Shown: positions 1 through 64,000 of the stretch, one piece after another | Layout: each line of letters opens with the position of its first letter | Position numbering within the stretch: position 1 is the stretch's first letter | Assembly: GCF_025716945.1 (NCBI RefSeq) | Contig: NZ_JAOVZT010000005.1 | Span: forward strand, 186,001 to 250,000 | Reading direction: 5' to 3' | Origin: Geodermatophilus sp. YIM 151500 | Lineage (GTDB): Bacteria > Actinomycetota > Actinomycetes > Mycobacteriales > Geodermatophilaceae | Length of the DNA stretch: 64,000 nt | Notes under the pieces: model-generated | The model's input: only the letters and a program-made list of their open reading frames with translations | What the model was told of the DNA's origin: nothing | The model's database searches: none | Position numbers and translations under genes: made by a program

Positions 1-620
1 TACGGGACGCCCAGCACCCACAGCTGCGGGTCGGTGTTGCCGAACGTGAAGCCGAACAGCGAGAAGTCCGGAGCGGCGCGGCCGTTGAAGCCGCCGGTGA
101 CCGGCGTCCAGGTGTTGAGCAGGTGGATGCCGATGAAGACCAGCGCCAGGGAGGCGACGCCGAGGTAGATGCCGCGCAGCCGGGCCGCGATGGGGCTGAA
201 GATCAGCCCCGCCAGACCCGCGAGCAGGACGCCGACGACCATGCCGACCAGCGGCGGCAGGCCCAGCCCGTCGAGCTCCGCGACGCCGAGCCCGCCGGGC
301 TCCCCGGACACGTAGACGTAGCTGGTCGCGCCGACGGCCAGGAAGAAGGCGTGCGCGAGGGAGAGCTGGCCGGCGTTGCCGACGAGCAGGTTGAGCCCGA
401 TGGCACCCACGATCGCGCCGAACACCGCGAAGCCGGTGCGCAGCCAGAACTCCCCGAAGTAGAGGGGGAAGGCCAGCGCGACGAGCAGCAGCGCGAGCAG
501 GACCACCAGCCCGACCAGCGAGCGCACGCCGCGGCGGCGACGCGCGGGAGCGGGCCGCGTCCCGCTCCCGGTGGCGCCGCCGGCCGGCGCCTCGGTGGTG
601 CGTGCGGTCGGGCTAGACAC
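1..620 (-). CDS. livM: Branched-chain amino acid ABC transporter permease LivM (3'-truncated by window edge)
   Basis: Second membrane subunit of a high-affinity branched-chain amino acid (or amide/urea-like) uptake system. About 206 residues are visible, starting at a GTG that overlaps the livH stop codon. A short Arg/Pro-rich cytoplasmic leader is followed by hydrophobic segments and the LivM-type stretch NLLVGNAGQLSLAHAFF, the usual coupling-loop region of this family. The rest lies beyond base 1. It is last of the visible genes in a tightly overlapping livF-livG-livH-livM operon. Substrate cannot be settled from the permease, because the binding protein is outside the window. Confidence 0.9.
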   Translation of the reverse strand, partial: MSSPTARTTEAPAGGATGSGTRPAPARRRRGVRSLVGLVVLLALLLVALAFPLYFGEFWLRTGFAVFGAIVGAIGLNLLVGNAGQLSLAHAFFLAVGATSYVYVSGEPGGLGVAELDGLGLPPLVGMVVGVLLAGLAGLIFSPIAARLRGIYLGVASLALVFIGIHLLNTWTPVTGGFNGRAAPDFSLFGFTFGNTDPQLWVLGVP

Positions 621-1503
621 GGGTCAGCTCCTTGGTCCCGAACAGTCCCGACGGCCGGACCAGCAGGACGGCGATCATCACGATGAAGGGCACGATGGCG
701 CTGAACCCGCGGCCGAGGAACAACAGCTGGTCCTGGTAGCCGGCCGCGAGGGCCTCGGCGATGCCGATGAGCAACCCGCCGACCAGCGCCCCGCCGGTCG
801 AGTCCAGGCCGCCGAGGATCGCCGCCGGGAATGCGCGCAGCGCCACGGCGTAGTTCGCCGGCGTGACCCCGGGGGTGGGGGAGCCGACCAGGAACAGGGC
901 CGCGACCCCGGCCAGCACCCCGGCGACCACCCAGGACACGGCCGAGACCCGGCCCTGGCGGATGCCCATCAGCGCGGCGGTCTCACCGTCCTCGGCGGAC
1001 GCGCGCATCGCGACCCCCCAGCTGGAGTACTTGAAGGCGGCGAAGAAGGCGGCGATGAGCGCGCCGGCCACCAGGATGGCGATCAGCCGGTTCTGGCTGA
1101 GGCCGACCGGGCCGATCCGCACCGACTGCCCGCCCCACGGGTGGGGAACGTTGAGGATGTCCGAGCCGATCCGCCGGACCAGCTCGGTCAGCAGGATGAT
1201 GTCGACCCCGATGGTGACGATCGCCAGGCTGATCACCGCAGCTCCGCGCAGCCGGTTGATGATCAGCCGCTCGACCAGGAAGGCGGCCACCGCGGTGATC
1301 AGCAGGCCGGCCAGCACGGCGAGCCAGAAGCCGAGCGGTCCGGACAGCCGGGCGATGGAGTAGGCGCCGAGCAGCAGCAGCGAGCCGTGCGTGAAGCTCA
1401 CCACCTCGCTCGACTTGAAGATGATCACGAAGCCGAGGGCGATGAGGGCGTACAGCGCGCCCAGCGAGACGCCGTTCAGCAGCAGCGACAGGAACTGGTT
1501 CAC
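613..1503 (-). CDS. livH: Branched-chain amino acid ABC transporter permease LivH
   Basis: Inner-membrane permease of the liv system, 296 residues. The GTG start at 1503 overlaps the livG stop (GTGA), which implies translational coupling; an open frame continues upstream but there it is only a shadow of livG. The protein begins with a short amphipathic stretch, then LNGVSLGALYALIALGFV, the classic LivH first membrane helix, and has about eight hydrophobic helices. It ends TKELTRV, with the stop overlapping the livM start. The family pairs with LivM to form the translocation pore, energised by LivF and LivG. Confidence 0.93.
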   Translation of the reverse strand: MNQFLSLLLNGVSLGALYALIALGFVIIFKSSEVVSFTHGSLLLLGAYSIARLSGPLGFWLAVLAGLLITAVAAFLVERLIINRLRGAAVISLAIVTIGVDIILLTELVRRIGSDILNVPHPWGGQSVRIGPVGLSQNRLIAILVAGALIAAFFAAFKYSSWGVAMRASAEDGETAALMGIRQGRVSAVSWVVAGVLAGVAALFLVGSPTPGVTPANYAVALRAFPAAILGGLDSTGGALVGGLLIGIAEALAAGYQDQLLFLGRGFSAIVPFIVMIAVLLVRPSGLFGTKELTRV

Positions 1504-2378
1504 GAGGACGTCCCGGGAGCGTCGGCGGGGTGGTGGTGGGCGGCGGCCGCGTCGGGGCTGACGTCGTCGCCCGAGCCGAGGTAGGCGCGGATGACCTCCG
1601 GGTCGCGCTGAACCTCGGCCGGAGTGCCGTCGGCGATCCGCCGTCCGAAGTCGAGCACGGTGACCCGGTCGGCCAGCGACATGACCATCCCCATGTCGTG
1701 CTCGACCAGGACGATCGAGATCCCCAGGGCCGACCGGATCTCCAGGATGGCGTCGGCCATGCGGCTGGTCTCGTCGGCGTTCATGCCGGCGACCGGCTCG
1801 TCGAGGAGCAGCAGGCGCGGCTCGGTGCACAGCGCCCGGGCCACCTCCACGCGCTTCTGGTCGCCGTAGGAGAGCACGCCCACCGGGACGTGCAGCTTGT
1901 CGCCCAGCTCGAGGAACTCGGCGATCTCCGCGACGCGGGCGCCGTGCCGCTTGCCCTCCCGGGTGGCCCGGGGCAGCCGCAGGCCGGCGGCCAGGAAGCC
2001 GGCCGTGGTGAGGTGGTGGCGGCCGAGCATGAGGTTCTCGGCGACCGACTGCGTGCCCGAGAGCGCGATGTTCTGGAACGCGCGGGCGACCCCGATGCCG
2101 GCGATCTTGTGCGGCCGCATGTGGTCGAGGCGGTGCTCGCCGAAGCGCACCTCGCCCTCGGCGGCCTTGTAGACGCCGGAGAGGACGTTGAACATCGTCG
2201 ACTTGCCGGCCCCGTTCGGGCCGATGATCGCATGGATCGTGCCCGGCTCCACCGTGAACGAGACGCCCGCCAGCGCCTTGATGGCGCCGAACCGGACGCT
2301 GACGTCGCGGACCTCGACCGGCGGGATGTCGTCGCGGACGGTGCCCGCCCCCACGGGTGCCGCGCTCACGCCGTCCAC
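1500..2378 (-). CDS. livG: Branched-chain amino acid ABC transporter ATP-binding protein LivG
   Basis: Cytoplasmic ATPase of the liv transporter, 292 residues. Walker A is GPNGAGKS at residues 53-60, the signature segment LSYGDQKRVEVARAL lies near 169-183, and Walker B LLLLDEP near 189-195. The family-typical C-terminal BCA_ABC_TP extension follows the switch His (LVEHDMG). The signature is LSYGDQ rather than LSGGQQ, a normal LivG variant. About 30 His/Ala/Pro-rich residues at the C terminus look like a lineage extension. The gene overlaps livF by 13 bases and livH by 4. Confidence 0.95.
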   Translation of the reverse strand: MDGVSAAPVGAGTVRDDIPPVEVRDVSVRFGAIKALAGVSFTVEPGTIHAIIGPNGAGKSTMFNVLSGVYKAAEGEVRFGEHRLDHMRPHKIAGIGVARAFQNIALSGTQSVAENLMLGRHHLTTAGFLAAGLRLPRATREGKRHGARVAEIAEFLELGDKLHVPVGVLSYGDQKRVEVARALCTEPRLLLLDEPVAGMNADETSRMADAILEIRSALGISIVLVEHDMGMVMSLADRVTVLDFGRRIADGTPAEVQRDPEVIRAYLGSGDDVSPDAAAAHHHPADAPGTSS

Positions 2379-3169
2379 CGGGACAGCGTGCGGCCCGAGG
2401 TGGCCCGGCGACCGCGCTGGTGGTCGGCGTCGTGGCCGAGGTAGAGCCGCTGCACCTCGTCGGTGCCGGCCAGCACGCCGGCCTCGCCCGACAGGGACAC
2501 CTCACCGACGTCGAGGACGTAGGCCAGGTCGGCGACGCCCAGCGCCATGGTCGCGTTCTGCTCGACCAGCAGCACCGACGTGCCCTGCCGGTTGATCTCG
2601 GCGATCACCTCGCCGATCTGGCCGATGACCCGCGGTGCGAGGCCCAGCGAGGGCTCGTCGAGCAGCAGCAGCTTCGGGCTGGCCATCAGCGCCCGGCCGA
2701 TCGCCAGCATCTGCTGCTCGCCGCCGGACAGCAGGCCGCCCCGCTGCGAGCTGCGCTCCTTCAGCACCGGGAACAGCTCGTGCACGCGCGCCTGGGCCGC
2801 GGCCCGCGCGGCGCGGTCGCGGTTGCCCATGGCCCCGGCGCGCAGGTTCTCCTCGACCGTCAGCCGGCCGAAGATCCGCCGGCCCTCCGGCACCTGCACC
2901 ACGCCCGAGCGGACCGTCTGCGCCGCGTCGCGCGCCAGCAGGTCGGTGCCGTCGAGCCGGACCGAGCCGGACTCGACCCTGCCGCGGTGCAGCTTCAGCG
3001 TTCCGGAGACGGTGCGGAGGAGAGTGCTCTTGCCGGCGCCGTTGCTGCCGAGGACGGCGACGACCTTGCCGTCGGGCACCTCCATCGAGATCCCGCGGAG
3101 CGCCTGCACGGCCCCGCCGTAGGTGACGCGCAGGTCCTGGACGGTCAGCACGGGGCGCCGGGCCCGCAT
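2366..3169 (-). CDS. livF: Branched-chain amino acid ABC transporter ATP-binding protein LivF
   Basis: Second ATPase of the liv system and first gene of the visible operon, 267 residues, slightly longer than the usual 235-250 because of a C-terminal tail. Walker A GSNGAGKS is at 41-48, signature LSGGEQ at 147-152, Walker B LLLLDEP at 167-173, and the switch His is in LVEQNAT form, where LivF normally has Gln-Asn. The ATG at 3169 follows a GC-rich 5' region, so the operon promoter should lie in 3170-3400. Confidence 0.95.
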   Translation of the reverse strand: MRARRPVLTVQDLRVTYGGAVQALRGISMEVPDGKVVAVLGSNGAGKSTLLRTVSGTLKLHRGRVESGSVRLDGTDLLARDAAQTVRSGVVQVPEGRRIFGRLTVEENLRAGAMGNRDRAARAAAQARVHELFPVLKERSSQRGGLLSGGEQQMLAIGRALMASPKLLLLDEPSLGLAPRVIGQIGEVIAEINRQGTSVLLVEQNATMALGVADLAYVLDVGEVSLSGEAGVLAGTDEVQRLYLGHDADHQRGRRATSGRTLSRWTA

Positions 3170-3323
3170 GCCGACGCGAGCGGACGGAACGGGGCAGGAC
3201 GACCCAAAGCAGAACCTCCGGTGGCCAGGGCCCGACTCGGCGCGAGCGTGCGAGCAGTGTGTGCGGGCTCACAGTAGTGGGCCACGTGCTCCACGCCGAT
3301 CCGCACCCGAATCGTTGTGAAGC

Positions 3324-3376
3324 GTCCGCCGTCCGCCGTCCGCCGTCCGCCGTCCGTGGTCCGCGGTCCGCGGTCC
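3324..3376. repeat. Heptanucleotide tandem repeat in the livF upstream region
   Basis: Seven consecutive 7-base units: GTCCGCC four times, then GTCCGTG, then GTCCGCG twice, ending in GTCC. It lies in the otherwise gene-free stretch 3170-3408 upstream of livF. The array is clean enough to be prone to slipped-strand length change. No function is evident, and no clear -10 or operator was seen in the rest of the interval. Confidence 0.8.
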
Positions 3377-3408
3377 CCGGGTGCACGCCGCGCGCGGGCG
3401 GGTGAGCC

Positions 3409-3653
3409 GTGGTCGTCGACGGGCCGGGCGCGCCGGGCAGGGCGACGGCGCTGCTCGTGGGCGGTCTCCTGCTGGGCGTCGGCCAGCCGCTGACGACGAG
3501 CCTGGTCACCCGGGCGGTGCCGGACGACGCGCGCAGTGCGACCGCCGCGACACCGCATACGCGGCGCTGTTCCTCGCCTCCGACGAGGTCCGCTTCGTCA
3601 CCGGCACCGAACTGGTGGTCGACGGGGGCATGTCGGCCCGCTGCGACCGACGG
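3409..3653 (+). pseudogene. Fused remnants: MFS-like tail piece and short-chain dehydrogenase C-terminus
   Basis: Two fragments in different frames sit end to end. Bases about 3409-3545 read LLLGVGQPLTTSLVTRAVPD, which resembles a late transmembrane segment of a major-facilitator transporter (weak). Bases 3549-3653 read ALFLASDEVRFVTGTELVVD followed by GGMSAR, the unmistakable C-terminal signature of an SDR oxidoreductase. The SDR piece has no upstream Rossmann fold or Tyr-Lys site and no stop of its own. The call as gene debris is strong for the SDR part and tentative for the MFS part. Confidence 0.6.
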
Positions 3654-3747
3654 AGTGGATCCGTCGTGGTCACTGCGACGGCTCCACTCCGCACAGGTTC
3701 CTCCCAGGTCGCGGTCGCATCATCGGGGACGACCCCGGGGAGGTGCG

Positions 3748-4395
3748 GTGCGGACGGATGCGGTGGTCGGGGCGGCCCGTTCCGCGGGGCCGGATCCCGC
3801 CGGCCGGGGCCGGACGCTCGTCGTGGTCGGCGGGCTGCCCGGCGCCGGCAAGACGACGTTGCTGCGCCGGTTGCTCGCTCAGCGGCCGGCGGGCGTGGTC
3901 GGACTGGACTCCGAGGACGTCGCCGCGCGGCTGACCGCGGCCGCCGGTGGGCTGCCCTACCGCGCGCTGCGGCCGCTCGTGCACGTGGTGCACCGCGTGC
4001 GGGTGGTCGCGATGACCCTCGGCGGTGCGCCGGTCGTCGTCCTCACCGACCCGTGGACGAGCCCGTGGTGGCGGGCGGTCGTGACGGCGGCCGCCCGACG
4101 GGCCGGGCGGTCGGTGCGACTGCTCCTGCTCGACGCCCCCCAGGACGCGGCGGAGGACGGCCAGGCAGCCCGCGGGCGGGTGGTGCCGGAGCGGTCGATG
4201 CGCCGGCACGCCGCTCGGTGGGCCCGGCTGCTGCGGCGGCTGGACGCCGACCGCGACGTCGACCCCGGCGCCGACCGCGACGTCAACCCCGGCGCCGACC
4301 CGTCGACGATCCTGCGCGTCGACCGGGCCGGCGCCCGCCGGCTGACGCTGGACGGCGTGCTCCGCGGTCGGCCCGACGACCCGCCGCCGGCCTGA
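3748..4395 (+). CDS. P-loop ATPase/kinase, AAA_33-like
   Basis: 215-residue soluble protein. The open frame is longer, but the GTG at 3748 has a GGGGAGG ribosome site a few bases upstream and directly precedes the fold. Walker A is GLPGAGKTT near residue 33. A hydrophobic strand ending VVVLTDPW could be the second acidic motif, and Arg-rich helices form a lid. The pattern fits the AAA_33/zeta-toxin/polynucleotide-kinase-like group of small nucleotide-dependent kinases; substrate unknown. A short duplicated DRDV-PGAD segment is visible near the C terminus. It stands alone between gene remnants and the convergent polyol dehydrogenase. Confidence 0.7.
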   Translation: MRTDAVVGAARSAGPDPAGRGRTLVVVGGLPGAGKTTLLRRLLAQRPAGVVGLDSEDVAARLTAAAGGLPYRALRPLVHVVHRVRVVAMTLGGAPVVVLTDPWTSPWWRAVVTAAARRAGRSVRLLLLDAPQDAAEDGQAARGRVVPERSMRRHAARWARLLRRLDADRDVDPGADRDVNPGADPSTILRVDRAGARRLTLDGVLRGRPDDPPPA

Positions 4396-4407
4396 CCGCC
4401 GTCGCGC

Positions 4408-5448
4408 TCAGGGCTCCACGGTGACCTTGATCGCCTCGCCCTTCGCCACGATGTCGAACGCCTCCAGCGCGCGCTCCAACGGCAGCCGCACGCTGATCAG
4501 GTCCTTGACCGGCACCTGGCCGCTGGAGATGTACTCCAGCGCGCGCTTGTTGTGCGCGGGCGCCGAGCCGTTGGCGCCCATGATCATCAGCTCGCGGTAG
4601 TGCACCAGGTTCGAGTCCAGCTGGATGAACGGGTTGGTCTTCGGCAGGCCGCCGAAGAACGAGATACGCCCGCGCCGCGCCGCCATCCGCACCGCCTGCT
4701 CCTGCGCGACGTTGGCCGCCGTCGCGGTGATCACCACATCGGCCCCGCGCCCGTCGGTGAGCTCCATCACCCGCTCGACCACGTCGACCTCGCGCCCGTT
4801 GAGCACCTCGTCGGGCTTGACCGCGTCGGCCGACATCGCCAGCCGGTCGGCGAGCACGTCGATGAGGAAGACGCGGCTCGCGCCGTTGGCCCGCGCCAGC
4901 CGGATGTGCAGGCAGCCGATCGGGCCCGCGCCGAACACCACGACCGTGTCGCCGTCGCCGACGTGCACCAGCTCCTGCGCGTTGATGGCGCAGGCGAAGG
5001 GTTCGGCGACCGAGGCCTCGTCGAAGCCGATGTTGTCGGGGATCCGGTTGAGGCCGTCGACCTTGAGCACCTGGCGCGGCACGATCAGGTACTCGGCGAA
5101 GCCGCCGTCGTACTGGTAGCCGACCGACGTCTGGTTGGCGCAGACCGCCATCCAGCCGCGGCGGCACTCGTAGCACTCCCCGCAGGGCACCGCGGCGATG
5201 ACCTGGGCGCGGTCGCCGACCGACCAGCCGTCGACGTCCGCGCCGACCTCGACCACCTCGCCGGCGATCTCGTGCCCGATGATCCGCGGCGGGCTGAGGT
5301 TCTGGTGCCCGTTGTGCAGGATCTTGACGTCCGTCCCGCAGGTGGAGCAGTTGCGGACGCGCATCTTGACCTCGTCGCGACCGCAGGCGGGTTCCGGGGC
5401 GTCCTCGTAACGGACGTCCTCGGGTGCGTAGAACCGCAAGACCTTCAT
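4408..5448 (-). CDS. Zinc-dependent polyol/alcohol dehydrogenase (MDR family)
   Basis: 346-residue medium-chain dehydrogenase, last gene of the mannitol-type PTS operon. Catalytic zinc ligands are Cys37 in the CGTD motif and His59-Glu60 in GHE. The structural zinc lobe is complete (Cys89, 92, 95, 103). The NAD-binding loop is GAGPIG. It is of the sorbitol/threonine-dehydrogenase type. By position it probably oxidises the polyol phosphate delivered by the PTS. Classical mannitol-1-phosphate 5-dehydrogenase (MtlD) belongs to an unrelated family, so a hexitol or pentitol other than mannitol is also possible. Confidence 0.85.
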   Translation of the reverse strand: MKVLRFYAPEDVRYEDAPEPACGRDEVKMRVRNCSTCGTDVKILHNGHQNLSPPRIIGHEIAGEVVEVGADVDGWSVGDRAQVIAAVPCGECYECRRGWMAVCANQTSVGYQYDGGFAEYLIVPRQVLKVDGLNRIPDNIGFDEASVAEPFACAINAQELVHVGDGDTVVVFGAGPIGCLHIRLARANGASRVFLIDVLADRLAMSADAVKPDEVLNGREVDVVERVMELTDGRGADVVITATAANVAQEQAVRMAARRGRISFFGGLPKTNPFIQLDSNLVHYRELMIMGANGSAPAHNKRALEYISSGQVPVKDLISVRLPLERALEAFDIVAKGEAIKVTVEP

Positions 5449-5509
5449 CCGTTCCCGTCCTCGTCCTCGTCGTCCTCGGTCCCGGCCGCACCGGGCTCAC
5501 CGATCGGCG

Positions 5510-5947
5510 TCACTCCTCGTTGACCGCGTGCAGGAGCTGGTAGAGCTCGTCGGCCGATCCGGCGTCGAGCAGCTTCGCCACCTCGTCCTCGTCGGAGAAG
5601 ATCATCGCGATCCGGCCCAGGATCTCCAGGTGCCCGCCCTCCACGCCGGCGATCCCGACCGAGAAGCGGACCTCGTTGCCGTCCCAGTCGATCGGCCGGT
5701 CGTAGCGGACGACCGAGAGGGCCGAGCGCCGGATGGTGTCCTTCGCCTCGTTCGTGCCGTGCGGGATGGCCAGGTAGTTGCCCATGTAGGTGGACACCGA
5801 CTTCTCCCGCTCGAACATCGCGTCGACGTACGCGGGGTCGACCGCGCCGGCGTCGACCAGGAGCTGCCCGGCCTCCCGGATCGCGTCGTCCTTGTTCGTG
5901 GCGCTGCCCGGGACCTTGATGTGCGCGGGCGCCAGGATGTCGCTCAC
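5510..5947 (-). CDS. mtlF: PTS mannitol-type EIIA component
   Basis: 145-residue cytoplasmic phosphocarrier that takes phosphate from HPr and passes it to EIIB. The phosphorylated histidine is His63 in AIPHGTNEAK, the hallmark of mannitol/fructose EIIA. The length matches free-standing MtlF proteins. It lies 45 bases downstream of the EIIBC gene and about 60 bases upstream of the dehydrogenase, in one operon. HPr and enzyme I are not in this window. Confidence 0.93.
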   Translation of the reverse strand: MSDILAPAHIKVPGSATNKDDAIREAGQLLVDAGAVDPAYVDAMFEREKSVSTYMGNYLAIPHGTNEAKDTIRRSALSVVRYDRPIDWDGNEVRFSVGIAGVEGGHLEILGRIAMIFSDEDEVAKLLDAGSADELYQLLHAVNEE

Positions 5948-5992
5948 GGTGCCGGCTCCTCCGATCCTCCCGGCCGCTCGGGCCCCGACGGC

Positions 5993-7531
5993 TCAGCCCT
6001 GCGAGGTCGCACCGCGCGCATTGGTCTCCTTCAGTTCCTCGACGATGGCGTCGTACTTGGGACTGTTCATGAAGTTGTCGACCGACACGTGCTGGGCCGA
6101 GGGCGACATGCTCTGCGCGCGTGGCGTCAGGTCCCGGTGGGTGACGATCAGGTCGATGTCGTCGGTGAGGTTGGCGATGGCCAGGTTCCTGACGTTGACG
6201 TCCTCGAAGCCGGCCTTCTTGATCTTGTTGCGCAGCACCGACGCACCCATCGCGCTCGACCCCATGCCGGCGTCGCAGGCGAACACGATGTTGTGGATCG
6301 GCGTGCGGCGCGACCGGGCCTCGTGGGCCTCCTCGGCGGCCTCGGCCTCGGCCTCCAGCCGCTCCTCGGGGGAGAGGACGCCGGCGACCGAGCTGCGGCT
6401 GCCCTTCATGGCCTCCATCGAGGCGGTGGCCTCGGCCAGGTCGCCCTCCTTCCGCTTGCTCAGCCGCAGGAGCAGGGAGCACACGAGGAACGACGTCGCC
6501 GCCGACAGCAGCACCGAGAGGATGACGCCGAGGAAGCTGCTGGCCGGCGTCTGGGCCAGCACCGCGATGATCGAGCCCGGCGCCGCCGGCGCCCGCAGCC
6601 CGGCGTCGAAGATGGTGAGGGTGGCGATGCCGACCATCCCGCCGGAGATCATGCCCAGCAGCAGGATCGGCTTCATCAGCACGTACGGGAAGTAGATCTC
6701 GTGGATGCCGCCGAAGAAGTGGATGATCGCGGCGGCCGGGGCGGTGCTGCGGGCCATGCCCGTCCCGAAGACCATGTAGGCGAGCAGCAGCCCGAGGCCC
6801 GGGCCCGGGTTCGCCTCGAGCAGGAACAGGATCGACTGCCCGTCCTGCGCCGACTGCTGCACGCCCAGCGGGGTGAGGACGCCGTGGTTGACCGCGTTGT
6901 TCAGGAACAGCACCTTGGCCGGCTCGATGAGGATGCTGGCCAGCGGCAGCACGCCGTTGTCGACCAGCCAGTCGACGCCGTTGCCCAGCGCCCGGGAGAG
7001 CGCCTGCACGAACGGCCCGAAGGCGAAGTAGCCGACGACGGCGAGCCCGGCGCCCGCGATGCCGGCGGAGAAGTTGTTGACCAGCATCTCGAAGCCCGGC
7101 TTGATCTTGCCGTCCCAGAGCTTGTCGAGATGCTTCATGACGTAGGCCGCGAACGGACCCATGATCAGCGCGCCGAGGAAGGTGGGGTCGGGCACGCTGA
7201 TGATCACGCCCATGGTGGCGACCACCGAGACGACGCCCCCGCGCAGGCCGTAGACCATCCGGCCGCCCTGCATCGCGATCAGCAGCGGCAGCATGTAGCG
7301 GATCATCGGCCCGACCAGGCCGATGTTCGGGTCGCCGGCGGCATCCTCGCCGAACCCGCCGAGCCCGGGGACCGGCGTCCAACCCGTCTCGATGAAGAAC
7401 GCCGTGATGATCCCCCACGCGATGAACGCGGCGATGTTCGGCATGATCATCCCGGACAGGAAGGTGCCGAACTTCTGGACGGCGATCCTGGCTCCGGAAC
7501 CCCTGGTCGGCGCGTCCGAGGCTGTGCTCAC
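5993..7531 (-). CDS. mtlA: PTS mannitol-type EIIBC permease
   Basis: 512-residue membrane transporter that phosphorylates its hexitol during uptake. The EIIC part (about residues 15-350) has many membrane segments and the signature GGIHEIYFPYV near residue 270. A charged Ala/Glu-rich linker of about 50 residues leads to EIIB, whose active Cys lies in ACDAGMGSSAMG near residue 416. EIIA is encoded separately by the next gene. It is the first gene of the operon. The promoter should lie in 7532-7790, together with the CRP-like site and the regulator. Confidence 0.94.
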   Translation of the reverse strand: MSTASDAPTRGSGARIAVQKFGTFLSGMIMPNIAAFIAWGIITAFFIETGWTPVPGLGGFGEDAAGDPNIGLVGPMIRYMLPLLIAMQGGRMVYGLRGGVVSVVATMGVIISVPDPTFLGALIMGPFAAYVMKHLDKLWDGKIKPGFEMLVNNFSAGIAGAGLAVVGYFAFGPFVQALSRALGNGVDWLVDNGVLPLASILIEPAKVLFLNNAVNHGVLTPLGVQQSAQDGQSILFLLEANPGPGLGLLLAYMVFGTGMARSTAPAAAIIHFFGGIHEIYFPYVLMKPILLLGMISGGMVGIATLTIFDAGLRAPAAPGSIIAVLAQTPASSFLGVILSVLLSAATSFLVCSLLLRLSKRKEGDLAEATASMEAMKGSRSSVAGVLSPEERLEAEAEAAEEAHEARSRRTPIHNIVFACDAGMGSSAMGASVLRNKIKKAGFEDVNVRNLAIANLTDDIDLIVTHRDLTPRAQSMSPSAQHVSVDNFMNSPKYDAIVEELKETNARGATSQG

Positions 7532-7733
7532 TGTTGGCCCCTGCTCCTCGTCGGTCGCGGGCCCCGACCCGGCCCGGTGCTCTGGACCTGCTCACGCTCG
7601 TCGCGGGGCCGGCCGGCGTCCCCGGTACGGGCCGGAGGACCGTTCGCCGACTCCGGGGCCCGGTGGGACCGGGCGGGGGGCGGGACGACGGCGGAGCGGG
7701 CGATCGGCTCGTGACCCGTGCGCGACGAGTGTC

Positions 7734-7747
7734 GTGACCCAGGTCAC
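7734..7747. promoter_or_regulatory. CRP/GlxR-like operator
   Basis: The sequence GTGACCCAGGTCAC is a perfect palindrome matching the actinobacterial CRP/GlxR core GTGA-N6-TCAC. It lies about 200 bases upstream of the EIIBC start and 105 upstream of the SorC-family gene, in the shared divergent region. Catabolite control of a PTS operon by a cAMP-responsive regulator would fit. The regulator itself is not in the window. Confidence 0.6.
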
Positions 7748-7783
7748 CCGCGGTCAAGTCAGACGTGGCAAAATGCGCGCCAG

Positions 7784-7799
7784 GCGCTCAGATGAGCGC
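7784..7799. promoter_or_regulatory. Palindromic operator candidate for the SorC-family regulator
   Basis: GCGCTCA-GA-TGAGCGC is a perfect 7-base inverted repeat with a 2-base spacer, centred about 60 bases upstream of the regulator start. SorC-family proteins bind palindromes near their own and their target promoters. Location between the regulator and the PTS operon makes it the best candidate site. This is inference from symmetry and position. Confidence 0.5.
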
Positions 7800-7851
7800 A
7801 CGGTCGGGCGGTCGGGACGCTCGCCAGCGGGAAGCTCGGTGCAGGAGGTGG

Positions 7852-8802
7852 ATGACCGTGCCTCCGGTGGGGCCGGCGGCCCTCGTGCTGTCGGCGTCGG
7901 TCGCGCGCCGGTACTACCTCGACGGGCGATCCAAGGTGGAGATCGCCGAGGAGTTCGGGCTCAGTCGCTTCAAAGTGGCCCGGCTGATCGACGGAGCCCG
8001 GGACAGCGGCCTGGTCCGCATCGAGATCGGGCACCACGGCGTCGTCGACGTCGACCTGTCGGCCCGGCTCGGCGAGCGGTTCGCCCTGCAGCACGCCGTC
8101 GTCGCGGCTGCCGAGGACGAGTCGACCGACGCGCTGCGGACCCAGGTCGGCCGGGTCGCCGCGGAGCTGCTCGCGGAGATCGTCGGACCGGACGACGTCC
8201 TCGGTGTCGCCTGGTCCCGGTCGGTCGGCGCGATGGCCCGGGAGCTGCCCCGGCTGGCCCCGGTCCCGGTGGTCCAGCTCACCGGCGCCCTGGCGATGCC
8301 CGACGGCGATGCCAACGCCATCGACATCGTCCGCGACGTCGCCCGGGCCGCCGGCGGCCCCGCCTATGTCTTCTACGCCCCGTTCACCCTGCCCGACGCG
8401 GCCACCGCCCGGGCGCTGCGGCGGCAGCGGGAGGTCGCCCTGGCCTTCGACCAGCTGCCCCGGGTGACCAAGGCGGTCGTGGGGATCGGGCTGTGGGCGC
8501 CGGGGCGGTCGACCCTGTACGACACGGCGGGGGAGCGCGACCGGACGGCGCTGCGCCAGCTGGGCGTGCAGGCGGAGATGTCGGGGGTCTTCCTCCGGGC
8601 CGACGGTGAGCCGGTGGCCGCCGAGCTGGCCGAGCGCATGATCGGCATCGGCGCCGAGCAGATGCGCGCGATCCCCGAGGTGGTGGTCCTCGCCTACGGG
8701 ACGGCGAAGGTCCCCGCCGCCCGGGCGGCGCTGCGCAGCGGGCTGGTGGGCGGCCTGGTCACGCACCGCTCGTTCGCGCAGGCGCTGCTCGACGAGGCGT
8801 GA
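7852..8802 (+). CDS. SorC-family transcriptional regulator of the polyol PTS operon
   Basis: 316 residues, normal for the SorC/DeoR-like sugar regulators. The frame is open upstream to 7765, but the ATG at 7852 follows an AGGAGG at 7843-7848 and gives the canonical start; the GTG at 7858 is an alternative with better spacing. The N-terminal helix-turn-helix includes RRYYLDGRSKVEIAEEFGLS. The remainder is the sugar-phosphate-binding domain, with features such as GVAWSRS and GIGLW. It is divergent from the PTS operon, which it probably controls in response to a phosphorylated polyol. Its stop overlaps the next start (GTGA). Confidence 0.88.
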   Translation: MTVPPVGPAALVLSASVARRYYLDGRSKVEIAEEFGLSRFKVARLIDGARDSGLVRIEIGHHGVVDVDLSARLGERFALQHAVVAAAEDESTDALRTQVGRVAAELLAEIVGPDDVLGVAWSRSVGAMARELPRLAPVPVVQLTGALAMPDGDANAIDIVRDVARAAGGPAYVFYAPFTLPDAATARALRRQREVALAFDQLPRVTKAVVGIGLWAPGRSTLYDTAGERDRTALRQLGVQAEMSGVFLRADGEPVAAELAERMIGIGAEQMRAIPEVVVLAYGTAKVPAARAALRSGLVGGLVTHRSFAQALLDEA

Positions 8803-9623
8803 ACGGGCGCGCCCGCGGGGCCGGGCCCGGGGACGACGGCGACCGGGAGGTCCCGTTGCCCGGCGGCGTCGCCAACCGGGGGCGGGTCGTCCGGGTCGGC
8901 GACACGGTGCGCCGTCCGGTGCGGAGCACCAGCCCGGCCGTCCACGCCCTGCTCGGCCACCTCGAGGCGGTCGGTTTCGACGGGGCGCCGCGCTTCCTCG
9001 GCATCGACGCGCAGGGGCGCGAGGTGCTCAGCCACGTCCCCGGCGAGGCGGTCCTGCCGCCGTACCCCCGGTGGGCGTTCACCGACGAGGCGCTGACCAG
9101 CGTGGCGCGGTTGCTGCGCGCCTATCACGACGCCGTCGCCGCTTTCGACCCCTCTCCGCACGCGTGGCACGCGCCGCTGCCGGCGGAGTTCTCCGGAGGG
9201 CTGGTCAGCCACAACGACCCGAACCTGGACAACGTCGTCTTCCGCGACGGCCGCGCCGTCGCACTGATCGACTTCGACCTCGCCGGCCCCGGGTCACGGC
9301 TGTGGGACGTTGCCTGCGCCGCCCGCCTGTGGGCGCCGCTGCGACCCGAAGCGACCATCCACGACGCCCGCCGCGGCCGCTCCCTGCACCGGCTGGGCCT
9401 GTTCCTCGACGGCTACGGGGCGGACGAGGTCGACCGGAGCCGGGTGCTCGCGGCCGTCGAGGCGAACCAGGCGTGGTTCTGCCGGCTCGTCGAGCGCTAC
9501 GTGGCCGCCGGTCACGCCGCGTTCGCCGAGTACTCCAAGTCGGACGTGCGCATGCAGGCCGAGCAGTACCGCCGCTGGCTGGCCGACAACGACGCGGCGC
9601 TGCGGGACGCCCTGGAGCCGTGA
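8799..9623 (+). CDS. Aminoglycoside-phosphotransferase (APH) fold kinase
   Basis: 274-residue protein of the APH/choline-kinase-like fold. The catalytic loop HNDPNLDN (H-x-D-x4-N) and the following metal-binding LIDFDLAGPGSR match the family. The N-terminal lobe is short. The GTG start overlaps the SorC stop by four bases, so the two are translationally coupled. Most chromosomal APH proteins phosphorylate metabolites rather than antibiotics. Coupling to a polyol regulator hints at a small-molecule kinase in the same pathway, but the substrate cannot be read from the sequence. Confidence 0.82.
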   Translation: MNGRARGAGPGDDGDREVPLPGGVANRGRVVRVGDTVRRPVRSTSPAVHALLGHLEAVGFDGAPRFLGIDAQGREVLSHVPGEAVLPPYPRWAFTDEALTSVARLLRAYHDAVAAFDPSPHAWHAPLPAEFSGGLVSHNDPNLDNVVFRDGRAVALIDFDLAGPGSRLWDVACAARLWAPLRPEATIHDARRGRSLHRLGLFLDGYGADEVDRSRVLAAVEANQAWFCRLVERYVAAGHAAFAEYSKSDVRMQAEQYRRWLADNDAALRDALEP

Positions 9624-9740
9624 CCGCAGCGGCCGGGCCGGCCGGGAGGATGTGCTGGTGGGCGGTCCGCGCCGCCGCCGCAGCGCGTGCCCGCGCCGCG
9701 CGTCCTCGGTACGGTCCTGCGCCATGGTGAGGGCGGGCCG

Positions 9741-10238
9741 ATGGGTTGGCTGACGCCCCAGCTGGCAACGCTGATGGCCGCCCTCGTGGCCCTCGTCGGC
9801 GTCGGGGTGACCGTCCTCCAGAAGTGGCGCAGCGACCGGCGCGACGCATGGTGGCAGCGGGCGCAGTGGGCGATCGACAAGAGCTACAGCCCCGACCCCG
9901 ACCAGCGCGAGATCGGCAACCGGTCGATGGGGGTGCTCAACCGCGACAGCTTCGGCATCTGGGACGCCGACCGTGAGGTGTTGAGGATCGCATTGCGGCG
10001 GTCCTTCGAGGACGCGGCAGCCTCCGCGGCCGCGCGGGAGCGGGTGGCAGCCGGGCGCTCGGACGCCGTGCAGCGCGCTCGCGTCGCGGCGGCGCAGTCG
10101 CTCATCGCGGTCGACGACCGGCTCGGCAGGGAGACGGACCCGGAGGTCTACGAGGTCGCCGGCGTGGATCCTGAGGCGCCGGGCGCCACCAGGCCGGGGC
10201 TGCTGCGTCGGATCACCAAGGCCCGCCGCGGCAGCTGA
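9741..10238 (+). CDS. Hypothetical membrane-anchored protein
   Basis: 165 residues from the ATG at 9741, which has GAGGG seven bases upstream; an in-frame extension to 9687 has no such site. One N-terminal membrane helix (LATLMAALVALVGVGVTVL) is followed by KWRSDRRDAWWQRAQWAIDK and a helical Arg/Ala-rich cytoplasmic tail. I do not recognise the family. Similar short single-helix proteins are common near actinobacterial membrane genes. It stands alone after the APH gene and convergent to the AcoR-type regulator. Confidence 0.6.
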   Translation: MGWLTPQLATLMAALVALVGVGVTVLQKWRSDRRDAWWQRAQWAIDKSYSPDPDQREIGNRSMGVLNRDSFGIWDADREVLRIALRRSFEDAAASAAARERVAAGRSDAVQRARVAAAQSLIAVDDRLGRETDPEVYEVAGVDPEAPGATRPGLLRRITKARRGS

Positions 10239-10364
10239 CCACCCGCAGCCCGCCCCGCACCGGACGGTGACCCGGCCCGCGTGGTGGGCCGACGTGGACC
10301 GGAACCGCCGTCGGCAGGTGCACCGACGACGGCATCGGCAGCCGGGCGGCGGAGCCGGGCAGGC

Positions 10365-11885
10365 TCAGGCGCCCGGATCGGGAGACCGCGGCGGCAGCGC
10401 GAGGCCGTAGTGCGCGATCTTGCGGTAGAGGGTGGCGCGCCCGATGCCCAGCTCCTCCGCAGCGCGGGTGGCGGTCGCGCCGGGGGCCATGAGGGCTCGG
10501 GCGATCTCGTCGCGTTCCAGCCGCTCGAGCCGGGTCAGCGGCCGGGTGCCGCCGTCGAGCACCTCCGGGGCCAGGTGCGCGACGTCGACGACGTCGGTCC
10601 GGGACACGGCGTCCCGGACCACCCGCCGCAGCTGCCGCACGTTGCCCGGCCAGGAGCAGTTCTCAAGCACCTGCGCCGCGCGCGGCGTGAAGGCCACCTC
10701 CCGGTGGCGCTCCTCGCGGGCGACCGCGCGCGCGAGCGGCAGGACGTCGTCCGCCCGGCGCCGCAGCGGAGGCACCTCCACCACGGCGTCCACCAGCGCC
10801 GCCATCGACGCCGGTACCGCGGCGAGGTCGGGAGCGGTGAGGACGAACGGCTGGGGGCGGCCGTCCCCGCGCCGCACGCCCCCGAGCGTGGCGGCGAGCT
10901 CCTCGGCCACCCAGGCGGGCAGCCGCTCGACGCCGGACACGACGACGCAGCTGTCGGCGTCGCGCAGCGCCGGCGTCCACAGCTCCAGCCAGGCCGCGAC
11001 GTCGGCCGGCTCCGGGGCGCGGGCGTGCAGGATCCGCTCGCGGCGGGCGAGCCGGCGGCGGGCCAGGGACGCCAGCGCCGCCTTGCCGGCGCCCGGCTCG
11101 CCGACCACGACGAGCACCCGACCGGCCGCGGTGGCCGCCTCCGCGGCCGCCACCGCCCGGCGCCATCCGGCGGAGACGCACGGATCGCCGTGCCCGGGCG
11201 CCAGCGGACCGCCGACGACGTGGAAGACCTCGCCGCGTGGCACGGGCCGCACCGGGCGCCCGGTCGACCGGGCCAGCATCAACGCGCTGGTGGCGCCGGC
11301 CGCGGCCTGGGCGAGAGCGAGCAGCAGGTCGGGGGAGGAGTCCGACCAGGTCGTGAAGTTGATGGTGCCGGCGAGGTCGCCGTCGACCGGGTCGAGCACC
11401 GGGACCGCCGCGCAGGTGTACCCGCGCAGCACCGTGCAGTAGTGCTCCGAGGCGCGGACCAGCGAGGGCGCCCGATCGGCGAGCGACAGCCCGAGACCGT
11501 TGGTCCCGGCGGTGCGCTCGGAGTAGAAGAAGCCGGGGGCGAGGTGCACCTGGTCCAGCGAGCGCCGGATGTCCCGGTCGTCACCCAGCCGCGCGAGCAC
11601 CAGGCCGTCGCGGTCGGCCACCATGAGGCTGACCGGTTCGTTGGTGATGGTCCGGTGGAGGCCGGTGAGCACCTCGTGGGCGCACTCGTAGAGCAGCGAC
11701 CCGGTGTCCACGGAACCCGTGAACACCGGCAGCACCTCGTCGGGCGGCACCCCGTACCGCGCGCTGCGGCGCCAGGACGCGCGCAGCCGCGGCGCTGCGT
11801 CGCGCGCCTCCAGCTCCGGGTCCGGCAGGGGCGCCGACGGGGCCGCCGGGGCGGCAGGTGCGGGATCCACGGGCAGCCTCCACAC
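10365..11885 (-). CDS. AcoR/MimR-type GAF-AAA-Fis transcriptional activator with degenerate AAA+ domain
   Basis: 506 residues. A GAF-like sensor (about 80-205) contains the AcoR hallmark ERTAGTNGLGLSL. The AAA+ region (about 235-440) keeps WPGNVRQL at 412-419. Its Walker A reads GEPGAGKAA (Ala for Ser/Thr), the Walker B aspartates are not evident, and no GAFTGA sigma-54 contact loop is present. A Fis-type helix-turn-helix (about 470-492) ends the protein. It is divergent from the amidohydrolase operon and is presumably its activator. Related actinobacterial regulators control propane/acetone monooxygenase operons. Loss of GAFTGA implies it does not work through sigma-54. Confidence 0.85.
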   Translation of the reverse strand: MWRLPVDPAPAAPAAPSAPLPDPELEARDAAPRLRASWRRSARYGVPPDEVLPVFTGSVDTGSLLYECAHEVLTGLHRTITNEPVSLMVADRDGLVLARLGDDRDIRRSLDQVHLAPGFFYSERTAGTNGLGLSLADRAPSLVRASEHYCTVLRGYTCAAVPVLDPVDGDLAGTINFTTWSDSSPDLLLALAQAAAGATSALMLARSTGRPVRPVPRGEVFHVVGGPLAPGHGDPCVSAGWRRAVAAAEAATAAGRVLVVVGEPGAGKAALASLARRRLARRERILHARAPEPADVAAWLELWTPALRDADSCVVVSGVERLPAWVAEELAATLGGVRRGDGRPQPFVLTAPDLAAVPASMAALVDAVVEVPPLRRRADDVLPLARAVAREERHREVAFTPRAAQVLENCSWPGNVRQLRRVVRDAVSRTDVVDVAHLAPEVLDGGTRPLTRLERLERDEIARALMAPGATATRAAEELGIGRATLYRKIAHYGLALPPRSPDPGA

Positions 11886-12042
11886 GTCGTCGTGCGGTCG
11901 GACGCTATGGCCGGGTCCGGCAGGGGGACACCGGTCCGTCGTCCCAAAGTGAGACAGACCACAGCTTTTCGGTGGTGCGCAACATACCTAGCGTTCCGGC
12001 CAGAAGGACACCCGTAGCTCGACGTGGCCCGGAGGGACGCAG
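11886..12042. promoter_or_regulatory. Divergent control region, AcoR-type regulator / amidohydrolase operon
   Basis: 157 bases between the two divergent starts. ACCAC-N9-GTGGT at 11958-11976 is an imperfect-context inverted repeat and the best operator candidate. AT-richer bases about 11943-11995 make this the least GC-rich part of the neighbourhood. No convincing -24/-12 (GG...GC) promoter was found. The operon start codon at 12043 is preceded by a good GGAGGG ribosome site. Confidence 0.4.
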
Positions 12043-13086
12043 ATGTACACCAAGGACGGCGAGACCTACTTCATCGTCGACTCGCACATCGCGCTGTGGG
12101 ACGGACGTCCCGAGAACCAGCGCAACGTCCACGGCAAGCAGTTCATCGACTGCTTCTACGACTACCACCGCAACCTCAGCCCCGAGTCCGAGGTCTGGTC
12201 GTACGAGGAGTACCTGTACCAGGGCGGCGAGCGCCTGATGCGGGACGTGTTCGCCGACGGCATGGTCGACCACGCGATCTTCCAGCCGGCCCGGCTGGCC
12301 GAGTTCTACCACCGGGGCTTCGGGCAGACCGAGGAGGCCGCCGCGCTCGCCGCGGCGCACCCGGACAAGCTGACCTACAACCACTACTGGGACCCGCGGG
12401 ACGGGGAGAACGGCCTCGACGCGCTGCGCGCGGCGGCCGAGCGGTTCGGCCTCAAGGGCGTGAAGCTGTACACGGCCGACTGGCACGGCGAGTCGCGCGG
12501 CTGGAAGCTGACCGACCCGATGGCCTACCGGTACTTCGAGGCCTGCCGCGAGCTCGGCATCCGCAACATCCACATCCACAAGGGTCCGACCATCCGGCCC
12601 CTCGACCGGGACGCGTTCGACGTGGCCGACGTCGACCACGCTGCCACCGACTTCACCGACCTGACCTTCGTCGTGGAGCACTGCGGGCTGCCGCGGCTCG
12701 AGGACTTCTGCTGGATCGCCACGCAGGAGCCGAACGTGCACGCGGGTCTGGCCGTGGCCATCCCGTTCATCCACACCCGCCCGCGCTACTTCGCCCAGAT
12801 CATGGGCGAGCTCCTCTACTGGGTCGGCGAGGACCGCATCATGTTCGCCAGCGACTACGCGCTCTGGACGCCGCAGTGGCTGGTGAAGCGCTTCGTGGAC
12901 TTCCAGATCCCCGAGGACATGACCGAGTACGCCCCGATCACGACCGCGCAGAAGAAGAAGGTGCTCGGCCTCAACGCGGCGAGGCTCTACGACATCCCGG
13001 TGCCGGCGCACCTGCGGCTGCCCGACGCCGGCGAGCCGGCCACCGGTCCCCGCGAGCCGGCCGCGGCCGACCTCGCATCGGTGTGA
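12043..13086 (+). CDS. Amidohydrolase-2 family protein of propane/acetone-monooxygenase clusters
   Basis: 347 residues with an ATG preceded by GGAGGGACGC. TIM-barrel amidohydrolase-2 fold with conserved blocks VDSHIALWDG near the start, KGVKLYTADWHG, NIHIHKGPTIRPLDRDAFDV, EHCGLPRLEDFCW and FASDYALW. It closely matches my memory of the amidohydrolase that sits next to propane and acetone monooxygenase genes in Rhodococcus and Mycobacterium. The metal motif at the start is H-x-A instead of H-x-H, so ordinary hydrolase chemistry is uncertain. Its role in those clusters is not established; assembly or maturation of the oxygenase has been suggested. First gene of a five-gene operon. Confidence 0.85.
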   Translation: MYTKDGETYFIVDSHIALWDGRPENQRNVHGKQFIDCFYDYHRNLSPESEVWSYEEYLYQGGERLMRDVFADGMVDHAIFQPARLAEFYHRGFGQTEEAAALAAAHPDKLTYNHYWDPRDGENGLDALRAAAERFGLKGVKLYTADWHGESRGWKLTDPMAYRYFEACRELGIRNIHIHKGPTIRPLDRDAFDVADVDHAATDFTDLTFVVEHCGLPRLEDFCWIATQEPNVHAGLAVAIPFIHTRPRYFAQIMGELLYWVGEDRIMFASDYALWTPQWLVKRFVDFQIPEDMTEYAPITTAQKKKVLGLNAARLYDIPVPAHLRLPDAGEPATGPREPAAADLASV

Positions 13087-13093
13087 GGGGCGT

Positions 13094-13897
13094 GTGCCGA
13101 TGACCGCCGTCCTGCCCGAGCTGGCCACCTCCGTCCTCGGGTCCGACGTCCGCGCCGCTCTCGGCTCCGTCGTCGACCCCGAGCTCGACGAGCCGATCAC
13201 CGACCTCGGCTTCGTCCGGTCGATCTCGATCGACGGCGACCGGGTCGAGGTGCACCTGCGGCTGCCGACCTCGTTCTGCGCGCCGAACTTCGCCTACCTC
13301 ATGGCCTCCGACGCGCTCGACGCCGTCCGTGCGGTGCCCGGGGTCGCCACCGCGGTGGTCGAGCTCGACGACCACCACGACTCCGACCTGATCAATCGCG
13401 GCCTGGCCGCCGCCGCGGGCTACCGCGGCACGTTCGGGCACGAGGCCGAGGACTCCCTCGACGAGCTGCGGGCCACCTTCCACCGCAAGGCGCACACGGC
13501 CGCGATGGAGCGGGCGGTCACCGCCCTGCTGCGGAGCGACCGGTCGCTCGGCGAGGACGACGTGCACCGTCTGGTGCTCGCCGACCTGCCGGCCGGAACT
13601 CCGACCACGGAGTCCCTGCTGCGCCGCCGGGCGGCCGTCGGCCTGCCGCTGGACGGTTCTGCGCCGGTGCTGGTCGACGCCCACGGCGGCCGGCCCGATC
13701 CGGCGACGGCGGCGTTCTTCCTGCGGAAGGCCCGCTCCGTCCGCATCTCGATCGACGGCAACGCGCACTTCTGCCGCGGGCTGCTGCGCACCCGCTACCC
13801 GGGCGCCGAGCACGACCAGGTCGTCCGCGCGGACGACGAGACCGCCGTCCGCCCGCTGCTCCCGCTCCTCACCACCGCGAAGGGGATCCCGTCATGA
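13094..13897 (+). CDS. MIP18/DUF59-type metal-sulfur cluster assembly protein with C-terminal extension
   Basis: 267 residues (GTG 13094, or ATG 13100). The N-terminal 95 residues are a MIP18/DUF59 domain: VVDPELDEPITDLGFVRSIS and the LRLPTSFCAPNF segment with its conserved Cys. The family helps place Fe-S or other metal centres. The remaining 170 residues are helical and lack a motif I recognise. Such longer DUF59 proteins accompany the amidohydrolase in soluble diiron monooxygenase operons. The stop overlaps the alcohol dehydrogenase start (ATGA). Confidence 0.8.
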   Translation: MPMTAVLPELATSVLGSDVRAALGSVVDPELDEPITDLGFVRSISIDGDRVEVHLRLPTSFCAPNFAYLMASDALDAVRAVPGVATAVVELDDHHDSDLINRGLAAAAGYRGTFGHEAEDSLDELRATFHRKAHTAAMERAVTALLRSDRSLGEDDVHRLVLADLPAGTPTTESLLRRRAAVGLPLDGSAPVLVDAHGGRPDPATAAFFLRKARSVRISIDGNAHFCRGLLRTRYPGAEHDQVVRADDETAVRPLLPLLTTAKGIPS

Positions 13898-14919
13898 GAG
13901 CTGTCCGCGTCGTCGGCTACCACCGGCCGCTGGAGATGGACGACGTCCCGGCGCCGGAGATCACCGGCCCGCACGACGTCATCGTCAAGATCGGCGGTGC
14001 GGGGGTCTGCCGCACCGACATCCACATCCTCGAGGGGCAGTGGGCGGAGAAGTCCGGCGTCCAGCTTCCCTACACGATCGGCCACGAGAACGCCGGCTGG
14101 GTGCACGCCGTCGGCAGCGCGGTCACCAACGTCGCGGAGGGCGACAAGGTGATCCTGCACCCGCTGATGACCTGCGGGCTGTGCCGCGCCTGTCGTTCCG
14201 GCGACGACGTGCACTGCGAGGACAACGCCTTCCCGGGGATCAGCACCGACGGCGGGTACGCCGAGTACCTCCGGACCTCGGCGCGCAGCGTGGTGCGGAT
14301 CGACGACCGGCTGGAGCCCTCGGACGTCGCCGCGCTCGCGGACGCGGGTCTGACCGCTTACCACGCCGCGGCGAAGGCGGCGCGCAAGCTCCGGCCGGGT
14401 GACCGGTGCGTGATGATCGGCGCCGGCGGCCTCGGCCACATCGGCATCCAGGTGCTGGCCGCCCTGTCGCCGGCCGAGATCGTCGTGATCGACCGCAATC
14501 CCGAAGCGGTCAAGCTCGCGGAGTCGATCGGCGCGCACCACGGCGTGGTGGCCGACGGCAGCCAGGTGGAGCAGGTGCTCCAGTTGACCGGTGGGCACGG
14601 CGCCGAGCAGGTCGTCGACTTCGTCGGCGAGAACGGCTCGACGGCCGAGGGCATCGCCATGACCCGCCGGGCCGGCGACTACCACGTCGTCGGCTACGGG
14701 GAGAACGTGAACGTGCCGACGATCGATCTCATCTCGACCGAGATCAACATCATCGGCAACCTGGTCGGCTCGTACAACGACCTGGTCGAGCTCATGGCCC
14801 TCGCCGCTCAGCACAAGGTCACGCTGCACACCGCGAAGTACCCGCTGGACCGGTTCCAGGACGCCATCGACGACCTCTCGGCCGGCCAGGTGCGTGGCCG
14901 CGCGATCCTGGTGCCCTGA
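13894..14919 (+). CDS. NAD(P)-dependent zinc alcohol dehydrogenase
   Basis: 341-residue medium-chain dehydrogenase. Catalytic zinc residues are Cys39 (VCRTD), His64-Glu65 (GHE); structural zinc cysteines are 94, 97, 100 and 108; nucleotide loop GAGGLGHIG. In propane-oxidation clusters the equivalent enzyme oxidises the alcohol made by the monooxygenase, so 2-propanol or a similar short alcohol is the best guess. It is translationally coupled to the DUF59 gene upstream and followed by DUF1097 after 10 bases. Confidence 0.88.
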   Translation: MRAVRVVGYHRPLEMDDVPAPEITGPHDVIVKIGGAGVCRTDIHILEGQWAEKSGVQLPYTIGHENAGWVHAVGSAVTNVAEGDKVILHPLMTCGLCRACRSGDDVHCEDNAFPGISTDGGYAEYLRTSARSVVRIDDRLEPSDVAALADAGLTAYHAAAKAARKLRPGDRCVMIGAGGLGHIGIQVLAALSPAEIVVIDRNPEAVKLAESIGAHHGVVADGSQVEQVLQLTGGHGAEQVVDFVGENGSTAEGIAMTRRAGDYHVVGYGENVNVPTIDLISTEINIIGNLVGSYNDLVELMALAAQHKVTLHTAKYPLDRFQDAIDDLSAGQVRGRAILVP

Positions 14920-14929
14920 GGAGCCCGTC

Positions 14930-15448
14930 GTGAAGCGACTGATCGCCCTGGGCATCTCGATCGGCGTGCTGGCCGGTCTGTGGACCGTCCTCGCCTCCTC
15001 CGTCCCGGCGATCGGCGGGTGGGAGGCCCCGCTGGTCGTCTGGATCGGGTTCGCCGCCTGGGCCTGCTTCTACGCGGCCGGCGGCCGGCTGCCCGGCCTC
15101 ACGAAGGGTCTGGCGTCCAACGTCAGCGGCCTGCTGTGGGGATTCGCCCTCCTGTGGGGCGCGACCGCGGTGCGCGAGGGATCCGTGGCCGTCCTCGGCC
15201 TGTTCGTCGCGCTCGCCGCCTTCGGCATGTGCGTGCAGGCCGCCTGGTCGCCGCTGGCCTTCATCCCCGGGGCCTTCGTCGGCGCCGCCGCGTTCTTCGG
15301 CAACGCCGGGGTGTTCTGGTCGACGTTGGCCTCCCTCGTCGCCGGGGCACTGCTGGCCTACGCCTCCGAGCTGCTGGGTGACCTGGTCGAGAAGGCCCTG
15401 CCGTCCCGCGGGGCCGCCCGGCCCCTGCGCGCCACCACGAACGTCTGA
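14930..15448 (+). CDS. DUF1097 membrane protein
   Basis: 172 residues from a GTG at 14930 with GAGGAG six bases upstream; an open frame extends back into the dehydrogenase but is not real. Five or six hydrophobic segments with Gly/Ala-rich faces, typical of the DUF1097 (YcdZ-like) family of unknown function. Position inside the operon suggests movement of a substrate or product of this pathway, an inference only. Confidence 0.78.
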   Translation: MKRLIALGISIGVLAGLWTVLASSVPAIGGWEAPLVVWIGFAAWACFYAAGGRLPGLTKGLASNVSGLLWGFALLWGATAVREGSVAVLGLFVALAAFGMCVQAAWSPLAFIPGAFVGAAAFFGNAGVFWSTLASLVAGALLAYASELLGDLVEKALPSRGAARPLRATTNV

Positions 15449-15468
15449 GTCAGAAGAGGACGACCCCG

Positions 15469-15792
15469 ATGATCTTCATCACCGCCAAGTTCCCCGTCCG
15501 CCCCGAGTCCGCCGACGACTGGCCGAACATCAGCAAGGCGTTCACCGAGGCCACCCGCGCCGAGCCCGGCTGCCTGTGGTTCGACTGGTCGCGGAGCCTG
15601 GAGGACCCCACGGAGTTCGTGCTCGTGGAGGCCTTCCGCGACGACGAGGCGGCCAAGGCCCACGTCACCTCCGACCACTTCTACGCCGCGCAGAAGGAGC
15701 TGCCCCCGCACCTGGCCGCGACGCCGCGGATCGTCAACTTCACCGTTCCGCAGGACGACTGGTCCGAGCTGGGCGAGCTGCGCGTCGAGTAG
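15469..15792 (+). CDS. Antibiotic biosynthesis monooxygenase (ABM) domain protein
   Basis: 107 residues, the usual size of a single dimeric ferredoxin-like ABM domain. Blocks FITAKFPVRPE, ACLWFDW-like CLWFDWSRSLEDPTEF, and HVTSDHF match the putative quinol monooxygenase (YgiN-like) group. These enzymes need no cofactor or bind haem or quinol substrates. Last gene of the operon; it starts 20 bases after DUF1097. May detoxify or oxidise an intermediate. Confidence 0.83.
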   Translation: MIFITAKFPVRPESADDWPNISKAFTEATRAEPGCLWFDWSRSLEDPTEFVLVEAFRDDEAAKAHVTSDHFYAAQKELPPHLAATPRIVNFTVPQDDWSELGELRVE

Positions 15793-15848
15793 GTCCCCCG
15801 CCCAGGGAACGGCGCCGGCCGACCGGCGGGTCTCCCTAGGCTCGCGCG

Positions 15849-16760
15849 GTGCACGCGGCGGCGGTGGTCCTCCCCGAGTTCGCACTCCTCGCGCTCGGCC
15901 TGCTGCTGCGGCTGCGGTTCTGGCGGGCTCCCGGCTTCTGGGTCGACCTCGAGCGGCTGGTCTACTTCGTCCTCTTCCCGGTGCTGCTCTTCCGCACCAC
16001 GCTGGCCGCCGATCTGGGCACGGCCGGCACGGGCGCGGTGCTGCTGGCGGCGGTCGGCGGCACCCTGGCCGGAGCCGTGCTCGGGTCGGTGGTGTTCGTG
16101 CTCCCGGGTGGCCGGACGGCGGCGGCCTCGGGGTGGCAGACGGCGTTCCGGTTCAACTCCTTCCTCGCCCTCGCCCTCGCCGACGACGGCGGTCCGGCCG
16201 CCCTGGCGCTCATGGGCGTGCTCCTCGGCGTCAACGTGCCGCTGGTCAACGTGCTGGCGGTGACGGCGCTGGCGCGGGCGACCGCGAGCGGGGCGGGACG
16301 GCGGCGCGGTCGGGTGCCGGCCGCGGTCGCCCGCAACCCGCTCGTCCTCGCGACGGCGGCCGGGCTGGCGGGCAACGCGGCGGGTCTCGCGCTGCCCGGT
16401 CTGCTCGACACCACCCTGGCGCGCCTGGCCTCCGCCGCCGTGCCGCTCGGACTGCTCGCCGTCGGGGCAGCCCTGCGCATGGCCGGGCTCCCGCGAGACC
16501 GCTGGCCCGCGGCCGCGTCGCTGGCCGTGGTGAAGCTTCTCGCCGTGCCTACCGTGGCCCTCGGGCTGGCGGCCGCCCTCGGGGTGGGTCGCCCGGGGGC
16601 CGCGGTGGTGCTGGCGTTCGCCGCCGTCCCGCCCGCGACGTCGTCCTACGTGCTCGCCGCCCGCATGGGCGGGGACGGCCCCTTCGTCGCGGCCCAGACG
16701 TCCCTGACGACGGCCGCCGCCCTGGTCACCCTGCCGCTCTGGCTCGCCCTGACCGGCTGA
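15849..16760 (+). CDS. AEC-family permease (auxin efflux carrier/malonate-type)
   Basis: 303-residue integral membrane protein with about ten helices in two halves, as expected for the AEC family. Characteristic features are the short leader, FRFNSFLALALA near residue 98, a basic central loop (GRRRGRVPAAVARNPLV), and PPATSSYVLAARMGGD in the C-terminal half. The GTG at 15849 is the first usable start. The family exports or imports organic anions. It follows the ABM gene by 56 bases and could be in the same transcript. The 316-base interval after it (16761-17076) holds no gene I can support. Confidence 0.82.
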   Translation: MHAAAVVLPEFALLALGLLLRLRFWRAPGFWVDLERLVYFVLFPVLLFRTTLAADLGTAGTGAVLLAAVGGTLAGAVLGSVVFVLPGGRTAAASGWQTAFRFNSFLALALADDGGPAALALMGVLLGVNVPLVNVLAVTALARATASGAGRRRGRVPAAVARNPLVLATAAGLAGNAAGLALPGLLDTTLARLASAAVPLGLLAVGAALRMAGLPRDRWPAAASLAVVKLLAVPTVALGLAAALGVGRPGAAVVLAFAAVPPATSSYVLAARMGGDGPFVAAQTSLTTAAALVTLPLWLALTG

Positions 16761-17076
16761 GCTCGGGCCGGCCGCGACCGGACCTCGTGCGGCGATCGCC
16801 GCCCGCACCGGACCCGTCGATGTGGGCGATCTCCCTACGCGCGGTAGCGCTGCGTCACGACCGGCCGGGCCGGCCGCAGGACACGCCGCGGTCCCCGGTG
16901 GCACCGCGTCCGGACCGGGTGCGCGCGTCGAGATCGGACCGTTAACTTGCGGGCCGGTGCCGGTACCATGGGGGACCGGTCGGTGGCTCCAGAGAGACCG
17001 CGATGGCCCGCAGCGCAGGCGACGTCGACCGAGCCCGTGTGCCCCGGGGCCGTGCCCCGGCGGGTTCGCCGGGCCG

Positions 17077-19206
17077 ATGAGCGCGGGACGCCGGCGGCGC
17101 AACCTGCGCAGGCGGGCCGCCGTGGGTCTCGCCGTGGCCGCCGTGGCCACGGCCCTCCAGGCGGAGGGCGCGGTGCCCGGCCCGGGCGCACCCGCTGCGA
17201 CGTCCGGCAGCGGCTCGGCCGAGAGGGAAGACGGGACGCACGAGCCCACCGTGCTGGTGGCCGACGTCCTCCTGCTGGCCCGGGACGCCGTCACCCGGAA
17301 GGCCCCGTCGGCGACCGCCGCCGCCGAGGCCACCGCCGCCCCCGCCGCCGCGGTTGCACCCGCGGAGCCCGGCACGCAGGCGGCGCCTCCAGCTCCGGCG
17401 GAGGGCTCGCCGGCGCCCCCGGCGCGGGTCGCCCCGTCGGGGATTGCGTCGACGCTGGCAGCCAACGGGATCCCGTCGACCGCGCTGGAGGCGTACCAGC
17501 GGGCGGCCGCCGGCGCACCCGCCTCCTGCGGGATCACCTGGTCGCTGGTGGCCGCGATCGGGCGCGTGGAGTCCAACCACGGTCGCTTCGCGGGGGCGGT
17601 GCTGCACACCGACGGACGTTCGTCGCCGCCGATCGTCGGCATCCAGCTCAACGGCAACGGCACCGCGACCATCCGCGACACCGACGGCGGGCGCCTCGAC
17701 GGCGACCGCGCCTTCGACCGCGCCGTGGGTCCGATGCAGTTCATCCCGTCGACGTGGCGGCTGTACTCGGCCGACGGCGACGGTGACGGCCGGAGAGACC
17801 CGTTCGACATCGACGACGCCGCCGCTGCGGCGGCCCGGTACCTCTGCGCCGCCGGCGGCGACCTCTCCTGGGAGGCCGGACGTCGGCGGGCCGTCTTCGC
17901 GTACAACCACTCCGACCACTACGTGGCCACGGTCCTCACGCTCGCCGCGGCGTACGCCGGCACGCCACCGCCGGTCCTGCCCACGACGCCGGGGCCGGCG
18001 CCCGAACCGACCGTGCCGCCGGCCCATCCGGCTCCGGCCCCGGCCCTGCCGGTGCTGCCGCCCGCGACCGTCGAGCCCCCGCCCGTCCAGGTGGCCACCG
18101 CGGAGCCGGCCCCGCCGGTCGGCCAGCCCGCGCCGGCGGTCCCGGCACCCGGTGACCCGCCGTCCGCCGCGCCGGCCGATCCGCCGACGACGCCCGCCGA
18201 GCCGGCGGCGCCGACGCCGACCGAGCCCCCCGCCGGGACGCCGAGCCCGTCACCCGCCGAGCCGGCGGCTCCGTCACCGTCCGAGCCCGTCGGGACGACG
18301 CCGCCCGGCGAGCCCTCCGGAACGCCGGCACCGTCGCCGACCGAGCCCCCGCCCTCCTCGCCGGCGCCTTCCTCGCCGGCGCCCTCCGAGCCGGCGCCCT
18401 CCGAGCCGGCGCCTCCGTCGGATCCCACAGGAGGACCGGGACCGTCGGAGCCGCCCGCGCCTTCCGAGCCGCCGCCCCCGCCAGCGCCCGCGCCGCCGCC
18501 CCCGCCGACCCCGGAGCCCCCGCCTCAGCCCGAGCCCGCACCTGCGCCCGAGCCGCCTCCGCCTCCACCGGCGCCGGAGCCCGCACCCGCTCCGGAGCCC
18601 CCGCCTCAGCCCGAGCCAGCACCCGCGCCCGAGCCGCCTCCACCTCCGCCTCCGCCTCCGCCGGCGCCCGCACCCGCTCCGGAGCCGCCGCCCCCACCGG
18701 CCCCGGAGCCCCCGCCCGAGCCCGCACCCGCGCCCGAGCCGCCTCCGCCTCCGCCGGCGCCCGAGCCCGCACCCGAGCCCGCACCCGCGCCGGAGCCGCC
18801 GAACGAGCCCGCGCCTCCGCCGCCGACGGAGCCGCCCGCGCCGACCGGGACGGCCGCCCCGGTGCCCGGGCCGCCTCCGGTCGCCCCGACCTCCGGGTGC
18901 AGCGGCGAGCCCCTCGCGGGGGCGCCTACCGTCGTGCACGTGCACGACGGCTCCGGTGATCCGGCGGTCGCCGCCGAACTCGCCGCGCGCCTGGCCGCCG
19001 CGGGCATCGCCGTCGGCACGGTCACGCCGGTCGAGTCCGCCATCTCCGCCGTCCGGTCCGCCGAGGCGCAGCGGCCGCAGGCCGAGGCGCTCGCCACGGT
19101 GCTGGGGCTCGCCGGGGTCGAGCCGGACGGGGCTGCCGGGGCGGTCGTCCTCGTCGTGGGCCGGGACGACCACGCCGTCCTGCTGACCGGCGATCCGGGC
19201 TGCTGA
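17077..19206 (+). CDS. Secreted lytic transglycosylase with long Pro-rich linker and LytR_C-like domain
   Basis: 709 residues from the ATG at 17077, which begins a clear signal peptide (basic RRRRNLRRR, then AAVGLAVAAVATALQAEGA). Residues about 145-290 form a MltB-like transglycosylase domain: WSLVAAIGRVESNHGRFAG with the catalytic Glu, then AVGPMQFIPSTWRLY and FAYNHSDHYV. About 310 residues of Pro/Glu/Ala repeats follow. The last 100 residues (VVHVHDGSGDPAVAAELA, one-Cys start and Cys end) resemble the LytR_C domain. Likely remodels peptidoglycan, with the linker crossing the wall. The order SLT-linker-LytR_C is unusual. Confidence 0.82.
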   Translation: MSAGRRRRNLRRRAAVGLAVAAVATALQAEGAVPGPGAPAATSGSGSAEREDGTHEPTVLVADVLLLARDAVTRKAPSATAAAEATAAPAAAVAPAEPGTQAAPPAPAEGSPAPPARVAPSGIASTLAANGIPSTALEAYQRAAAGAPASCGITWSLVAAIGRVESNHGRFAGAVLHTDGRSSPPIVGIQLNGNGTATIRDTDGGRLDGDRAFDRAVGPMQFIPSTWRLYSADGDGDGRRDPFDIDDAAAAAARYLCAAGGDLSWEAGRRRAVFAYNHSDHYVATVLTLAAAYAGTPPPVLPTTPGPAPEPTVPPAHPAPAPALPVLPPATVEPPPVQVATAEPAPPVGQPAPAVPAPGDPPSAAPADPPTTPAEPAAPTPTEPPAGTPSPSPAEPAAPSPSEPVGTTPPGEPSGTPAPSPTEPPPSSPAPSSPAPSEPAPSEPAPPSDPTGGPGPSEPPAPSEPPPPPAPAPPPPPTPEPPPQPEPAPAPEPPPPPPAPEPAPAPEPPPQPEPAPAPEPPPPPPPPPPAPAPAPEPPPPPAPEPPPEPAPAPEPPPPPPAPEPAPEPAPAPEPPNEPAPPPPTEPPAPTGTAAPVPGPPPVAPTSGCSGEPLAGAPTVVHVHDGSGDPAVAAELAARLAAAGIAVGTVTPVESAISAVRSAEAQRPQAEALATVLGLAGVEPDGAAGAVVLVVGRDDHAVLLTGDPGC

Positions 19207-19239
19207 ACCGGCGTCCCACCGCTCGCTGCACGAGCCGGG

Positions 19240-20202
19240 GTGCAGAACAGCTGGCACGATCGGGTCGTGCCCAACCCCGTCGCGCTACCTGCTCTGGCGC
19301 GCCAGGCGTTCCGCGCTCGCGTGTCCGGCGACCCGACGGGCGCCCCGCCGTGGGTCCGGGAGATCGCAACGGTGGGGGAGGGGCCGGGGTGGTTCGAGCC
19401 CGACGGCATCGTCTGGCGGGTGCACGGCGACCTCTCGACGCTGGTCGGCGGGGTCGCCGCACTGCTCGGGCAGGCGGCGCACCCGCTCGCCCTGGTGGGC
19501 GTCCAGCGCCACTCGGCCTACCGGGAGGACCCGTGGCGGCGGCTGGCCGGCACCGCCCGCTGGCTGGTCGTCAGCACGTTCGGCTCGGGCGAGCTGGCCG
19601 AGCGGGAGGCCGGCCGCGTGCGCCGCATGCACACCCGGGTCCGGGGCAGCGCGGACGACGGCCGCCCGTACTCGGCGGCCGACCCCGACCTGCTCCGCTG
19701 GGTGCACCTGGCCTTCACCGATGCCTTCCTGGCCGCCCAGCAAGCGGTGGGCCACGACCTGACGCCCCGCTTCGGCCGGCGGTGGCCCGACGCCTACGTG
19801 CGCGAGTGGGCGCGCGCAGCAGGGGCGCTGGGCACGACCGACCTGCCGTCGTCCGAGGCCGGGCTGGCCGAGGCTCTGGCGGCCTTCCGACCGGTGCTCG
19901 CGCCGGTGCCGGCCGACCTGCGCGCCTTCCTGGCCGCCCCGCCCGGGCTGAGCCGGCCCGAGCAGCTGTTCTACCGGGGGCTCGCCGGGGCGGCCGCGCA
20001 CCTGCTCTCGCCGACGACGGCGCCGTTCGCGCACATGCCCGGCCGGGGCGCCGGAGGCGCGGTGCGGGTCGCGCTCACCCGCGCCCAGCTACGCGGCCTG
20101 CAACTCGCGCTCGGCCCGTACAGCCCCTCGGAGCAGTCCGCGCGCTGGCGGCTGGGCCTGGGTCCGGCTCCCGCCTGGATGGGGCGGTCCCCGGCGGCCT
20201 GA
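19240..20202 (+). CDS. MpaB-like oxygenase (DUF2236)
   Basis: 320 residues; GTG at 19240, or GTG 19267 if the first nine residues are not translated. Family blocks: AAHPLALVGVQRHSAY with DPWRRLAGTARW, RMHTRVRG, and RPYSAADPDLLRWVHLAFTD. These carry the conserved Arg/His pattern of DUF2236, haem-binding oxygenases related to fungal MpaB and rubber oxygenase. Substrate unknown. Stands alone; its end faces the VOC gene. Confidence 0.82.
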   Translation: MQNSWHDRVVPNPVALPALARQAFRARVSGDPTGAPPWVREIATVGEGPGWFEPDGIVWRVHGDLSTLVGGVAALLGQAAHPLALVGVQRHSAYREDPWRRLAGTARWLVVSTFGSGELAEREAGRVRRMHTRVRGSADDGRPYSAADPDLLRWVHLAFTDAFLAAQQAVGHDLTPRFGRRWPDAYVREWARAAGALGTTDLPSSEAGLAEALAAFRPVLAPVPADLRAFLAAPPGLSRPEQLFYRGLAGAAAHLLSPTTAPFAHMPGRGAGGAVRVALTRAQLRGLQLALGPYSPSEQSARWRLGLGPAPAWMGRSPAA

Positions 20203-20215
20203 CGCGCGGAGCTCG

Positions 20216-20620
20216 TCAGGCGCCGTCCCGGGCGGGCTCGGGCGCCGGTTCGATCGGGGTGATGACGTCGACCAGGACGCCGTCGGGCGCGGCGAGGATG
20301 AAGTGCCGCTGCCCGAACGCCTCCGACCGGAGCGGCACCAGCGCCTCCAGGCCGCCGTCGGTCACCAGCCGCCGGTACTCCGCGTCGACGTCGTCGACCT
20401 CCAGGTTGAGCAGGACCCCGCCGGCCGTCCGTCCGCGGTAGGCCGCGGGCACGGAGTCGTGGTCGGGGTCGAGCACGGCCAGCTCCCACCGGTCGCGCCG
20501 GAGGCTCACGTACCAGTCGGACTCGAACGTCGGGTCGAACCCGAGGCGCTCCCGGTAGAAGCGCGCGGTCCCTTCGACGTCGGCGCTCATCAGGACGGGG
20601 TACACGCTGGTCGGCACCAT
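20216..20620 (-). CDS. VOC-family (glyoxalase/bleomycin-resistance fold) protein
   Basis: 134 residues. The open frame reaches far upstream, but the ATG at 20620 begins the fold: [20 protein letters not shown] is the first VOC beta-alpha motif, with partner [18 protein letters not shown] and a terminal [16 protein letters not shown] strand carrying the metal Glu/Asp position. It is divergent from a TetR gene with repeated operator-like sequence between them, a typical arrangement for an inducible detoxification enzyme. Confidence 0.85.
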
Positions 20621-20634
20621 CACCGCTCCTTTGC

Positions 20635-20683
20635 ATACGTGCTGTACGTATAGTGGGGACGCTATACCTGCACGCTGTACGTA
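20635..20683. promoter_or_regulatory. TetR operator region (palindrome plus direct repeat)
   Basis: ATACGT-GCTGT-ACGTAT at 20635-20651 is a perfect 6-base inverted repeat with a 5-base spacer. The 10-mer GCTGTACGTA recurs at 20641 and 20674, exactly 33 bases apart or about three helical turns. The sites fill the 75-base gap between the VOC and tetR starts and overlap both expected promoters. This supports mutual repression by the TetR protein. Confidence 0.65.
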
Positions 20684-20695
20684 ACAAGGGGTGAC

Positions 20696-21283
20696 ATGCC
20701 ACGGTCCTCGCGGCTGGAGGCCGCGCGCACGGAGGCGCGGGTGCGGTCGACGGCCCGGTCGCTGTTCGCCGAGCGCGGCTACGCCGCCGTGGGGCTGGAG
20801 GACGTCGCCGCCCGGGCGGGCGTCACGCGCGGTGCGGTCTACCACCACTTCGCCAGCAAACGCGGCCTGTTCGAGGCGGTGCTGGCCGACGTCCTCGGTG
20901 CGGTCGGTACCGCCGTGGCGCGGGCCGCCGGCCCGATCGACGAGCCGTGGGAGAGCCTCGAGGTGGGCTGCCGCACCTTCCTCGCCGCCGTCCTCGACCC
21001 CGGCGTGCGACGCATCGCCCTGGTCGACGCTCCCGCGGTGCTCGGCTGGAGCACCTGGCGCGGCGCCGACGCGGCGAGCTCCGGCCGGCTGCTCGACCAG
21101 GTGCTGCACCGGCTCGCCGACGACGGTCGGCTGGCCACGACCTCGGTCGCGGCCGCGTCGGCCCTCCTGTCCGGCGCCATGAACGAGGCCGTCCTGTGGG
21201 CGGCCGGCGCGGACGATCCGCGGAAGGCCCTCGGGGAGGCGGAGGAGGTGCTGCTCCGGCTGCTGCGGGCCCTGCGCGTGTGA
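20696..21283 (+). CDS. TetR-family repressor
   Basis: 195 residues. N-terminal DNA-binding domain: [20 protein letters not shown] with [20 protein letters not shown], the canonical TetR helix-turn-helix. The C-terminal half is a variable ligand pocket, with a TetR_C-type stretch around [13 protein letters not shown]. It is divergent from the VOC gene and probably represses it and itself through the 20635-20683 sites. Confidence 0.92.
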
Positions 21284-21393
21284 CGCTGCGCGGAGCGCCG
21301 TCCGCGTCCGATCACGGCCCGGTCGGCCGGGGTCCGACAGCGCGGTGGTGCGGTGGCGAGGACGGCGTCGAGGCGGTCGGGCGGGGCTGCGGA

Positions 21394-21693
21394 TCAGTCG
21401 ACCGGCGGCAGGACGCGGGGGACGAACACCTCGTCGACCGGCATCGGACCGACGTACTGGCGGCACGTGCAGGGCACCCAGGTGTGGCCGGCGAAGCGGC
21501 CCTTCTTGTCGTAGGTCTCGCGACGCAGCTCGGCGTAGCAGGTGCTGCGCTCGCGGTCGTGCTGGCTGAGCACGTGCCCGCAACCGCACACGGGCGTCAC
21601 CGGGCGCGGCGTCGAACGGCGCCGGCCGAACCGACCGGCCGCGAAACCGGTCACCAGCAGGGCCGCACCCACCAGCAGGCTGATCGGCTCCAT
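21394..21693 (-). CDS. Small membrane-anchored Cys-rich protein
   Basis: 99 residues from an ATG with GAGGAGG eight bases upstream. One N-terminal helix ([19 protein letters not shown]), a basic stop-transfer RRR, then a soluble part with paired cysteines: [19 protein letters not shown] and [10 protein letters not shown]. The five or six Cys and His could bind zinc. I do not recognise a named family. It is convergent to tetR. Confidence 0.65.
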
Positions 21694-21797
21694 CGTGCCT
21701 CCTCGCGGTCGTCGCCCCGAAGGTAGCGCGCCCGGGGACGGGACGCCGCCGTCGAATCGACAATCAGGGTTCACCCGGATGCCATGGTTTCTCGGAT

Positions 21798-22082
21798 GTG
21801 ACGCAGGGCACTGTGATGATCGTGAACGCCTACGCCGTCGGATTCTCGCGCCCGGACCGATGGTCGGCCACGCACCCGGCGGAGCACACCTACCCGTGGC
21901 ACGCCGTGGAGGCGCACCGCCCGGCCGCGGAACTGGACGGGGAGGTCGAGCTCGCGGTGTGCGGGGCCATCGTCCAGGTGTGGGGGTCCCAGGCCTGGAC
22001 GCGCGTCGGGGTGGGCCGCACGGCCTGCCCCGAGTGCCAGCGGATCACCGCGGTCGCCGAGCCGGTGGGCAGCCGCCGCTGA
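21798..22082 (+). CDS. Small hypothetical protein with a CPEC motif
   Basis: 94 residues from the GTG at 21798; an ATG at 21816 is an equally good start giving 88 residues. Features: a Trp/His-rich middle (WSATHPAEHTYPWHAVEA), LAVCGAIVQVW, and TACPECQRIT, so three cysteines and nearby His could hold a metal. Function unknown. It is convergent to the acyl-CoA dehydrogenase. Confidence 0.6.
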   Translation: MTQGTVMIVNAYAVGFSRPDRWSATHPAEHTYPWHAVEAHRPAAELDGEVELAVCGAIVQVWGSQAWTRVGVGRTACPECQRITAVAEPVGSRR

Positions 22083-22146
22083 GCCCCGTCGGACGCACGC
22101 CACCGCCCGGCGCCGTGCCGGTCGAGGGCGGGCCGGTCGGGGTCGG

Positions 22147-23349
22147 TCAGGGTCGCGCGCGCGAGCGCGGGTCCGCACGGCGTCCGCTGATCGCCGACAG
22201 CCCGGTGATCTCCCGGCCCACGATCAGCGCCTGCACCGAGTCGGTGCCCTCGAAGGTGAACACCGCCTCCATGTCGGCGTGGTGCCGGGCCACGTGGTGC
22301 TCCAGCAGGATGCCGTCGCCACCGAGGATGTCGCGGGCGTCGGCGACGATCGTCCTGGCCTTGGCGGCGCAGTTCATCTTCGCCAGCGAGGCCATCGCCG
22401 CGGTCATCCGGCCGGCGTCGGCGAGCGTCGACAGCCGCCAGCACATGAGCTGCATCGTCGTGATCTCGGCCAGCATCCGGGCCAGCTTGTCCTGCACCAG
22501 CTGGTAACCGGCGATCGGCGAGCCGAACTGCTCGCGGCGCAACGCGTGCGCCAGGGCCAGCTCGTAGGCCCCGGTCGCGGTGCCGAGCGCGCGCCAGGCG
22601 ACCGTGTACCTGGTGCGGTCGAGCACCGTCGAGACGTCCTTGAAGGAGGTGCAGCGTGCCAGCCGGTTGTCCGCCGGCACCCGGACGCCGTCCAGCGTCA
22701 GCTCCGCCTGCCACACCGCCCGCAGCGCCGTCTTGCCGGTCATCACCCGCGCCGAGAAGCCCGGCGTGCCCTTCTCGACCACGTAGCCACCGACGGCGCC
22801 GTCCTCGCCGCGGGCCCAGACGAGCACCAGGTCGGCGATCGAGCCGTTGCCGATCCACTTCTTCTGCCCGTCGAGCACGTAGGAGTCGCCGTCGCGGCGC
22901 GCCGTCGTCTCCAGCCCGACGGCGTCCGACCCGTGCGCGGGCTCGGTGAGGCCGAAGGCGCCGATCTTCTCGATGCGGGCCATCTCCGGCAGCCAGCGCT
23001 CGCGCTGCTCCTCCGAGCCGAGCATGGCGATCGACTGCATCGCCAGGAAGCTGTGCACGCCGTTGAAGGTGCCGATCGAGCCGTCACCCCGGGCCAGCTC
23101 GGCGGCCACGAGGCCGGCGGCGACGTTGCTCATGCCCGGGCAGCCGTACCCCTGGATCGTCCCGCCGGCGATGCCGAGCTCGGCCAGCTTCGGCACGAGC
23201 TCGGAGGGGAACTCGGCGCGCTCCCAGTAGTCGTTGATCCGCGGGGTGACCTCCTTGTCGCAGAAGGCGCGGACCCGGTCGCGGATCTCGACGTCGGCGG
23301 GCTGCAGCAGGTCCTCGACCACGTAGAAGTCGGTGGCGGCGTCGTCCAT
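22147..23349 (-). CDS. Acyl-CoA dehydrogenase, glutaryl-CoA dehydrogenase-like
   Basis: 400 residues, standard for a soluble FAD acyl-CoA dehydrogenase. Signature FGLTEPAHGSDAVGLETTA, then KKWIGNGSIADL for FAD and substrate contact. The catalytic base Glu is in FTFEGTDSVQALIVGREITG, the position used by glutaryl-CoA dehydrogenases. It also has RREQFGSPIAGYQLVQDKLA. The cluster around it gives no lysine-degradation context, so the substrate could be another acyl-CoA. Probably transcribed alone. Confidence 0.87.
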   Translation of the reverse strand: MDDAATDFYVVEDLLQPADVEIRDRVRAFCDKEVTPRINDYWERAEFPSELVPKLAELGIAGGTIQGYGCPGMSNVAAGLVAAELARGDGSIGTFNGVHSFLAMQSIAMLGSEEQRERWLPEMARIEKIGAFGLTEPAHGSDAVGLETTARRDGDSYVLDGQKKWIGNGSIADLVLVWARGEDGAVGGYVVEKGTPGFSARVMTGKTALRAVWQAELTLDGVRVPADNRLARCTSFKDVSTVLDRTRYTVAWRALGTATGAYELALAHALRREQFGSPIAGYQLVQDKLARMLAEITTMQLMCWRLSTLADAGRMTAAMASLAKMNCAAKARTIVADARDILGGDGILLEHHVARHHADMEAVFTFEGTDSVQALIVGREITGLSAISGRRADPRSRARP

Positions 23350-23448
23350 GGACCGACGCTACGGCCGGCGGCGGACGACGGCGAACCCGCGTCGCGGCAG
23401 GGACGAAGGACCCTGTCGTGCGGACGACGCGGGGCGCACCATGCCGCC

Positions 23449-23808
23449 ATGACGGAGCGCGCCCCCGGCGCGCCGGTCGACGCTGCCGATCGGCCGCTGC
23501 TCCTCGTCGACGTGCGCCCCTCGGCGTGCGGCTACCAGGCCCTGCTCTGGGCGCTGCGCGAGGCCGAGCGCCGCGACGCCACCCTGCTCGCGGTCACCGT
23601 GTGGCCGGGGGATCCCGGACAGCCCGACGAGGGCCGCGACGAGATGGCGCGGGCCCTGGCCGCCACCGTGCAGCGGGCCACCGACGAGACAGGGGTGCAC
23701 GGCCGGACCCGGGTCGACGTGGTCACCGGCCCGGTCCGGCTCGGCGAGCTGGCGGAGTGCTCCGGCGCGGAGCTCATGGTGGTGCCTTCCGAGGAGGTCG
23801 CGTCATGA
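23449..23808 (+). CDS. Universal stress protein (short, no ATP loop)
   Basis: 119 residues from the ATG at 23449. N-terminal UspA-like strand and helix (RPLLLVDVRPSACGYQALLW) and a C-terminal ELMVVPSEEVAS. The glycine-rich ATP loop that normally follows the fourth strand is absent because the protein stops there. The stop overlaps the next usp gene (ATGA). It could heterodimerise with the second protein, or be a decaying half of a tandem Usp. Confidence 0.75.
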   Translation: MTERAPGAPVDAADRPLLLVDVRPSACGYQALLWALREAERRDATLLAVTVWPGDPGQPDEGRDEMARALAATVQRATDETGVHGRTRVDVVTGPVRLGELAECSGAELMVVPSEEVAS

Positions 23809-24383
23809 CCGAGCAGACGGTCGTCCCCGAGCAGAGCGAGCCGGTGCCGCACCCCGGCGAGGCGGAGCACCGCGGTCACCGCGTGGTGGTGGGTGTCGAC
23901 GAGTCCGAGGGGGCCCGGGCCGCACTGCTGTTCGCGCTGCAGGACGCGGCGCGGCGCGGCGTGCCGGTGGAAGCGGTGAGCGCCTACCGGCCGCCGGAGT
24001 ACTGGCTCGACTTCAACGCCGTCGGTGAGTGGTCGCAGGACAGCATGCAGCGGTCCGCGGAGGACCGGGCGCGGCACCTGGTCGACGAGGTCCTGGCCCG
24101 GGGGCCGCAGCCGCCGCCGGAGCTGCACGTGAAGGCGGTCATGGGGCTGCCGGTCGACGTGCTGCTGCACGAGTCGCAGGGGGCCGACCTGCTCGTGGTC
24201 GGCAGCCGGGGACGCGGTGAGTTCGCCAGCATGCTGCTGGGCTCGACCAGCATCGAGTGCGTGATGCACGCCCCCTGCCCGGTCACCGTCGTCCACTCGC
24301 CCGAGGCGCGCCGGCACCGGCTGCACCTGCACCGCGAGCGGCGGGCCCGCCGTCCGGTGGGCGCGCACATCCAGGCCGGCTGA
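23805..24383 (+). CDS. Universal stress protein with ATP-binding loop
   Basis: 192 residues from the ATG at 23805, coupled to the short usp upstream. UspA domain about residues 26-166: RVVVGVDESEGARAALLFAL, then LLVVGSRGRGEFASMLLGST, the canonical G-2x-G-9x-G-S/T ATP loop. Ends with a His/Arg-rich tail (RHRLHLHRERRARR). Such proteins modulate hypoxia or stress responses. A K+ channel follows 93 bases downstream. Confidence 0.9.
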   Translation: MTEQTVVPEQSEPVPHPGEAEHRGHRVVVGVDESEGARAALLFALQDAARRGVPVEAVSAYRPPEYWLDFNAVGEWSQDSMQRSAEDRARHLVDEVLARGPQPPPELHVKAVMGLPVDVLLHESQGADLLVVGSRGRGEFASMLLGSTSIECVMHAPCPVTVVHSPEARRHRLHLHRERRARRPVGAHIQAG

Positions 24384-24476
24384 CCCGTCGGGGGCATCCC
24401 CGCAGGTCGCGAGGCACCCGCGGCGCGGACACCGCGGTAGGTTGCGGCGTCCCCTCCGGCGTCGCGGGAGCCTGCC

Positions 24477-25499
24477 GTGCCCATCCTCATCCGGCTGGTC
24501 CGCAGCCTGCGGCTGGCCGTCCGCGGGTGGCGGCTGCCGCTGGCCGTGGCGATCGGCGTCTTCCTGACCAGCTGGCTGCTCATGTGGCTGGTGGAGCCGG
24601 TCGGCAGCGAGCTGGTGCGGCCGGGCGTCTACTGGTGGTACTTCGTCGTCACCGCCGCGACCGTCGGCTACGGCGACTTCTTCCCGGTGTCCACCGGGGG
24701 CCGGCTGGTGGGCAGCTACGTCATCGTCGGCGGCATCGTCACCCTGACGCTGCTGTTCACCCGGCTCGCCGACGTGCTGCAGTCGCTGAGGAGCAAGCGG
24801 TTGAGAGGTGTGGTGACCCTGGACCTGCGCGACCACGTCGTCCTGCTCGGCTACTTCCCGGGTCGCACCGAACGGCTGGTGGCCGAGCTGACCGCCGAGG
24901 GCCGGCAGCAGGTGGCGCTGTGCGCCTGGGACGACGTCGCCGAGGACCCCATGCCCGAGCAGCAGGCGGTGCACTTCGTCCGCGGCGACCTCACCCACGC
25001 CGACGTCATGCAGCGCGCCGGCGTCGCCCGCGCCCGGACGGCGGTCATCGACGGCCGCGACGACAACGAGACGCTGGCCATCGCCGTCGCCGTCGACCAC
25101 GCCAACCCGGCCGTGCACATGGTCGCGGCGCTGCGCGACCTGACCCGGCGTGACAACCTGCGCTACGTCAACGCCGGCGTGCAGGTGGTGCAGTGGCACA
25201 TGCCCTACCTGCTCACCGAGGAGGCGAACGATCCGGGCATCACCCAGATCTACAACGAGCTGATGACCCACGGCGGCAGCGGCAACACCTACTCGGTCAC
25301 GCTGCCGGACGGGTACGCCACCTTCGGCGACTGCCAGAGCCACTTCGGCCGCGCGTTCGGGGCCGTCGTGCTCGGGCTGCGGGCCGACGGCGGACTGGAG
25401 GTCAGCCCGTCCTGGGACCGCCCCGTGCCGCCCGGGACCACGCTGTACTACGTGGCGCGCCGGCGCATCGACGCGGCGGGGCTGCGCGCCGCGCGCTGA
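24477..25499 (+). CDS. Two-helix potassium channel with RCK/TrkA-N domain
   Basis: 340 residues, GTG start. Two membrane helices (about 20-42 and 78-98) flank the selectivity filter TVGYGD at 62-67. A cytoplasmic TrkA-N/RCK domain follows (DHVVLLGYFPGRTERLVAEL, VHFVRGDLTHADVMQRAGV). Its dinucleotide loop is GYFPG rather than GxGxxG, so NAD binding may be lost. The C-terminal part looks like a TrkA_C-type domain. Functions in K+ flux and turgor. Adjacent stress-protein and MscS genes support an osmotic-stress context. Confidence 0.87.
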   Translation: MPILIRLVRSLRLAVRGWRLPLAVAIGVFLTSWLLMWLVEPVGSELVRPGVYWWYFVVTAATVGYGDFFPVSTGGRLVGSYVIVGGIVTLTLLFTRLADVLQSLRSKRLRGVVTLDLRDHVVLLGYFPGRTERLVAELTAEGRQQVALCAWDDVAEDPMPEQQAVHFVRGDLTHADVMQRAGVARARTAVIDGRDDNETLAIAVAVDHANPAVHMVAALRDLTRRDNLRYVNAGVQVVQWHMPYLLTEEANDPGITQIYNELMTHGGSGNTYSVTLPDGYATFGDCQSHFGRAFGAVVLGLRADGGLEVSPSWDRPVPPGTTLYYVARRRIDAAGLRAAR

Positions 25500-25525
25500 G
25501 CGGGGCGGCCGCTCGCCGGAGCCGG

Positions 25526-26896
25526 TCAGATCCAGCCCAGCAGCCAGCCGAGCAGCGCGACGCCGGCAGCGAGCACCAGCAGCGTCACCACGAGCGCGGC
25601 CAGGGTGGGGACCACCACCCACCGCCGCTTGAACCGCCGCCGCGCCGGGGGCGGCGGAGGCGGCTCGGGCCGCCGGTGCTCCGGCCGCCGGTGCTCCGGC
25701 CGCCGGTGCTCGCGCCGCCGCTCGGCCACGTACCGCGCCGAGCCGCGTGCCACGGAGCCCAGGACGGCGCGCGACGCGTGGGCCAGCCGGTGCAGGTCGT
25801 CGGCGTCGAAGCGGTGCACCGATCCGGCGGGAACGGGACCGGGCCGGGGCGGCGGATAGGCCGGCGGCTGCTCCCGTGCCGGGGGGCCGGCCGCCCCGTC
25901 GGGCGACGGCGCACCGTCCGACCGGGGCGGAGGGGGGCCTCCCGGCGCCTTCGGCGGCGGACCCGGGGACCCGGCGGCCGAGGACCCGGCGGCCGAGGGC
26001 CGGGCGGCCTGGTCCCCGGCGGCCGGGGGCGGGGCGGCCGGGGTGCCGGCCGCGGCGTCCGGCCGCGCACCGGCCAGCACCGCCTCGAGGTCGCGGCGGG
26101 CCTGCGCGACGGTGGCGCGGCGCGCCGGCTCCTTGGTGAGCAGCCCGCGCAGCAGCGGCTCCAGCGGGCCGGCCCGGTGCACGGGGGCCGGGTCCTCGTT
26201 GGCGACCGCCATGAGCGTGGCCATCGCGTCGCCGCGGTCGAACGCCAGCCGGCCCTCGACGGCGGTGTACAGCGTGGCCCCCAGCGACCACAGGTCGACC
26301 GGGGGCTCGGGTGTGCCACCGGTCGCCCGCTCCGGCGCCATGTAGGGCGGCGAGCCGATGAACGCCCCCGAGGTGGTCAGCGAGGCGTCCCCGGTGCTGG
26401 TGGCGATGCCGAAGTCCGTCAGCCGCGCATGGCCGTCGTGCACGACGAGCACGTTGGCCGGCTTCACGTCGCGGTGCACGATGCCCTCGGCGTGCGCGGC
26501 CTCCAGCGCCGCGAGCACGTCGAGGCCGATGCGGGCGACGGCCTCGGGGGACAGCGGGCCGTCGTCCTCGACGATGCGCTGGAGGCTGCGGGCGGGCACG
26601 TGCTCCATGACCAGCCACGGCTTGCCCTCCTCCTCGACCACGTCGAAGACGGTGGTGACGCAGGGGTGGTCCAGCCGGGCGGCGGCGCGCGCCTCGCGCA
26701 GGGTGCGCTCGCGCAGCACGGCGCGCTCCTCGTCGGTGAGGTGCACCGAGAAGGTCACCTCCTTGAGCGCGACCCTCCGCTGCAGCACCCGGTCGGTGGC
26801 CAGCCAGACGGTGCCCATGCCGCCGCGGCCGAGCACGTCGGCCAACTCGTAACGGTCGGCGATGACCCGGCCCCGCGGCCCGGCGTCGAGGCCCAT
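25526..26896 (-). CDS. Membrane-anchored serine/threonine protein kinase
   Basis: 456 residues, PknA/PknB-like. Kinase domain about 15-275: GRGGMG loop, Lys45, HRD at 141-143, DFG at 161-163, followed by a Gly/Pro activation segment ending APE (MAPERA). A Pro/Ala/Gly-rich linker of about 100 residues follows, then a basic RRPEH repeat (three copies, a 12-base tandem in the DNA) and a single C-terminal membrane helix (VVVPTLAALVVTLLVLAAGV). Only about five residues lie outside the membrane, so no PASTA or other sensor is present. Confidence 0.9.
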   Translation of the reverse strand: MGLDAGPRGRVIADRYELADVLGRGGMGTVWLATDRVLQRRVALKEVTFSVHLTDEERAVLRERTLREARAAARLDHPCVTTVFDVVEEEGKPWLVMEHVPARSLQRIVEDDGPLSPEAVARIGLDVLAALEAAHAEGIVHRDVKPANVLVVHDGHARLTDFGIATSTGDASLTTSGAFIGSPPYMAPERATGGTPEPPVDLWSLGATLYTAVEGRLAFDRGDAMATLMAVANEDPAPVHRAGPLEPLLRGLLTKEPARRATVAQARRDLEAVLAGARPDAAAGTPAAPPPAAGDQAARPSAAGSSAAGSPGPPPKAPGGPPPPRSDGAPSPDGAAGPPAREQPPAYPPPRPGPVPAGSVHRFDADDLHRLAHASRAVLGSVARGSARYVAERRREHRRPEHRRPEHRRPEPPPPPPARRRFKRRWVVVPTLAALVVTLLVLAAGVALLGWLLGWI

Positions 26897-26925
26897 GGGC
26901 GGAACCTACCCGCGCGGTGCCCTCC

Positions 26926-27066
26926 TCAGCCCTCCTCCGGGCGCTCGTCCGGCTCGCTCAGCTCCTCGAGCGCGGCGGCCTGCTCGGGGGTGACCTGCTC
27001 GAGGGCGATGTCCCGGGGCTGCGGCGGCCCGGCGTCGGACGGCGGTGGTGCGGAAGGTGTGGTCAT
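26926..27066 (-). CDS. Small acidic hypothetical protein
   Basis: 46 residues: a Pro-rich start and an acidic C-terminal helix (VTPEQAAALEELSEPDERPE). The ATG at 27066 and stop at 26926 give a compact frame upstream of the kinase gene, 29 bases from its start and on the same strand. Codon use matches the neighbours. Possibly a kinase partner, but there is no direct evidence. Low-complexity composition lowers confidence. Confidence 0.5.
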   Translation of the reverse strand: MTTPSAPPPSDAGPPQPRDIALEQVTPEQAAALEELSEPDERPEEG

Positions 27067-27171
27067 GGCGCGAGCCTGCCGCAGCCGGGGCGACGCCCGC
27101 GCGCGGGGACCTCGTCGCCCGGAGGACCCCCGTCGTGCCGTCCGCGGCCGGTCCTGTGAGCATGGACGGCG

Positions 27172-28026
27172 ATGCATTTCCCGACCGCCGCCTCCACCGA
27201 GGACGACGGCACCTTCGTCGAGGACGCGATCACCCTCGCCGAGGGCGTCCAGGCGACGGCGGTCTTCGTCGCCGCGATCCTGCTCGCGATCCTCCTGCGG
27301 CGCCTGCTGGTCAAGGCCCTGGACCGCGACGCCGACCGGCACGCGGGCCTGCTGATCGGCCGCTTCCTGTCGATCCTCGTGGTCGCGGTCGGCCTGGTCT
27401 ACGCCCTCGACCTGATGGGCGTGCGGATCGGCCCGCTGGTGGGCGCGCTGGGCGTCGGCGGCATCGCGCTGGCCTTCGCCGCCCAGGACCTGCTGTCCAA
27501 CTTCATCGCCGGCATCCTGCTGCAGATCCGTCGTCCGTTCCGGGTCGGCGAGCAGATCAGCAGCAACGACCACGAGGGGACGGTCGCGGACGTCAACCTC
27601 CGCACGACGGTGCTGCGCACCTACGACGGCCTGGTCGTGCACCTGCCCAACGCCGAGGTGCTCAAGGCCGCGATCGTCAACTACACCCGCACGCCGCTGA
27701 GCCGGACGTCCATCACGGTCGGGCTGGGCTACGAGACCGATCTCGCCCGCGTGCGCGACGTGCTGCTCGAGGCGTGCCGGTCGGCGGACGGGGTCGTCGC
27801 CGACCCCCCGCCGGAGGTGTGGATCGAGACGTTCGGCGAGTCCACCGTCGACGCCGCCGTCCGCTACTGGCACGCGGCGGACATCGCCAGCCGGTGGCGG
27901 GTGCGCAGCGAGGTGGCCATCGCGATCAAGACCGCTCTCGACCGCGAGGGCATCACCATCGCCTTCCCGCAGCGGGTGCTGTGGTGGGGCCGCGAGGACC
28001 CGGCGGCCACGTCAGGCGAGGGCTAG
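27172..28026 (+). CDS. Small-conductance mechanosensitive channel, MscS family
   Basis: 284 residues. Three N-terminal helices, the last being the pore-lining VGALGVGGIALAFAAQDLLS. The beta domain follows (FRVGEQISSNDHEGTVADVN, then LRTYDGLVVHLPNAEVL with the conserved PN). The C-terminal alpha-beta region ends at a TAG. Opens on hypo-osmotic shock to release solutes. It converges on and overlaps the next gene by 15 bases. Confidence 0.92.
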   Translation: MHFPTAASTEDDGTFVEDAITLAEGVQATAVFVAAILLAILLRRLLVKALDRDADRHAGLLIGRFLSILVVAVGLVYALDLMGVRIGPLVGALGVGGIALAFAAQDLLSNFIAGILLQIRRPFRVGEQISSNDHEGTVADVNLRTTVLRTYDGLVVHLPNAEVLKAAIVNYTRTPLSRTSITVGLGYETDLARVRDVLLEACRSADGVVADPPPEVWIETFGESTVDAAVRYWHAADIASRWRVRSEVAIAIKTALDREGITIAFPQRVLWWGREDPAATSGEG

Positions 28027-28430
28027 CTCGGTCCGGACGGCGTGGACCGCGGCCGCGGGGGAGGGCAGGCCGCCCGAAGTGATCACCCGGCCGTCGACCA
28101 GCAGCGACGAGACGGCGAGGCCGGCGCGGACCGACCGCCGCAGCGGGCCGCCGCGCAGGCCCGCGCGGCGGCCGCCGGCGACCAGTTCGGGGAGCAGGAA
28201 GATCCAATTGGACGGCGCGACGAGCTCGACGTCGACGTCCGGCGGCAGCGCCCTCCGCAACGCGCGGTAGACAGCCGCCACGTCGTCGTCCGCCGCCGGC
28301 CCGGCGGCGCAGGCCGGCGCGTCGTGCGCGTGGCCGCCGCCCTCGTCGAACGGGCGCACGTCGGCGCTGCAGCACCCGCCGCCGCCCCCGCCCGCGGACC
28401 GGGGTCCGCGGACGAGGACGACGCGGTGCC

Positions 28431-28434
<4 letters not shown>
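28012..28434 (-). CDS. Cys/His-rich small protein translationally coupled to CstA
   Basis: 140 residues. GTG start at 28434 overlaps the cstA stop (GTGA); an open frame upstream is antisense shadow of cstA. The N-terminal third is Gly-rich with CCSADVRPFDEGGGHAHDAP and a further Cys, a plausible metal or thiol site. The rest (DVELVAPSNWIFLLPELV, SSLLVDGRVITSGGLP) looks like a thioredoxin-like alpha/beta fold ending in a solvent-exposed helix. I do not recognise a named family. CstA is usually followed by a small YbdD/YjiX protein; this one is different. Confidence 0.65.
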
Positions 28435-30233
<1,799 letters not shown>

Positions 30234-30252
30234 GGTCTCTCCCCACGTCCGT

Positions 30253-30272
30253 GGCGGCCGCCGTTGGCCGCC
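30253..30272. promoter_or_regulatory. Inverted repeat in the cstA upstream region
   Basis: GGCGGCC-N6-GGCCGCC, a perfect 7-base palindrome 20 bases upstream of the cstA start, within the 63-base gap to the divergent gene. Position over the cstA promoter or leader suggests an operator. In very GC-rich DNA such palindromes also arise by chance. Confidence 0.35.
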
Positions 30273-30296
30273 CCCTGTGGAGTAGACAACTGGCTG

Positions 30297-31073
30297 ATGG
30301 ACAACTCAAGTCACGGTCCGGCTATCCACTCGTCAGGTATCGCCGAACTGATCTGGCGGGTGCCCGGGGCGCCACCGCGGGCGATCGGCGTCGTGCCGCT
30401 GCTCATGGACGCGCGCCCGGCCGTGGCGCTGCCGTGGGCGTTCGTCGACGACGCCCGGGCGGCGGCGGCCAGTCCGGGCGCTGCGCTGGTGCTGTCCGAT
30501 CCGCGGCTGAGCGGGCCCGGCTGGCGGCCGCTGGTCCTCGCCGGCCGGATGCAACTGGTGGAGGACGGCGACGGCAGCCTGTTCCGCGACGACCTGCTGC
30601 GGCAGGAGGTGCGCAAGCACCCGCCGGCGCGGGCGCTGGTCGACTCGCCGGTGCTGCGCCGCGAGCACTGGTGGTACCTGCCGCGGCTGATCCTGCTGCT
30701 CGACCCGGTCACGGTTCGCGACGGCGGCCGCCGCGACGGCCCCGCCGACGCGGTCCTCGCGGTCGACGACGACGGTCTCGAGGTGCGGACAGTCCGGGTG
30801 CCCGACTGGGACGCCCGGCCGCTGGCGGTGACCGGCGGGCCTGCTGCGCGCGGGCCGGCCGTGCTCGTCGGGCAGGAGGTCTCGGTGCCCGACGCCGAGC
30901 GGTGGACCGTGCACACCACGACCGGCTCCTACGCCGAAGGTGCGCTGACCGGGGTCGAACCGGCGGCGACCCGGGCGCTCGAGCCGACTCCCGGGCTGCT
31001 GGCCCGGATGCGGCGCGAGCGCGCCCTCGAGAAGGCGTGCGTGTCGGCGCTGCGGGCGGCCGGTCACGGCTGA
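30297..31073 (+). CDS. Hypothetical protein, possible FMN-binding split-barrel
   Basis: 258 residues from the ATG at 30297. Features: an N-terminal strand (GIAELIWRVPGAPPRAIGV), a central REHWWYLPRLILLLDPV, and DGLEVRTVRVPDWDARPL. The overall pattern resembles heme-utilisation/pyridoxamine-oxidase-like split-barrel proteins, with no decisive cofactor motif. Divergent from cstA. Its stop lies inside the loop of a strong hairpin. Confidence 0.55.
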   Translation: MDNSSHGPAIHSSGIAELIWRVPGAPPRAIGVVPLLMDARPAVALPWAFVDDARAAAASPGAALVLSDPRLSGPGWRPLVLAGRMQLVEDGDGSLFRDDLLRQEVRKHPPARALVDSPVLRREHWWYLPRLILLLDPVTVRDGGRRDGPADAVLAVDDDGLEVRTVRVPDWDARPLAVTGGPAARGPAVLVGQEVSVPDAERWTVHTTTGSYAEGALTGVEPAATRALEPTPGLLARMRRERALEKACVSALRAAGHG

Positions 31074-31085
31074 CCGTGACCGGCC
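31058..31085. terminator. Perfect 12-bp stem-loop over the 30297-31073 stop codon
   Basis: GGCCGGTCACGG-CTGA-CCGTGACCGGCC: 12 paired bases with a 4-base loop that contains the TGA stop. It lies between two convergent genes, so it can act on both strands. No T-run follows, normal for actinobacterial terminators. Confidence 0.7.
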
Positions 31086-31109
31086 CGGGTCGGCGCCCTC
31101 CGCGCGGGG

Positions 31110-31319
31110 TCACTGGGCGCGGCGCAGGTGGTCCTCGTCGCCGGGGGTCGTCTCGGTGCTCCACACCAGCGAGGCGGCGTGCTCCCGGCCATCGGGCAGG
31201 ATCACGAGCAGCAGGCCCTGGTGCATGTCGTCCGCGGGACCGTGGCCGGCCGAACCGGTGCAGCGCACGACGCGGCCGGGCGTGACCGTGACGTACGAGG
31301 GGCAGGGGACCCGGCGCAC
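31110..31319 (-). CDS. Small hypothetical protein with two cysteines
   Basis: 69 residues from a GTG at 31319 with GGAAGGAG eight bases upstream; an in-frame ATG at 31373 would add 18 residues. RVPCPSYVTVTPGRVVRCTG is followed by GHGPADDMHQGLLLVILPDG, a mostly beta small domain. No family recognised. Convergent with the preceding gene. Bases 31320-31514 hold no further gene I can support. Confidence 0.5.
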   Translation of the reverse strand: MRRVPCPSYVTVTPGRVVRCTGSAGHGPADDMHQGLLLVILPDGREHAASLVWSTETTPGDEDHLRRAQ

Positions 31320-31514
31320 CGAAGCGGCTCCTTCCGCGGACCAGCGGCTCCCCCTTCCGCCAGCGTAGGACACCGTGCCCCTGCCGGTCGCGGGTTCCGG
31401 GACCGCGGCTACCGGAATCCCCCCGGTGGTCGACAGCGTCCTCGCTCCGGCACCTCGCGCCGGGGAGCGATTCCGCGCTCGCCGGCGCTCGCCGCGATGC
31501 TTACGGGTCCGTCG

Positions 31515-31907
31515 TCAGGCGGGCGCCTCGTTCTGGTCGAGGCACATGACGTTGCCCTCGCTGTCCTTGAACCAGGCCGCCTTGCCCATGCCCTTGATGA
31601 CCGCGACGTCGCCTTCCCACTCGACGCCGGGCATGTCGTAGTGCTCGAAGCCGACGCCCTTGGCCTTGAGCTCCTCGACCTCCGACGCGATGTCGTCGAC
31701 GTGCCACTGGGCGATGGTGTGCCCGGCCTGACCGGCATAGGTCGTTCTGTAGACGTTGAACCGCGTCCCGGACTCGGTGCGGTAGGCGAGGGTCTCCCCG
31801 GCAAGCTCACGGGCGGGGGTCAGGCCCAGCTTGTCGGCGTAGAAGGTGCGGGCCCGGTCGAGGTCGGCCGCGGGGATGTTGGCCTCGACCCGGCTGGTCT
31901 TCAGCAT
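31515..31907 (-). CDS. VOC-family (glyoxalase fold) protein
   Basis: 130 residues. N-terminal MLKTSRVEANIPAADLDRAR with FYADKLGL is the first VOC module; TIAQWHVDDIASEVEELKAK the second; the protein ends in WFKDSEGNVMCLDQNE, the metal-Glu strand. Size and spacing fit a single-domain VOC protein of unknown substrate. Monocistronic. Confidence 0.87.
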   Translation of the reverse strand: MLKTSRVEANIPAADLDRARTFYADKLGLTPARELAGETLAYRTESGTRFNVYRTTYAGQAGHTIAQWHVDDIASEVEELKAKGVGFEHYDMPGVEWEGDVAVIKGMGKAAWFKDSEGNVMCLDQNEAPA

Positions 31908-32039
31908 CGTCGCCTCCGGAACCGCTCAGTCCCCCGCTCCGATGATGGCGGGCAAGCTAGACCCGGCCCGAGGACGCGGACAAGGAGCACGGACGCGTGC
32001 CGGTTCCCGGGCACGGCGGCGCGGGTACGGCGCAGCGGC

Positions 32040-32609
32040 ATGAGCGGCAAGTCGGCGAAGGACTACGAGAAGGACTACACGGAGCCGGAATTGCGGGAGC
32101 GGCTCAAGGAGGAGATCAAAGCGGGGGACCGCGGCGGCGAGCCCGGGCAGTGGAGCGCCCGCAAGAGCCAACTGCTGACCACCGAGTACGAGAAGCAGGG
32201 CGGCGGCTACGAGCACGAGGGGGAGCGCACGGAGTCGCAGGAGCACCTGGAGGAGTGGGGCGAGCAGGACTGGAAGACCGCCGAGGGCGGTGCCGACGCC
32301 CGCGGTGACGACGGCACCGCGCGCTACCTGCCCGACGCCGCGTGGCAGCTGCTCGGCGAGGACGAGCGGAAGGCAACCGACCGCAGGAAGAAGCGCGGGA
32401 ACCGGCAGCACGTGCCCAACACCGACGCCGCGAAGGAGGCCCGCAAGGCCGCCGAGCTGCTCGACGTCGACGCGGCCGAGGCGCGGAGGAAGGTCGCGAG
32501 GATGGACGGCGACTCGCAGCTCGACCGCGCGGAGAAGGCGGAGGAGGAGCTGGGCTCGGGCCGCAAGACGGTGCTCGAGGCGATCGAGAAGCAGCGCCCG
32601 GAGGACTGA
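32040..32609 (+). CDS. DUF5872-type hydrophilic protein
   Basis: 189 residues from the ATG at 32040; an upstream open frame is shadow. Extremely charged (Lys, Glu, Arg, Asp). The block KDYEKDYTEPELRERLKEEI plus GGEPGQWSARKSQLL is the DUF5872 signature. The second half is a Lys/Ala-rich helical region (EARKAAELLDVDAAEARRK). Proteins of this kind are predicted stress- or desiccation-linked; that role is inference. Confidence 0.75.
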   Translation: MSGKSAKDYEKDYTEPELRERLKEEIKAGDRGGEPGQWSARKSQLLTTEYEKQGGGYEHEGERTESQEHLEEWGEQDWKTAEGGADARGDDGTARYLPDAAWQLLGEDERKATDRRKKRGNRQHVPNTDAAKEARKAAELLDVDAAEARRKVARMDGDSQLDRAEKAEEELGSGRKTVLEAIEKQRPED

Positions 32610-32687
32610 CCCGCAGGAACGCCCGGGCCGCCCGGAACCGTGGCGCGCCGGGTGCCGCGGCGTCCGCGCGGCACCCGGCGGCGGACG

Positions 32688-33245
32688 TCAGGGCAGCACC
32701 AGAGCGGCCTCGTACAAGGTGGTCACCTCGGCGTTCGGGTCGTCGGTCGGCGTGATGTCGAGCAGGGCCACCTCGCCGGTGGCGCCGGAGAAGTCGCCGG
32801 TCCCGCCGGTGACGGCGATGTCGAGCTGGAAGGGGTCGGTCTCGTTCTCCGGCGGGGTGGAGAAGTCGACGTGCACGGTGCCGTGCAGCTGCGACCCGCT
32901 GTCGAGGACGAAGGCGATGTCGCAGACCAGGTTGTCGGGCACGGCCTGGCCCAGGCACTCGATGTGCGTCCGGCCGATCTCGTCGCCGAGGGTCTCGCCG
33001 TCGTCGGTCGCGTACAGGGCTTCACCGATGAACACCTGGGTGCCGGGCTGGATGCCCTCCTCCGGTGGCGGGGCCTCCTCGTCGCCGGTGAAGGTCTGGC
33101 CGTCGGGCAGCACGAGGGCGAAGGTGTCCTCCACGCCGATCCACTGGTGGTCGACCCCGGGGTCCGCCTCGGCGGCGACCGCGGCGCTCGAGCCGGTCAG
33201 GCCACCGGCGAGGACGAGGACGGACAGGACGGCGATGCGGCGCAT
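32688..33245 (-). CDS. Secreted barrel-like protein (allene-oxide-cyclase/dirigent-like)
   Basis: 185 residues with a signal peptide (MRRIAVLSVLVLAGGLTGSS, cleavage near VAA). The mature part is beta-rich and ends ITVTGGTGDFSGATGEVALL-like, here VTGGTGDFSGATGEVALLDI, the typical strand-turn of the AOC-barrel/dirigent fold. Two cysteines (ECLG and LVCD) may form a disulfide. Function in bacteria unknown; possibly binds a hydrophobic ligand in the wall. Confidence 0.65.
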   Translation of the reverse strand: MRRIAVLSVLVLAGGLTGSSAAVAAEADPGVDHQWIGVEDTFALVLPDGQTFTGDEEAPPPEEGIQPGTQVFIGEALYATDDGETLGDEIGRTHIECLGQAVPDNLVCDIAFVLDSGSQLHGTVHVDFSTPPENETDPFQLDIAVTGGTGDFSGATGEVALLDITPTDDPNAEVTTLYEAALVLP

Positions 33246-33349
33246 GGGGAACTCCCTCGGTCAGGTGGACGTGCTCGGTCGACGCCGTGACGTGGACCGG
33301 CCCGGTGCTGCCTCGACGACGTCACCGCCGCCGCGTCCCCCGTGCCGGT

Positions 33350-33369
33350 ACGTGCTCGTCTGAGCACGT
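33350..33369. promoter_or_regulatory. Perfect palindrome between the secreted-protein and GntR genes
   Basis: ACGTGCTC-GTCT-GAGCACGT, 8-base arms and 4-base spacer, about 105 bases upstream of the secreted-protein start. The surrounding interval 33246-33620 (375 bases) contains no gene I can support. The palindrome is the only ordered element there and could be an operator for the divergent GntR protein or for the secreted protein. Confidence 0.45.
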
Positions 33370-33620
33370 CACCGGGGCTGTTCCGCCACGCCGCGGGATG
33401 CTCCTCGGGGGCCGAGGGCGCCACAAGTGCCGTGTGCGCGACGCAACGGGGGGTTCGGGGCGGTGCCTCGACGCCCTCGCTACAGGCATGCCGGACCGCC
33501 GGACGGGCGGATCGGGCGTGGCGCGGAACCACCGACGGAATCGTCGTGCGTGCGACCCGGCGGGCCGCCCGACCGGCCAGTCGCCCACGGCCGGAGCGCG
33601 TCGGACGGTCCTCCCGCACG

Positions 33621-34373
33621 GTGCCCGTCGTTCGGGCTGGTGACCGTGGACAATGGGCACGGATCGTCAGGCAATCTGCGGAGTGGGGCGATGCGCGTGC
33701 CGGAGGCGGCGGCCGTGACCCTGAGTGGCGGGGCCGTCGTCCCTCCACGCTGCGGGAGGAGGTCTCGACGCGGATCCGGCGCGCGCTCCTCACCGGTGAG
33801 CTGCGACCGGGACAGCGCATCAAGGAGGTCCACCTCGCCGAGGCGCTCGGCGTCAGCCGCCCCACCCTCCGTGAGTCGCTCCAGCAGTTGATCCACGAGG
33901 GAGCGCTCGTCCAGGTGCCCTACAAGGGCATCCGCGTCGCCCAGCCGACACCCGACGAGCTGCCTGACGTCGCCGAGGTGCGAATGCCGTTGGAGACGAT
34001 GGCGGCACTCCGCCTGGCACGCGACCCGCAGGGGCCCGCCATGGACGGCGTCCGTGAGGCGTTGCGGGTGCACCTGGATGCGATCGGGTCCGGGGACGAC
34101 CTGCAGGCGCACATCACCCACATCGCGCTGCACAGGGCGATCTGGGACCTCGCGGACAGCCCGACCTTGCGCAAGATCTGGCCGCTGGTCGGATCGCAGA
34201 TCCACATAGCGCTCACCGTGGACCAGGCGGTGCGGCACGACCCGGAGCGGGACGCCACGATGCACCGCCGGCTGGTGCGCGTCATCGAGGAAGGCCACGA
34301 GGCGACCATCGCCGCCGAGGTGGAGGTGCACATCAGGCACAGCGTCGACGAGGTGCTGCGCCGGCTTCCCTAG
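33621..34373 (+). CDS. GntR-family regulator, FCD (FadR-like) type
   Basis: 250 residues if started at the GTG 33621; the true start is uncertain because no ribosome site is clear and the first 40 residues are poorly conserved. The winged helix begins at STLREEVSTRIRRALLTGEL with RPGQRIKEVHLAEALGVSRP, then TLRESLQQLIHEGALVQVP. The FCD ligand domain follows, with HITHIALHRAIWDLA and VEVHIRHSV carrying metal-type His and Asp/Glu positions. Probably controls the aminotransferase/alanine dehydrogenase pair downstream. Confidence 0.85.
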   Translation: MPVVRAGDRGQWARIVRQSAEWGDARAGGGGRDPEWRGRRPSTLREEVSTRIRRALLTGELRPGQRIKEVHLAEALGVSRPTLRESLQQLIHEGALVQVPYKGIRVAQPTPDELPDVAEVRMPLETMAALRLARDPQGPAMDGVREALRVHLDAIGSGDDLQAHITHIALHRAIWDLADSPTLRKIWPLVGSQIHIALTVDQAVRHDPERDATMHRRLVRVIEEGHEATIAAEVEVHIRHSVDEVLRRLP

Positions 34374-34685
34374 CCGCACGCCCATGGACCTGCCGACCCG
34401 CGACGCCGCTACGGGATGTCGGGCCGGCGGCGAAGAGCGATACAGACCGTCTGGTGACTGCGGGGGCAGGTGTCCGCAGACTCGTGTCGTGTCGACGATG
34501 ACCGGGGCCGACGCCACGGGCCGTTCGGGCACGCGCAACCTGCATCACCGAGCGGCGCCGATCCGAGCGGACCGGGCAGTCGCTTTCCGATGTGACGAAT
34601 CCGGCCACGGGCGGGAGCGGCAGTCCGCACGAGCTGCCCGCGACATCCGACGCCCCGCTGGACCGAAGCCGCAAGGGAGCCTGGG
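34374..34685. other. Intergenic region upstream of the aminotransferase
   Basis: 312 bases with no supported gene. It has lower GC than its flanks in places and ends in a ribosome site (AGGGAG) before the 34686 ATG. It must contain the promoter of the aminotransferase operon and probably a GntR site. No clear palindrome of the FadR/FCD type was seen by eye. Confidence 0.5.
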
Positions 34686-36080
34686 ATGACCACCTCGATC
34701 GAGCACCCCCCGGCCGGCGTACCGGACGTGACAGCGGCCCGCGCCGCGGACCACCTCTGGATGCACTTCGCCCGCCAGGGCCGTCACCCGGAGACGCCCG
34801 TCCCGGTCGTGACCCGGGGGGAAGGTGCCTACATCTGGGACAACCGGGGGCGGAGGATCCTCGACGGCCTGTCCGGGCTCTTCGTCGTCCAGGTCGGGCA
34901 CGGGCGCCGGGAGCTGGCCGAGGTGGCGGCGAGGCAGACCGCCGAGCTGGCGTACTTCCCGGTGTGGGGCTACACCACACCGGTGCAGGCCGAGCTGGCC
35001 GAGCGCATCGCCGGCCTCGCGCCCGGCGACCTGAACCGCGTCTTCTTCACCACCGGCGGGGGAGAGGCCGTGGAGTCGGCGTGGAAGGCGGCGAAGCAGT
35101 ACTTCAAGCTCATCGGCAAGCCGCAGAAGCACAAGGTGATCAGTCGTGCGGTGGCCTACCACGGCACTCCGCACGGCGCCTTGGCCATCACCGGACTGCC
35201 CGCGATGAAGAAGGATTTCGAGCCACTGACGCCGGGCGGCTTCCGGGTACCCAACACCAACCTCTACCGCCACCCCGAGTTCGCCGACGACCCCAAGGCC
35301 TTCGGCCGCTGGGCGGCCGACCGGATAGAGGAGGCGATCCTGTTCGAGGGCCCGGACACCGTCGCCGCGGTGTTCCTGGAGCCGGTGCAGAACTCCGGGG
35401 GCTGCCTCACACCACCGCCGGGCTACTTCGAGCGGGTCCGCGAGATCTGCGACAAGCACGATGTGCTGCTGGTGTCCGACGAGGTCATCTGCGCCTTCGG
35501 CCGGCACGGCGCGACGTTCGCCTGCGAGAAGTTCGGCTACACCCCCGACCTGATCACCTGCGCGAAGGGGATGAGTTCGGGCTACGGCGCCATCGGCGCG
35601 ATGATCGCCTCGGAGCGCGTCGTCGAGCCGTTCCTGCGCCCCGGCGTGGCGTTCCCGCACGGCTACACGTTCGGCGGCCATCCCGTGGCGGCGGCACTGT
35701 CCCTGGCCAACCTCGACATCATGGAGAACGAGGGGCTCAACCAGCGCGTGCTGGACAACGAGGCGGCGTTGGGTGCCACCCTGGGCAAGCTGCTGGACCT
35801 GCCGATCGTCGGCGACGTCCGCGGCAACGGCTACTTCTGGGCCGTCGAGCTCGTCAAGGACAAGGCCACCCGGGAGACCTTCGACGCCGCCGAGCGAGAG
35901 CGGCTCATCCGCGGCTTCCTCCCCGGCGCGCTGTTCGACAACGGCCTGTACTGCCGCCCCGACGACCGCGGGGACGTCGTCGTCCAGGTCGCTCCGCCGC
36001 TGATCTGCGGCCAGGCGGAGTTCGACGAGATGGAGCAGGTCCTGCGGCACACGCTGACCGAGGCGCAGGAGCTGGTCTGA
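34686..36080 (+). CDS. Class III omega-amino acid:pyruvate aminotransferase
   Basis: 464 residues, PLP fold-type I. Landmarks: ILDGLSGLFVVQVGHGR, FFTTGGGEAVESAWKAAKQY, VAYHGTPHGALAITG, LLVSDEVICAFGRHG, and CAKGMSSGYGAIGA with the PLP lysine near residue 294. This is the beta-alanine/taurine/putrescine-pyruvate group. The next gene, alanine dehydrogenase, would recycle the alanine formed from pyruvate, as in taurine:pyruvate aminotransferase systems. No xsc or other taurine gene is present, so the amine donor is open. Confidence 0.88.
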   Translation: MTTSIEHPPAGVPDVTAARAADHLWMHFARQGRHPETPVPVVTRGEGAYIWDNRGRRILDGLSGLFVVQVGHGRRELAEVAARQTAELAYFPVWGYTTPVQAELAERIAGLAPGDLNRVFFTTGGGEAVESAWKAAKQYFKLIGKPQKHKVISRAVAYHGTPHGALAITGLPAMKKDFEPLTPGGFRVPNTNLYRHPEFADDPKAFGRWAADRIEEAILFEGPDTVAAVFLEPVQNSGGCLTPPPGYFERVREICDKHDVLLVSDEVICAFGRHGATFACEKFGYTPDLITCAKGMSSGYGAIGAMIASERVVEPFLRPGVAFPHGYTFGGHPVAAALSLANLDIMENEGLNQRVLDNEAALGATLGKLLDLPIVGDVRGNGYFWAVELVKDKATRETFDAAERERLIRGFLPGALFDNGLYCRPDDRGDVVVQVAPPLICGQAEFDEMEQVLRHTLTEAQELV

Positions 36081-36130
36081 AGCGGGACCCCTCGCCCCCA
36101 CCGCACCGACCTGACCGGAGGAGACACGTC

Positions 36131-37261
36131 ATGAGCACCCTCGTCGTCGGAGTACCGAGCGAGATCAAGGACAACGAGAACCGGGTGGCACTCACGCCCG
36201 ACGGCGTCGTGGAGCTGGTGCACGACGGTCACCAGGTCGTCGTGCAGGCCGGTGCCGGTGCCGGGTCCCGGTTCGCCGACGACGAGTACGCCGCCGCCGG
36301 GGCCAAGGTCGTGCCCGGCGCGGACGAGGTGTTCGACGCAGCCGACCTGATCGTCAAGGTCAAGGAGCCGGTGCCCGCGGAGTACCACCGCTTCCGCGAG
36401 GGCCAGCAGCTGTTCACCTATCTGCACCTCGCCGCCGACCGGCGGCTGACCGAGTTCCTGCTCGAGCGGCGGATCGACTCGATCGCGTACGAGACCGTGC
36501 AGACCACCGACGGCAAGCTGCCGCTGCTGACCCCCATGAGCGAGGTCGCCGGCCGGATGGCCGTGCAGGCCGCCGCGCACCACCTGGAGAACCCCGCCGG
36601 GGGAGCGGGGATCCTGCTCGGCGGCGTCCCCGGCACCCCCGCCGCGAAGGTGCTCATCATCGGCGGCGGGGTGGCCGGCACCGAGGCGGCGAAGATCGCC
36701 CTGGGGATGCGGGCCATCGTCCGGGTCCTCGACACCAACCCGAGCCGGCTCGCCTACCTGTCGGACATCTTCGGCGGGCGGCTGGACCTCGTCGCTCCCA
36801 ACCGGGCCCGGACCGCGGCCTATGTGGCGGAGGCCGACGTCGTGATCGGCGCGGTCCTCGTGCCCGGCGCGAAGGCGCCCAAGCTCGTCACCAGGGACAT
36901 GATCGCTGCGATGCGCCCGGGCAGCGTGGTCGTCGACATCGCCATCGACCAGGGCGGTTGCTTCGAGACCAGCCGGCCGACGACCCACTCCGACCCGACC
37001 TACGTCGAGGAGGGCGTCATCCACTACTGCGTGGCCAACATCCCCGGAGCGGTGGCCCGCACCTCGACGCTGGCCCTGACCTCGGCCACGCTGCCGTACC
37101 TCGTCCGGGTCGCACGGCACGGCGTCGTCGGTGCGGCGAAGGCCGACCCTGCCCTCCGCCTCGGCCTGAGCACCCTCGGTGGGAGGCTCACCAACCAGCC
37201 GGTCGCCGAGGCGCATTCGCTGCCCTTCACCGACCCCGCGGAACTGCTCGCGCCGCGGTGA
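36131..37261 (+). CDS. ald: Alanine dehydrogenase
   Basis: 376 residues, the standard size. N-terminal GVPSEIKDNENRVALTPDGV, active residues Lys76 (IVKVKEP region) and His99 (LHLAAD), NAD loop IIGGGVAGTEAA. It interconverts alanine and pyruvate with NAD and ammonia. Starts 50 bases after the aminotransferase with GGAGGAG upstream. The pair would turn an omega-amine into ammonia and NADH. The final DQGGCFETSRPTTHSDPTYV block is typical for Ald. Confidence 0.95.
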   Translation: MSTLVVGVPSEIKDNENRVALTPDGVVELVHDGHQVVVQAGAGAGSRFADDEYAAAGAKVVPGADEVFDAADLIVKVKEPVPAEYHRFREGQQLFTYLHLAADRRLTEFLLERRIDSIAYETVQTTDGKLPLLTPMSEVAGRMAVQAAAHHLENPAGGAGILLGGVPGTPAAKVLIIGGGVAGTEAAKIALGMRAIVRVLDTNPSRLAYLSDIFGGRLDLVAPNRARTAAYVAEADVVIGAVLVPGAKAPKLVTRDMIAAMRPGSVVVDIAIDQGGCFETSRPTTHSDPTYVEEGVIHYCVANIPGAVARTSTLALTSATLPYLVRVARHGVVGAAKADPALRLGLSTLGGRLTNQPVAEAHSLPFTDPAELLAPR

Positions 37262-37355
37262 GGTCCCCTGCGGTCGGTCGGCACGCCGCGTGCCGGCCGC
37301 CCCTCGTCGCGCGGGACGGCGGTGCGACGGTGGACGACGGACGGAGGGGGACACG

Positions 37356-37955
37356 ATGAAGGTCCTGCTGGTCGGGGCGACAGGTCGGCTCGGTACCGCA
37401 GTGGGCAAGGCGCTCGTCGGTCGCGGTCACCAGGTCGTGACGGTCGGGCGCACGGCCGGTGACATCCGAGCCGACGTCGCCGACCCCGATCAGGTCGCCC
37501 GGGTCTTCGCGCAGGTCGCCGACCTCGATGCGGTGGCGAGCGCCGCGGGCGCCGTCCCGTACAAGCGGGTCGTCGACATGACGCCCGGGGACTACCTGAG
37601 CGCCTATCGCGGCAAGGTCGCCGCCCAGATCGAGCTCGTCCGCCAGGGCACGCACCACGTCGCCGCGCGGGGGTCGTTCACTCTGATCACCGGCGTGCTA
37701 AACCGGGAACCCATCGTCACCGGGAGCGCGGCCGCGATGGTGAACGGGGCCGTGGAGGGCTTCGTGCGCGCCGCGGCGATCGAGATCGCACCTCAGCGCA
37801 TCAACGCGGTCAGCCCCACCGTGTTCGCGGAGAGCATGGAGCAGTACGGCGACTCCTTCCCGGGCATCACACCGGTCGGCGTCGACGTGGCCGCCGCGGC
37901 ATACGTCCGCTCCATCGAGGGCGCCGAGACCGGCCGGGTCTTCCACGTGCCGTGA
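37356..37955 (+). CDS. Atypical short-chain dehydrogenase/reductase
   Basis: 199 residues from the ATG at 37356 with GGAGGGGG upstream. Cofactor loop VGATGRLGTAV at residues 7-17 is good. The usual Tyr-x3-Lys site is missing: the aligned segment reads GSAAAMVNGAVEGFVRAA. The later EIAPQRINAVSPTVF is a typical SDR stretch. Belongs to a short SDR subgroup without the classical catalytic pair. Reaction unknown. Follows ald by 95 bases. Confidence 0.78.
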   Translation: MKVLLVGATGRLGTAVGKALVGRGHQVVTVGRTAGDIRADVADPDQVARVFAQVADLDAVASAAGAVPYKRVVDMTPGDYLSAYRGKVAAQIELVRQGTHHVAARGSFTLITGVLNREPIVTGSAAAMVNGAVEGFVRAAAIEIAPQRINAVSPTVFAESMEQYGDSFPGITPVGVDVAAAAYVRSIEGAETGRVFHVP

Positions 37956-38085
37956 CGCCTCGATCCGGCTGCGTCGGTCCGGGCTGCCGTGGCGCAGGTT
38001 GCCAGGCCCCTGACCGCGCGCTTGGACCGCGCACCCTGACCGCGCACCGCGTCGGTCGGGATGCGCCTGCTCCGCAGCGGGCGGT

Positions 38086-38667
38086 TCAGGCCAGCGGTGC
38101 GCCCCGGAGCTCCGGGACGTACCTCGCCTTGTTGGCCATCCTGCGCTGGACGGCGAGGATCTCGCCGATCGCCTCGTCGAGGACGCTCGCCTCGATCGTC
38201 GACGTGTCGCGCAGCCTCATCGCGTCGGAAGGGGTCTGGCCCGCCACGAGCTGCTCGAGCTGGTGGCGCAGTCGCACGTGCTGGACGATCTCGAAGACGT
38301 CGAGAAGCGTGTCGGCGTCCTCCGCGGTCATCATCCGTGACCCGGCCGCGGCCCGGAGTCGCTCCTGCGTCTGCAGCGCGGAGGAGCCCACGCTGAGCGC
38401 GGCCCACCGGGCGATGTTCGCGATCGGCAGCAACGCCTCCCGCTTGAGGTCGATCTTCGTGCGACGCCACCGCCGCCCGCGGAGCGCGCCGGACCGGTCG
38501 ACCGAGATCGCGAGGAGCATCTTCATGGTCGAGAGGTGGAGGCGGAGGTTGCCGAAGACGCGGGCGACCTCGGGCAGGGTGAGGTCGCCGTGGATCGGTC
38601 GACCGTCCACGAGCAAGCAGGTCTTGATGACCGCGTCGTCCTTTCGGTGGCCGCCCTCGCGCCAGCC
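38086..38667 (-). pseudogene. C-terminal remnant of a DUF294/CBS nucleotidyltransferase-like protein
   Basis: About 190 codons matching only the C-terminal substrate-binding region of DUF294 proteins: LLVDGRPIHGDLTLPEVARV, then LKREALLPIANIARWAA and VRLRHQLEQLVAGQTPSD. The frame is closed by a TGA just upstream (38668-38670), so the CBS and nucleotidyltransferase parts are missing. A 176-codon frame from 38616 could still be translated. Full-length relatives are about 600 residues. Interpreted as gene loss. Confidence 0.75.
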
Positions 38668-38860
38668 TCAGAACCACACCCTCTGCAGTCCGGCGCGCAC
38701 AGGGAGGTTCGGACGGCAGGTCGAGCCCATGCCCGGACGACGCACACGCGGCGCTGCGGCCAGGGGACGTGTCCGTGACCCGCAAGGGCCGCAACCCGCA
38801 CCGATGACCAGCTGCACGGATCCTCCTAGCATCTGCGTCCCAGGCTTCAGGAGGCCCCCT

Positions 38861-41113
38861 GTGTCGCTCGCCCCGGGAGACACGATCGCCGGATACACGG
38901 TGATCCGGCAGTTGGGCAGCGGAGGGATGGGCGCCGTCTACCTGGTGCGCCATCCGCGGCTGCCGCGGTCGGACGCCCTGAAGCTCCTGCGTCCCGAACT
39001 CGTGGCCGACCCGGACTTCGCCGAACGGTTCCTCCGCGAGGCCGACCTGGCGGCCAGGTTGTCGCACCGCAACATCGTCCCGGTGCTCGACCGCGGCGAG
39101 GACGACGGTCGGCTCTGGCTGACGATGCAGTACGTCGACGGCGTCGACGCCGAGAGGGCGCTGACCATGTCCGGTGGCCTCTTCCCGGCGGAGCGGGCCG
39201 TGCGCGTCGTGAGTGCGGTCGCCGCAGCCCTCGACCACGCGCACACGAGGCACCTGCTGCACCGGGACGTGAAGCCGGCGAACGTACTCCTCGCTCCCGG
39301 CCCGGACGAGGACGAACCCGAGTCGGTGTTCCTCACCGACTTCGGCATCGCCAAGGCACTGGACGGCGGCACGGGGTTGACCCGGACCGGAGCGGTGGTC
39401 GCCACGCTCGACTACGCGTCACCGGAGCAGATCGAATGCCGGCCGCTCGATGCCCGCTCCGACATCTACTCACTGGGCTGCCTGCTCTACCGGTTGGTCA
39501 CCGGCAGCGTTCCCTATCCGGGGTCCACCGTGGCGGCCGCCTTCCACGGGCACCTGACCCAGCCCCCGCCGCGGCCGTCGGCACTCGTCCCGTGGCTCCC
39601 GCCCGCCCTGGACGACGTCGTGGCGCGGGCGATGGCCAAGGACCCGGACGAGCGCTTCGCCTCGTGCCGGGACCTGGCGGCGGCGGCCAGGACGGCGCTC
39701 GCCGACTTCCCCGCGGTGCCGGACCCGCCGTACAGCATCACGCTCATCCCCGGTCTCGGTGGCACGGGAGCCGTCGTCGGCCCGATCCGCACCGAGGCAC
39801 TGCCGCCGCACGAGGCGGAGCACCTCGTCGACCTCATCCGCCGCATGCGCTTCTTCGCCCTGCCCGAGATGCTGCCCGCGGGCAACGGACAGACGTGGGG
39901 CGCGCCGACGACCATCGAGGTCGCGTGCTCCGCGGTCACCCGGCGCGTGGCCTTCGACCTCGCCGCAGCCCGCCGCCCGCCGGAGCTGGACGACCTCGTG
40001 GACGCGGTGATGACATCGGCTCCGGAGACCGGCGGGGACGAGCCGGAGCGCCCCCCGACCGAGCAGGGCGGACCGACCGGACCGACCACGCCGCACGAGC
40101 CGGACCGTGGGCGGCGCCCGACCCGCGGACGTCACCCTCTGCTCGTACCGGGCGCGGTGGTGATGGCCATTGCGGCAGTGGTCGTCCTGGCGACGGTCCT
40201 CCTCGGCGGCTTCCGCTCACCGGATCCCGACCCTCGCGCCGGCAGCCCGACCTCGGCTCCGACGACGCCGGCTGCGCCGACCCCTGCTCCGACGACGCGT
40301 GCTCCGACGACGCCTGCTCCGCCCGCTGCTCCCGGCCTCGCCGACCTCGACACGGTCGAGCCCGTCGTCCTCGAGGCTCCGCCGTTCGACCGGGAGCCAC
40401 CGTCCCTGAGCGACGCGGCTGGCCTCGCCGTCGTCTCGCAGGAGCCGAACCAGATCACCGACGTGGATGCTTGGCTACGAGCGAACCAGTTGTCCCTCCC
40501 CGGGGATCTGGAGCCTGTCGGCGCACCGGCCGACCCCGCGCCGGCCGGCGTGCCCACGACGTACCGAGGTCGTCCGCTGGCGCGGGTGCTGGATCTTCCG
40601 GAGGCGACGTTCCTCCTCTACGGGGAGCGCGCGGCGCCGTCCGTGCTGGTGGCCCTGGACCCGACGAACGAGGAGGTGCGGTACGCATACGACTTCCAGC
40701 GCTTCGTCATGGCTCCCGAGTTCGCCGAGGGCGAGCAACCGTACGTCGCCCAGGGGATCCGCTGGGCCCGCGAGGTCGACGGCGTGCTCTACGTGTCGCA
40801 CGCCCACCGGACGTACTCCGCGTCGTCAGCGGGGATGAACGCCTACATCACCGCGATCGACCTCACGAGCGGGCAGCGGCTCTGGCGGAGCCCGCCCCTC
40901 GTGGCCAACTCGGAGAACTTCGAGATCCTGCAGGACCGGATCGTCACCGGCTACGGCTTCACGAGCGAGCCGGACTGGCTCTACGTCCTCGATCGGGGGA
41001 CGGGCGCTCCGACCGGTGCGCTGGAACTGGCTTCGGCACCCGAGTACCTGGTGGCCAAGGACGGATCGTTGTTCGTCCGCTGCTACGACGTCGACTACGT
41101 GATCCGTCCGTGA
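38861..41113 (+). CDS. Receptor-type Ser/Thr kinase with emfourin-like insert and extracellular beta-propeller-like domain
   Basis: 750 residues from a GTG with AGGAG seven bases upstream. Kinase about 1-285: GSGGMG, Lys41, HRD 134-136, DFG 160-162. Residues about 290-388 (YSITLIPGLGGTGAVVGP to VDAVMTS) resemble emfourin/protealysin-inhibitor domains: LPPHEAEHLVDLIRRMRFFA and the following TIEVACS strand. A membrane helix is near 428-449. The outer part has a Pro/Thr-rich stretch with a repeated APTT unit, then TAIDLTSGQRLWRSPPLVAN and YVLDRGTGAPTGALELASAP, repeats of a PQQ-like propeller. Stands alone. Confidence 0.83.
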   Translation: MSLAPGDTIAGYTVIRQLGSGGMGAVYLVRHPRLPRSDALKLLRPELVADPDFAERFLREADLAARLSHRNIVPVLDRGEDDGRLWLTMQYVDGVDAERALTMSGGLFPAERAVRVVSAVAAALDHAHTRHLLHRDVKPANVLLAPGPDEDEPESVFLTDFGIAKALDGGTGLTRTGAVVATLDYASPEQIECRPLDARSDIYSLGCLLYRLVTGSVPYPGSTVAAAFHGHLTQPPPRPSALVPWLPPALDDVVARAMAKDPDERFASCRDLAAAARTALADFPAVPDPPYSITLIPGLGGTGAVVGPIRTEALPPHEAEHLVDLIRRMRFFALPEMLPAGNGQTWGAPTTIEVACSAVTRRVAFDLAAARRPPELDDLVDAVMTSAPETGGDEPERPPTEQGGPTGPTTPHEPDRGRRPTRGRHPLLVPGAVVMAIAAVVVLATVLLGGFRSPDPDPRAGSPTSAPTTPAAPTPAPTTRAPTTPAPPAAPGLADLDTVEPVVLEAPPFDREPPSLSDAAGLAVVSQEPNQITDVDAWLRANQLSLPGDLEPVGAPADPAPAGVPTTYRGRPLARVLDLPEATFLLYGERAAPSVLVALDPTNEEVRYAYDFQRFVMAPEFAEGEQPYVAQGIRWAREVDGVLYVSHAHRTYSASSAGMNAYITAIDLTSGQRLWRSPPLVANSENFEILQDRIVTGYGFTSEPDWLYVLDRGTGAPTGALELASAPEYLVAKDGSLFVRCYDVDYVIRP

Positions 41114-41257
41114 CGTCGGAAGACTCGGCTGGCCACTCGTGCGCCGGCGGGGCCGCGCGACAGCGATGCAGACCGGGTCTCCACGCCGACGGCCAGCGCC
41201 GGTCGGTACGTCGGGGTCGAGATCCTCGTCTCGCCGTGACCACGGGCCCGGCTCGGC

Positions 41258-42202
41258 TCAGCCGGGCAGGCCGGCGAGGAAACGCTCCGCCTGTTCCCGC
41301 CCCATGTCGAACAGCCGGCGGAGGAACGCCGGCCGGCGGTCCAGCTTGCTGGCCAGGTCGAGGTCGCGGTCGAGCGTGATCTCACGGATCCCGATGCGCC
41401 GGTACGGGGCGCCGAGCCGGTCCGCCCACTCGTTGACCTTGCGGATGAAGTGCAGCTCCTGCTCCAGCGAGAGGTTGCCGGCCAGCTCGTTGCGCCGGTC
41501 CGCGATGTCGCCCACGGTCGTCGGCTCCGTGGCCCGGCGGCGCGGGTTGATCCGGATCACCCAGATCTCTTCCGGGCCGGCGTCGGGCAGCTCGCGCACC
41601 GGCGGGTTCTGGCTGAACAGCCCGTCCCAGTAGTACCGGCCCTCTTCCTCGACGGCGCGGAAGAGCAGCGGCACGGCGGCCGAGGCCAGCACCGCGTTCA
41701 CGGTGATCTCCCGGCGCCGGCTGGAGAAGGCCTTGAAGTCGCCGGTGAGGACGTCGGCGGCGCCCACCAGCAGGAGGGGCTGGTCCTCCGGCGGCGACTC
41801 CTGCAGCCGCGCCAGCCGGTCGACGTCCACGTGGCGGGTGAGCAGATCGGTGAAGGCGGCGCCGGCGACGTCCGGGTAGGCGTAGGGGCTCACCGTGGGA
41901 AGCGAGACCCGCCCCTCCAGCCGGGCCAGGCCGACCAGCCAGGCGTTCAGCGCCTTCCCGCTCAGCGTGGTGGCCGCGGTGGCTTGCCAGAAGCGCTCCA
42001 GCAGCCTGCCGGCCTCGGCCGGCCCGCCGGTCAGCAGGCCGTACCAGGCCAGCAGGGCGCAGGCCGCGCCGCCCGAGGTGCCGGACAGCGCGACGACCCT
42101 GTGGTCCCCGTCGGCCAGCAGACGCTGGAGCGCACCGCCGGTGAAGGCCGTGTGGCTACCGCCGCCCTGACAGGCGATCGCGACCGTCCTCATCCGTGAC
42201 AC
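41258..42202 (-). CDS. Patatin-like phospholipase
   Basis: 314 residues. Oxyanion loop ACQGGGSHTAFTGGALQ, nucleophile Ser43 in GTSGG, catalytic Asp in YYWDGLFSQNPP near residue 195. The length and C-terminal helical region match single-domain bacterial patatins (lipid acyl hydrolases). No signal peptide or membrane helix, so probably cytosolic. It lies between the receptor kinase (convergent) and the decayed element. Confidence 0.9.
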   Translation of the reverse strand: MSRMRTVAIACQGGGSHTAFTGGALQRLLADGDHRVVALSGTSGGAACALLAWYGLLTGGPAEAGRLLERFWQATAATTLSGKALNAWLVGLARLEGRVSLPTVSPYAYPDVAGAAFTDLLTRHVDVDRLARLQESPPEDQPLLLVGAADVLTGDFKAFSSRRREITVNAVLASAAVPLLFRAVEEEGRYYWDGLFSQNPPVRELPDAGPEEIWVIRINPRRRATEPTTVGDIADRRNELAGNLSLEQELHFIRKVNEWADRLGAPYRRIGIREITLDRDLDLASKLDRRPAFLRRLFDMGREQAERFLAGLPG

Positions 42203-42439
42203 CTCCCGCGGATGGAGGTGTCCACCTTCTCGCAGCCGGGCGGTTCCTGCCGCGTCAGTGCTGGGGGCGGGGGTTCAATCTCCAGCGATACCCCCGTCGG
42301 CGATTGCTACCGAGAAATTGCGGCTCGGTGAGCACGTGGGCGGCTCGGTCGTCACGGCTCGGGAGGTCCCGGGGCGCCTCGACGGCGGACGGCCGTGCGG
42401 CTCTCACACCCTCGCCGCGGACGCCCCGGCCGCGTCGGG

Positions 42440-43316
42440 CGATCGCCGCCGCCCGCGCCGTGGCCCGCAGAAGGGCCAGGGAGTGGGCTCGCGGCCAGTC
42501 TCCCGTCCACGAGGTCGACGCCTCCGCGCCGCTGGTGATCGACGTCTACGTCACCCTGATCGTTGCCCACTCGGAGGAGGCCGCGGCGCCGACGTGCGAG
42601 CGCAGGCTCGGACAATCCCCGCTGGGGGCGTTCGTCGACCGCGGGGACGAGGGCACCGCAGAGCCGCTGGTGCTCCTGCTGCGCGCGGGCAACGCCGGCC
42701 CCAACCCCGTGGTCGACCGTAGGGCGGTCATCCGCGCCGCACTCGCGCAGTTGCCCGGCGGCACGGCCGGGCACGAAGGTGCTGATCCGCATCGATGGCG
42801 CCGGTGGCAGGCATGAGCGGTTGGCCTGGCTGACCCGCCGCTGGCTGTCCAACTCGATCGGCCTCCCCTGTCCGGCGGCCCGGTCTCGATCCAGCAGACG
42901 CTGGCCGCGATCCCGACCACCGCGTCGGAGCCGGCCTACGACGCTGACGGCCGGCCCCGCGCCGCGGCGCCCGTGCCGAGGACCGCATCGGCTGCCTCAA
43001 GGACACCGGGCTCGCCGACCTGCCGCTGCACGACATCGCGGAGAACCAGATCTGGTGCGATCCTCGCCCTCGCCTGCGACTCGCTCGCCTGGACACAGAC
43101 CCTCGGGCCGCGCGGGCATCAGGCCCGCCGATGGAAGCCGAAGCGGCCGCGCCTGCAACTCTTCTCGACCCCGGCCCGGCCCGGCACGTGCACCGCCCGC
43201 CGCCGGCTGCTGCACCTGGCTGCGATCGCCCTGTTCACCCGGCTCGTCCTGGACGCGCTGGACGCACCTCACGCCCACGCTGGACAAGAACCCCGACGAC
43301 GAACCCGATGATCTAG
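42440..43316 (+). pseudogene. Frameshifted IS1380-family transposase
   Basis: Pieces of one DDE transposase read in different frames: about 42450-42830 gives LVIDVYVTLIVAHSEEAAAP and LLRAGNAGPNPVVDRRAVIR; about 42970-43315 gives DLPLHDIAENQIW in one frame, then ILALACDSLAWTQTLGPRGH, ARRWKPKRPRLQLFSTPAR and LLHLAAIALFTRLVLDALDA in another. The order matches IS1380 transposases. There is a deletion in the middle, the usual D-A-D-A-T motif reads D-V-Y-V-T, and no complete reading frame survives. Terminal inverted repeats were not identified. Confidence 0.75.
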
Positions 43317-43560
43317 CTCGTGAAAGATCCGCGCCAAGGGCTACTTTTTCTCGAGATCTAAGGGCCAGATTGCAGCCTCCCGCAAGCTCCGCCGTGACGG
43401 CATGGTGATGCCGCGGTGACATGTCCGCCCTAGTCTGGGCCTGCGCTCGTGGCATCTGCGACTGGTGGTCGGCATGTTTCGGGCTCGACCACCCTTCCAA
43501 GCAGAAGGAGGGCGATGCGACGGACAGCGCGAGCTGCAGTGACCCTTCTGGAGGTCTCCC

Positions 43561-44676
43561 GTGACAACCCCCCTCCTCCTCGGCGTGAACAACACCGCTC
43601 CCGGCGGGACCGTTACGCGACTCATCGGATCAACTTCGGTCGGAGCAGCATTTGAGGCCTCCAACTCTTCGGTAGGTGGTCTGACGGGCGGTGCCGGCAT
43701 CCAGGCATCGGGTGGTTCGAATGGCGTCGTCGCGTTCGGTGGCAGCCTCGGCGTTCAGGCATTTGCCAACGGTGGCGCTTCCCGCAGCTTCGGCATCGGA
43801 GTGAGAGGTACCGGTTCAAGCTTGTCCGGGGTCGGGGTCGAGGGAATTGCCACCGGGCTGTCGGCCCCCGGGGGCAGCGCCGGGATCGGCGTCAGGGGGA
43901 TGGGAAACCGGATCGCTGTCGACGGGGTGGGTGTGAGCGGACAGGCTCATACCGGTGTCGCAGGAGCTGGACGGTGGGGGGTGCACGGTGTCAGTCGCGC
44001 CCAGGACGGCGCGGATGCATCTGACTTCGGTGTGATGGGATTTGCCCAACAACTGAATGGTAATGGTGTCATCGGACAGGCCGACAGCGGCTTCCTGGCG
44101 TATGGCGTATGGGGCCGCAGCAGCACTGGCTTCGCCGGCAACTTCGACGGAAATGTCCGGATCTTCGGCAACCTGACCAAGACCGGAACGAACATGTTCC
44201 AGATCGACCATCCACTCGACCCCGAGAACATGTACCTGCGCCACGCTAGCGTCGAGTCGCCTGAGGTGCTGAACGTCTACAGTGGCAATGTCGAGACGGA
44301 TGGTGATGGGAAAGCGTCGGTTGGACTGCCTGACTACTTCGAGGTGTTGAATCGTGATGCTCGCTACCAGTTGACGGTAATCGGTGAGCCAGCCGTCGCG
44401 GTTGTCTCGAGGGAGGTCAGGGATAACCAGTTCGAGATTCGCACCGACCGGCCGGGCGTAAAAGTGTCGTGGCAGGTGACAGGTGTCAGGAACGATGCAT
44501 TCATGCAACGCAATCCCCTGGCTGCGGAAGAGCAGAAGTCGCCCGAGGATCGAGGTACATACCTTGCTCCCGAAGCCTTCGGGCAACCCGCTAGCCGTGG
44601 TGTCGAGTATGCCCTGATCCAACAACTGGAAGCTCGCCTGGCAGAGTCCTCGACGGGGCAAACACCGCCGCAGTGA
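43561..44676 (+). CDS. Gly-rich repeat protein with conserved C-terminal domain, likely acquired
   Basis: 371 residues, GTG with GGAGG six bases upstream. Residues 1-200 are Gly/Val/Ser repeats (GVRGTGSSLSGVGVEGIATG, GVSGQAHTGVAGAGRWGVHG) like a beta-helical fibre. The C-terminal 160 residues carry FDGNVRIFGNLTKTGTNMF, DHPLDPENMYLRHASVESPE, LPDYFEVLNRDARYQLTVIG and KVSWQVTGVRNDAF, a conserved block of a widespread secreted or fibre-like family. GC is visibly lower than neighbours, with many A/T third positions. No signal peptide is seen. Function unknown; transfer is likely. Confidence 0.78.
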   Translation: MTTPLLLGVNNTAPGGTVTRLIGSTSVGAAFEASNSSVGGLTGGAGIQASGGSNGVVAFGGSLGVQAFANGGASRSFGIGVRGTGSSLSGVGVEGIATGLSAPGGSAGIGVRGMGNRIAVDGVGVSGQAHTGVAGAGRWGVHGVSRAQDGADASDFGVMGFAQQLNGNGVIGQADSGFLAYGVWGRSSTGFAGNFDGNVRIFGNLTKTGTNMFQIDHPLDPENMYLRHASVESPEVLNVYSGNVETDGDGKASVGLPDYFEVLNRDARYQLTVIGEPAVAVVSREVRDNQFEIRTDRPGVKVSWQVTGVRNDAFMQRNPLAAEEQKSPEDRGTYLAPEAFGQPASRGVEYALIQQLEARLAESSTGQTPPQ

Positions 44677-44705
44677 TAACTCGGTAGCTCTGTCGCCCTC
44701 TTGAC

Positions 44706-44858
44706 GCACGAGCGGCGATCACCCTCGACTTCTACGCCCGCCTCGTCGACGACGACCTCGGCGCCGTTGCCGAGCGCAGCTGGCCACCCATCCCACGGAG
44801 CATCGTGTGGGCGCCAGACAAGGTCAGCGATTCCAGCCCGGCGCCAGCGGCGCCTTGA
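44706..44858 (+). pseudogene. C-terminal remnant of a tyrosine recombinase (integrase)
   Basis: In-frame segment ARAAITLDFYARLVDDDLGA followed by VAERSWPP and a TGA at 44856. This resembles the end of phage/ICE integrases around the catalytic Tyr (normally ...ITLDTYGHL...). The tyrosine is present in LDFYARL. Nothing upstream belongs to it. It ends 16 bases before the 3' end of tRNA-Met, the usual place of an integrase next to its attachment site. Confidence 0.55.
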
Positions 44859-44874
44859 CCGGCGAAGGTGCGAG

Positions 44875-44948
44875 TGGGGCGGGTGGGGCTCGAACCCACG
44901 ACCCAGGGATTATGAGTCCCATGCTCTGACCGGCTGAGCTACCGCCCC
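44875..44948 (-). tRNA. tRNA-Met (CAT), elongator type
   Basis: 74 bases. Acceptor stem GGGGCGG pairs fully with CCGCCCC; D-arm GCTCAGCCGGTCAGAGC; anticodon stem-loop GGGACTCATAATCCC with anticodon CAT; T-loop TTCGAGC with GTGGG/CCCAC stem; discriminator A; the 3' CCA is not encoded. The body lacks initiator features (the 1-72 pair is formed). CAT could also be the lysidine-modified tRNA-Ile; the acceptor and D-arm favour elongator Met. Confidence 0.9.
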
Positions 44949-45084
44949 GCATGACAGCCTGCCAGACGCCGGACGCCCCGTGGCTGGCATCCCCGCGTTA
45001 CCAGAGAGGCGCACGAGGCGATCCGTTACCCCCCTGTGGCATCCGATCGTGTGCGAGGTAGCTTTCCGCCCGGCTCCGCCGAGC

Positions 45085-45262
45085 CCCGCTCCTCGACCCC
45101 GAGGGCCTCGGCAGGGCCCCGCCGAGCCGTGCCCGGCCGCGAGGTCGGGCATGGGCCGGGGACCCACCGTTCCCCGGGGTGAATCCGGCCCGTCCGGGCC
45201 GGTAGGGCGCATCGCGGCCCGAACCCGTCAGCTGACCCGGTAGGCGGTCGCGAGAACGGAGA
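45085..45262 (+). ncRNA. ydaO/yuaA (c-di-AMP) riboswitch
   Basis: Leader of the M23 peptidase gene with the conserved elements in the right order: CCGGGGACCCA near 45157, GGGGTGAATCC at 45176-45186, GGTAGGGC near 45201, and the 3' hallmark CCCGAACCCGTCAGC followed by TGACCCGGTAGGCG (45218-45246), then GGAG eight bases further on. These match actinobacterial ydaO riboswitches upstream of rpf and NlpC/M23 wall genes, which turn expression off when c-di-AMP is high. The exact 5' limit is approximate. Confidence 0.9.
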
Positions 45263-45270
45263 CGCGTCGC

Positions 45271-46515
45271 TTGGCGACCCCGCACCACCCCGGCACCACC
45301 GCACCACCGGCGCGATCCCCGCGCCCCCGTCCCCGGCTCCGCCGGGTCGTCCTCCTCACCGTCGCGCTGGCGGTCGGGCTGAGCGCGCCGCCGCCGCTCC
45401 CGGCCTCCGCGGCCCCCGGCGGGGCCGCCGCCCGCGATGCGCGCGACGCGCTGGCTGCCGAGGTGTCCGCGCTGGAGCGACGGGTCGCCGAGGCGGAGAC
45501 GACCCTCGAGCGGCTGACCATCGAGGCGGAGGCCGCCAGCGACGTCCTGCTCCGGGCGCAGGCCGAACTGGAGCAGGCACGGTCCGTCGCCGAGGAGCGG
45601 GCGGCCGCACTGGCCGACGCTCGTGCCGCGGCCGACGCGACGCAGGACGACGTCGCCGCGCTCGGCCGCGAGGCCTACATGGGGGAGGACGCCTACGGCG
45701 GCGCCGCCGTCCTTCTCGACGCCGACGGACCCCGCGGGCTGCTGCAGCGCGCGGCCACCCTGGAGCTGCTCGGCGAGGAACGCTCCCGCACCCTGGAGGC
45801 GCTCGAGGTGGTCGAGCGCCGCGAGGTGCAGGCCGACCGCGCCGCCCGCGGGGCCGTCACCGAGCGCGACGGGGCCGCCCGGGCCGCCGCCGGCGCCGAG
45901 GCGGAGGTGCGGGCGAGGCTGGACGACGCCCAGGCCACCTTCGACGCGGTCACCGCCGAGAGGGCGGTTCTCGACGAGCGGCTGCGCCGGGCCGAGATCG
46001 AGCTGCTCGCGCTCGAGGGCGCGCCCGACCCGGCCGCCGCCCAGCAGCAGCGGCGGGCCTCCGCCGCGGCGGCACGGCAGGCGTTCGCCGGCGTGCCGCC
46101 CGCCGGTCCGGGCGGCGTCGCGCTCACCCGCGGCCGGGTGACCTCCTGCTACGGCCCGCGGTGGGGGACCGTGCACCAGGGCGTCGACATCGCGGCGCCC
46201 ATCGGCACGCCGATCCAGGCCGCCGACGCCGGCGTGGTGCTGGAGGCCGGGCCGGCGAGCGGCTTCGGCCTGGCCGTGTACGTGCAGCACGCCGACGGCT
46301 CGATCACCCTGTACGGCCACGTCGACCGGTTCTTCGTGTCCGCCGGCCAGGTCGTCGCGGCCGGGCAGGTCATCGCCGAGGTCGGCAACCGCGGGCAGTC
46401 GACCGGCCCGCACCTCCACTTCGAGGTGCACGAGGGCGGGCTCTACGCCGACCGGACCGACCCGGTCCCGTGGCTGGCCGCGCGGGGCATCTCGCTCGGC
46501 GGCAGGTGCGGCTGA
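45271..46515 (+). CDS. Secreted M23-family peptidoglycan peptidase with coiled coil
   Basis: 414 residues from a TTG at 45271, positioned correctly behind the riboswitch and a GGAG. Signal peptide about 1-47. Residues about 48-255 are a long coiled coil (AEVSALERRVAEAETTLERL and following). The C-terminal LytM domain has GVDIAAPIGTPIQAADAGVV with metal His in HQGVD, YGHVDRFFVSAGQ and HLHFEVHEGG. All zinc ligands are present. EnvC/RipA-like architecture suggests a wall endopeptidase or an amidase activator, under c-di-AMP control. Confidence 0.92.
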   Translation: MATPHHPGTTAPPARSPRPRPRLRRVVLLTVALAVGLSAPPPLPASAAPGGAAARDARDALAAEVSALERRVAEAETTLERLTIEAEAASDVLLRAQAELEQARSVAEERAAALADARAAADATQDDVAALGREAYMGEDAYGGAAVLLDADGPRGLLQRAATLELLGEERSRTLEALEVVERREVQADRAARGAVTERDGAARAAAGAEAEVRARLDDAQATFDAVTAERAVLDERLRRAEIELLALEGAPDPAAAQQQRRASAAAARQAFAGVPPAGPGGVALTRGRVTSCYGPRWGTVHQGVDIAAPIGTPIQAADAGVVLEAGPASGFGLAVYVQHADGSITLYGHVDRFFVSAGQVVAAGQVIAEVGNRGQSTGPHLHFEVHEGGLYADRTDPVPWLAARGISLGGRCG

Positions 46516-46528
46516 CGTCCTCCGGTCG

Positions 46529-46565
46529 CTGACGTCCTCCGGCGGCTGACGCCGGAGGACGTCAG
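46529..46565. terminator. 16-bp perfect hairpin between convergent genes
   Basis: CTGACGTCCTCCGGCG, loop GCTGA, then its exact complement. The stop codon of the minus-strand gene (46562-46564) is inside the right arm. The 15-mer GCTGACGTCCTCCGG also appears directly upstream at 46511-46525, over the M23 stop codon, as a direct repeat. Bidirectional intrinsic terminator. Confidence 0.85.
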
Positions 46566-47455
46566 CGGAACAGCCGGCCGAGCACGCCGACCGGCCCGGC
46601 CATGGCCCGCGTGGCCATCCGGAGGATCGGCCCGCCCGGGATGCCGGGAACGTGCTGGACGATCGGGGCGAGCGGCAGCAGGCCCCGGGGGTCGTGCACG
46701 CGCAGCCGGCGCTGCGCGGCCGCCGGCACCGCGTTCGCCCGGCCGGAGGCCACGTCGAGGAGCAGCCCGGCGGGCGCCTCGACGCCCGCGCCGTCGGGGC
46801 TGCCGGGGGGCACGCGGCGCACCGTCCACCCACCGCCTCCGGTGGCGAAGGCCCAGCCACCGTCGGGGCCGGTCAGCGTGGCCCGGCCGGCGATGCCGTG
46901 GGTGGCGGCCAGGGCGCCGGTGACGTCGACCAGCGCGGCCAGCCCGGCCTGCAGGGTGGACGGCGGAGGTGGCGGCGCCCCGCAGGACACCAGGTCCAGC
47001 CCGTGGACGGCGAGCTCGTAGGCCTGGCCCAGGACGACGCTGAGCAGCGGCACCCCCCCGACCACCGACAGCGCCGCCGCGGTGTCCAGCTCGACCGGCT
47101 CGTCGGCCAGGTAGCGGGCCGTGGCGTCGCGGTGCCGGCGCAGCGCGGCCAGCACCTCGTCCCGCGGCGCGTCGCGGTGCGCGGCGGTGACCCGCGCGTT
47201 CACCGCGTCGGGGTCCGGCGCCCGGCCGGCGGCGCCGCTGCGCGCGGACGCGATCAGGTCGGCGAGGGCGGTGTGGTCGTCCCAGCAGCCGAGGTGGACG
47301 CAGATCTCCTGGGCGCGCCACCGGGGCAGCCGCGACGGCCGCTGCAGGTCCACGGCCGCCGCCTGGTCGAGGAAGGAGTCCCAGGCGCCCAGCACCAGCG
47401 GGCCCACCTCGTCGCGGCCGGCGTCCGCCATGCCCCGGTCCGTGTGGTCAGCCAT
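46562..47455 (-). CDS. Maleylpyruvate isomerase-fold (DinB-like, mycothiol-linked) protein
   Basis: 297 residues; ATG at 47455, with an in-frame ATG eight codons on as alternative. N-terminal four-helix bundle typical of TIGR03083: LPRWRAQEICVHLGCWDDHT, with metal-type His in VHLGC and YELAVHGLDL. The C-terminal 90 residues (LTGPDGGWAFATGGGGWTV) look like an SCP2-type beta sheet. These proteins act in mycothiol-dependent chemistry or are of unknown role. No pathway partners adjacent. Confidence 0.75.
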   Translation of the reverse strand: MADHTDRGMADAGRDEVGPLVLGAWDSFLDQAAAVDLQRPSRLPRWRAQEICVHLGCWDDHTALADLIASARSGAAGRAPDPDAVNARVTAAHRDAPRDEVLAALRRHRDATARYLADEPVELDTAAALSVVGGVPLLSVVLGQAYELAVHGLDLVSCGAPPPPPSTLQAGLAALVDVTGALAATHGIAGRATLTGPDGGWAFATGGGGWTVRRVPPGSPDGAGVEAPAGLLLDVASGRANAVPAAAQRRLRVHDPRGLLPLAPIVQHVPGIPGGPILRMATRAMAGPVGVLGRLFR

Positions 47456-47614
47456 GCCGTGCCCCCGTCCGCGCCGTCGGAGCCCGGGCCCTACCCGCAC
47501 GGCAGCGAGGGCAGGCGTGGCGCAGGTCACGGTCGGGCCCCCGCCGCAAGGTCTCTCCCCCGAACGGGGTGGGCCGGCGTCAAGTCGGCAGGTCCGCGCG
47601 CCGAAGGCAGGAGC

Positions 47615-48775
47615 GTGGATCAAGCCGCAGCTACGCCCCGCCGCCGGGCGACGGACGTTCCGCCGTCCGGCGTCCGCCGGCGGCTGGGTGCGCTGCGCCG
47701 GGGCCTCTACCGGACCCTCGCCGAGGACGACGACCGTGCCGCCTACTGGGTGCGGCACGTGCGCATCGGTGTGGTGCTGACCGAGGTGGCCGCGGCAGCC
47801 GGCCTGGTCTACGTCCTGCTCACCCCGACGCCCGTCGGCCGGAACCCCGTCGTCGTGGCCGTGGCGGTCGGCGTCATGCTGCTCGTCCCGGCGATGCTCA
47901 GGCTCCCGCTCCGGGCGATGATGCGCGACCGGCGCGGGCCGCTCCTCTTCTACGCCTGGAGCATCGGCGTGACCCTCATCGTCGTCGCCGTCGCCATCCT
48001 GGACGGCGCCTCGACCAGCCCCCTGCACTCGCTGTTGTTCCTCGCGCTGGGCTTCCTGACCGTCGCCTACCCGCCCTACGGCGTCGTCGCGATGGGTTCG
48101 CTGATGACCCTGTCCTACGTGCTGGTCGTCGCCACGGACGAGGTCACGCTCGGCAGCCTGTTCATCGCCGTGGTCATGGGCATGTTCACGGTGCTGTGCG
48201 CCGTCGCCTCGGCCAACTCCTGGGCCGCCCACGACCGGCAGGTCGCCCTCATCCGCCAGCAGGAGGTGCTGGCCACCACCGACGAGCTCACCGGCAGCCC
48301 GAACCGCCGCGCGTTCCTGGAGCGCGTGGGGGAGGCGATCGCCGAGGCCGCGGCCGGTCGGCCCTCCACGGTCTGCCTGGTCGACCTCGACGGGTTCAAG
48401 GCGGTCAACGACACCGGCGGCCACCGGGCGGGCGACGCCGTCCTCAAGGCCGTGGCGGCGGCGCTGAGCGGCGCCGTCCGCGACACCGACACCGTTGCGC
48501 GGCTGGGCGGCGACGAGTTCGCCGTCCTCGCCGAGCGGACGCCCGACCTGCCCGCCGAACGGCTGGCCGAGCGGCTGCGCGCCGCGGTCGCCGCCGCCGG
48601 CGCGCGCGCCGGCGTGACGGCGAGCGTCGGCACCACCGAGGTCCGCGACGGCGACGACCTCGAGGCGCTGCTCCACCGCGCGGACGAGGCCATGTACCGG
48701 GCGAAGGCCGAAGGCGGCGACCGGGTCGTCGCTCCGCCGGCCCCGGGGACGACGGAGCACCCGACGCCGGTCTGA
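47615..48775 (+). CDS. Membrane diguanylate cyclase (GGDEF)
   Basis: 386 residues. GTG at 47615 has AGGAG almost touching it, so spacing is poor, but no better start precedes the first helix. Six membrane segments (about 50-205) form a MASE-like sensor. The GGDEF domain follows: LATTDELTGSPNRRAFLERV, VCLVDLDGFKAVNDTGGHRA, and RLGGDEFAVLAERT with the full GGDEF signature. Predicted to make c-di-GMP. No EAL domain or I-site (RxxD) was noted upstream of GGDEF apart from RDTDT. Lies next to the c-di-AMP-controlled region but is not obviously linked. Confidence 0.88.
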   Translation: MDQAAATPRRRATDVPPSGVRRRLGALRRGLYRTLAEDDDRAAYWVRHVRIGVVLTEVAAAAGLVYVLLTPTPVGRNPVVVAVAVGVMLLVPAMLRLPLRAMMRDRRGPLLFYAWSIGVTLIVVAVAILDGASTSPLHSLLFLALGFLTVAYPPYGVVAMGSLMTLSYVLVVATDEVTLGSLFIAVVMGMFTVLCAVASANSWAAHDRQVALIRQQEVLATTDELTGSPNRRAFLERVGEAIAEAAAGRPSTVCLVDLDGFKAVNDTGGHRAGDAVLKAVAAALSGAVRDTDTVARLGGDEFAVLAERTPDLPAERLAERLRAAVAAAGARAGVTASVGTTEVRDGDDLEALLHRADEAMYRAKAEGGDRVVAPPAPGTTEHPTPV

Positions 48776-48948
48776 GATCACCCCCGGCGCGCTGGGGCGA
48801 ACTCCCGGTCGGAGCCGTCGGCGTTCGATATGGTGACTGTGCGTCAACTCTCACGGGAATCGGTAGCGCGCTGCGCAGCCCCCCGTTCGCTCCGCGACAC
48901 GCCGGTGCCGCGCTAGGACGGAACGCGCCGTAGCCGCTGGACGGCGCG

Positions 48949-48966
48949 CCATACGGCGTGGTATGG
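48949..48966. promoter_or_regulatory. Palindrome CCATAC-N6-GTATGG upstream of DUF3145 gene
   Basis: Perfect 6-base arms with a 6-base spacer, in the 394-base gene-free interval 48776-49169. It is about 205 bases before the DUF3145 start. A TTGACC hexamer just after it (48972-48977) could be a -35 box. The rest of the interval shows no gene. Best read as an operator for the DUF3145 transcript. Confidence 0.4.
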
Positions 48967-49169
48967 GGCGTTGACCAGCGATTAGTTGCACCACGGGTGA
49001 TCTCGCGTCACATCCGACCCAATCGCCCCACCCCCACTGGCGCGCCGAGGGTCGCATCGTGCAGACTGTTCGACGGGAGCCCTGCTCCACCGTTGCCGAA
49101 CACGGTGCGTCACCGAATCGACAGGTCCGTAGGGGAAGACGAGACCAGTCGAGTCGATGGAGGTGCCTC

Positions 49170-49670
49170 GTGCAGCGACGGTCTACCCAGGGTGTCGTCT
49201 TCGTGCACGCCTGCCCGAAGGCGCTCTGCCAGCATGTCGAGTGGGCGCTCGAGCGCGTCGTCGGCACGCCGGTCTCCCTCACGTGGGTCGACCAGCCCGC
49301 GGCGCACGGGTCCTACCGTGCCGAGGTCGCCTGGACCGGTTCACCCGGCACAGGTGCCAAGCTGGTGGCTGCCCTGCGGGCGTGGCCGATGCTGCGCTTC
49401 GAGGTGACCGAGGAAGCCAGCTACGGCAACGACGGCGAGCGCATGTCCTACGTGCCCGGCCACGGCGTCTACCGCGCGCCCACCAGCGCCAACGGTGACC
49501 TCGTGGTGACCGAGCAGCAGCTGCGCCACCTGGCCGCGACCGCCACCTCCATCGAGGCCTTCCGGCACAAGATCGACGAGCTGCTCGGCGCGGCCTGGGA
49601 CGCCGACCTGGAGGTCTATCGCCATGCCGGCGACGGCCAGCCGGTCACCTGGCTGCACCAGGTGGTCTGA
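49170..49670 (+). CDS. DUF3145 conserved actinobacterial protein
   Basis: 166 residues from a GTG with GGAGG six bases upstream. N-terminal QGVVFVHACPKALCQHVEWA is the DUF3145 signature, followed by RFEVTEEASYGNDGERM and TSIEAFRHKIDELLG. Function unknown, but the family is almost universal in actinobacteria. It commonly sits beside the fatty-acid synthesis genes, as here, convergent to accD6. I infer a link to lipid synthesis or cell envelope. Confidence 0.85.
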   Translation: MQRRSTQGVVFVHACPKALCQHVEWALERVVGTPVSLTWVDQPAAHGSYRAEVAWTGSPGTGAKLVAALRAWPMLRFEVTEEASYGNDGERMSYVPGHGVYRAPTSANGDLVVTEQQLRHLAATATSIEAFRHKIDELLGAAWDADLEVYRHAGDGQPVTWLHQVV

Positions 49671-49748
49671 GGAGCCGCATCGGCCCAGGTCACGATACGA
49701 CTACGACGACCCGTGCCAGCGCGCTCGATGGTCGTACCCTGAACCCGG

Positions 49749-49785
49749 TCGTCCGGACGCCGTCGGGGAAGCGGCGTCCGGACGA
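49749..49785. terminator. Perfect 14-bp hairpin between DUF3145 and accD6
   Basis: TCGTCCGGACGCCG, a 9-base loop, and its exact complement, followed by TCGTCTT. Positioned between two convergent genes (stops at 49670 and 49836). Works as a two-way terminator that closes the fab operon. Confidence 0.85.
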
Positions 49786-49835
49786 TCGTCTTCCGGCCCC
49801 GCAGCCCGTCGGTCGGGCCGCTGATCGCGCCGGGC

Positions 49836-51248
49836 TCACAGCGGGATGTTGCCGTGCGCGCCGCGGCCGGCGGGGGCCGCGGTCAGCGCCTCCACGAGCC
49901 GGCGCCTGGTCCGCCGCGGCTCGACCACCTCGTCCACGACGCCGATCTGCAGGGCGCGGTTCACCCCGCCCGCGATCCGCTCGTGCTCCTCGGCGAGTCG
50001 GGCGTGCAGCGCCTCGCGCTCCCCGGGCGGGGCGGCGGCCAGCTTCTTGCGGTGCAGGATGCCGACGGCGGCCTTCGCGCCCATGACCGCCACCTCGGCG
50101 CCCGGCCAGGCGAAGACCGTCGTGGCGCCCAGCGCCCGGGCGTTCATCGCGATGTAGGCCCCGCCGTACGCCTTGCGGGTCACCAGCGTCACCCGCGGCA
50201 CGACCGCCTCGCCGAAGGCGTGCAGCAGCTTGGCGCCGCGTCGGACGACGCCGTCCCACTCCTGGCCGACGCCGGGCAGGTAGCCCGGGACGTCGACCAG
50301 CACCACCAGCGGCACGCCGAACGCGTCGCACATCCGCACGAACCGGGCGGCCTTCTCGGCCGACGCGGAGTCCAGGCACCCGCCCAGCCGCAGCGGGTTG
50401 TTGGCGATCACCCCGACCGTGCGCCCGGCCAGCCGGCCCAGCGTGGTCACGACGTTCGGCGCCCACCGGGGGTGCAGCTCCAGGACGGGCCCGTCGAGCA
50501 CGCCGGCGACGAGCGGCCGAACGTCGTAGGCGCGGTTGGTTTGCTCGGGCAGCAGCGCGCGCAGTTCGACGTCCGGCTCGTCCCGGACCGACGCGAACTT
50601 GCCCTGGGCCGCGAGCAGGTCGACGGCCTGACGACCGGTGGCCAGCGCGGCGTCCTCCGAGTCGGTGACGACGTGCACCACGCCGCTGCGCCGGCCGTGC
50701 GTGTCGGGTCCGCCGAGGCTCTCCATGTCGACGTCCTCGCCGGTGACCGAGCGGACGACGTCCGGACCGGTCACGAACACCCGCCCGGCCGGGCCCATGA
50801 TCACAAGGTCGGTGAGCGCGGGGCCGTACGCCGCGCCGCCGGCGGCCGGGCCGAGGACGACCGAAACCTGCGGGATGCGACCAGAGGCGCGCACCATCGC
50901 GGCGAACACCTCGCCGACGGCGTGCAGCGCGGTCACGCCCTCGGCGAGCCGGGCACCGCCGGAGTGCCAGATGCCGACGACGGGCAGCCGTTCACGCAGC
51001 GCGGTGTCGATGGCGTCGACCACGTGCCGGCAGCCGTCGACCCCCATCGCGCCGCCCATCACGGTCGCGTCGGTGCAGTACGCGATCGCGGGGGTGCCGC
51101 CGACCGTGCCCCGCGCGGCGTGCACGCCGGAGGTGTCGCGGGGCACGAGCGCCTGCACCGAGCCCGGGTCGAAGAAGCGCTGCAGGCGGTCCTCCGGGTC
51201 GCGCGGGTCGGACACGGGCAGGCTCGGCGCGGTCTGGACGGCGGTCAC
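49836..51248 (-). CDS. accD6: Acyl-CoA carboxylase carboxyltransferase subunit AccD6
   Basis: 470 residues, crotonase-fold carboxyltransferase. Motifs: VMGGAMGVDGCRHVV, GIWHSGGARLAEGV (N-terminal oxyanion site), GPAAGGAAYGPALTDLVIMG, and ARKAYGGAYIAMNARALGA-type VTRKAYGGAYIAMNARALGA. It transfers the carboxyl from a biotinylated alpha subunit to acetyl- or propionyl-CoA. Position at the end of the fabD-fabH-acpP-fabF operon parallels mycobacterial accD6, so malonyl-CoA supply is the likely role. The alpha subunit is elsewhere. Confidence 0.92.
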   Translation of the reverse strand: MTAVQTAPSLPVSDPRDPEDRLQRFFDPGSVQALVPRDTSGVHAARGTVGGTPAIAYCTDATVMGGAMGVDGCRHVVDAIDTALRERLPVVGIWHSGGARLAEGVTALHAVGEVFAAMVRASGRIPQVSVVLGPAAGGAAYGPALTDLVIMGPAGRVFVTGPDVVRSVTGEDVDMESLGGPDTHGRRSGVVHVVTDSEDAALATGRQAVDLLAAQGKFASVRDEPDVELRALLPEQTNRAYDVRPLVAGVLDGPVLELHPRWAPNVVTTLGRLAGRTVGVIANNPLRLGGCLDSASAEKAARFVRMCDAFGVPLVVLVDVPGYLPGVGQEWDGVVRRGAKLLHAFGEAVVPRVTLVTRKAYGGAYIAMNARALGATTVFAWPGAEVAVMGAKAAVGILHRKKLAAAPPGEREALHARLAEEHERIAGGVNRALQIGVVDEVVEPRRTRRRLVEALTAAPAGRGAHGNIPL

Positions 51249-51407
51249 GGCTCTCCTCGCGGGCGTGTCGGCCGCGGGACCGACGGTCGGACGGTGACGG
51301 CGCGGACGGGCGGCGGTGCCCGGGCGGGGGGCCGCCCGGGCAGGAGCTCGGTCCCGTCCGGAGACGCACCCCGCGCCCGTGGGTGAGCGGGACGGGGTCC
51401 TCGGTGC

Positions 51408-52649
51408 TCAGGTGGTCGTGAACACCAGCGCGATGTTGTGGCCGCCGAAGCCGAACGAGTCGTTGACCGCGGCGGAGAAGGAGGCCGTGCGGGGCCCGTG
51501 CCGCACGATGTCCAGCGCCTGGACGGCGGCGTCGTCGTCCGGGTCGTCGAGGTTGGCCGTGGCCGGTACGACCTGGTCGCGCAGCGCGAGCACGGTGAAG
51601 ATCGACTCCAGCGCACCGGCGGCGCCGAGCAGGTGGCCGGTCTGGCTCTTGGTGGCCGTCACCAGCACGTGCTCTCCGATGGCCGACCGGATGGCTGCGG
51701 CCTCGGCGGTGTCGCCGACCGGGGTCGAGGTGGCGTGCGCGTTCACGTGCCCGACGTCGGACGGCGACAGGCCGGCGTCGCGCAGCGCGGCGCCGATCGC
51801 CCGCCCGGCGCCCTCGCCCTCCGGGTGCGGGGCGACCAGGTCGTAGCCGTCGGCCGTCGCGCCGGCCCCCGCCAGCCGGGCGTGGATCGTGGCGCCGCGG
51901 GCCCGGGCGGACCCGGCCCGCTCCAGCACCAGCGCACCGGCGCCCTCGCCGAGCACGAAGCCGTCGCGGGCCTTGTCGAACGGTCGCGACGCACGCTCCG
52001 GCTCGTCGTTGCGGGTCGACATCGCCCGCATGGCGGCGAACCCGGCCATCGGCAGCGGGTGCACGCACGCCTCCGCGCCGCCGACGAGGACGACGTCGGC
52101 CCGGTCGAAGCGCAGCAGGTCCAGGCCCCAGCGGATCGCCTCGGCGCCCGAGGCGCAGGCGCTGACCGGGGCGTGCACCCCGCCCTTCGCGCCGATCGCC
52201 AGCCCGACCGCGGCGGCGGGCCCGTTGGGCATGAGCATCGGGATGGTGAACGGGGAGACCCGCTTGGGGCCCTTCTCCTCCAGGACGTCGTCCTGGCCGA
52301 GCAGGGTCAGCGCCCCGCCGATGCCGGTGCCGAAGACGACGGCGACCCGCTCGGGCGCGGCGCCGGCATCCGCGGCGCCGGAGGACTCCCACGCCTCCTG
52401 CGCGGCGACGACCGCGACCTGCTGGCTGCGGTCGAGCCGGCGGGCCTTGACCCGGTCCAGCCGGCCGACCGGGTCGTCGGTCAGCCGGGCGACGAGCTGG
52501 GCCGGGAACTCCTTGACCCAGTCGTCGGTGATCCGGCTGACCCCCGACCGCCCGGCCAGCAGGGCCTCCCACGTGCTGGCGACGTCCCCTCCGAGCGGGG
52601 TGGTGGCACCGAGGCCGGTGACGACGACGTCGGTCGCTGTGCTGCTCAT
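51408..52649 (-). CDS. fabF: Beta-ketoacyl-ACP synthase II (FabF/KasA type)
   Basis: 413 residues, thiolase fold. Nucleophile Cys165 in VSACASGAEAI; His residues in NAHATSTPVGD and TKSQTGHLLGAAG complete the Cys-His-His triad; the Lys precedes the second His. Elongates acyl-ACP with malonyl-ACP. Single copy here, whereas mycobacteria have kasA and kasB. Lies 145 bases after acpP, an unusually long gap occupied by a hairpin. Confidence 0.95.
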   Translation of the reverse strand: MSSTATDVVVTGLGATTPLGGDVASTWEALLAGRSGVSRITDDWVKEFPAQLVARLTDDPVGRLDRVKARRLDRSQQVAVVAAQEAWESSGAADAGAAPERVAVVFGTGIGGALTLLGQDDVLEEKGPKRVSPFTIPMLMPNGPAAAVGLAIGAKGGVHAPVSACASGAEAIRWGLDLLRFDRADVVLVGGAEACVHPLPMAGFAAMRAMSTRNDEPERASRPFDKARDGFVLGEGAGALVLERAGSARARGATIHARLAGAGATADGYDLVAPHPEGEGAGRAIGAALRDAGLSPSDVGHVNAHATSTPVGDTAEAAAIRSAIGEHVLVTATKSQTGHLLGAAGALESIFTVLALRDQVVPATANLDDPDDDAAVQALDIVRHGPRTASFSAAVNDSFGFGGHNIALVFTTT

Positions 52650-52704
52650 GGGTCTTCCTCCTGGAACGACGGCCGGGCCAGGCCCCCCTGCAGGGTCCCG
52701 CCGC

Positions 52705-52759
52705 GGGCCCCGTCCCGAGGCTCGCCCCGAGCTTGCGAGGGGTGAGGTGGACGGGGCCC
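52705..52759. other. Long inverted repeat between acpP and fabF
   Basis: 11-base arms GGGCCCCGTCC/GGACGGGGCCC enclose 33 bases that themselves pair CTCGC/GCGAG. On the transcript this gives a branched stem ahead of fabF. It could tune fabF relative to acpP, stabilise processed mRNA ends, or be a dispersed palindromic repeat. There is no T-run. Confidence 0.5.
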
Positions 52760-52794
52760 TTTCACGGTGGGGGGCAGGGGGGTCCTTCGACCTC

Positions 52795-53034
52795 TTACTG
52801 GTTCTTCTCGATGTAGTTGATCGCGTCCCCGACGGTCTTGATGTTGCCCAGTTCGTCGTCGGGGATGGCGACGCCGAACTTGTCCTCCACGGCCGTGGCG
52901 ATCTCGACCATCGACAGCGAGTCGACGTCGAGGTCCTCGGTGAAGGACTTCTCGGGGGTGGCGTCGGCCGGCGCCACGCCGGCGACCTCCTCCAGGATCT
53001 CGGCGAGACCGGACTGGATGTCCTCGCGGCTCAC
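52795..53034 (-). CDS. acpP: Acyl carrier protein
   Basis: 79 residues, acidic. The phosphopantetheine serine is Ser39 in DVDSLSMVE, the standard ACP motif. Between fabH and fabF, as in other actinobacterial fab operons. Holds growing acyl chains for FabD, FabH and FabF. Slightly shorter than mycobacterial AcpM, which has a C-terminal extension. Confidence 0.96.
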   Translation of the reverse strand: MSREDIQSGLAEILEEVAGVAPADATPEKSFTEDLDVDSLSMVEIATAVEDKFGVAIPDDELGNIKTVGDAINYIEKNQ

Positions 53035-53188
53035 TTGGCCTCCTCGCTGGCGCTCGTCGGCTGCGTTCGCCGGGCTGCTGTGCTCATCGGTTCGCTCGCG
53101 AGCTCGCTCACGCGGGGGGTCCTCTCTCTCGGGGTGGGGCGGGCTTTCCGCCGTCGGGGCCCGGGTGTCCCGGGGGCTTCGGGGGTGC

Positions 53189-54157
53189 TCAGGGCAGGAC
53201 GACGACCTGCCCGGCGAAGGTCAGGCCCGCGCCGTAGCCGAGCAGCAGGGCGACGTCGCCGCTCTTGGCCTCACCGCTCTCCAGCAGCGCCGAGAGCGCG
53301 AGCGGCACCGAGGCCGACGAGGTGTTGCCGGAGCGGACGATGTCGCGGGCGATGACCGCACGCTCGGGCAGCCCCAGCCGCTTGGCCATCATCTCGATGA
53401 TCCGCAGGTTGGCCTGGTGCGGCGCGAAGACGTCGATGTCGTCGGGGCCGACGCCGGCCCGGCGCATCGCCTCCACGAGGGTGTCGGTGAGCCGGGTGGT
53501 CGCCCAGCGGTAGACCGCCTGGCCGGCCATGCTCATGTGCTGCTCGCCGTCGGGGATGGCGATCGCGGTGTGCAGGTCGCCGTCGCTGCCCCACACGGCC
53601 GGCCCGACCTGCGGGGTGTCGGAGGCGGTCAGCACGGCCGCACCCGCCCCGTCGGCGAAGATCACCGCGGTCGCCCGGTCGTCGAGGTCGGTGTACTGGG
53701 TGAGCTTCTCCCCGCCGATGACCAGCGCGTTGCGGGCGGTGCCCGCGCGGATGGCGTCGGCGGCCGCGCTCAGCGCGTAGCACCAGCCGGCGCAGCCCGC
53801 GTTGAGATCGAACGCGCCGGGCCGCAGCGCGCCGAGCTGGTGCGCCACGCGCGGGGCGAGGCCGGGGATCGCCGTGGGCGGGCTGGTGGTGGCCAGCAGC
53901 ACCAGGTCCATCTCGGCGGCGTCCAGTCCGCTGGCGGCCAGCGCCTTGCCGCCGGCCGCGACGCTCATCTCGACCAGCGTCTCGTCGTCGTCGGCCCAGC
54001 GGCGCTCGGCGATGCCGACGCGGCTCTGGATCCACTCGTCGTTGGTGTCCATCCGCTCGGCGAGCTCGGCGTTGGTCACCCGCCGCCGGGGCCGGTAGCT
54101 GCCGAAGCCGAGGATCCGCGCGCCGGGGGCGCCGGTGGTGAGCTGCAGGGCGGTCAT
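53189..54157 (-). CDS. fabH: Beta-ketoacyl-ACP synthase III
   Basis: 322 residues, thiolase fold. Catalytic Cys122 (NAGCAGW), His247 (FAPHQANLRI) and Asn278 (SGNTSSAS) are all present. It condenses an acyl-CoA starter with malonyl-ACP. In branched-chain-rich actinobacteria it accepts isobutyryl- or isovaleryl-CoA. Between fabD (41-base gap) and acpP. Confidence 0.95.
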   Translation of the reverse strand: MTALQLTTGAPGARILGFGSYRPRRRVTNAELAERMDTNDEWIQSRVGIAERRWADDDETLVEMSVAAGGKALAASGLDAAEMDLVLLATTSPPTAIPGLAPRVAHQLGALRPGAFDLNAGCAGWCYALSAAADAIRAGTARNALVIGGEKLTQYTDLDDRATAVIFADGAGAAVLTASDTPQVGPAVWGSDGDLHTAIAIPDGEQHMSMAGQAVYRWATTRLTDTLVEAMRRAGVGPDDIDVFAPHQANLRIIEMMAKRLGLPERAVIARDIVRSGNTSSASVPLALSALLESGEAKSGDVALLLGYGAGLTFAGQVVVLP

Positions 54158-54197
54158 GGCTTCTCCTCGCTTGCGCGGCGGTCCGCTGCGGGCCCGC

Positions 54198-55400
54198 TCA
54201 CGACGACGTCCCGGGGTAGAGGCGGGCGATCGGGTCGCCGGCGTCGACGAGGTCGCCCTCGTGCACCAACCACTCGGCGAGGACGCCGTCGTACCCGGCC
54301 GAGACGTTGACCTCGTCCCGCCGGCTGCGGACGCGGCCCAGCGGGGTGCCGGCCGGCAGGTGCGACCCTTCCGGGACGTCGGCCGGGCTGACCGTGCCGC
54401 GCACCGGGGACACGACGACCCGCCAGTCGGGCTGGTGCTGGGCCTCGGCGCGGCCGCGCTCGGCGTCGATCAGCTCGCGGGCGCGGTCGAGATCGGCCGG
54501 GCGGGCCAGCGCGAGCAGCTCGACGTCGGCCCCCTTCCACTCGCGCTTGGCCAGGCCCACCAGCGCGCCGGCCGGGGGCAGCTCGATGACCGCGGAGACG
54601 CCGAGCTCGCGCATCGTCGCCAGGCACGCGTCGAAGCGGACCGGGCTGGTCACCTGGCTGACCAGGCGGGCGAGCACCTCGGCGCCGGAGTCGACCGCGG
54701 CGCCGTCGGCGTTGGACAGCAGCAGCCGGCTCGGGTCGGCGGGGCGCAGCCCGCTGATCAGCCCCTCCAGCTCCTCGCGGGCCGGCTGCATGTAGCCGGT
54801 GTGGAAGGCGCCGGCCACCGGCAGGGGCATGATCCGCGCCTTCGCCGGCGGCTCGGCCTTGAGCGCGGCCAGGCCCTCGAGCGGGCCGGCGGCCACCACC
54901 TGGCCGCCACCGTTCGTGTTCGCCGGCACCAGGCCGTGCTTGTCGAGCACGGCGAGCACCTCGTCGGGGTCGCCGCCGAGGACGGCGGACATGCCGGTCG
55001 GCGTCCGGTCGCACGCGGCGGCCATCGCCCGGCCGCGGACGGCGGTCAGCGCGATCGCGGCCTCGACCGACAACACCCCGGCCAGCGCCGCGGCGGTCAG
55101 CTCGCCGACGCTGTGCCCGGTGATGACGACGTCGCGGCCGGCGTGCGGGGTGTGCGCGACCGGGCCGGGCAGGCCACCGAGCTCGCGGGCGACGAACAGG
55201 CTCATCGCGACGACCAGCGGCTGGGTGACCGCAGTGTCCTTGATCGCCTCGGCGTCGCCGGTGGTGCCCAACCCGAGCAGGTCGGCGTCGGCGATCGCGC
55301 CGGCCCAGCGGAAGAACGGCTCGGCGCCGGGTAGCTCCAGCCAGTCGGTCAGCATCCCGGGTTTCTGGGCACCCTGTCCGGGGGCGAGGACGGCCAGCAC
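54198..55400 (-). CDS. fabD: Malonyl-CoA:ACP transacylase with C-terminal biotinyl/lipoyl-like domain
   Basis: 400 residues against about 310 for typical FabD. The transacylase is complete: APGQGAQKPGML, Ser97 in TGHSVGELTA, His200 in VAGAFHTGYM. Residues about 328-396 form a second domain: VVVSPVRGTVSPADVPEG, then LPAGTPLGRV and GYDGVLAEWLVHEGDLVDAG with DPIARLYP. This is a biotinyl/lipoyl hammerhead pattern. The residue normally modified (K in AMKM or TDKA) is replaced by RRDEVNV, so no Lys is available and it is probably not biotinylated. The domain may bind ACP or AccD6 or organise the complex. First gene of the operon; GTG start. Confidence 0.9.
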   Translation of the reverse strand: MLAVLAPGQGAQKPGMLTDWLELPGAEPFFRWAGAIADADLLGLGTTGDAEAIKDTAVTQPLVVAMSLFVARELGGLPGPVAHTPHAGRDVVITGHSVGELTAAALAGVLSVEAAIALTAVRGRAMAAACDRTPTGMSAVLGGDPDEVLAVLDKHGLVPANTNGGGQVVAAGPLEGLAALKAEPPAKARIMPLPVAGAFHTGYMQPAREELEGLISGLRPADPSRLLLSNADGAAVDSGAEVLARLVSQVTSPVRFDACLATMRELGVSAVIELPPAGALVGLAKREWKGADVELLALARPADLDRARELIDAERGRAEAQHQPDWRVVVSPVRGTVSPADVPEGSHLPAGTPLGRVRSRRDEVNVSAGYDGVLAEWLVHEGDLVDAGDPIARLYPGTSS

Positions 55401-55465
55401 ACTCCCACCGTGCCTGATCCGGCGGTGGCGCGCGGCTGGTCTTCGGCACGAACCACAGCAGTGCG

Positions 55466-55486
55466 TTTTGGAGGATCCCTACAAAA
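55466..55486. promoter_or_regulatory. Candidate FasR operator upstream of fabD
   Basis: 21-base imperfect palindrome on the minus strand: TTTTG-T-AGG-GAT-CCT-C-CAAAA, 8 of 10 pairs symmetric around a central A. It is the most AT-rich element in the 182-base fasR-fabD gap and ends 66 bases upstream of the fabD start. Position between the FAS operon and its PucR-type regulator makes FasR binding the leading hypothesis. Confidence 0.6.
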
Positions 55487-55582
55487 TCGCGGCCGCCGAC
55501 GTGCGGTTACGGCGCGGCGAGTGGTAGGGACCGCACTCCGAGCGGAGGAGATCCGTGCGCGCACCGCGACGTATCTCCGCCA

Positions 55583-56764
55583 TCAGTGCCACAGCGAGCG
55601 GGCGGCGTCGAGGTCGGAGAGCGCCAGGGCGACCTGCAGCGTCCAGCTGCCGCGGGGGTCGGTGGCCGACAGCCCGGTGAGCTCGGTGACCCGCTTGAGC
55701 CGGTAGCGGACGGTGTTGGGGTGCACGAACAGCGCCCGCGCGGTGGCCTCCAGGTTGCCGCCGCTGCCGAGCACCGCCCGCACGGTGTCGAGCACCTCGC
55801 CGCCGGCAGCGCGCAGCGGACGGGCGACCCGGTTCTCCAGCGCGGTGCGGGCCAGCGGGTCGCCGTCCAGCGCCCGTTCGGCCAGCAGCGCGTCGGCCCG
55901 CACCGGCCGGGGTGCCGCCGGCCACGCCCGTGCCGCCCGCAACCCGGCCAGCGCCACCGCCGCCGACTCGGCGGCCCGGGACAGCCCGTCGACGACGGGT
56001 CCGGTCACCACCGGGCCGGGGCCGCACTCCTCGGCCACCCGGTCGGCCACGGCCTCGAGGTCGTCGTGCCCGCCGAGGACGACGACGAGCTGCTCGGCGT
56101 GCACGCCGACGAGCACCTCGCTGCGCATCGACCGGGCGGCCCGGCGGACGGCGGCGTGCGGGTCGTCGGCGCCGGCCGGGGTCGCGCCCACGAGCACCAG
56201 CACCGGGTTCATCGTCGTCCAGCCGAGCGCGGCGGCGCGGCCGGGCAGCTCCTCGGAGCGCTCGCCGCGCACCAGGGCGTCGACGACCAGCGCCTCCAGC
56301 CGGGCGTCCCACGCGCCGCGGTTCTCGGCGAAGCTGGCGTAGACGTGCGCCGTGGCGAAGGCGACCTCGCGGCTGAACTGGAGCACCGCCACGCGCAGCG
56401 CGTCGACGTCACCGGGCACGGCGATGGTGCCCACGTTCTCCTCCACCACCTCGACGGTCACCTTGACCAGGTCGACGGTCTGCTTGAGCGGCACGGCGCG
56501 GACCAGCTCCCGCGGGGCGGCGCCGAAGACCTCGCCGGTGAGCCGCGGCGGGTGCTGCGGATCGCGGCACCACTCCACCAGCGAGGCGATGCCGGCCTGC
56601 GCCACCAGCATCACCCACGACCGCTGGTCGGCCGGCATGGCGCGGAACCACGACAGCTGCTCGTCCATGCGCGCGACCGCGCGGGTGGCCAGGGCGCCCG
56701 AGGCGCGCTCCAGGGACCGCAGCGTGGCCGCGGTGGGCCGGCGGTCGTTCACCCGGCTGGTCAC
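55583..56764 (-). CDS. fasR: PucR-family regulator of fatty-acid synthesis (FasR)
   Basis: 393 residues. N-terminal acyl-effector-type region, a central GGDEF-like (CdaR) domain, and a C-terminal PucR helix-turn-helix: GGNLEATARALFVHPNTVRYRLKR. Orthologous position to FasR of Streptomyces and Mycobacterium, directly upstream of fabD on the same strand; there FasR activates the fab operon and senses acyl-CoA. It lacks an own divergent target other than PAP2. Likely autoregulated through the same promoter region. Confidence 0.88.
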   Translation of the reverse strand: MTSRVNDRRPTAATLRSLERASGALATRAVARMDEQLSWFRAMPADQRSWVMLVAQAGIASLVEWCRDPQHPPRLTGEVFGAAPRELVRAVPLKQTVDLVKVTVEVVEENVGTIAVPGDVDALRVAVLQFSREVAFATAHVYASFAENRGAWDARLEALVVDALVRGERSEELPGRAAALGWTTMNPVLVLVGATPAGADDPHAAVRRAARSMRSEVLVGVHAEQLVVVLGGHDDLEAVADRVAEECGPGPVVTGPVVDGLSRAAESAAVALAGLRAARAWPAAPRPVRADALLAERALDGDPLARTALENRVARPLRAAGGEVLDTVRAVLGSGGNLEATARALFVHPNTVRYRLKRVTELTGLSATDPRGSWTLQVALALSDLDAARSLWH

Positions 56765-56839
56765 GGATCCCTCCTACTCGGCACCCGACCGGTGCACCAA
56801 CAGCGTTACACGGGAGGCGCCGTCGGGGAGAGTGGGCGG

Positions 56840-57574
56840 GTGGACCCTGCTGCCGAGGCCCGGGCCGCGCGCACGAGGAGGCGGGCGATCGCCGTCGCCG
56901 TCGTGGCCGTGGTCGTGGTCGCGCTGCTGGGTGCCGGCGTCCGCGCCGACTTCGCCCCGCAGATGGACCTCGACGCCGCGGTCAGCGAGGCGGTCTACGC
57001 CGGCGACGACCGGGCGGCCTTCCTCGGCGGCCTGCTGGAGGTGCTCACCGCCCCGGGGTCGTGGGTGTTCCGCCTGGCGGTGCTGCTGCCCGTCGTGATC
57101 TGGCTGTTCCTCACCCGCGCCTGGCCGTCGTTCGTGTGGGTGCTGCCGGCGGTCCTGCTGGTCGGGCCGCTCACCACGCTGCTGAAGGAGTTCTTCGGCC
57201 GGGTGCGGCCGGACTTCGAGGGCGGCGGCGCCCGCTACGAGTCGCTGAGCTACCCGAGCGGGCACTCCTCGGGCATCGCCACGCTGGTCACCGTCTCGCT
57301 GCTGCTCGCCTGGCCCTACCTGTCCCGGGCCGGCCGGCGGTGGGCGGCCGCGGGCGGGGCGTTGCTCGTGCTGGTCGTGGGCCTGACCCGCATGTGGCTG
57401 GGCGTGCACTTCCTGTCCGACGTCGTCGGCGGGTGGGCGCTCGGCCTGGCCTGGTCGCTCGCGGTCGCGCTCGTGCTGGGCGGGTGGCCGCCGCACCGCC
57501 TGCCGCCGCGGGTGCCCTTCCCCGGCCCGCCCGGCGCGGAGGTGGCGGGCCCGCCGCGCGACGGGCCCCCGTGA
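56840..57574 (+). CDS. PAP2-family phosphatase
   Basis: 244 residues, GTG at 56840. Six hydrophobic segments. Three catalytic motifs in order: KEFFGRVRP (KxxxxxxRP), YPSGHSSG (PSGH), and TRMWLGVHFLSDVVGG (T/SRxxxxxHxxxD; Thr replaces Ser). Dephosphorylates lipid phosphates such as undecaprenyl diphosphate or phosphatidic acid. Divergent from fasR and coupled to the pirin gene by GTGA overlap. Confidence 0.9.
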   Translation: MDPAAEARAARTRRRAIAVAVVAVVVVALLGAGVRADFAPQMDLDAAVSEAVYAGDDRAAFLGGLLEVLTAPGSWVFRLAVLLPVVIWLFLTRAWPSFVWVLPAVLLVGPLTTLLKEFFGRVRPDFEGGGARYESLSYPSGHSSGIATLVTVSLLLAWPYLSRAGRRWAAAGGALLVLVVGLTRMWLGVHFLSDVVGGWALGLAWSLAVALVLGGWPPHRLPPRVPFPGPPGAEVAGPPRDGPP

Positions 57575-58131
57575 CCGGGCTCGACCAGCACGTCGTGCTC
57601 GCCGCGGGCGACGGCTCCCTGGGTCCGCTGCTCCGCGTCGCCGACGACCGGCTGGCACCCGGCGCCGGGTACGGCCGGCACGCGCACCGGGCGGTCGACG
57701 TCGTGGCGGTGGTGCTCGCCGGGGCGCTGCGCCACGACTGGACGGGCGGTGCAGCGCTGGGGGAGGGCGACGTCGCCGTGCTGCGCGCCGGTGCCGGCCT
57801 GGAGCACGACGAGCGGGCCGGCGACGGCGGCGCCCGGGTGCTGCAGTGCTACCTGCGCGGCGCGGCGCCGACCGACCCGCCGTCCCACGCGGTGCAGCGC
57901 TCGGCCGCCGGCTGGGTCGACCTCGACCGGCCCGACGCGCGGCTGTTCCTAGCCCGCCTGGACGCCGGCGGGTCGGCGGTGCTGCCCGCGGGGCTGGTCG
58001 TGCTGGCGGACTCCGCGGGCGCCCGCGCGGAGGTCGGGTCGCCGTCCGGGCGGGTGGTGACCGCCGAGCGGCCGCTGACCGTGCTGGTCTGGCAGCTCGA
58101 CACCACCCGCCCCGCCTGGGCCACCGGCTGA
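57571..58131 (+). CDS. Pirin-like bicupin protein
   Basis: 186 residues; GTG overlaps the PAP2 stop. Cupin strands with RHAHRAVDVVAVVLAGALRH, GGAALGEGDVAVLRAGAGLE, and a weaker second half. Two metal His are in RHAHR-type motif. Shorter than canonical pirin (about 230-290). May have quercetin-dioxygenase-like activity or be regulatory; uncertain. Ends before a strong hairpin at 58156. Confidence 0.7.
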   Translation: MTGLDQHVVLAAGDGSLGPLLRVADDRLAPGAGYGRHAHRAVDVVAVVLAGALRHDWTGGAALGEGDVAVLRAGAGLEHDERAGDGGARVLQCYLRGAAPTDPPSHAVQRSAAGWVDLDRPDARLFLARLDAGGSAVLPAGLVVLADSAGARAEVGSPSGRVVTAERPLTVLVWQLDTTRPAWATG

Positions 58132-58155
58132 GCCCGGGCTCCGCCGATCCGCCGT

Positions 58156-58186
58156 CCGCCGTTCCGCCGGTCCGCCGGAACGGCGG
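58156..58186 (+). terminator. 11-bp hairpin after the pirin gene
   Basis: CCGCCGTTCCG, a 9-base loop, then CGGAACGGCGG, located 25 bases after the pirin stop. Likely intrinsic terminator separating the PAP2-pirin transcript from the M20 gene. Confidence 0.7.
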
Positions 58187-58245
58187 GCGGGCGGGGTGCC
58201 GGCACGCCGGGTGGCGGGGCGGCGTCCGGTGGTCAGACTGGTGCG

Positions 58246-59451
58246 ATGCCGATCCGCGCCGCCGACCTGCTCGCCGCCGCCTACTCCGACGCCGACCGCA
58301 CCATCGACCTGCGCCGCCGGCTGCACCGCCACCCGGAGATCGGCCTGCACCTCCCGCGCACGCAGGCCACGGTGCTGGAGGCGTTCGAGGACCTGCCGGT
58401 CGAGGTGCGCACCGGCCGGACGACCACCTCGGTGGTGGGCGTGCTGCGCGGGGCGCGGCCCGGGCCGACCTACCTGCTGCGCGCCGACATGGATGCCCTG
58501 CCGGTGCACGAGGACACCGGCCTGCCGTTCGCCTCCGAGGTGCCCGGCGCGATGCACGCCTGCGGCCACGACACGCACGTGGCGATGCTGCTCGGCGCGG
58601 CCCGGCTGCTGGCCGAGCGGCGCGACGAGCTGACCGGCCAGGTGCTGTTCATGGTCCAGCCGGGGGAGGAGGGCTTCCACGGCGCCCGCTTCATGCTGGA
58701 GGAGGGCCTGCTGCACGCCGTCCCGGAGGCCCCGGTGGCCGGCGCGTTCGCGCTGCACGTCTCGTCGAACTTCGCCAGCGGCACCGTCCAGGTGCGGCCG
58801 GGACCGATGATGGCCGCCGCCGACCAGTGGAAGGTGACCGTCCGCGGGCGCGGCGGGCACGCCTCGATGCCGTGGAACGCCGCCGACCCGGTGCCGGTCG
58901 GGGCGGAGATCGTGCTGGCGCTGCAGGCCCTGGTCACCCGCCGGGTCGACGTCTTCGACCCGGCCGTGGTCACCTGCGCGCACGTGGAGGCGGGCTCGAC
59001 CAGCAACGTCATCCCCGACACGTGCTTCCTCGAGGGGACGATCCGCACCCTCTCGCCCGAGCGGCGGGCCGAGGTGGTGGGGGCGGTCGAGCGGGTCGCC
59101 ACGCACGTCGCCGCCGCGCACGGGCTCACCGTCGACTTCGAGCACTTCGAGGGCTACCCGGTGACGGTCAACGACGCCCGGGTCGCCGCCCAGGTGGCGG
59201 AGGTCGCCGCCGAGCTGCTGGGGCCGGATGCGAGCGTGCCGATGGCCGCCCCGCTCATGGGTGCCGAGGACTTCTCCTACGTGCTGCAGCGGGTGCCCGG
59301 GGTGATGGCGTTCCTCGGCGCGTGCCCGCCGGGAGCGGACCCGGGGACCGCCGCGCCCAACCACTCGAACCTGGTCGTCTTCGACGAGGAGCCGCTGCCG
59401 GCCGGCGTCGCCCTGTACGCCGCGATGGCCCTGCGCAACCTCGCCGCCTGA
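58246..59451 (+). CDS. M20D-family aminoacylase/amidohydrolase
   Basis: 401 residues. Metal site signature: LHRHPEIGLHLPRTQATVLE, MHACGHDTHVAMLLGAARLL, VQPGEEGFHGARFML, and terminal GAEDFSYVLQ. Dimerisation lid from about 180 to 290. Hydrolyses N-acyl amino acids or hippurate. Together with D-amino-acid oxidase next to it, a role in D- or N-acyl-amino acid catabolism is possible. Confidence 0.92.
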   Translation: MPIRAADLLAAAYSDADRTIDLRRRLHRHPEIGLHLPRTQATVLEAFEDLPVEVRTGRTTTSVVGVLRGARPGPTYLLRADMDALPVHEDTGLPFASEVPGAMHACGHDTHVAMLLGAARLLAERRDELTGQVLFMVQPGEEGFHGARFMLEEGLLHAVPEAPVAGAFALHVSSNFASGTVQVRPGPMMAAADQWKVTVRGRGGHASMPWNAADPVPVGAEIVLALQALVTRRVDVFDPAVVTCAHVEAGSTSNVIPDTCFLEGTIRTLSPERRAEVVGAVERVATHVAAAHGLTVDFEHFEGYPVTVNDARVAAQVAEVAAELLGPDASVPMAAPLMGAEDFSYVLQRVPGVMAFLGACPPGADPGTAAPNHSNLVVFDEEPLPAGVALYAAMALRNLAA

Positions 59452-59492
59452 CGGAGTGCGAGCGGCGAGGGATCCTGCGCTCCCGCACTCCG

Positions 59493-59822
59493 CTACGGGC
59501 GGGCGGGTCCGCTACGGCGGGCGGGCGTCTCCTCCCGCTGCACGATCGCCGCGGCGAACACGGGGTCGGTGGGGGAGAGCACCGCGCCGACCAGCAGCGC
59601 CTGCAGCCAGTCGAGGTCGGTGAGCAGCACGGTGAGGGCGGCGATGCCGAACGCGGTCAGCGGCATACCGATCACCAGCGCGCGCCCGGGCAGGCGGGCG
59701 GTCTGCCGGACCAGCCCGACCGGCAGGTGCTGGCGGTCGGTGGACAGCACGGTGCGCGAAGCCAGCCCGGAGAGCAGGGCGGCCACCGCGAGGACGACGC
59801 CGAAGACCGCCAGCAGCTCCAC
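59493..59822 (-). pseudogene. Cation:proton antiporter remnant with internal deletion
   Basis: 109 residues resembling the first part of CPA1 Na+/H+ antiporters: MELLAVFGVVLAVAALLSGLA, then, after a junction where about 50 residues are missing, RQTARLPGRALVIGMPLTAF, ALLVGAVLSPTDPVFAAAIV. The frame then ends; intact proteins have 400 or more residues. Too short to transport, so a decayed gene. Confidence 0.75.
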
Positions 59823-59882
59823 GACCGGAGGCCCTACCGAGGCCCGACCGCGCTCGACCGTCCCGTGGCGGAACTGTCATGT

Positions 59883-59903
59883 GGGGTGGATCCGTGCGCG
59901 TCA
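59883..59903. repeat. Direct repeat, left copy, flanking the D-amino-acid oxidase gene
   Basis: GGGGTGGATCCGTGCGCGTCA, first 20 bases quoted here as GGGGTGGATCCGTGCGCGTC. It is 19/21 identical to bases 60852-60872, on the same strand, placing one copy at each end of the oxidase gene. Suggests a past duplication or insertion of this segment. Confidence 0.6.
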
Positions 59904-59923
59904 CCCGCGCGCATCGACTTGGG

Positions 59924-60904
59924 TCACACGAGCGCGGCGACGTCGGCGGCGCAGCCCCAGGAGAGGGTGACGCCCGCGCCGCCGTGCCCGTAGCAGGCGA
60001 CCACCGGCCGCCCGTGGTGCACCACCCGCTCCAGCCGCACCGTCGGCCGGCCGGGCCGCAGGCCGACCGCGCGCGACAGAACCCGGGCGCCGCGCAGGGC
60101 CGGCACCAGCGCACAGGCGCGCCGCAGGACGGCGGCCTCGACCGCCGGATCGGGGTCGGTGCCGGTCGCACCCTCCACCGCGGTGCCGCCGCAGACGACG
60201 TCCGATCCGCGCGGCACCACGTAGGTCAGCCCGTCGGGGTGCTCCTCGTCGAGCAGCCAGCCGGTCAGCCCCGGGTCGCTGAGGCGGACCACCTGGCCCT
60301 GCACCGGCACGCAGCTGGCGTCGTCCAGCAGCGGACCCGAGCGCAGGCCCGCGGCCAGGACGACGACGTCACCGGGCACCGCGTCGAGGTCGGTGACGCG
60401 GCACCCCTCCAACTGCACCCCGGCGTCGGCGCACGCGGTCAGCAGCCAGGGCAGGTAGCGGGCCATGTCGACCACGGGAAGCGTGCAGCGGGTGCCCGCC
60501 GGGGCGCCGGGTGGCAGTTCGTCGTCCGTGGCGGGCCGGTGGCCGGGGACGCCGGGCGACCACCACAGGTCCGGCTCCGGCGTCCGGTGGACGACGGTGC
60601 CCGGCCGCAGCGCGACGCCGGTGGTGCGGTCCTCGGCCAGGAAGGTGAAGACGTCGAGCGACAGCGCGGCCCAGCGCAGCACCGCGTCGACCGGCCGGGC
60701 GCGATAGGGGAACCACAGCGCCGCGGCGACCGCCGACGTCGTCGCCGCCACCGGGTCGGCGGTGAACACCCGCACCCGGTGGCCGGCGCGGGCCAGCTCC
60801 AGCGCGCACGTCAGCCCGACGACGCCGCCGCCCACGACGGAGGCGTCGAGCGGGGTGGATTCGTACGCGTCATGCGTACGGATCCACCCCGCTCGGTCGG
60901 TCAC
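59924..60904 (-). CDS. D-amino-acid oxidase family flavoenzyme
   Basis: 326 residues if started at the GTG that overlaps the aceE stop (60904); the GTG at 60835 would remove 23 residues that lie in a hairpin. N-terminal FAD loop [17 protein letters not shown]. Conserved [15 protein letters not shown] near the end is the DAAO signature. Also [16 protein letters not shown]. Oxidises D-amino acids or glycine-type amines to keto acids with H2O2. Flanked by direct repeats, next to an antiporter remnant. Confidence 0.85.
60848..60894. terminator. 21-bp hairpin between aceE and the oxidase gene
   Basis: Arms of 21 bases (one G.T position) around the loop GTCAT; the outer 13, GAGCGGGGTGGAT and ATCCACCCCGCTC, are perfect. 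Starts 7 bases after the aceE stop (60901-60903). It overlaps the N-terminal codons of the oxidase if 60904 is its start. The left arm is also the right-hand copy of the direct repeat (60852-60872). Confidence 0.75.
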
Positions 60905-63747
60905 GCCCCGGGCTGCTGGTCCGGGTCGGTGGTGGTGTCCTCCGGCGCGGCCTGGACGTCGTCGATCCGGTACTTGTCCAGCGCCTGCCGGGCCACGTCG
61001 CGGTCGAGCTCCCCGCGGTCGGCCAGCGCGGCCAGGGTGCGGACGACGACCGACTCGGCGTCGACGTGGAAGTGCCGGCGCAGCGCCGGGCGGGTGTCGG
61101 ACAGGCCGAACCCGTCGGTGCCCAGCGTCGCCATCCCGCCGGGCACGTGCGGCGCGATCAGGTCGGGGACGGCGCGCATCCAGTCCGACACCGCCACGAC
61201 CGGGCCCTCCACCCCGTCGAGCTTCTCGGTGACGTACGGCCGGCGCGGCTCCTCGCCGGGGTTGAGCAGGTTCCACTGTTCGACCTCGTCGGCCTGCCTG
61301 CGCAGCTCGGTCCACGAGGTCACCGACCACACGTCGGCCGAGACGCCCCAGTCGTTCGCGAGCAGCTCCTGCGCGCGCAGCGCCCACGGCACCGCGACGC
61401 CCGAGGCGAGGATCTGCGCGCGCTTGCCGTTCTCCACCTGCGGGCCCGGCGCGTAGCGGTACATGCCGGCGAGCAGGCCCTGCACGTCGAGGTCCTCGGG
61501 CTCGGCGGGCTGGTTGAACGGCTCGTTGTAGACCGTCAGGTAGTAGATGACGTCGGGCGACCGGTGCCCCCCGAGCGGCGCGCCCGGGTCCTCGCCGTAC
61601 ATCCGCGCCAGCGAGTCCTTGACGACGTACCCGACCTCGTAGCCGAACGCCGGGTCGTAGGTGACGACCGCGGGGTTCGTGTGCGCGAGCAGGATCGAGT
61701 GGCCGTCCTCGTGCTGCAGGCCCTCGCCGTTGAGCGTCGTCCGCCCCGCGGTGGCGCCGAGCAGGTAGCCGCGGGCCATCTGGTCGGAGGCCGCCCAGAT
61801 CGCGTCGGCGGTGCGCTGGAACCCGAACATCGAGTAGAAGATGTAGATCGGCACCATCGCCTCGCCGTGCGTGGCGTAGGCGGACCCGGCCGCGGTGAAC
61901 GAGGCCACCGAGCCGGCCTCGTTGATGCCCTCGTGCAGGATCTGGCCGGCCTGCGACTCCTTGTAGGCCAACATCAGTTCGCGGTCGACCGAGGTGTAGC
62001 GCTGCCCCGCCGGGTTGTAGATCTTCTGCGACGGGAACAGGGAGTCCATCCCGAAGGTCCGCGCCTCGTCCGGGATGACCGGCACGAACCGCGGGCCGAG
62101 CTCCTTGTCCTTGAGCATCTCCTTGAGCAGCCGGACGAACGCCATCGTGGTGGCGACCTCCTGCTTGCCCGAGCCCTTCTTCAGCAGGTCGAAGGCCTTC
62201 TCCTCGGGCGCCTTGAGCGGCTTGGCCTCCGCCCGCCGCCGGGGCACCGCCCCGCCCAGCTGCCGGCGCCGCTCGAGCATGTACTGCATCTCGTCGGAGT
62301 CCGGGTCGGGCTTGTAATAGGGCGGCAGGGTCTTGTCCAGCGCCTCGTCGGGGATGTCGAGGTAGAGCCGGTCGCGGAAGTTGGCGAGGTCCTCGGCGGT
62401 CAGCTTCTTCATCTGGTGGGTGGAGTTGCGGCCCTCGAAGTGGCTGCCCAGCGTCCAGCCCTTGATGGTCTTGGCGAGGATGACCGTGGGCTGGCCCTTG
62501 TGCTCGACCGCGGCCTTGAAGGCCGCGTACACCTTGCGGTAGTCGTGCCCGCCGCGCGACAGGCCCCAGATGTCCTTGTCGCTCATCTTCTCGACGAGCT
62601 TCTTCGTGCGCGGGTCGCGCCCGAAGAAGTGCTCGCGGACGTAGGCGCCGTCCTCGGCCTTGTAGGTCTGGTAGTCGCCGTCGGGTGTCTGGTTCATCAG
62701 GTTGACCAGCGCGCCGTCGCGGTCGGCGGCCAGCAGCGGGTCCCACTCCCGGCCCCATATCACCTTGACGACGTTCCAGCCGGCGCCGCGGAAGAAGCTC
62801 TCCAGCTCCTGGATCACCTTGCCGTTGCCGCGGACCGGCCCGTCCAGCCGCTGCAGGTTGCAGTTGATGACGAACGTGAGGTTGTCCAGCTCCTCGCGGG
62901 CGGCCAGGCCGATGGCGCCCAGCGACTCGGGCTCGTCCATCTCGCCGTCGCCGAGGAACGCCCAGACGTGCTGGTCGGAGGTGTCCTTGATGCCGCGGGC
63001 ATGCAGGTAGCGGTTGAACCGGGCCTGGTAGATCGCGCTGATCGGCCCCAGCCCCATGGAGACGGTGGGGAACTCCCAGAACTCCGGCATCAGCCGCGGG
63101 TGCGGGTAGCTCGACAGCCCGCCGCCGGGGTGGCTGACCTCCTGCCGGAAGCCGTCCATCTGCTTCTCGGTCAGCCGGCCCTCGAGGAACGCCCGGGCGT
63201 AGATGCCGGGGGAGGCGTGCCCCTGGAACCAGATCTGGTCGCCGCCGCCGGGGTGGTCCTTGCCGCGGAAGAAGTGGTTGAACCCCACCTCGTACAACGA
63301 CGCGGACGACGCATAGGAGGAGATGTGCCCGCCGACGGCGATGCCCGGCCGCTGCGCCCGGTGCACCATGATCGCCGCGTTCCAGCGGATGTAGGCGCGG
63401 ATGCGGCGCTCGACGTGCTCGTCGCCGGGGAACCAGGGCTCCCGCTCCGGCGGGATCGTGTTGATGTAGTCGGTGCTGCGCAACCCGGGCACCCCGACCT
63501 GCTGCTCCCGGCTGCGCTGCAGCAGCCGCAGCATGAGGTAGCGCGCCCGGTCGCGACCCGCGTTGTCGACGACGGCGTCGAGCGACTCCAGCCACTCCTG
63601 CGTCTCGTCGGGGTCGATGTCGGGCAGCTGGCTGGGCAGCCCGTCGGTGATGATCGCGCGGGGGGTACCCGCGTCCCGGGCGGACTCGCCGCCCTGCTGC
63701 GGAGCGCTCATGTCCCCATGCTCTCGCGCCGGGGGGTCCCACGTCAC
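60901..63747 (-). CDS. aceE: Pyruvate dehydrogenase E1 component (homodimeric)
   Basis: 948 residues, AceE type. Thiamine diphosphate site [20 protein letters not shown] followed by [16 protein letters not shown]. Other typical stretches: [40 protein letters not shown], and [11 protein letters not shown]-type [20 protein letters not shown]. Decarboxylates pyruvate and passes the acetyl group to E2, supplying acetyl-CoA. In mycobacteria aceE is immediately next to fasR; here five genes separate them. ATG at 63747. Confidence 0.96.
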
Positions 63748-63813
63748 GCCGAGGCCCGCGGAACTGTGCCGTGGACCGGCGCGAACCCTGAGCGGCCCGG
63801 GCGCGGCCCGGGC

Positions 63814-63868
63814 GCGGACCGCGTGCGGACCGCGTGCGGACCGGGTGCGGGCCGGGTGCGGGCCGGGT
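63814..63868. repeat. 11-bp tandem repeat upstream of aceE
   Basis: Five units: GCGGACCGCGT twice, GCGGACCGGGT, GCGGGCCGGGT twice. Lies 66 bases upstream of the aceE start. The rest of 63748-64000 contains no gene; another GC-rich hairpin-like stretch (GCCCGC...GCGGGC near 63908-63930) follows. May be promoter-proximal or neutral. Confidence 0.75.
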
Positions 63869-64000
63869 GGGAGCCGCGTCGACGGGGCCGGTCACGGGTC
63901 CGCGTCCGCCCGCGGAGGCTTGCGCGGGCGGCCTCATGCCCTACGCTTCGCCCGCAGGTGGCCCGGGTGCAGCCGGTTGCCTCGGCGTCGGGTTCGCGTC

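Follow-up and report, generated by a model that had tools for sequence, protein, structure and literature searches.

The window analysed here is a stretch of 64,000 nucleotides from Geodermatophilus sp. YIM 151500, and carries a fab operon on its reverse strand. The genes run in the order PucR-type regulator, fabD, fabH, acpP, fabF and accD, so that fabD is the second gene. The fabD reading frame, with a third-position GC of 0.98, encodes a malonyl-CoA:ACP transacylase core that is extended by a C-terminal domain, referred to below as the tail. The features of the locus are as follows, in window coordinates.

55583 to 56764, reverse strand: PucR-type regulator upstream of fabD (PF13556, PF17853)
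54198 to 55400, reverse strand: fused FabD-tail reading frame, GTG start, 400 residues
54471 to 55400, reverse strand: FabD (malonyl-CoA:ACP transacylase) core, residues 1-310 (PF00698; similarity to 1nm2)
55110 to 55112, reverse strand: Ser97 in the GHSVG motif, invariant in 50 aligned fused proteins
54801 to 54803, reverse strand: His200, invariant in the same 50 proteins
54438 to 54500, reverse strand: helix 301-321 joining FabD and tail, as predicted in the AlphaFold2 model
54213 to 54425, reverse strand: predicted biotinyl-type (BCCP-like) tail, residues 326-396 (Pfam, AlphaFold2 models, fold comparison)
54318 to 54320, reverse strand: Arg361 at the biotin/lipoate lysine position (aligned with 7b9k lipoyl domains)
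54270 to 54275, reverse strand: Glu376-Trp377 dipeptide of the tail (Glu in 85 of 85 tails, Trp in 82)
53189 to 54157, reverse strand: fabH, ketoacyl-ACP synthase III (PF08541, PF08545)
52795 to 53034, reverse strand: acpP, acyl carrier protein (PF00550)
51408 to 52649, reverse strand: fabF, ketoacyl-ACP synthase II (PF00109, PF02801)
49836 to 51248, reverse strand: accD6 ortholog encoding a carboxyltransferase, final operon gene and proposed partner of the tail (PF01039, 412.7 bits; 4fb8)
50688 to 50693, reverse strand: AccD6 Arg186-Arg187, which track the tail (likelihood ratios 22.3 and 27.5)
50253 to 50255, reverse strand: AccD6 Asp332, which tracks the tail (0.98 vs 0.39; likelihood ratio 24.2)

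A pyruvate dehydrogenase E1 gene (aceE, 60901-63747) lies near the operon in the window, and many genomes with and without the tail have a similar aceE neighbour. The PucR-type regulator is divergent from fabD in one genus (g38, loci L093 and L094) rather than upstream in the same orientation.

FabD is an essential enzyme of fatty-acid synthesis, and the window protein has the acyltransferase domain with GHSxG serine and histidine that marks the family. Residues 7-289 match PF00698 with 63.4 bits against a cut-off of 32.7, and the core shares 51% identity with the S. coelicolor enzyme 1nm2 at a TM-score of 0.95 by target. Ser97 and His200, the catalytic residues of the family, are both retained throughout the fused proteins, in agreement with the complete FabD read by the initial annotation. 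The protein scores 166.7 bits against the NCBIfam equivalog model TIGR00128, below its cut-off of 260.9, which is a threshold of the model rather than a biological feature; despite this score TIGR00128 is its best NCBIfam family, and the nearest solved chains are actinobacterial FabDs. The S. coelicolor enzyme and M. tuberculosis FabD (2qc3) have the same core fold and active site, at 51-52% identity, but their matches in the window protein span residues 2-312 and 2-307, respectively, so that both lack the tail. No FabD chain among the 46 PDB sequences matched at an E-value of 1e-10 or better reaches into it.

Several lines of comparison place the tail among biotinyl-type domains. PF00364 (Biotin_lipoyl) matches residues 337-394 with 26.2 bits (cut-off 22.1) and PF13437 matches with 29.2 bits (cut-off 22.2), while PF13533 stays below its cut-off at 24.1 against 29.8. 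AlphaFold2 models the whole protein with a mean pLDDT of 90.7 and the tail alone with 90.6, predicting strands at residues 327-330, 335-339, 353-358, 363-367, 372-377 and 390-396. The best fold match of the tail model is the biotin carboxyl carrier protein (BCCP) of E. coli (1bdo, Z 12.4, rmsd 1.7 over 73 residues), followed by 2evb (Z 12.3), an M. smegmatis carboxylase (9yx1, Z 11.6) and Arabidopsis BCCP1 (9a87, Z 11.6). Biotin carrier proteins or biotin-dependent carboxylases account for 41 of the 50 fold matches listed, including the first 14, and efflux adaptors, E2 proteins and a hydrolase for the other nine. The tail is thus confidently predicted to be a biotinyl barrel of the BCCP fold, and the hammerhead domain that the initial annotation had read from its sequence pattern is recovered when the tail is modelled alone. 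The acetyl-CoA carboxylase carrier model PRK07051 of NCBIfam is matched at an E-value of at most 0.001 by 49 of 50 fused proteins, the match of the window protein itself being weaker (0.0098). By sequence alone, a profile of the tail ranks lipoyl E2 proteins of the PDB ahead of carboxylase carriers: 7b9k scores 52.8 bits over three repeats, 7q5q 46.6 and the fusion protein 6vej 45.6, with the carriers at 38.9 bits and lower. A search of viral folds gave two significant matches, both lipoyl-type and uninformative. We nevertheless rejected a lipoyl or membrane-fusion-protein origin, as the whole-domain comparison ranks biotin carriers first; the Pfam HlyD_3 and NCBIfam RND_mfp matches span just the C-terminal half.

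Biotinyl domains with the same predicted fold (1bdo, 2evb and 9yx1, Z 11.6-12.4) have a lysine at the biotin site, whereas the FabD tail has none there. The RRDEV turn noted earlier is confirmed, and its second arginine, Arg361, falls at the modified position when the tail is aligned with the 7b9k lipoyl domains. Across 85 tails from 64 genera this position holds Arg in 58, Gln in 19, Ser in five, Gly in two and Thr in one, and lysine in none; six of the 85 have a lysine one position earlier. The tail therefore has neither the biotinylated lysine of a biotinyl carrier nor the lipoylated lysine of a 2-oxoacid dehydrogenase lipoyl domain, and its top fold matches are biotinyl. Gly335, Glu376 and Gly388 are invariant in all 85 tails and Trp377 is found in 82, which argues from the aligned sequences that the domain itself is conserved and the attachment site alone is not. 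The description of the tail as carrier-like but unmodifiable is thereby upheld.

When a sample of 394 genomes of the class was searched with the profile, 123 gave a match of tail strength (at least 59 bits, E-value at most 8.1e-16), a number that counts profile matches and includes a few at contig edges or in short frames. The fusion is thus common in the class, and the premise of the initial annotation that FabD is normally a single domain fails across it; the solved Streptomyces and mycobacterial FabDs are without the tail. Whether the tail is fused was read in 201 regions, comprising 140 from a first set of genomes, 60 added from outside the order and the window; the 60 were hand-picked to hold both states and are not a random sample. 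The tail is present in 85 of these regions, fused to FabD in 82 (the window included) and encoded by a separate gene in three, and occurs in 32 of the 44 families represented. It is missing from all fetched genomes of families f3, f4, f8, f15, f18, f27, f31, f32, f33, f37, f45 and f51, several of which are represented by single genomes. The many genomes without it speak against the alternative that it is a plain part of every actinobacterial transacylase. Genomes beyond the training set of the profile score down to an E-value of 1.3e-28 (G199), which together with the spread over 32 families indicates that the tail is not a chance occurrence. Judged from these sequences, the fusion is a class-wide feature rather than a singleton.

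In a sample of 246 genomes from the phylum, which includes class members, tail-strength matches were confined to G000 and G033, and none was seen outside the class. Four weaker matches (E-values 3e-14 to 6e-13) come from frames of 521-910 residues; one of the four, L411, could be identified, as the alpha subunit of a carboxylase carrying AMKM. Among the best 80 of 297 confirmed stretches, the named carriers include Nocardioides, Kribbella, Jiangella, Phytoactinopolyspora, Haloactinopolyspora, Actinopolymorpha and Nanopelagicales bins.

Two of the three separate tail genes belong to the family of the window (G002 and G018, loci L073 and L074), where the tail has its own reading frame, beginning at a GTG that overlaps the stop codon of fabD, and accD is retained in the operon. 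We rejected a frameshift or assembly error as their source, since two genera share the overlapping GTG starts and a conserved tail, which makes genuinely split genes likelier. The separate genes argue that the tail is an independent module acting with FabD. The third (G034, locus L063) has a shortened N-terminus, no AccD6 ortholog was found in its genome, and it may be decaying.

The carboxyltransferase gene closing the operon has M. tuberculosis AccD6 (4fb8) as the best PDB match of its product at an E-value of 3.6e-210, the next group following at 1.2e-117. AccD6 is thus encoded in the same operon as fabD, as had been proposed, with orthology called by best match rather than from a gene tree. 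The presence of tail and operon accD could be decided in 192 of the 201 regions; the other nine, at contig ends (seven without and two with the tail), were left out of the tree. Both are present in 74 genomes, accD alone in 61, neither in 48 and the tail alone in nine, so that accD accompanies the tail in 74 of 83 genomes that bear it against 61 of 109 that do not. Among the best 80 of the 297 confirmed stretches, accD is found at 70 of the 71 tail-bearing loci that could be decided, with eight undecided and one cut.

On a tree of 192 tips built from the FabD core, FabH, ACP and FabF, a model in which tail and accD change dependently is strongly preferred over an independent one (likelihood ratio, LR, of 40.8 with 4 degrees of freedom; nominal p 2.9e-8). 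The fitted rate of tail loss is 9.8 without accD and 0.585 with it. Eighty null simulations under independence, run with a lighter optimiser, gave a mean LR of 4.2 and a maximum of 12.8. The LR is 43.8 when G033 is scored as having accD, 27.4 with one tip per genus and state (116 tips) and 33.1 without genus g27. Allowing the tail alone to depend on accD gives 34.2, and accD alone to depend on the tail 23.6 (2 degrees of freedom each). The tail therefore evolves together with the operon AccD6 gene. Tail and accD were probably both ancestral in the sample (root with both present, 0.88), the tail having been repeatedly lost. The 61 tail-less genomes that keep the operon accD show that the tail is dispensable for AccD6; in family f8, all 19 fetched genomes are without the tail and 18 have accD.

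Relocation of accD within the genome, considered as a source of its absence from the operon, held for a single case. Among 39 genomes checked, 11 (the window included) have the AccD6 ortholog in the operon, 27 hold just paralogues of at most 50% identity, and G033 alone carries the ortholog elsewhere. No AccD6 ortholog was found in eight tail-bearing genomes.

Genus g27 offers a closer view of the association. Defining its operon-type accD by at least 90% identity to the operon gene of G122, and scoring the partial copy of G568 as lacking, we found among 101 genomes 36 with tail and accD, 23 with the tail alone, none with accD alone and 42 with neither. The gene thus occurs in 36 of 59 tail-bearing and none of 42 tail-less genomes (Fisher p 5e-12, which ignores relatedness), and the 23 tail-bearing genomes without it indicate that the tail can outlive its proposed partner. 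A relative of accD with 62-70% identity lies outside the operon in G033 and G578, which have the tail, and in G607, which does not. Pairwise divergence of the tail is 2.79 times that of the core in six g27 genomes without operon accD, against 0.89 times in four with it. Tail distance to the outgroup is 0.310 without accD (n=8) and 0.236 with it (n=28), while core distance is also higher without accD (0.129 vs 0.103) and the genomes are related. Such comparisons are only suggestive of relaxed constraint on the tails that lack accD. The Glu-Trp pair is kept in the tails of eight aligned g27 genomes without accD, which are therefore not simply decaying. As a separate observation, the AccD6-type gene of 62-70% identity in G033 (G033:C1:1811949-1813337) stands apart from the operon copy, and genes of this type also occur in the g27 genomes G578, G586, G541, G563, G570, G601 and G607.

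We also compared alignment columns between tail-bearing and tail-less genera among genomes with the operon accD (59 and 23 genera, respectively, for AccD). The consensus of tail-bearing genera falls by more than 0.4 in 2.1% of AccD columns, 1.3% in the FabD core, 0.7% in FabF, 0.3% in FabH and none in ACP. When 258 preselected columns (AccD 87, FabF 59, FabD 53, FabH 43, ACP 16) were scanned with the tree taken into account, AccD 177 ranked first (LR 28.6), then AccD 187 (27.5), FabD 294 (26.3), AccD 332 (24.2) and AccD 186 (22.3), in values uncorrected for 258 tests and with AccD contributing a third of the columns; the best elsewhere were 15.9 in ACP, 14.5 in FabH and 14.2 in FabF. AccD column 177 is a serine in the window. 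Arg186 and Arg187 of AccD6 are found at a frequency of 0.98 in tail-bearing genera and of 0.35 and 0.39 in tail-less genera with accD, and Asp332 at 0.98 and 0.39. At these positions M. tuberculosis AccD6 carries KK and G, as opposed to RR and D in most AccD6 proteins of tail-bearing genera. These residues may reflect catalysis rather than docking; an equivalence of Asp332 with the specificity residue D422 of ScPccB was rejected for a mismatch in numbering. Of the two partners suggested by the initial annotation for a scaffold, AccD6 is thus favoured by its co-evolution with the tail, while ACP, with a best column of 15.9 against 22-29 in four AccD columns, is not favoured by the scan.

Two known systems bear on what the tail might do. 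Plant BADC proteins are likewise BCCP-like without the biotinylation motif and are tied to the plastid carboxylase that produces malonyl-CoA; they are reported to aid carboxylase assembly, and were earlier described as an inhibitor (PMC11926652). BADC proteins, which are related to BCCP, are free-standing and belong to plants, whereas the tail is bacterial and, in 82 of 85 cases, fused to the next enzyme, FabD, rather than being a separate subunit. AccE (epsilon), a subunit of actinobacterial acyl-CoA carboxylases, is a small non-catalytic aid to carboxylase assembly. One example, TfAcCCE, is reported to associate with the beta subunit and to increase the specificity constant by a factor of 5 to 20 (PMC7835884). 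AccE is a free small protein, and the likeness that we propose to the mostly FabD-fused tail is one of role. For the mycobacterial enzyme, another study detected no contact between AccD6 and AccE (PMC4347857).

Both precedents, with the undetected AccD6-AccE contact, lead us to propose that the tail docks FabD on the AccD6 carboxylase. The tail would be a non-biotinylated copy of a biotin carboxyl carrier domain that was joined to FabD at an early point in the class Actinomycetes. Without a biotin site it could not ferry CO2, which would leave a binding role. It may thus serve in docking or assembly, holding FabD to the AccD6-based acetyl-CoA carboxylase by touching either AccD6 or the alpha subunit that bears the biotin. 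Malonyl-CoA would then be made beside the enzyme that loads it onto ACP. A lineage that dropped AccD6 for other carboxyltransferases would be left with a partnerless tail, which would tend to vanish. That the tail tends to go when AccD6 is lost suggests a link between the maker and the user of malonyl-CoA. With binding, partner and effect on flux all inferred, we consider the explanation as a whole to have an even chance of being right, and any single effect, such as hand-over of malonyl-CoA or assembly of the carboxylase, a lesser one.

The link could instead be indirect. Co-loss of tail and accD may come from a third cause, with shifts in the making and use of malonyl-CoA driving both and the direct partner of the tail being ACP, FabH, FabF, the alpha subunit or FabD itself. 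The 61 tail-less genomes that keep AccD6 and the eight tail-bearing genomes without it are in line with this account. We judge it unlikely, as AccD6 supplies four of the five columns that track the tail most strongly and the best columns of ACP, FabH and FabF fall well below them; these three genes, moreover, stay in the operon in most genomes with and without the tail (in f8, FabH does not adjoin fabD). The PucR control showed no dependence (LR 2.9), with few losses and little power.

The co-evolution data would fit equally well if the tail were an inhibitor, a BCCP mimic competing with the true carrier at AccD6 or biotin carboxylase, through which free FabD would slow the production of malonyl-CoA. 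Plant BADC, too, has been put forward as an inhibitor, a model against which the same paper argues (PMC11926652). Covalent fusion to a constitutive enzyme would, in addition, be an odd throttle, and we think this reading quite improbable.

On another reading the tail would act on FabD alone, as a structural element that stabilises the enzyme or promotes its oligomerisation, and the tracking of the tail by FabD column 294, near the linker helix (LR 26.3), is in line with this. The full tail is, however, a separate gene in two genomes, solved FabDs do without it, and the dependence on accD would go unexplained; we give this little credence. That the tail is a functionless relic of an old fusion is scarcely credible despite its frequent loss and the greater divergence of g27 tails where accD is missing, given its retention in 32 of 44 families, the near-complete conservation of Gly335, Glu376, Gly388 and Trp377, and a divergence just 1.3 times that of the core within family f1.

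A covalently attached domain whose evolution follows that of a single carboxyltransferase would offer a specific and cheap test of whether malonyl-CoA is handed over between the carboxylase and FabD during type II fatty acid synthesis. The tail may also explain what could replace the AccE assembly subunit for AccD6. Docking on the AccD6 carboxylase would, if true, create a metabolon that physically joins malonyl-CoA synthesis to the malonyl loading of ACP. We advance only tentatively, as somewhat less than an even prospect, the broader view that across much of the Actinomycetes this pseudo-BCCP is a built-in assembly subunit of the AccD6 carboxylase; Streptomyces- and Mycobacterium-type models would have hidden such a metabolon because their solved FabDs are without the tail. 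Actinomycete engineering could further draw on the tail as a natural module to increase the use of malonyl-CoA. Judged by titles and the starts of abstracts, no paper among those listed in searches of open-access text appears to describe the fusion, and database annotations of the domain may exist; pseudo-BCCP proteins are known from plants, while fusion to FabD and co-evolution with AccD6 appear to be new.

Some individual loci merit comment. Two contigs titled as Bifidobacterium breve metagenome-assembled genomes (L303, L305) carry a tail-bearing fab operon with the spacing of a lake actinobacterial bin (L307), and their titles are probably wrong. The contig titled Streptomyces sp. SID13031 (L379) encodes a tail-bearing FabD with spacing near that of Kribbella loci, and the strain may be misnamed. 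The FabD of L243 (G260) is 359 residues long with no tail detected, and has either a C-terminal extension of another kind or a tail whose divergence puts it beyond the reach of the profile. In Kribbella jiaozuonensis the fabD operon occurs with identical spacing on two scaffolds (L373, L374), as a true duplication or an assembly duplicate.
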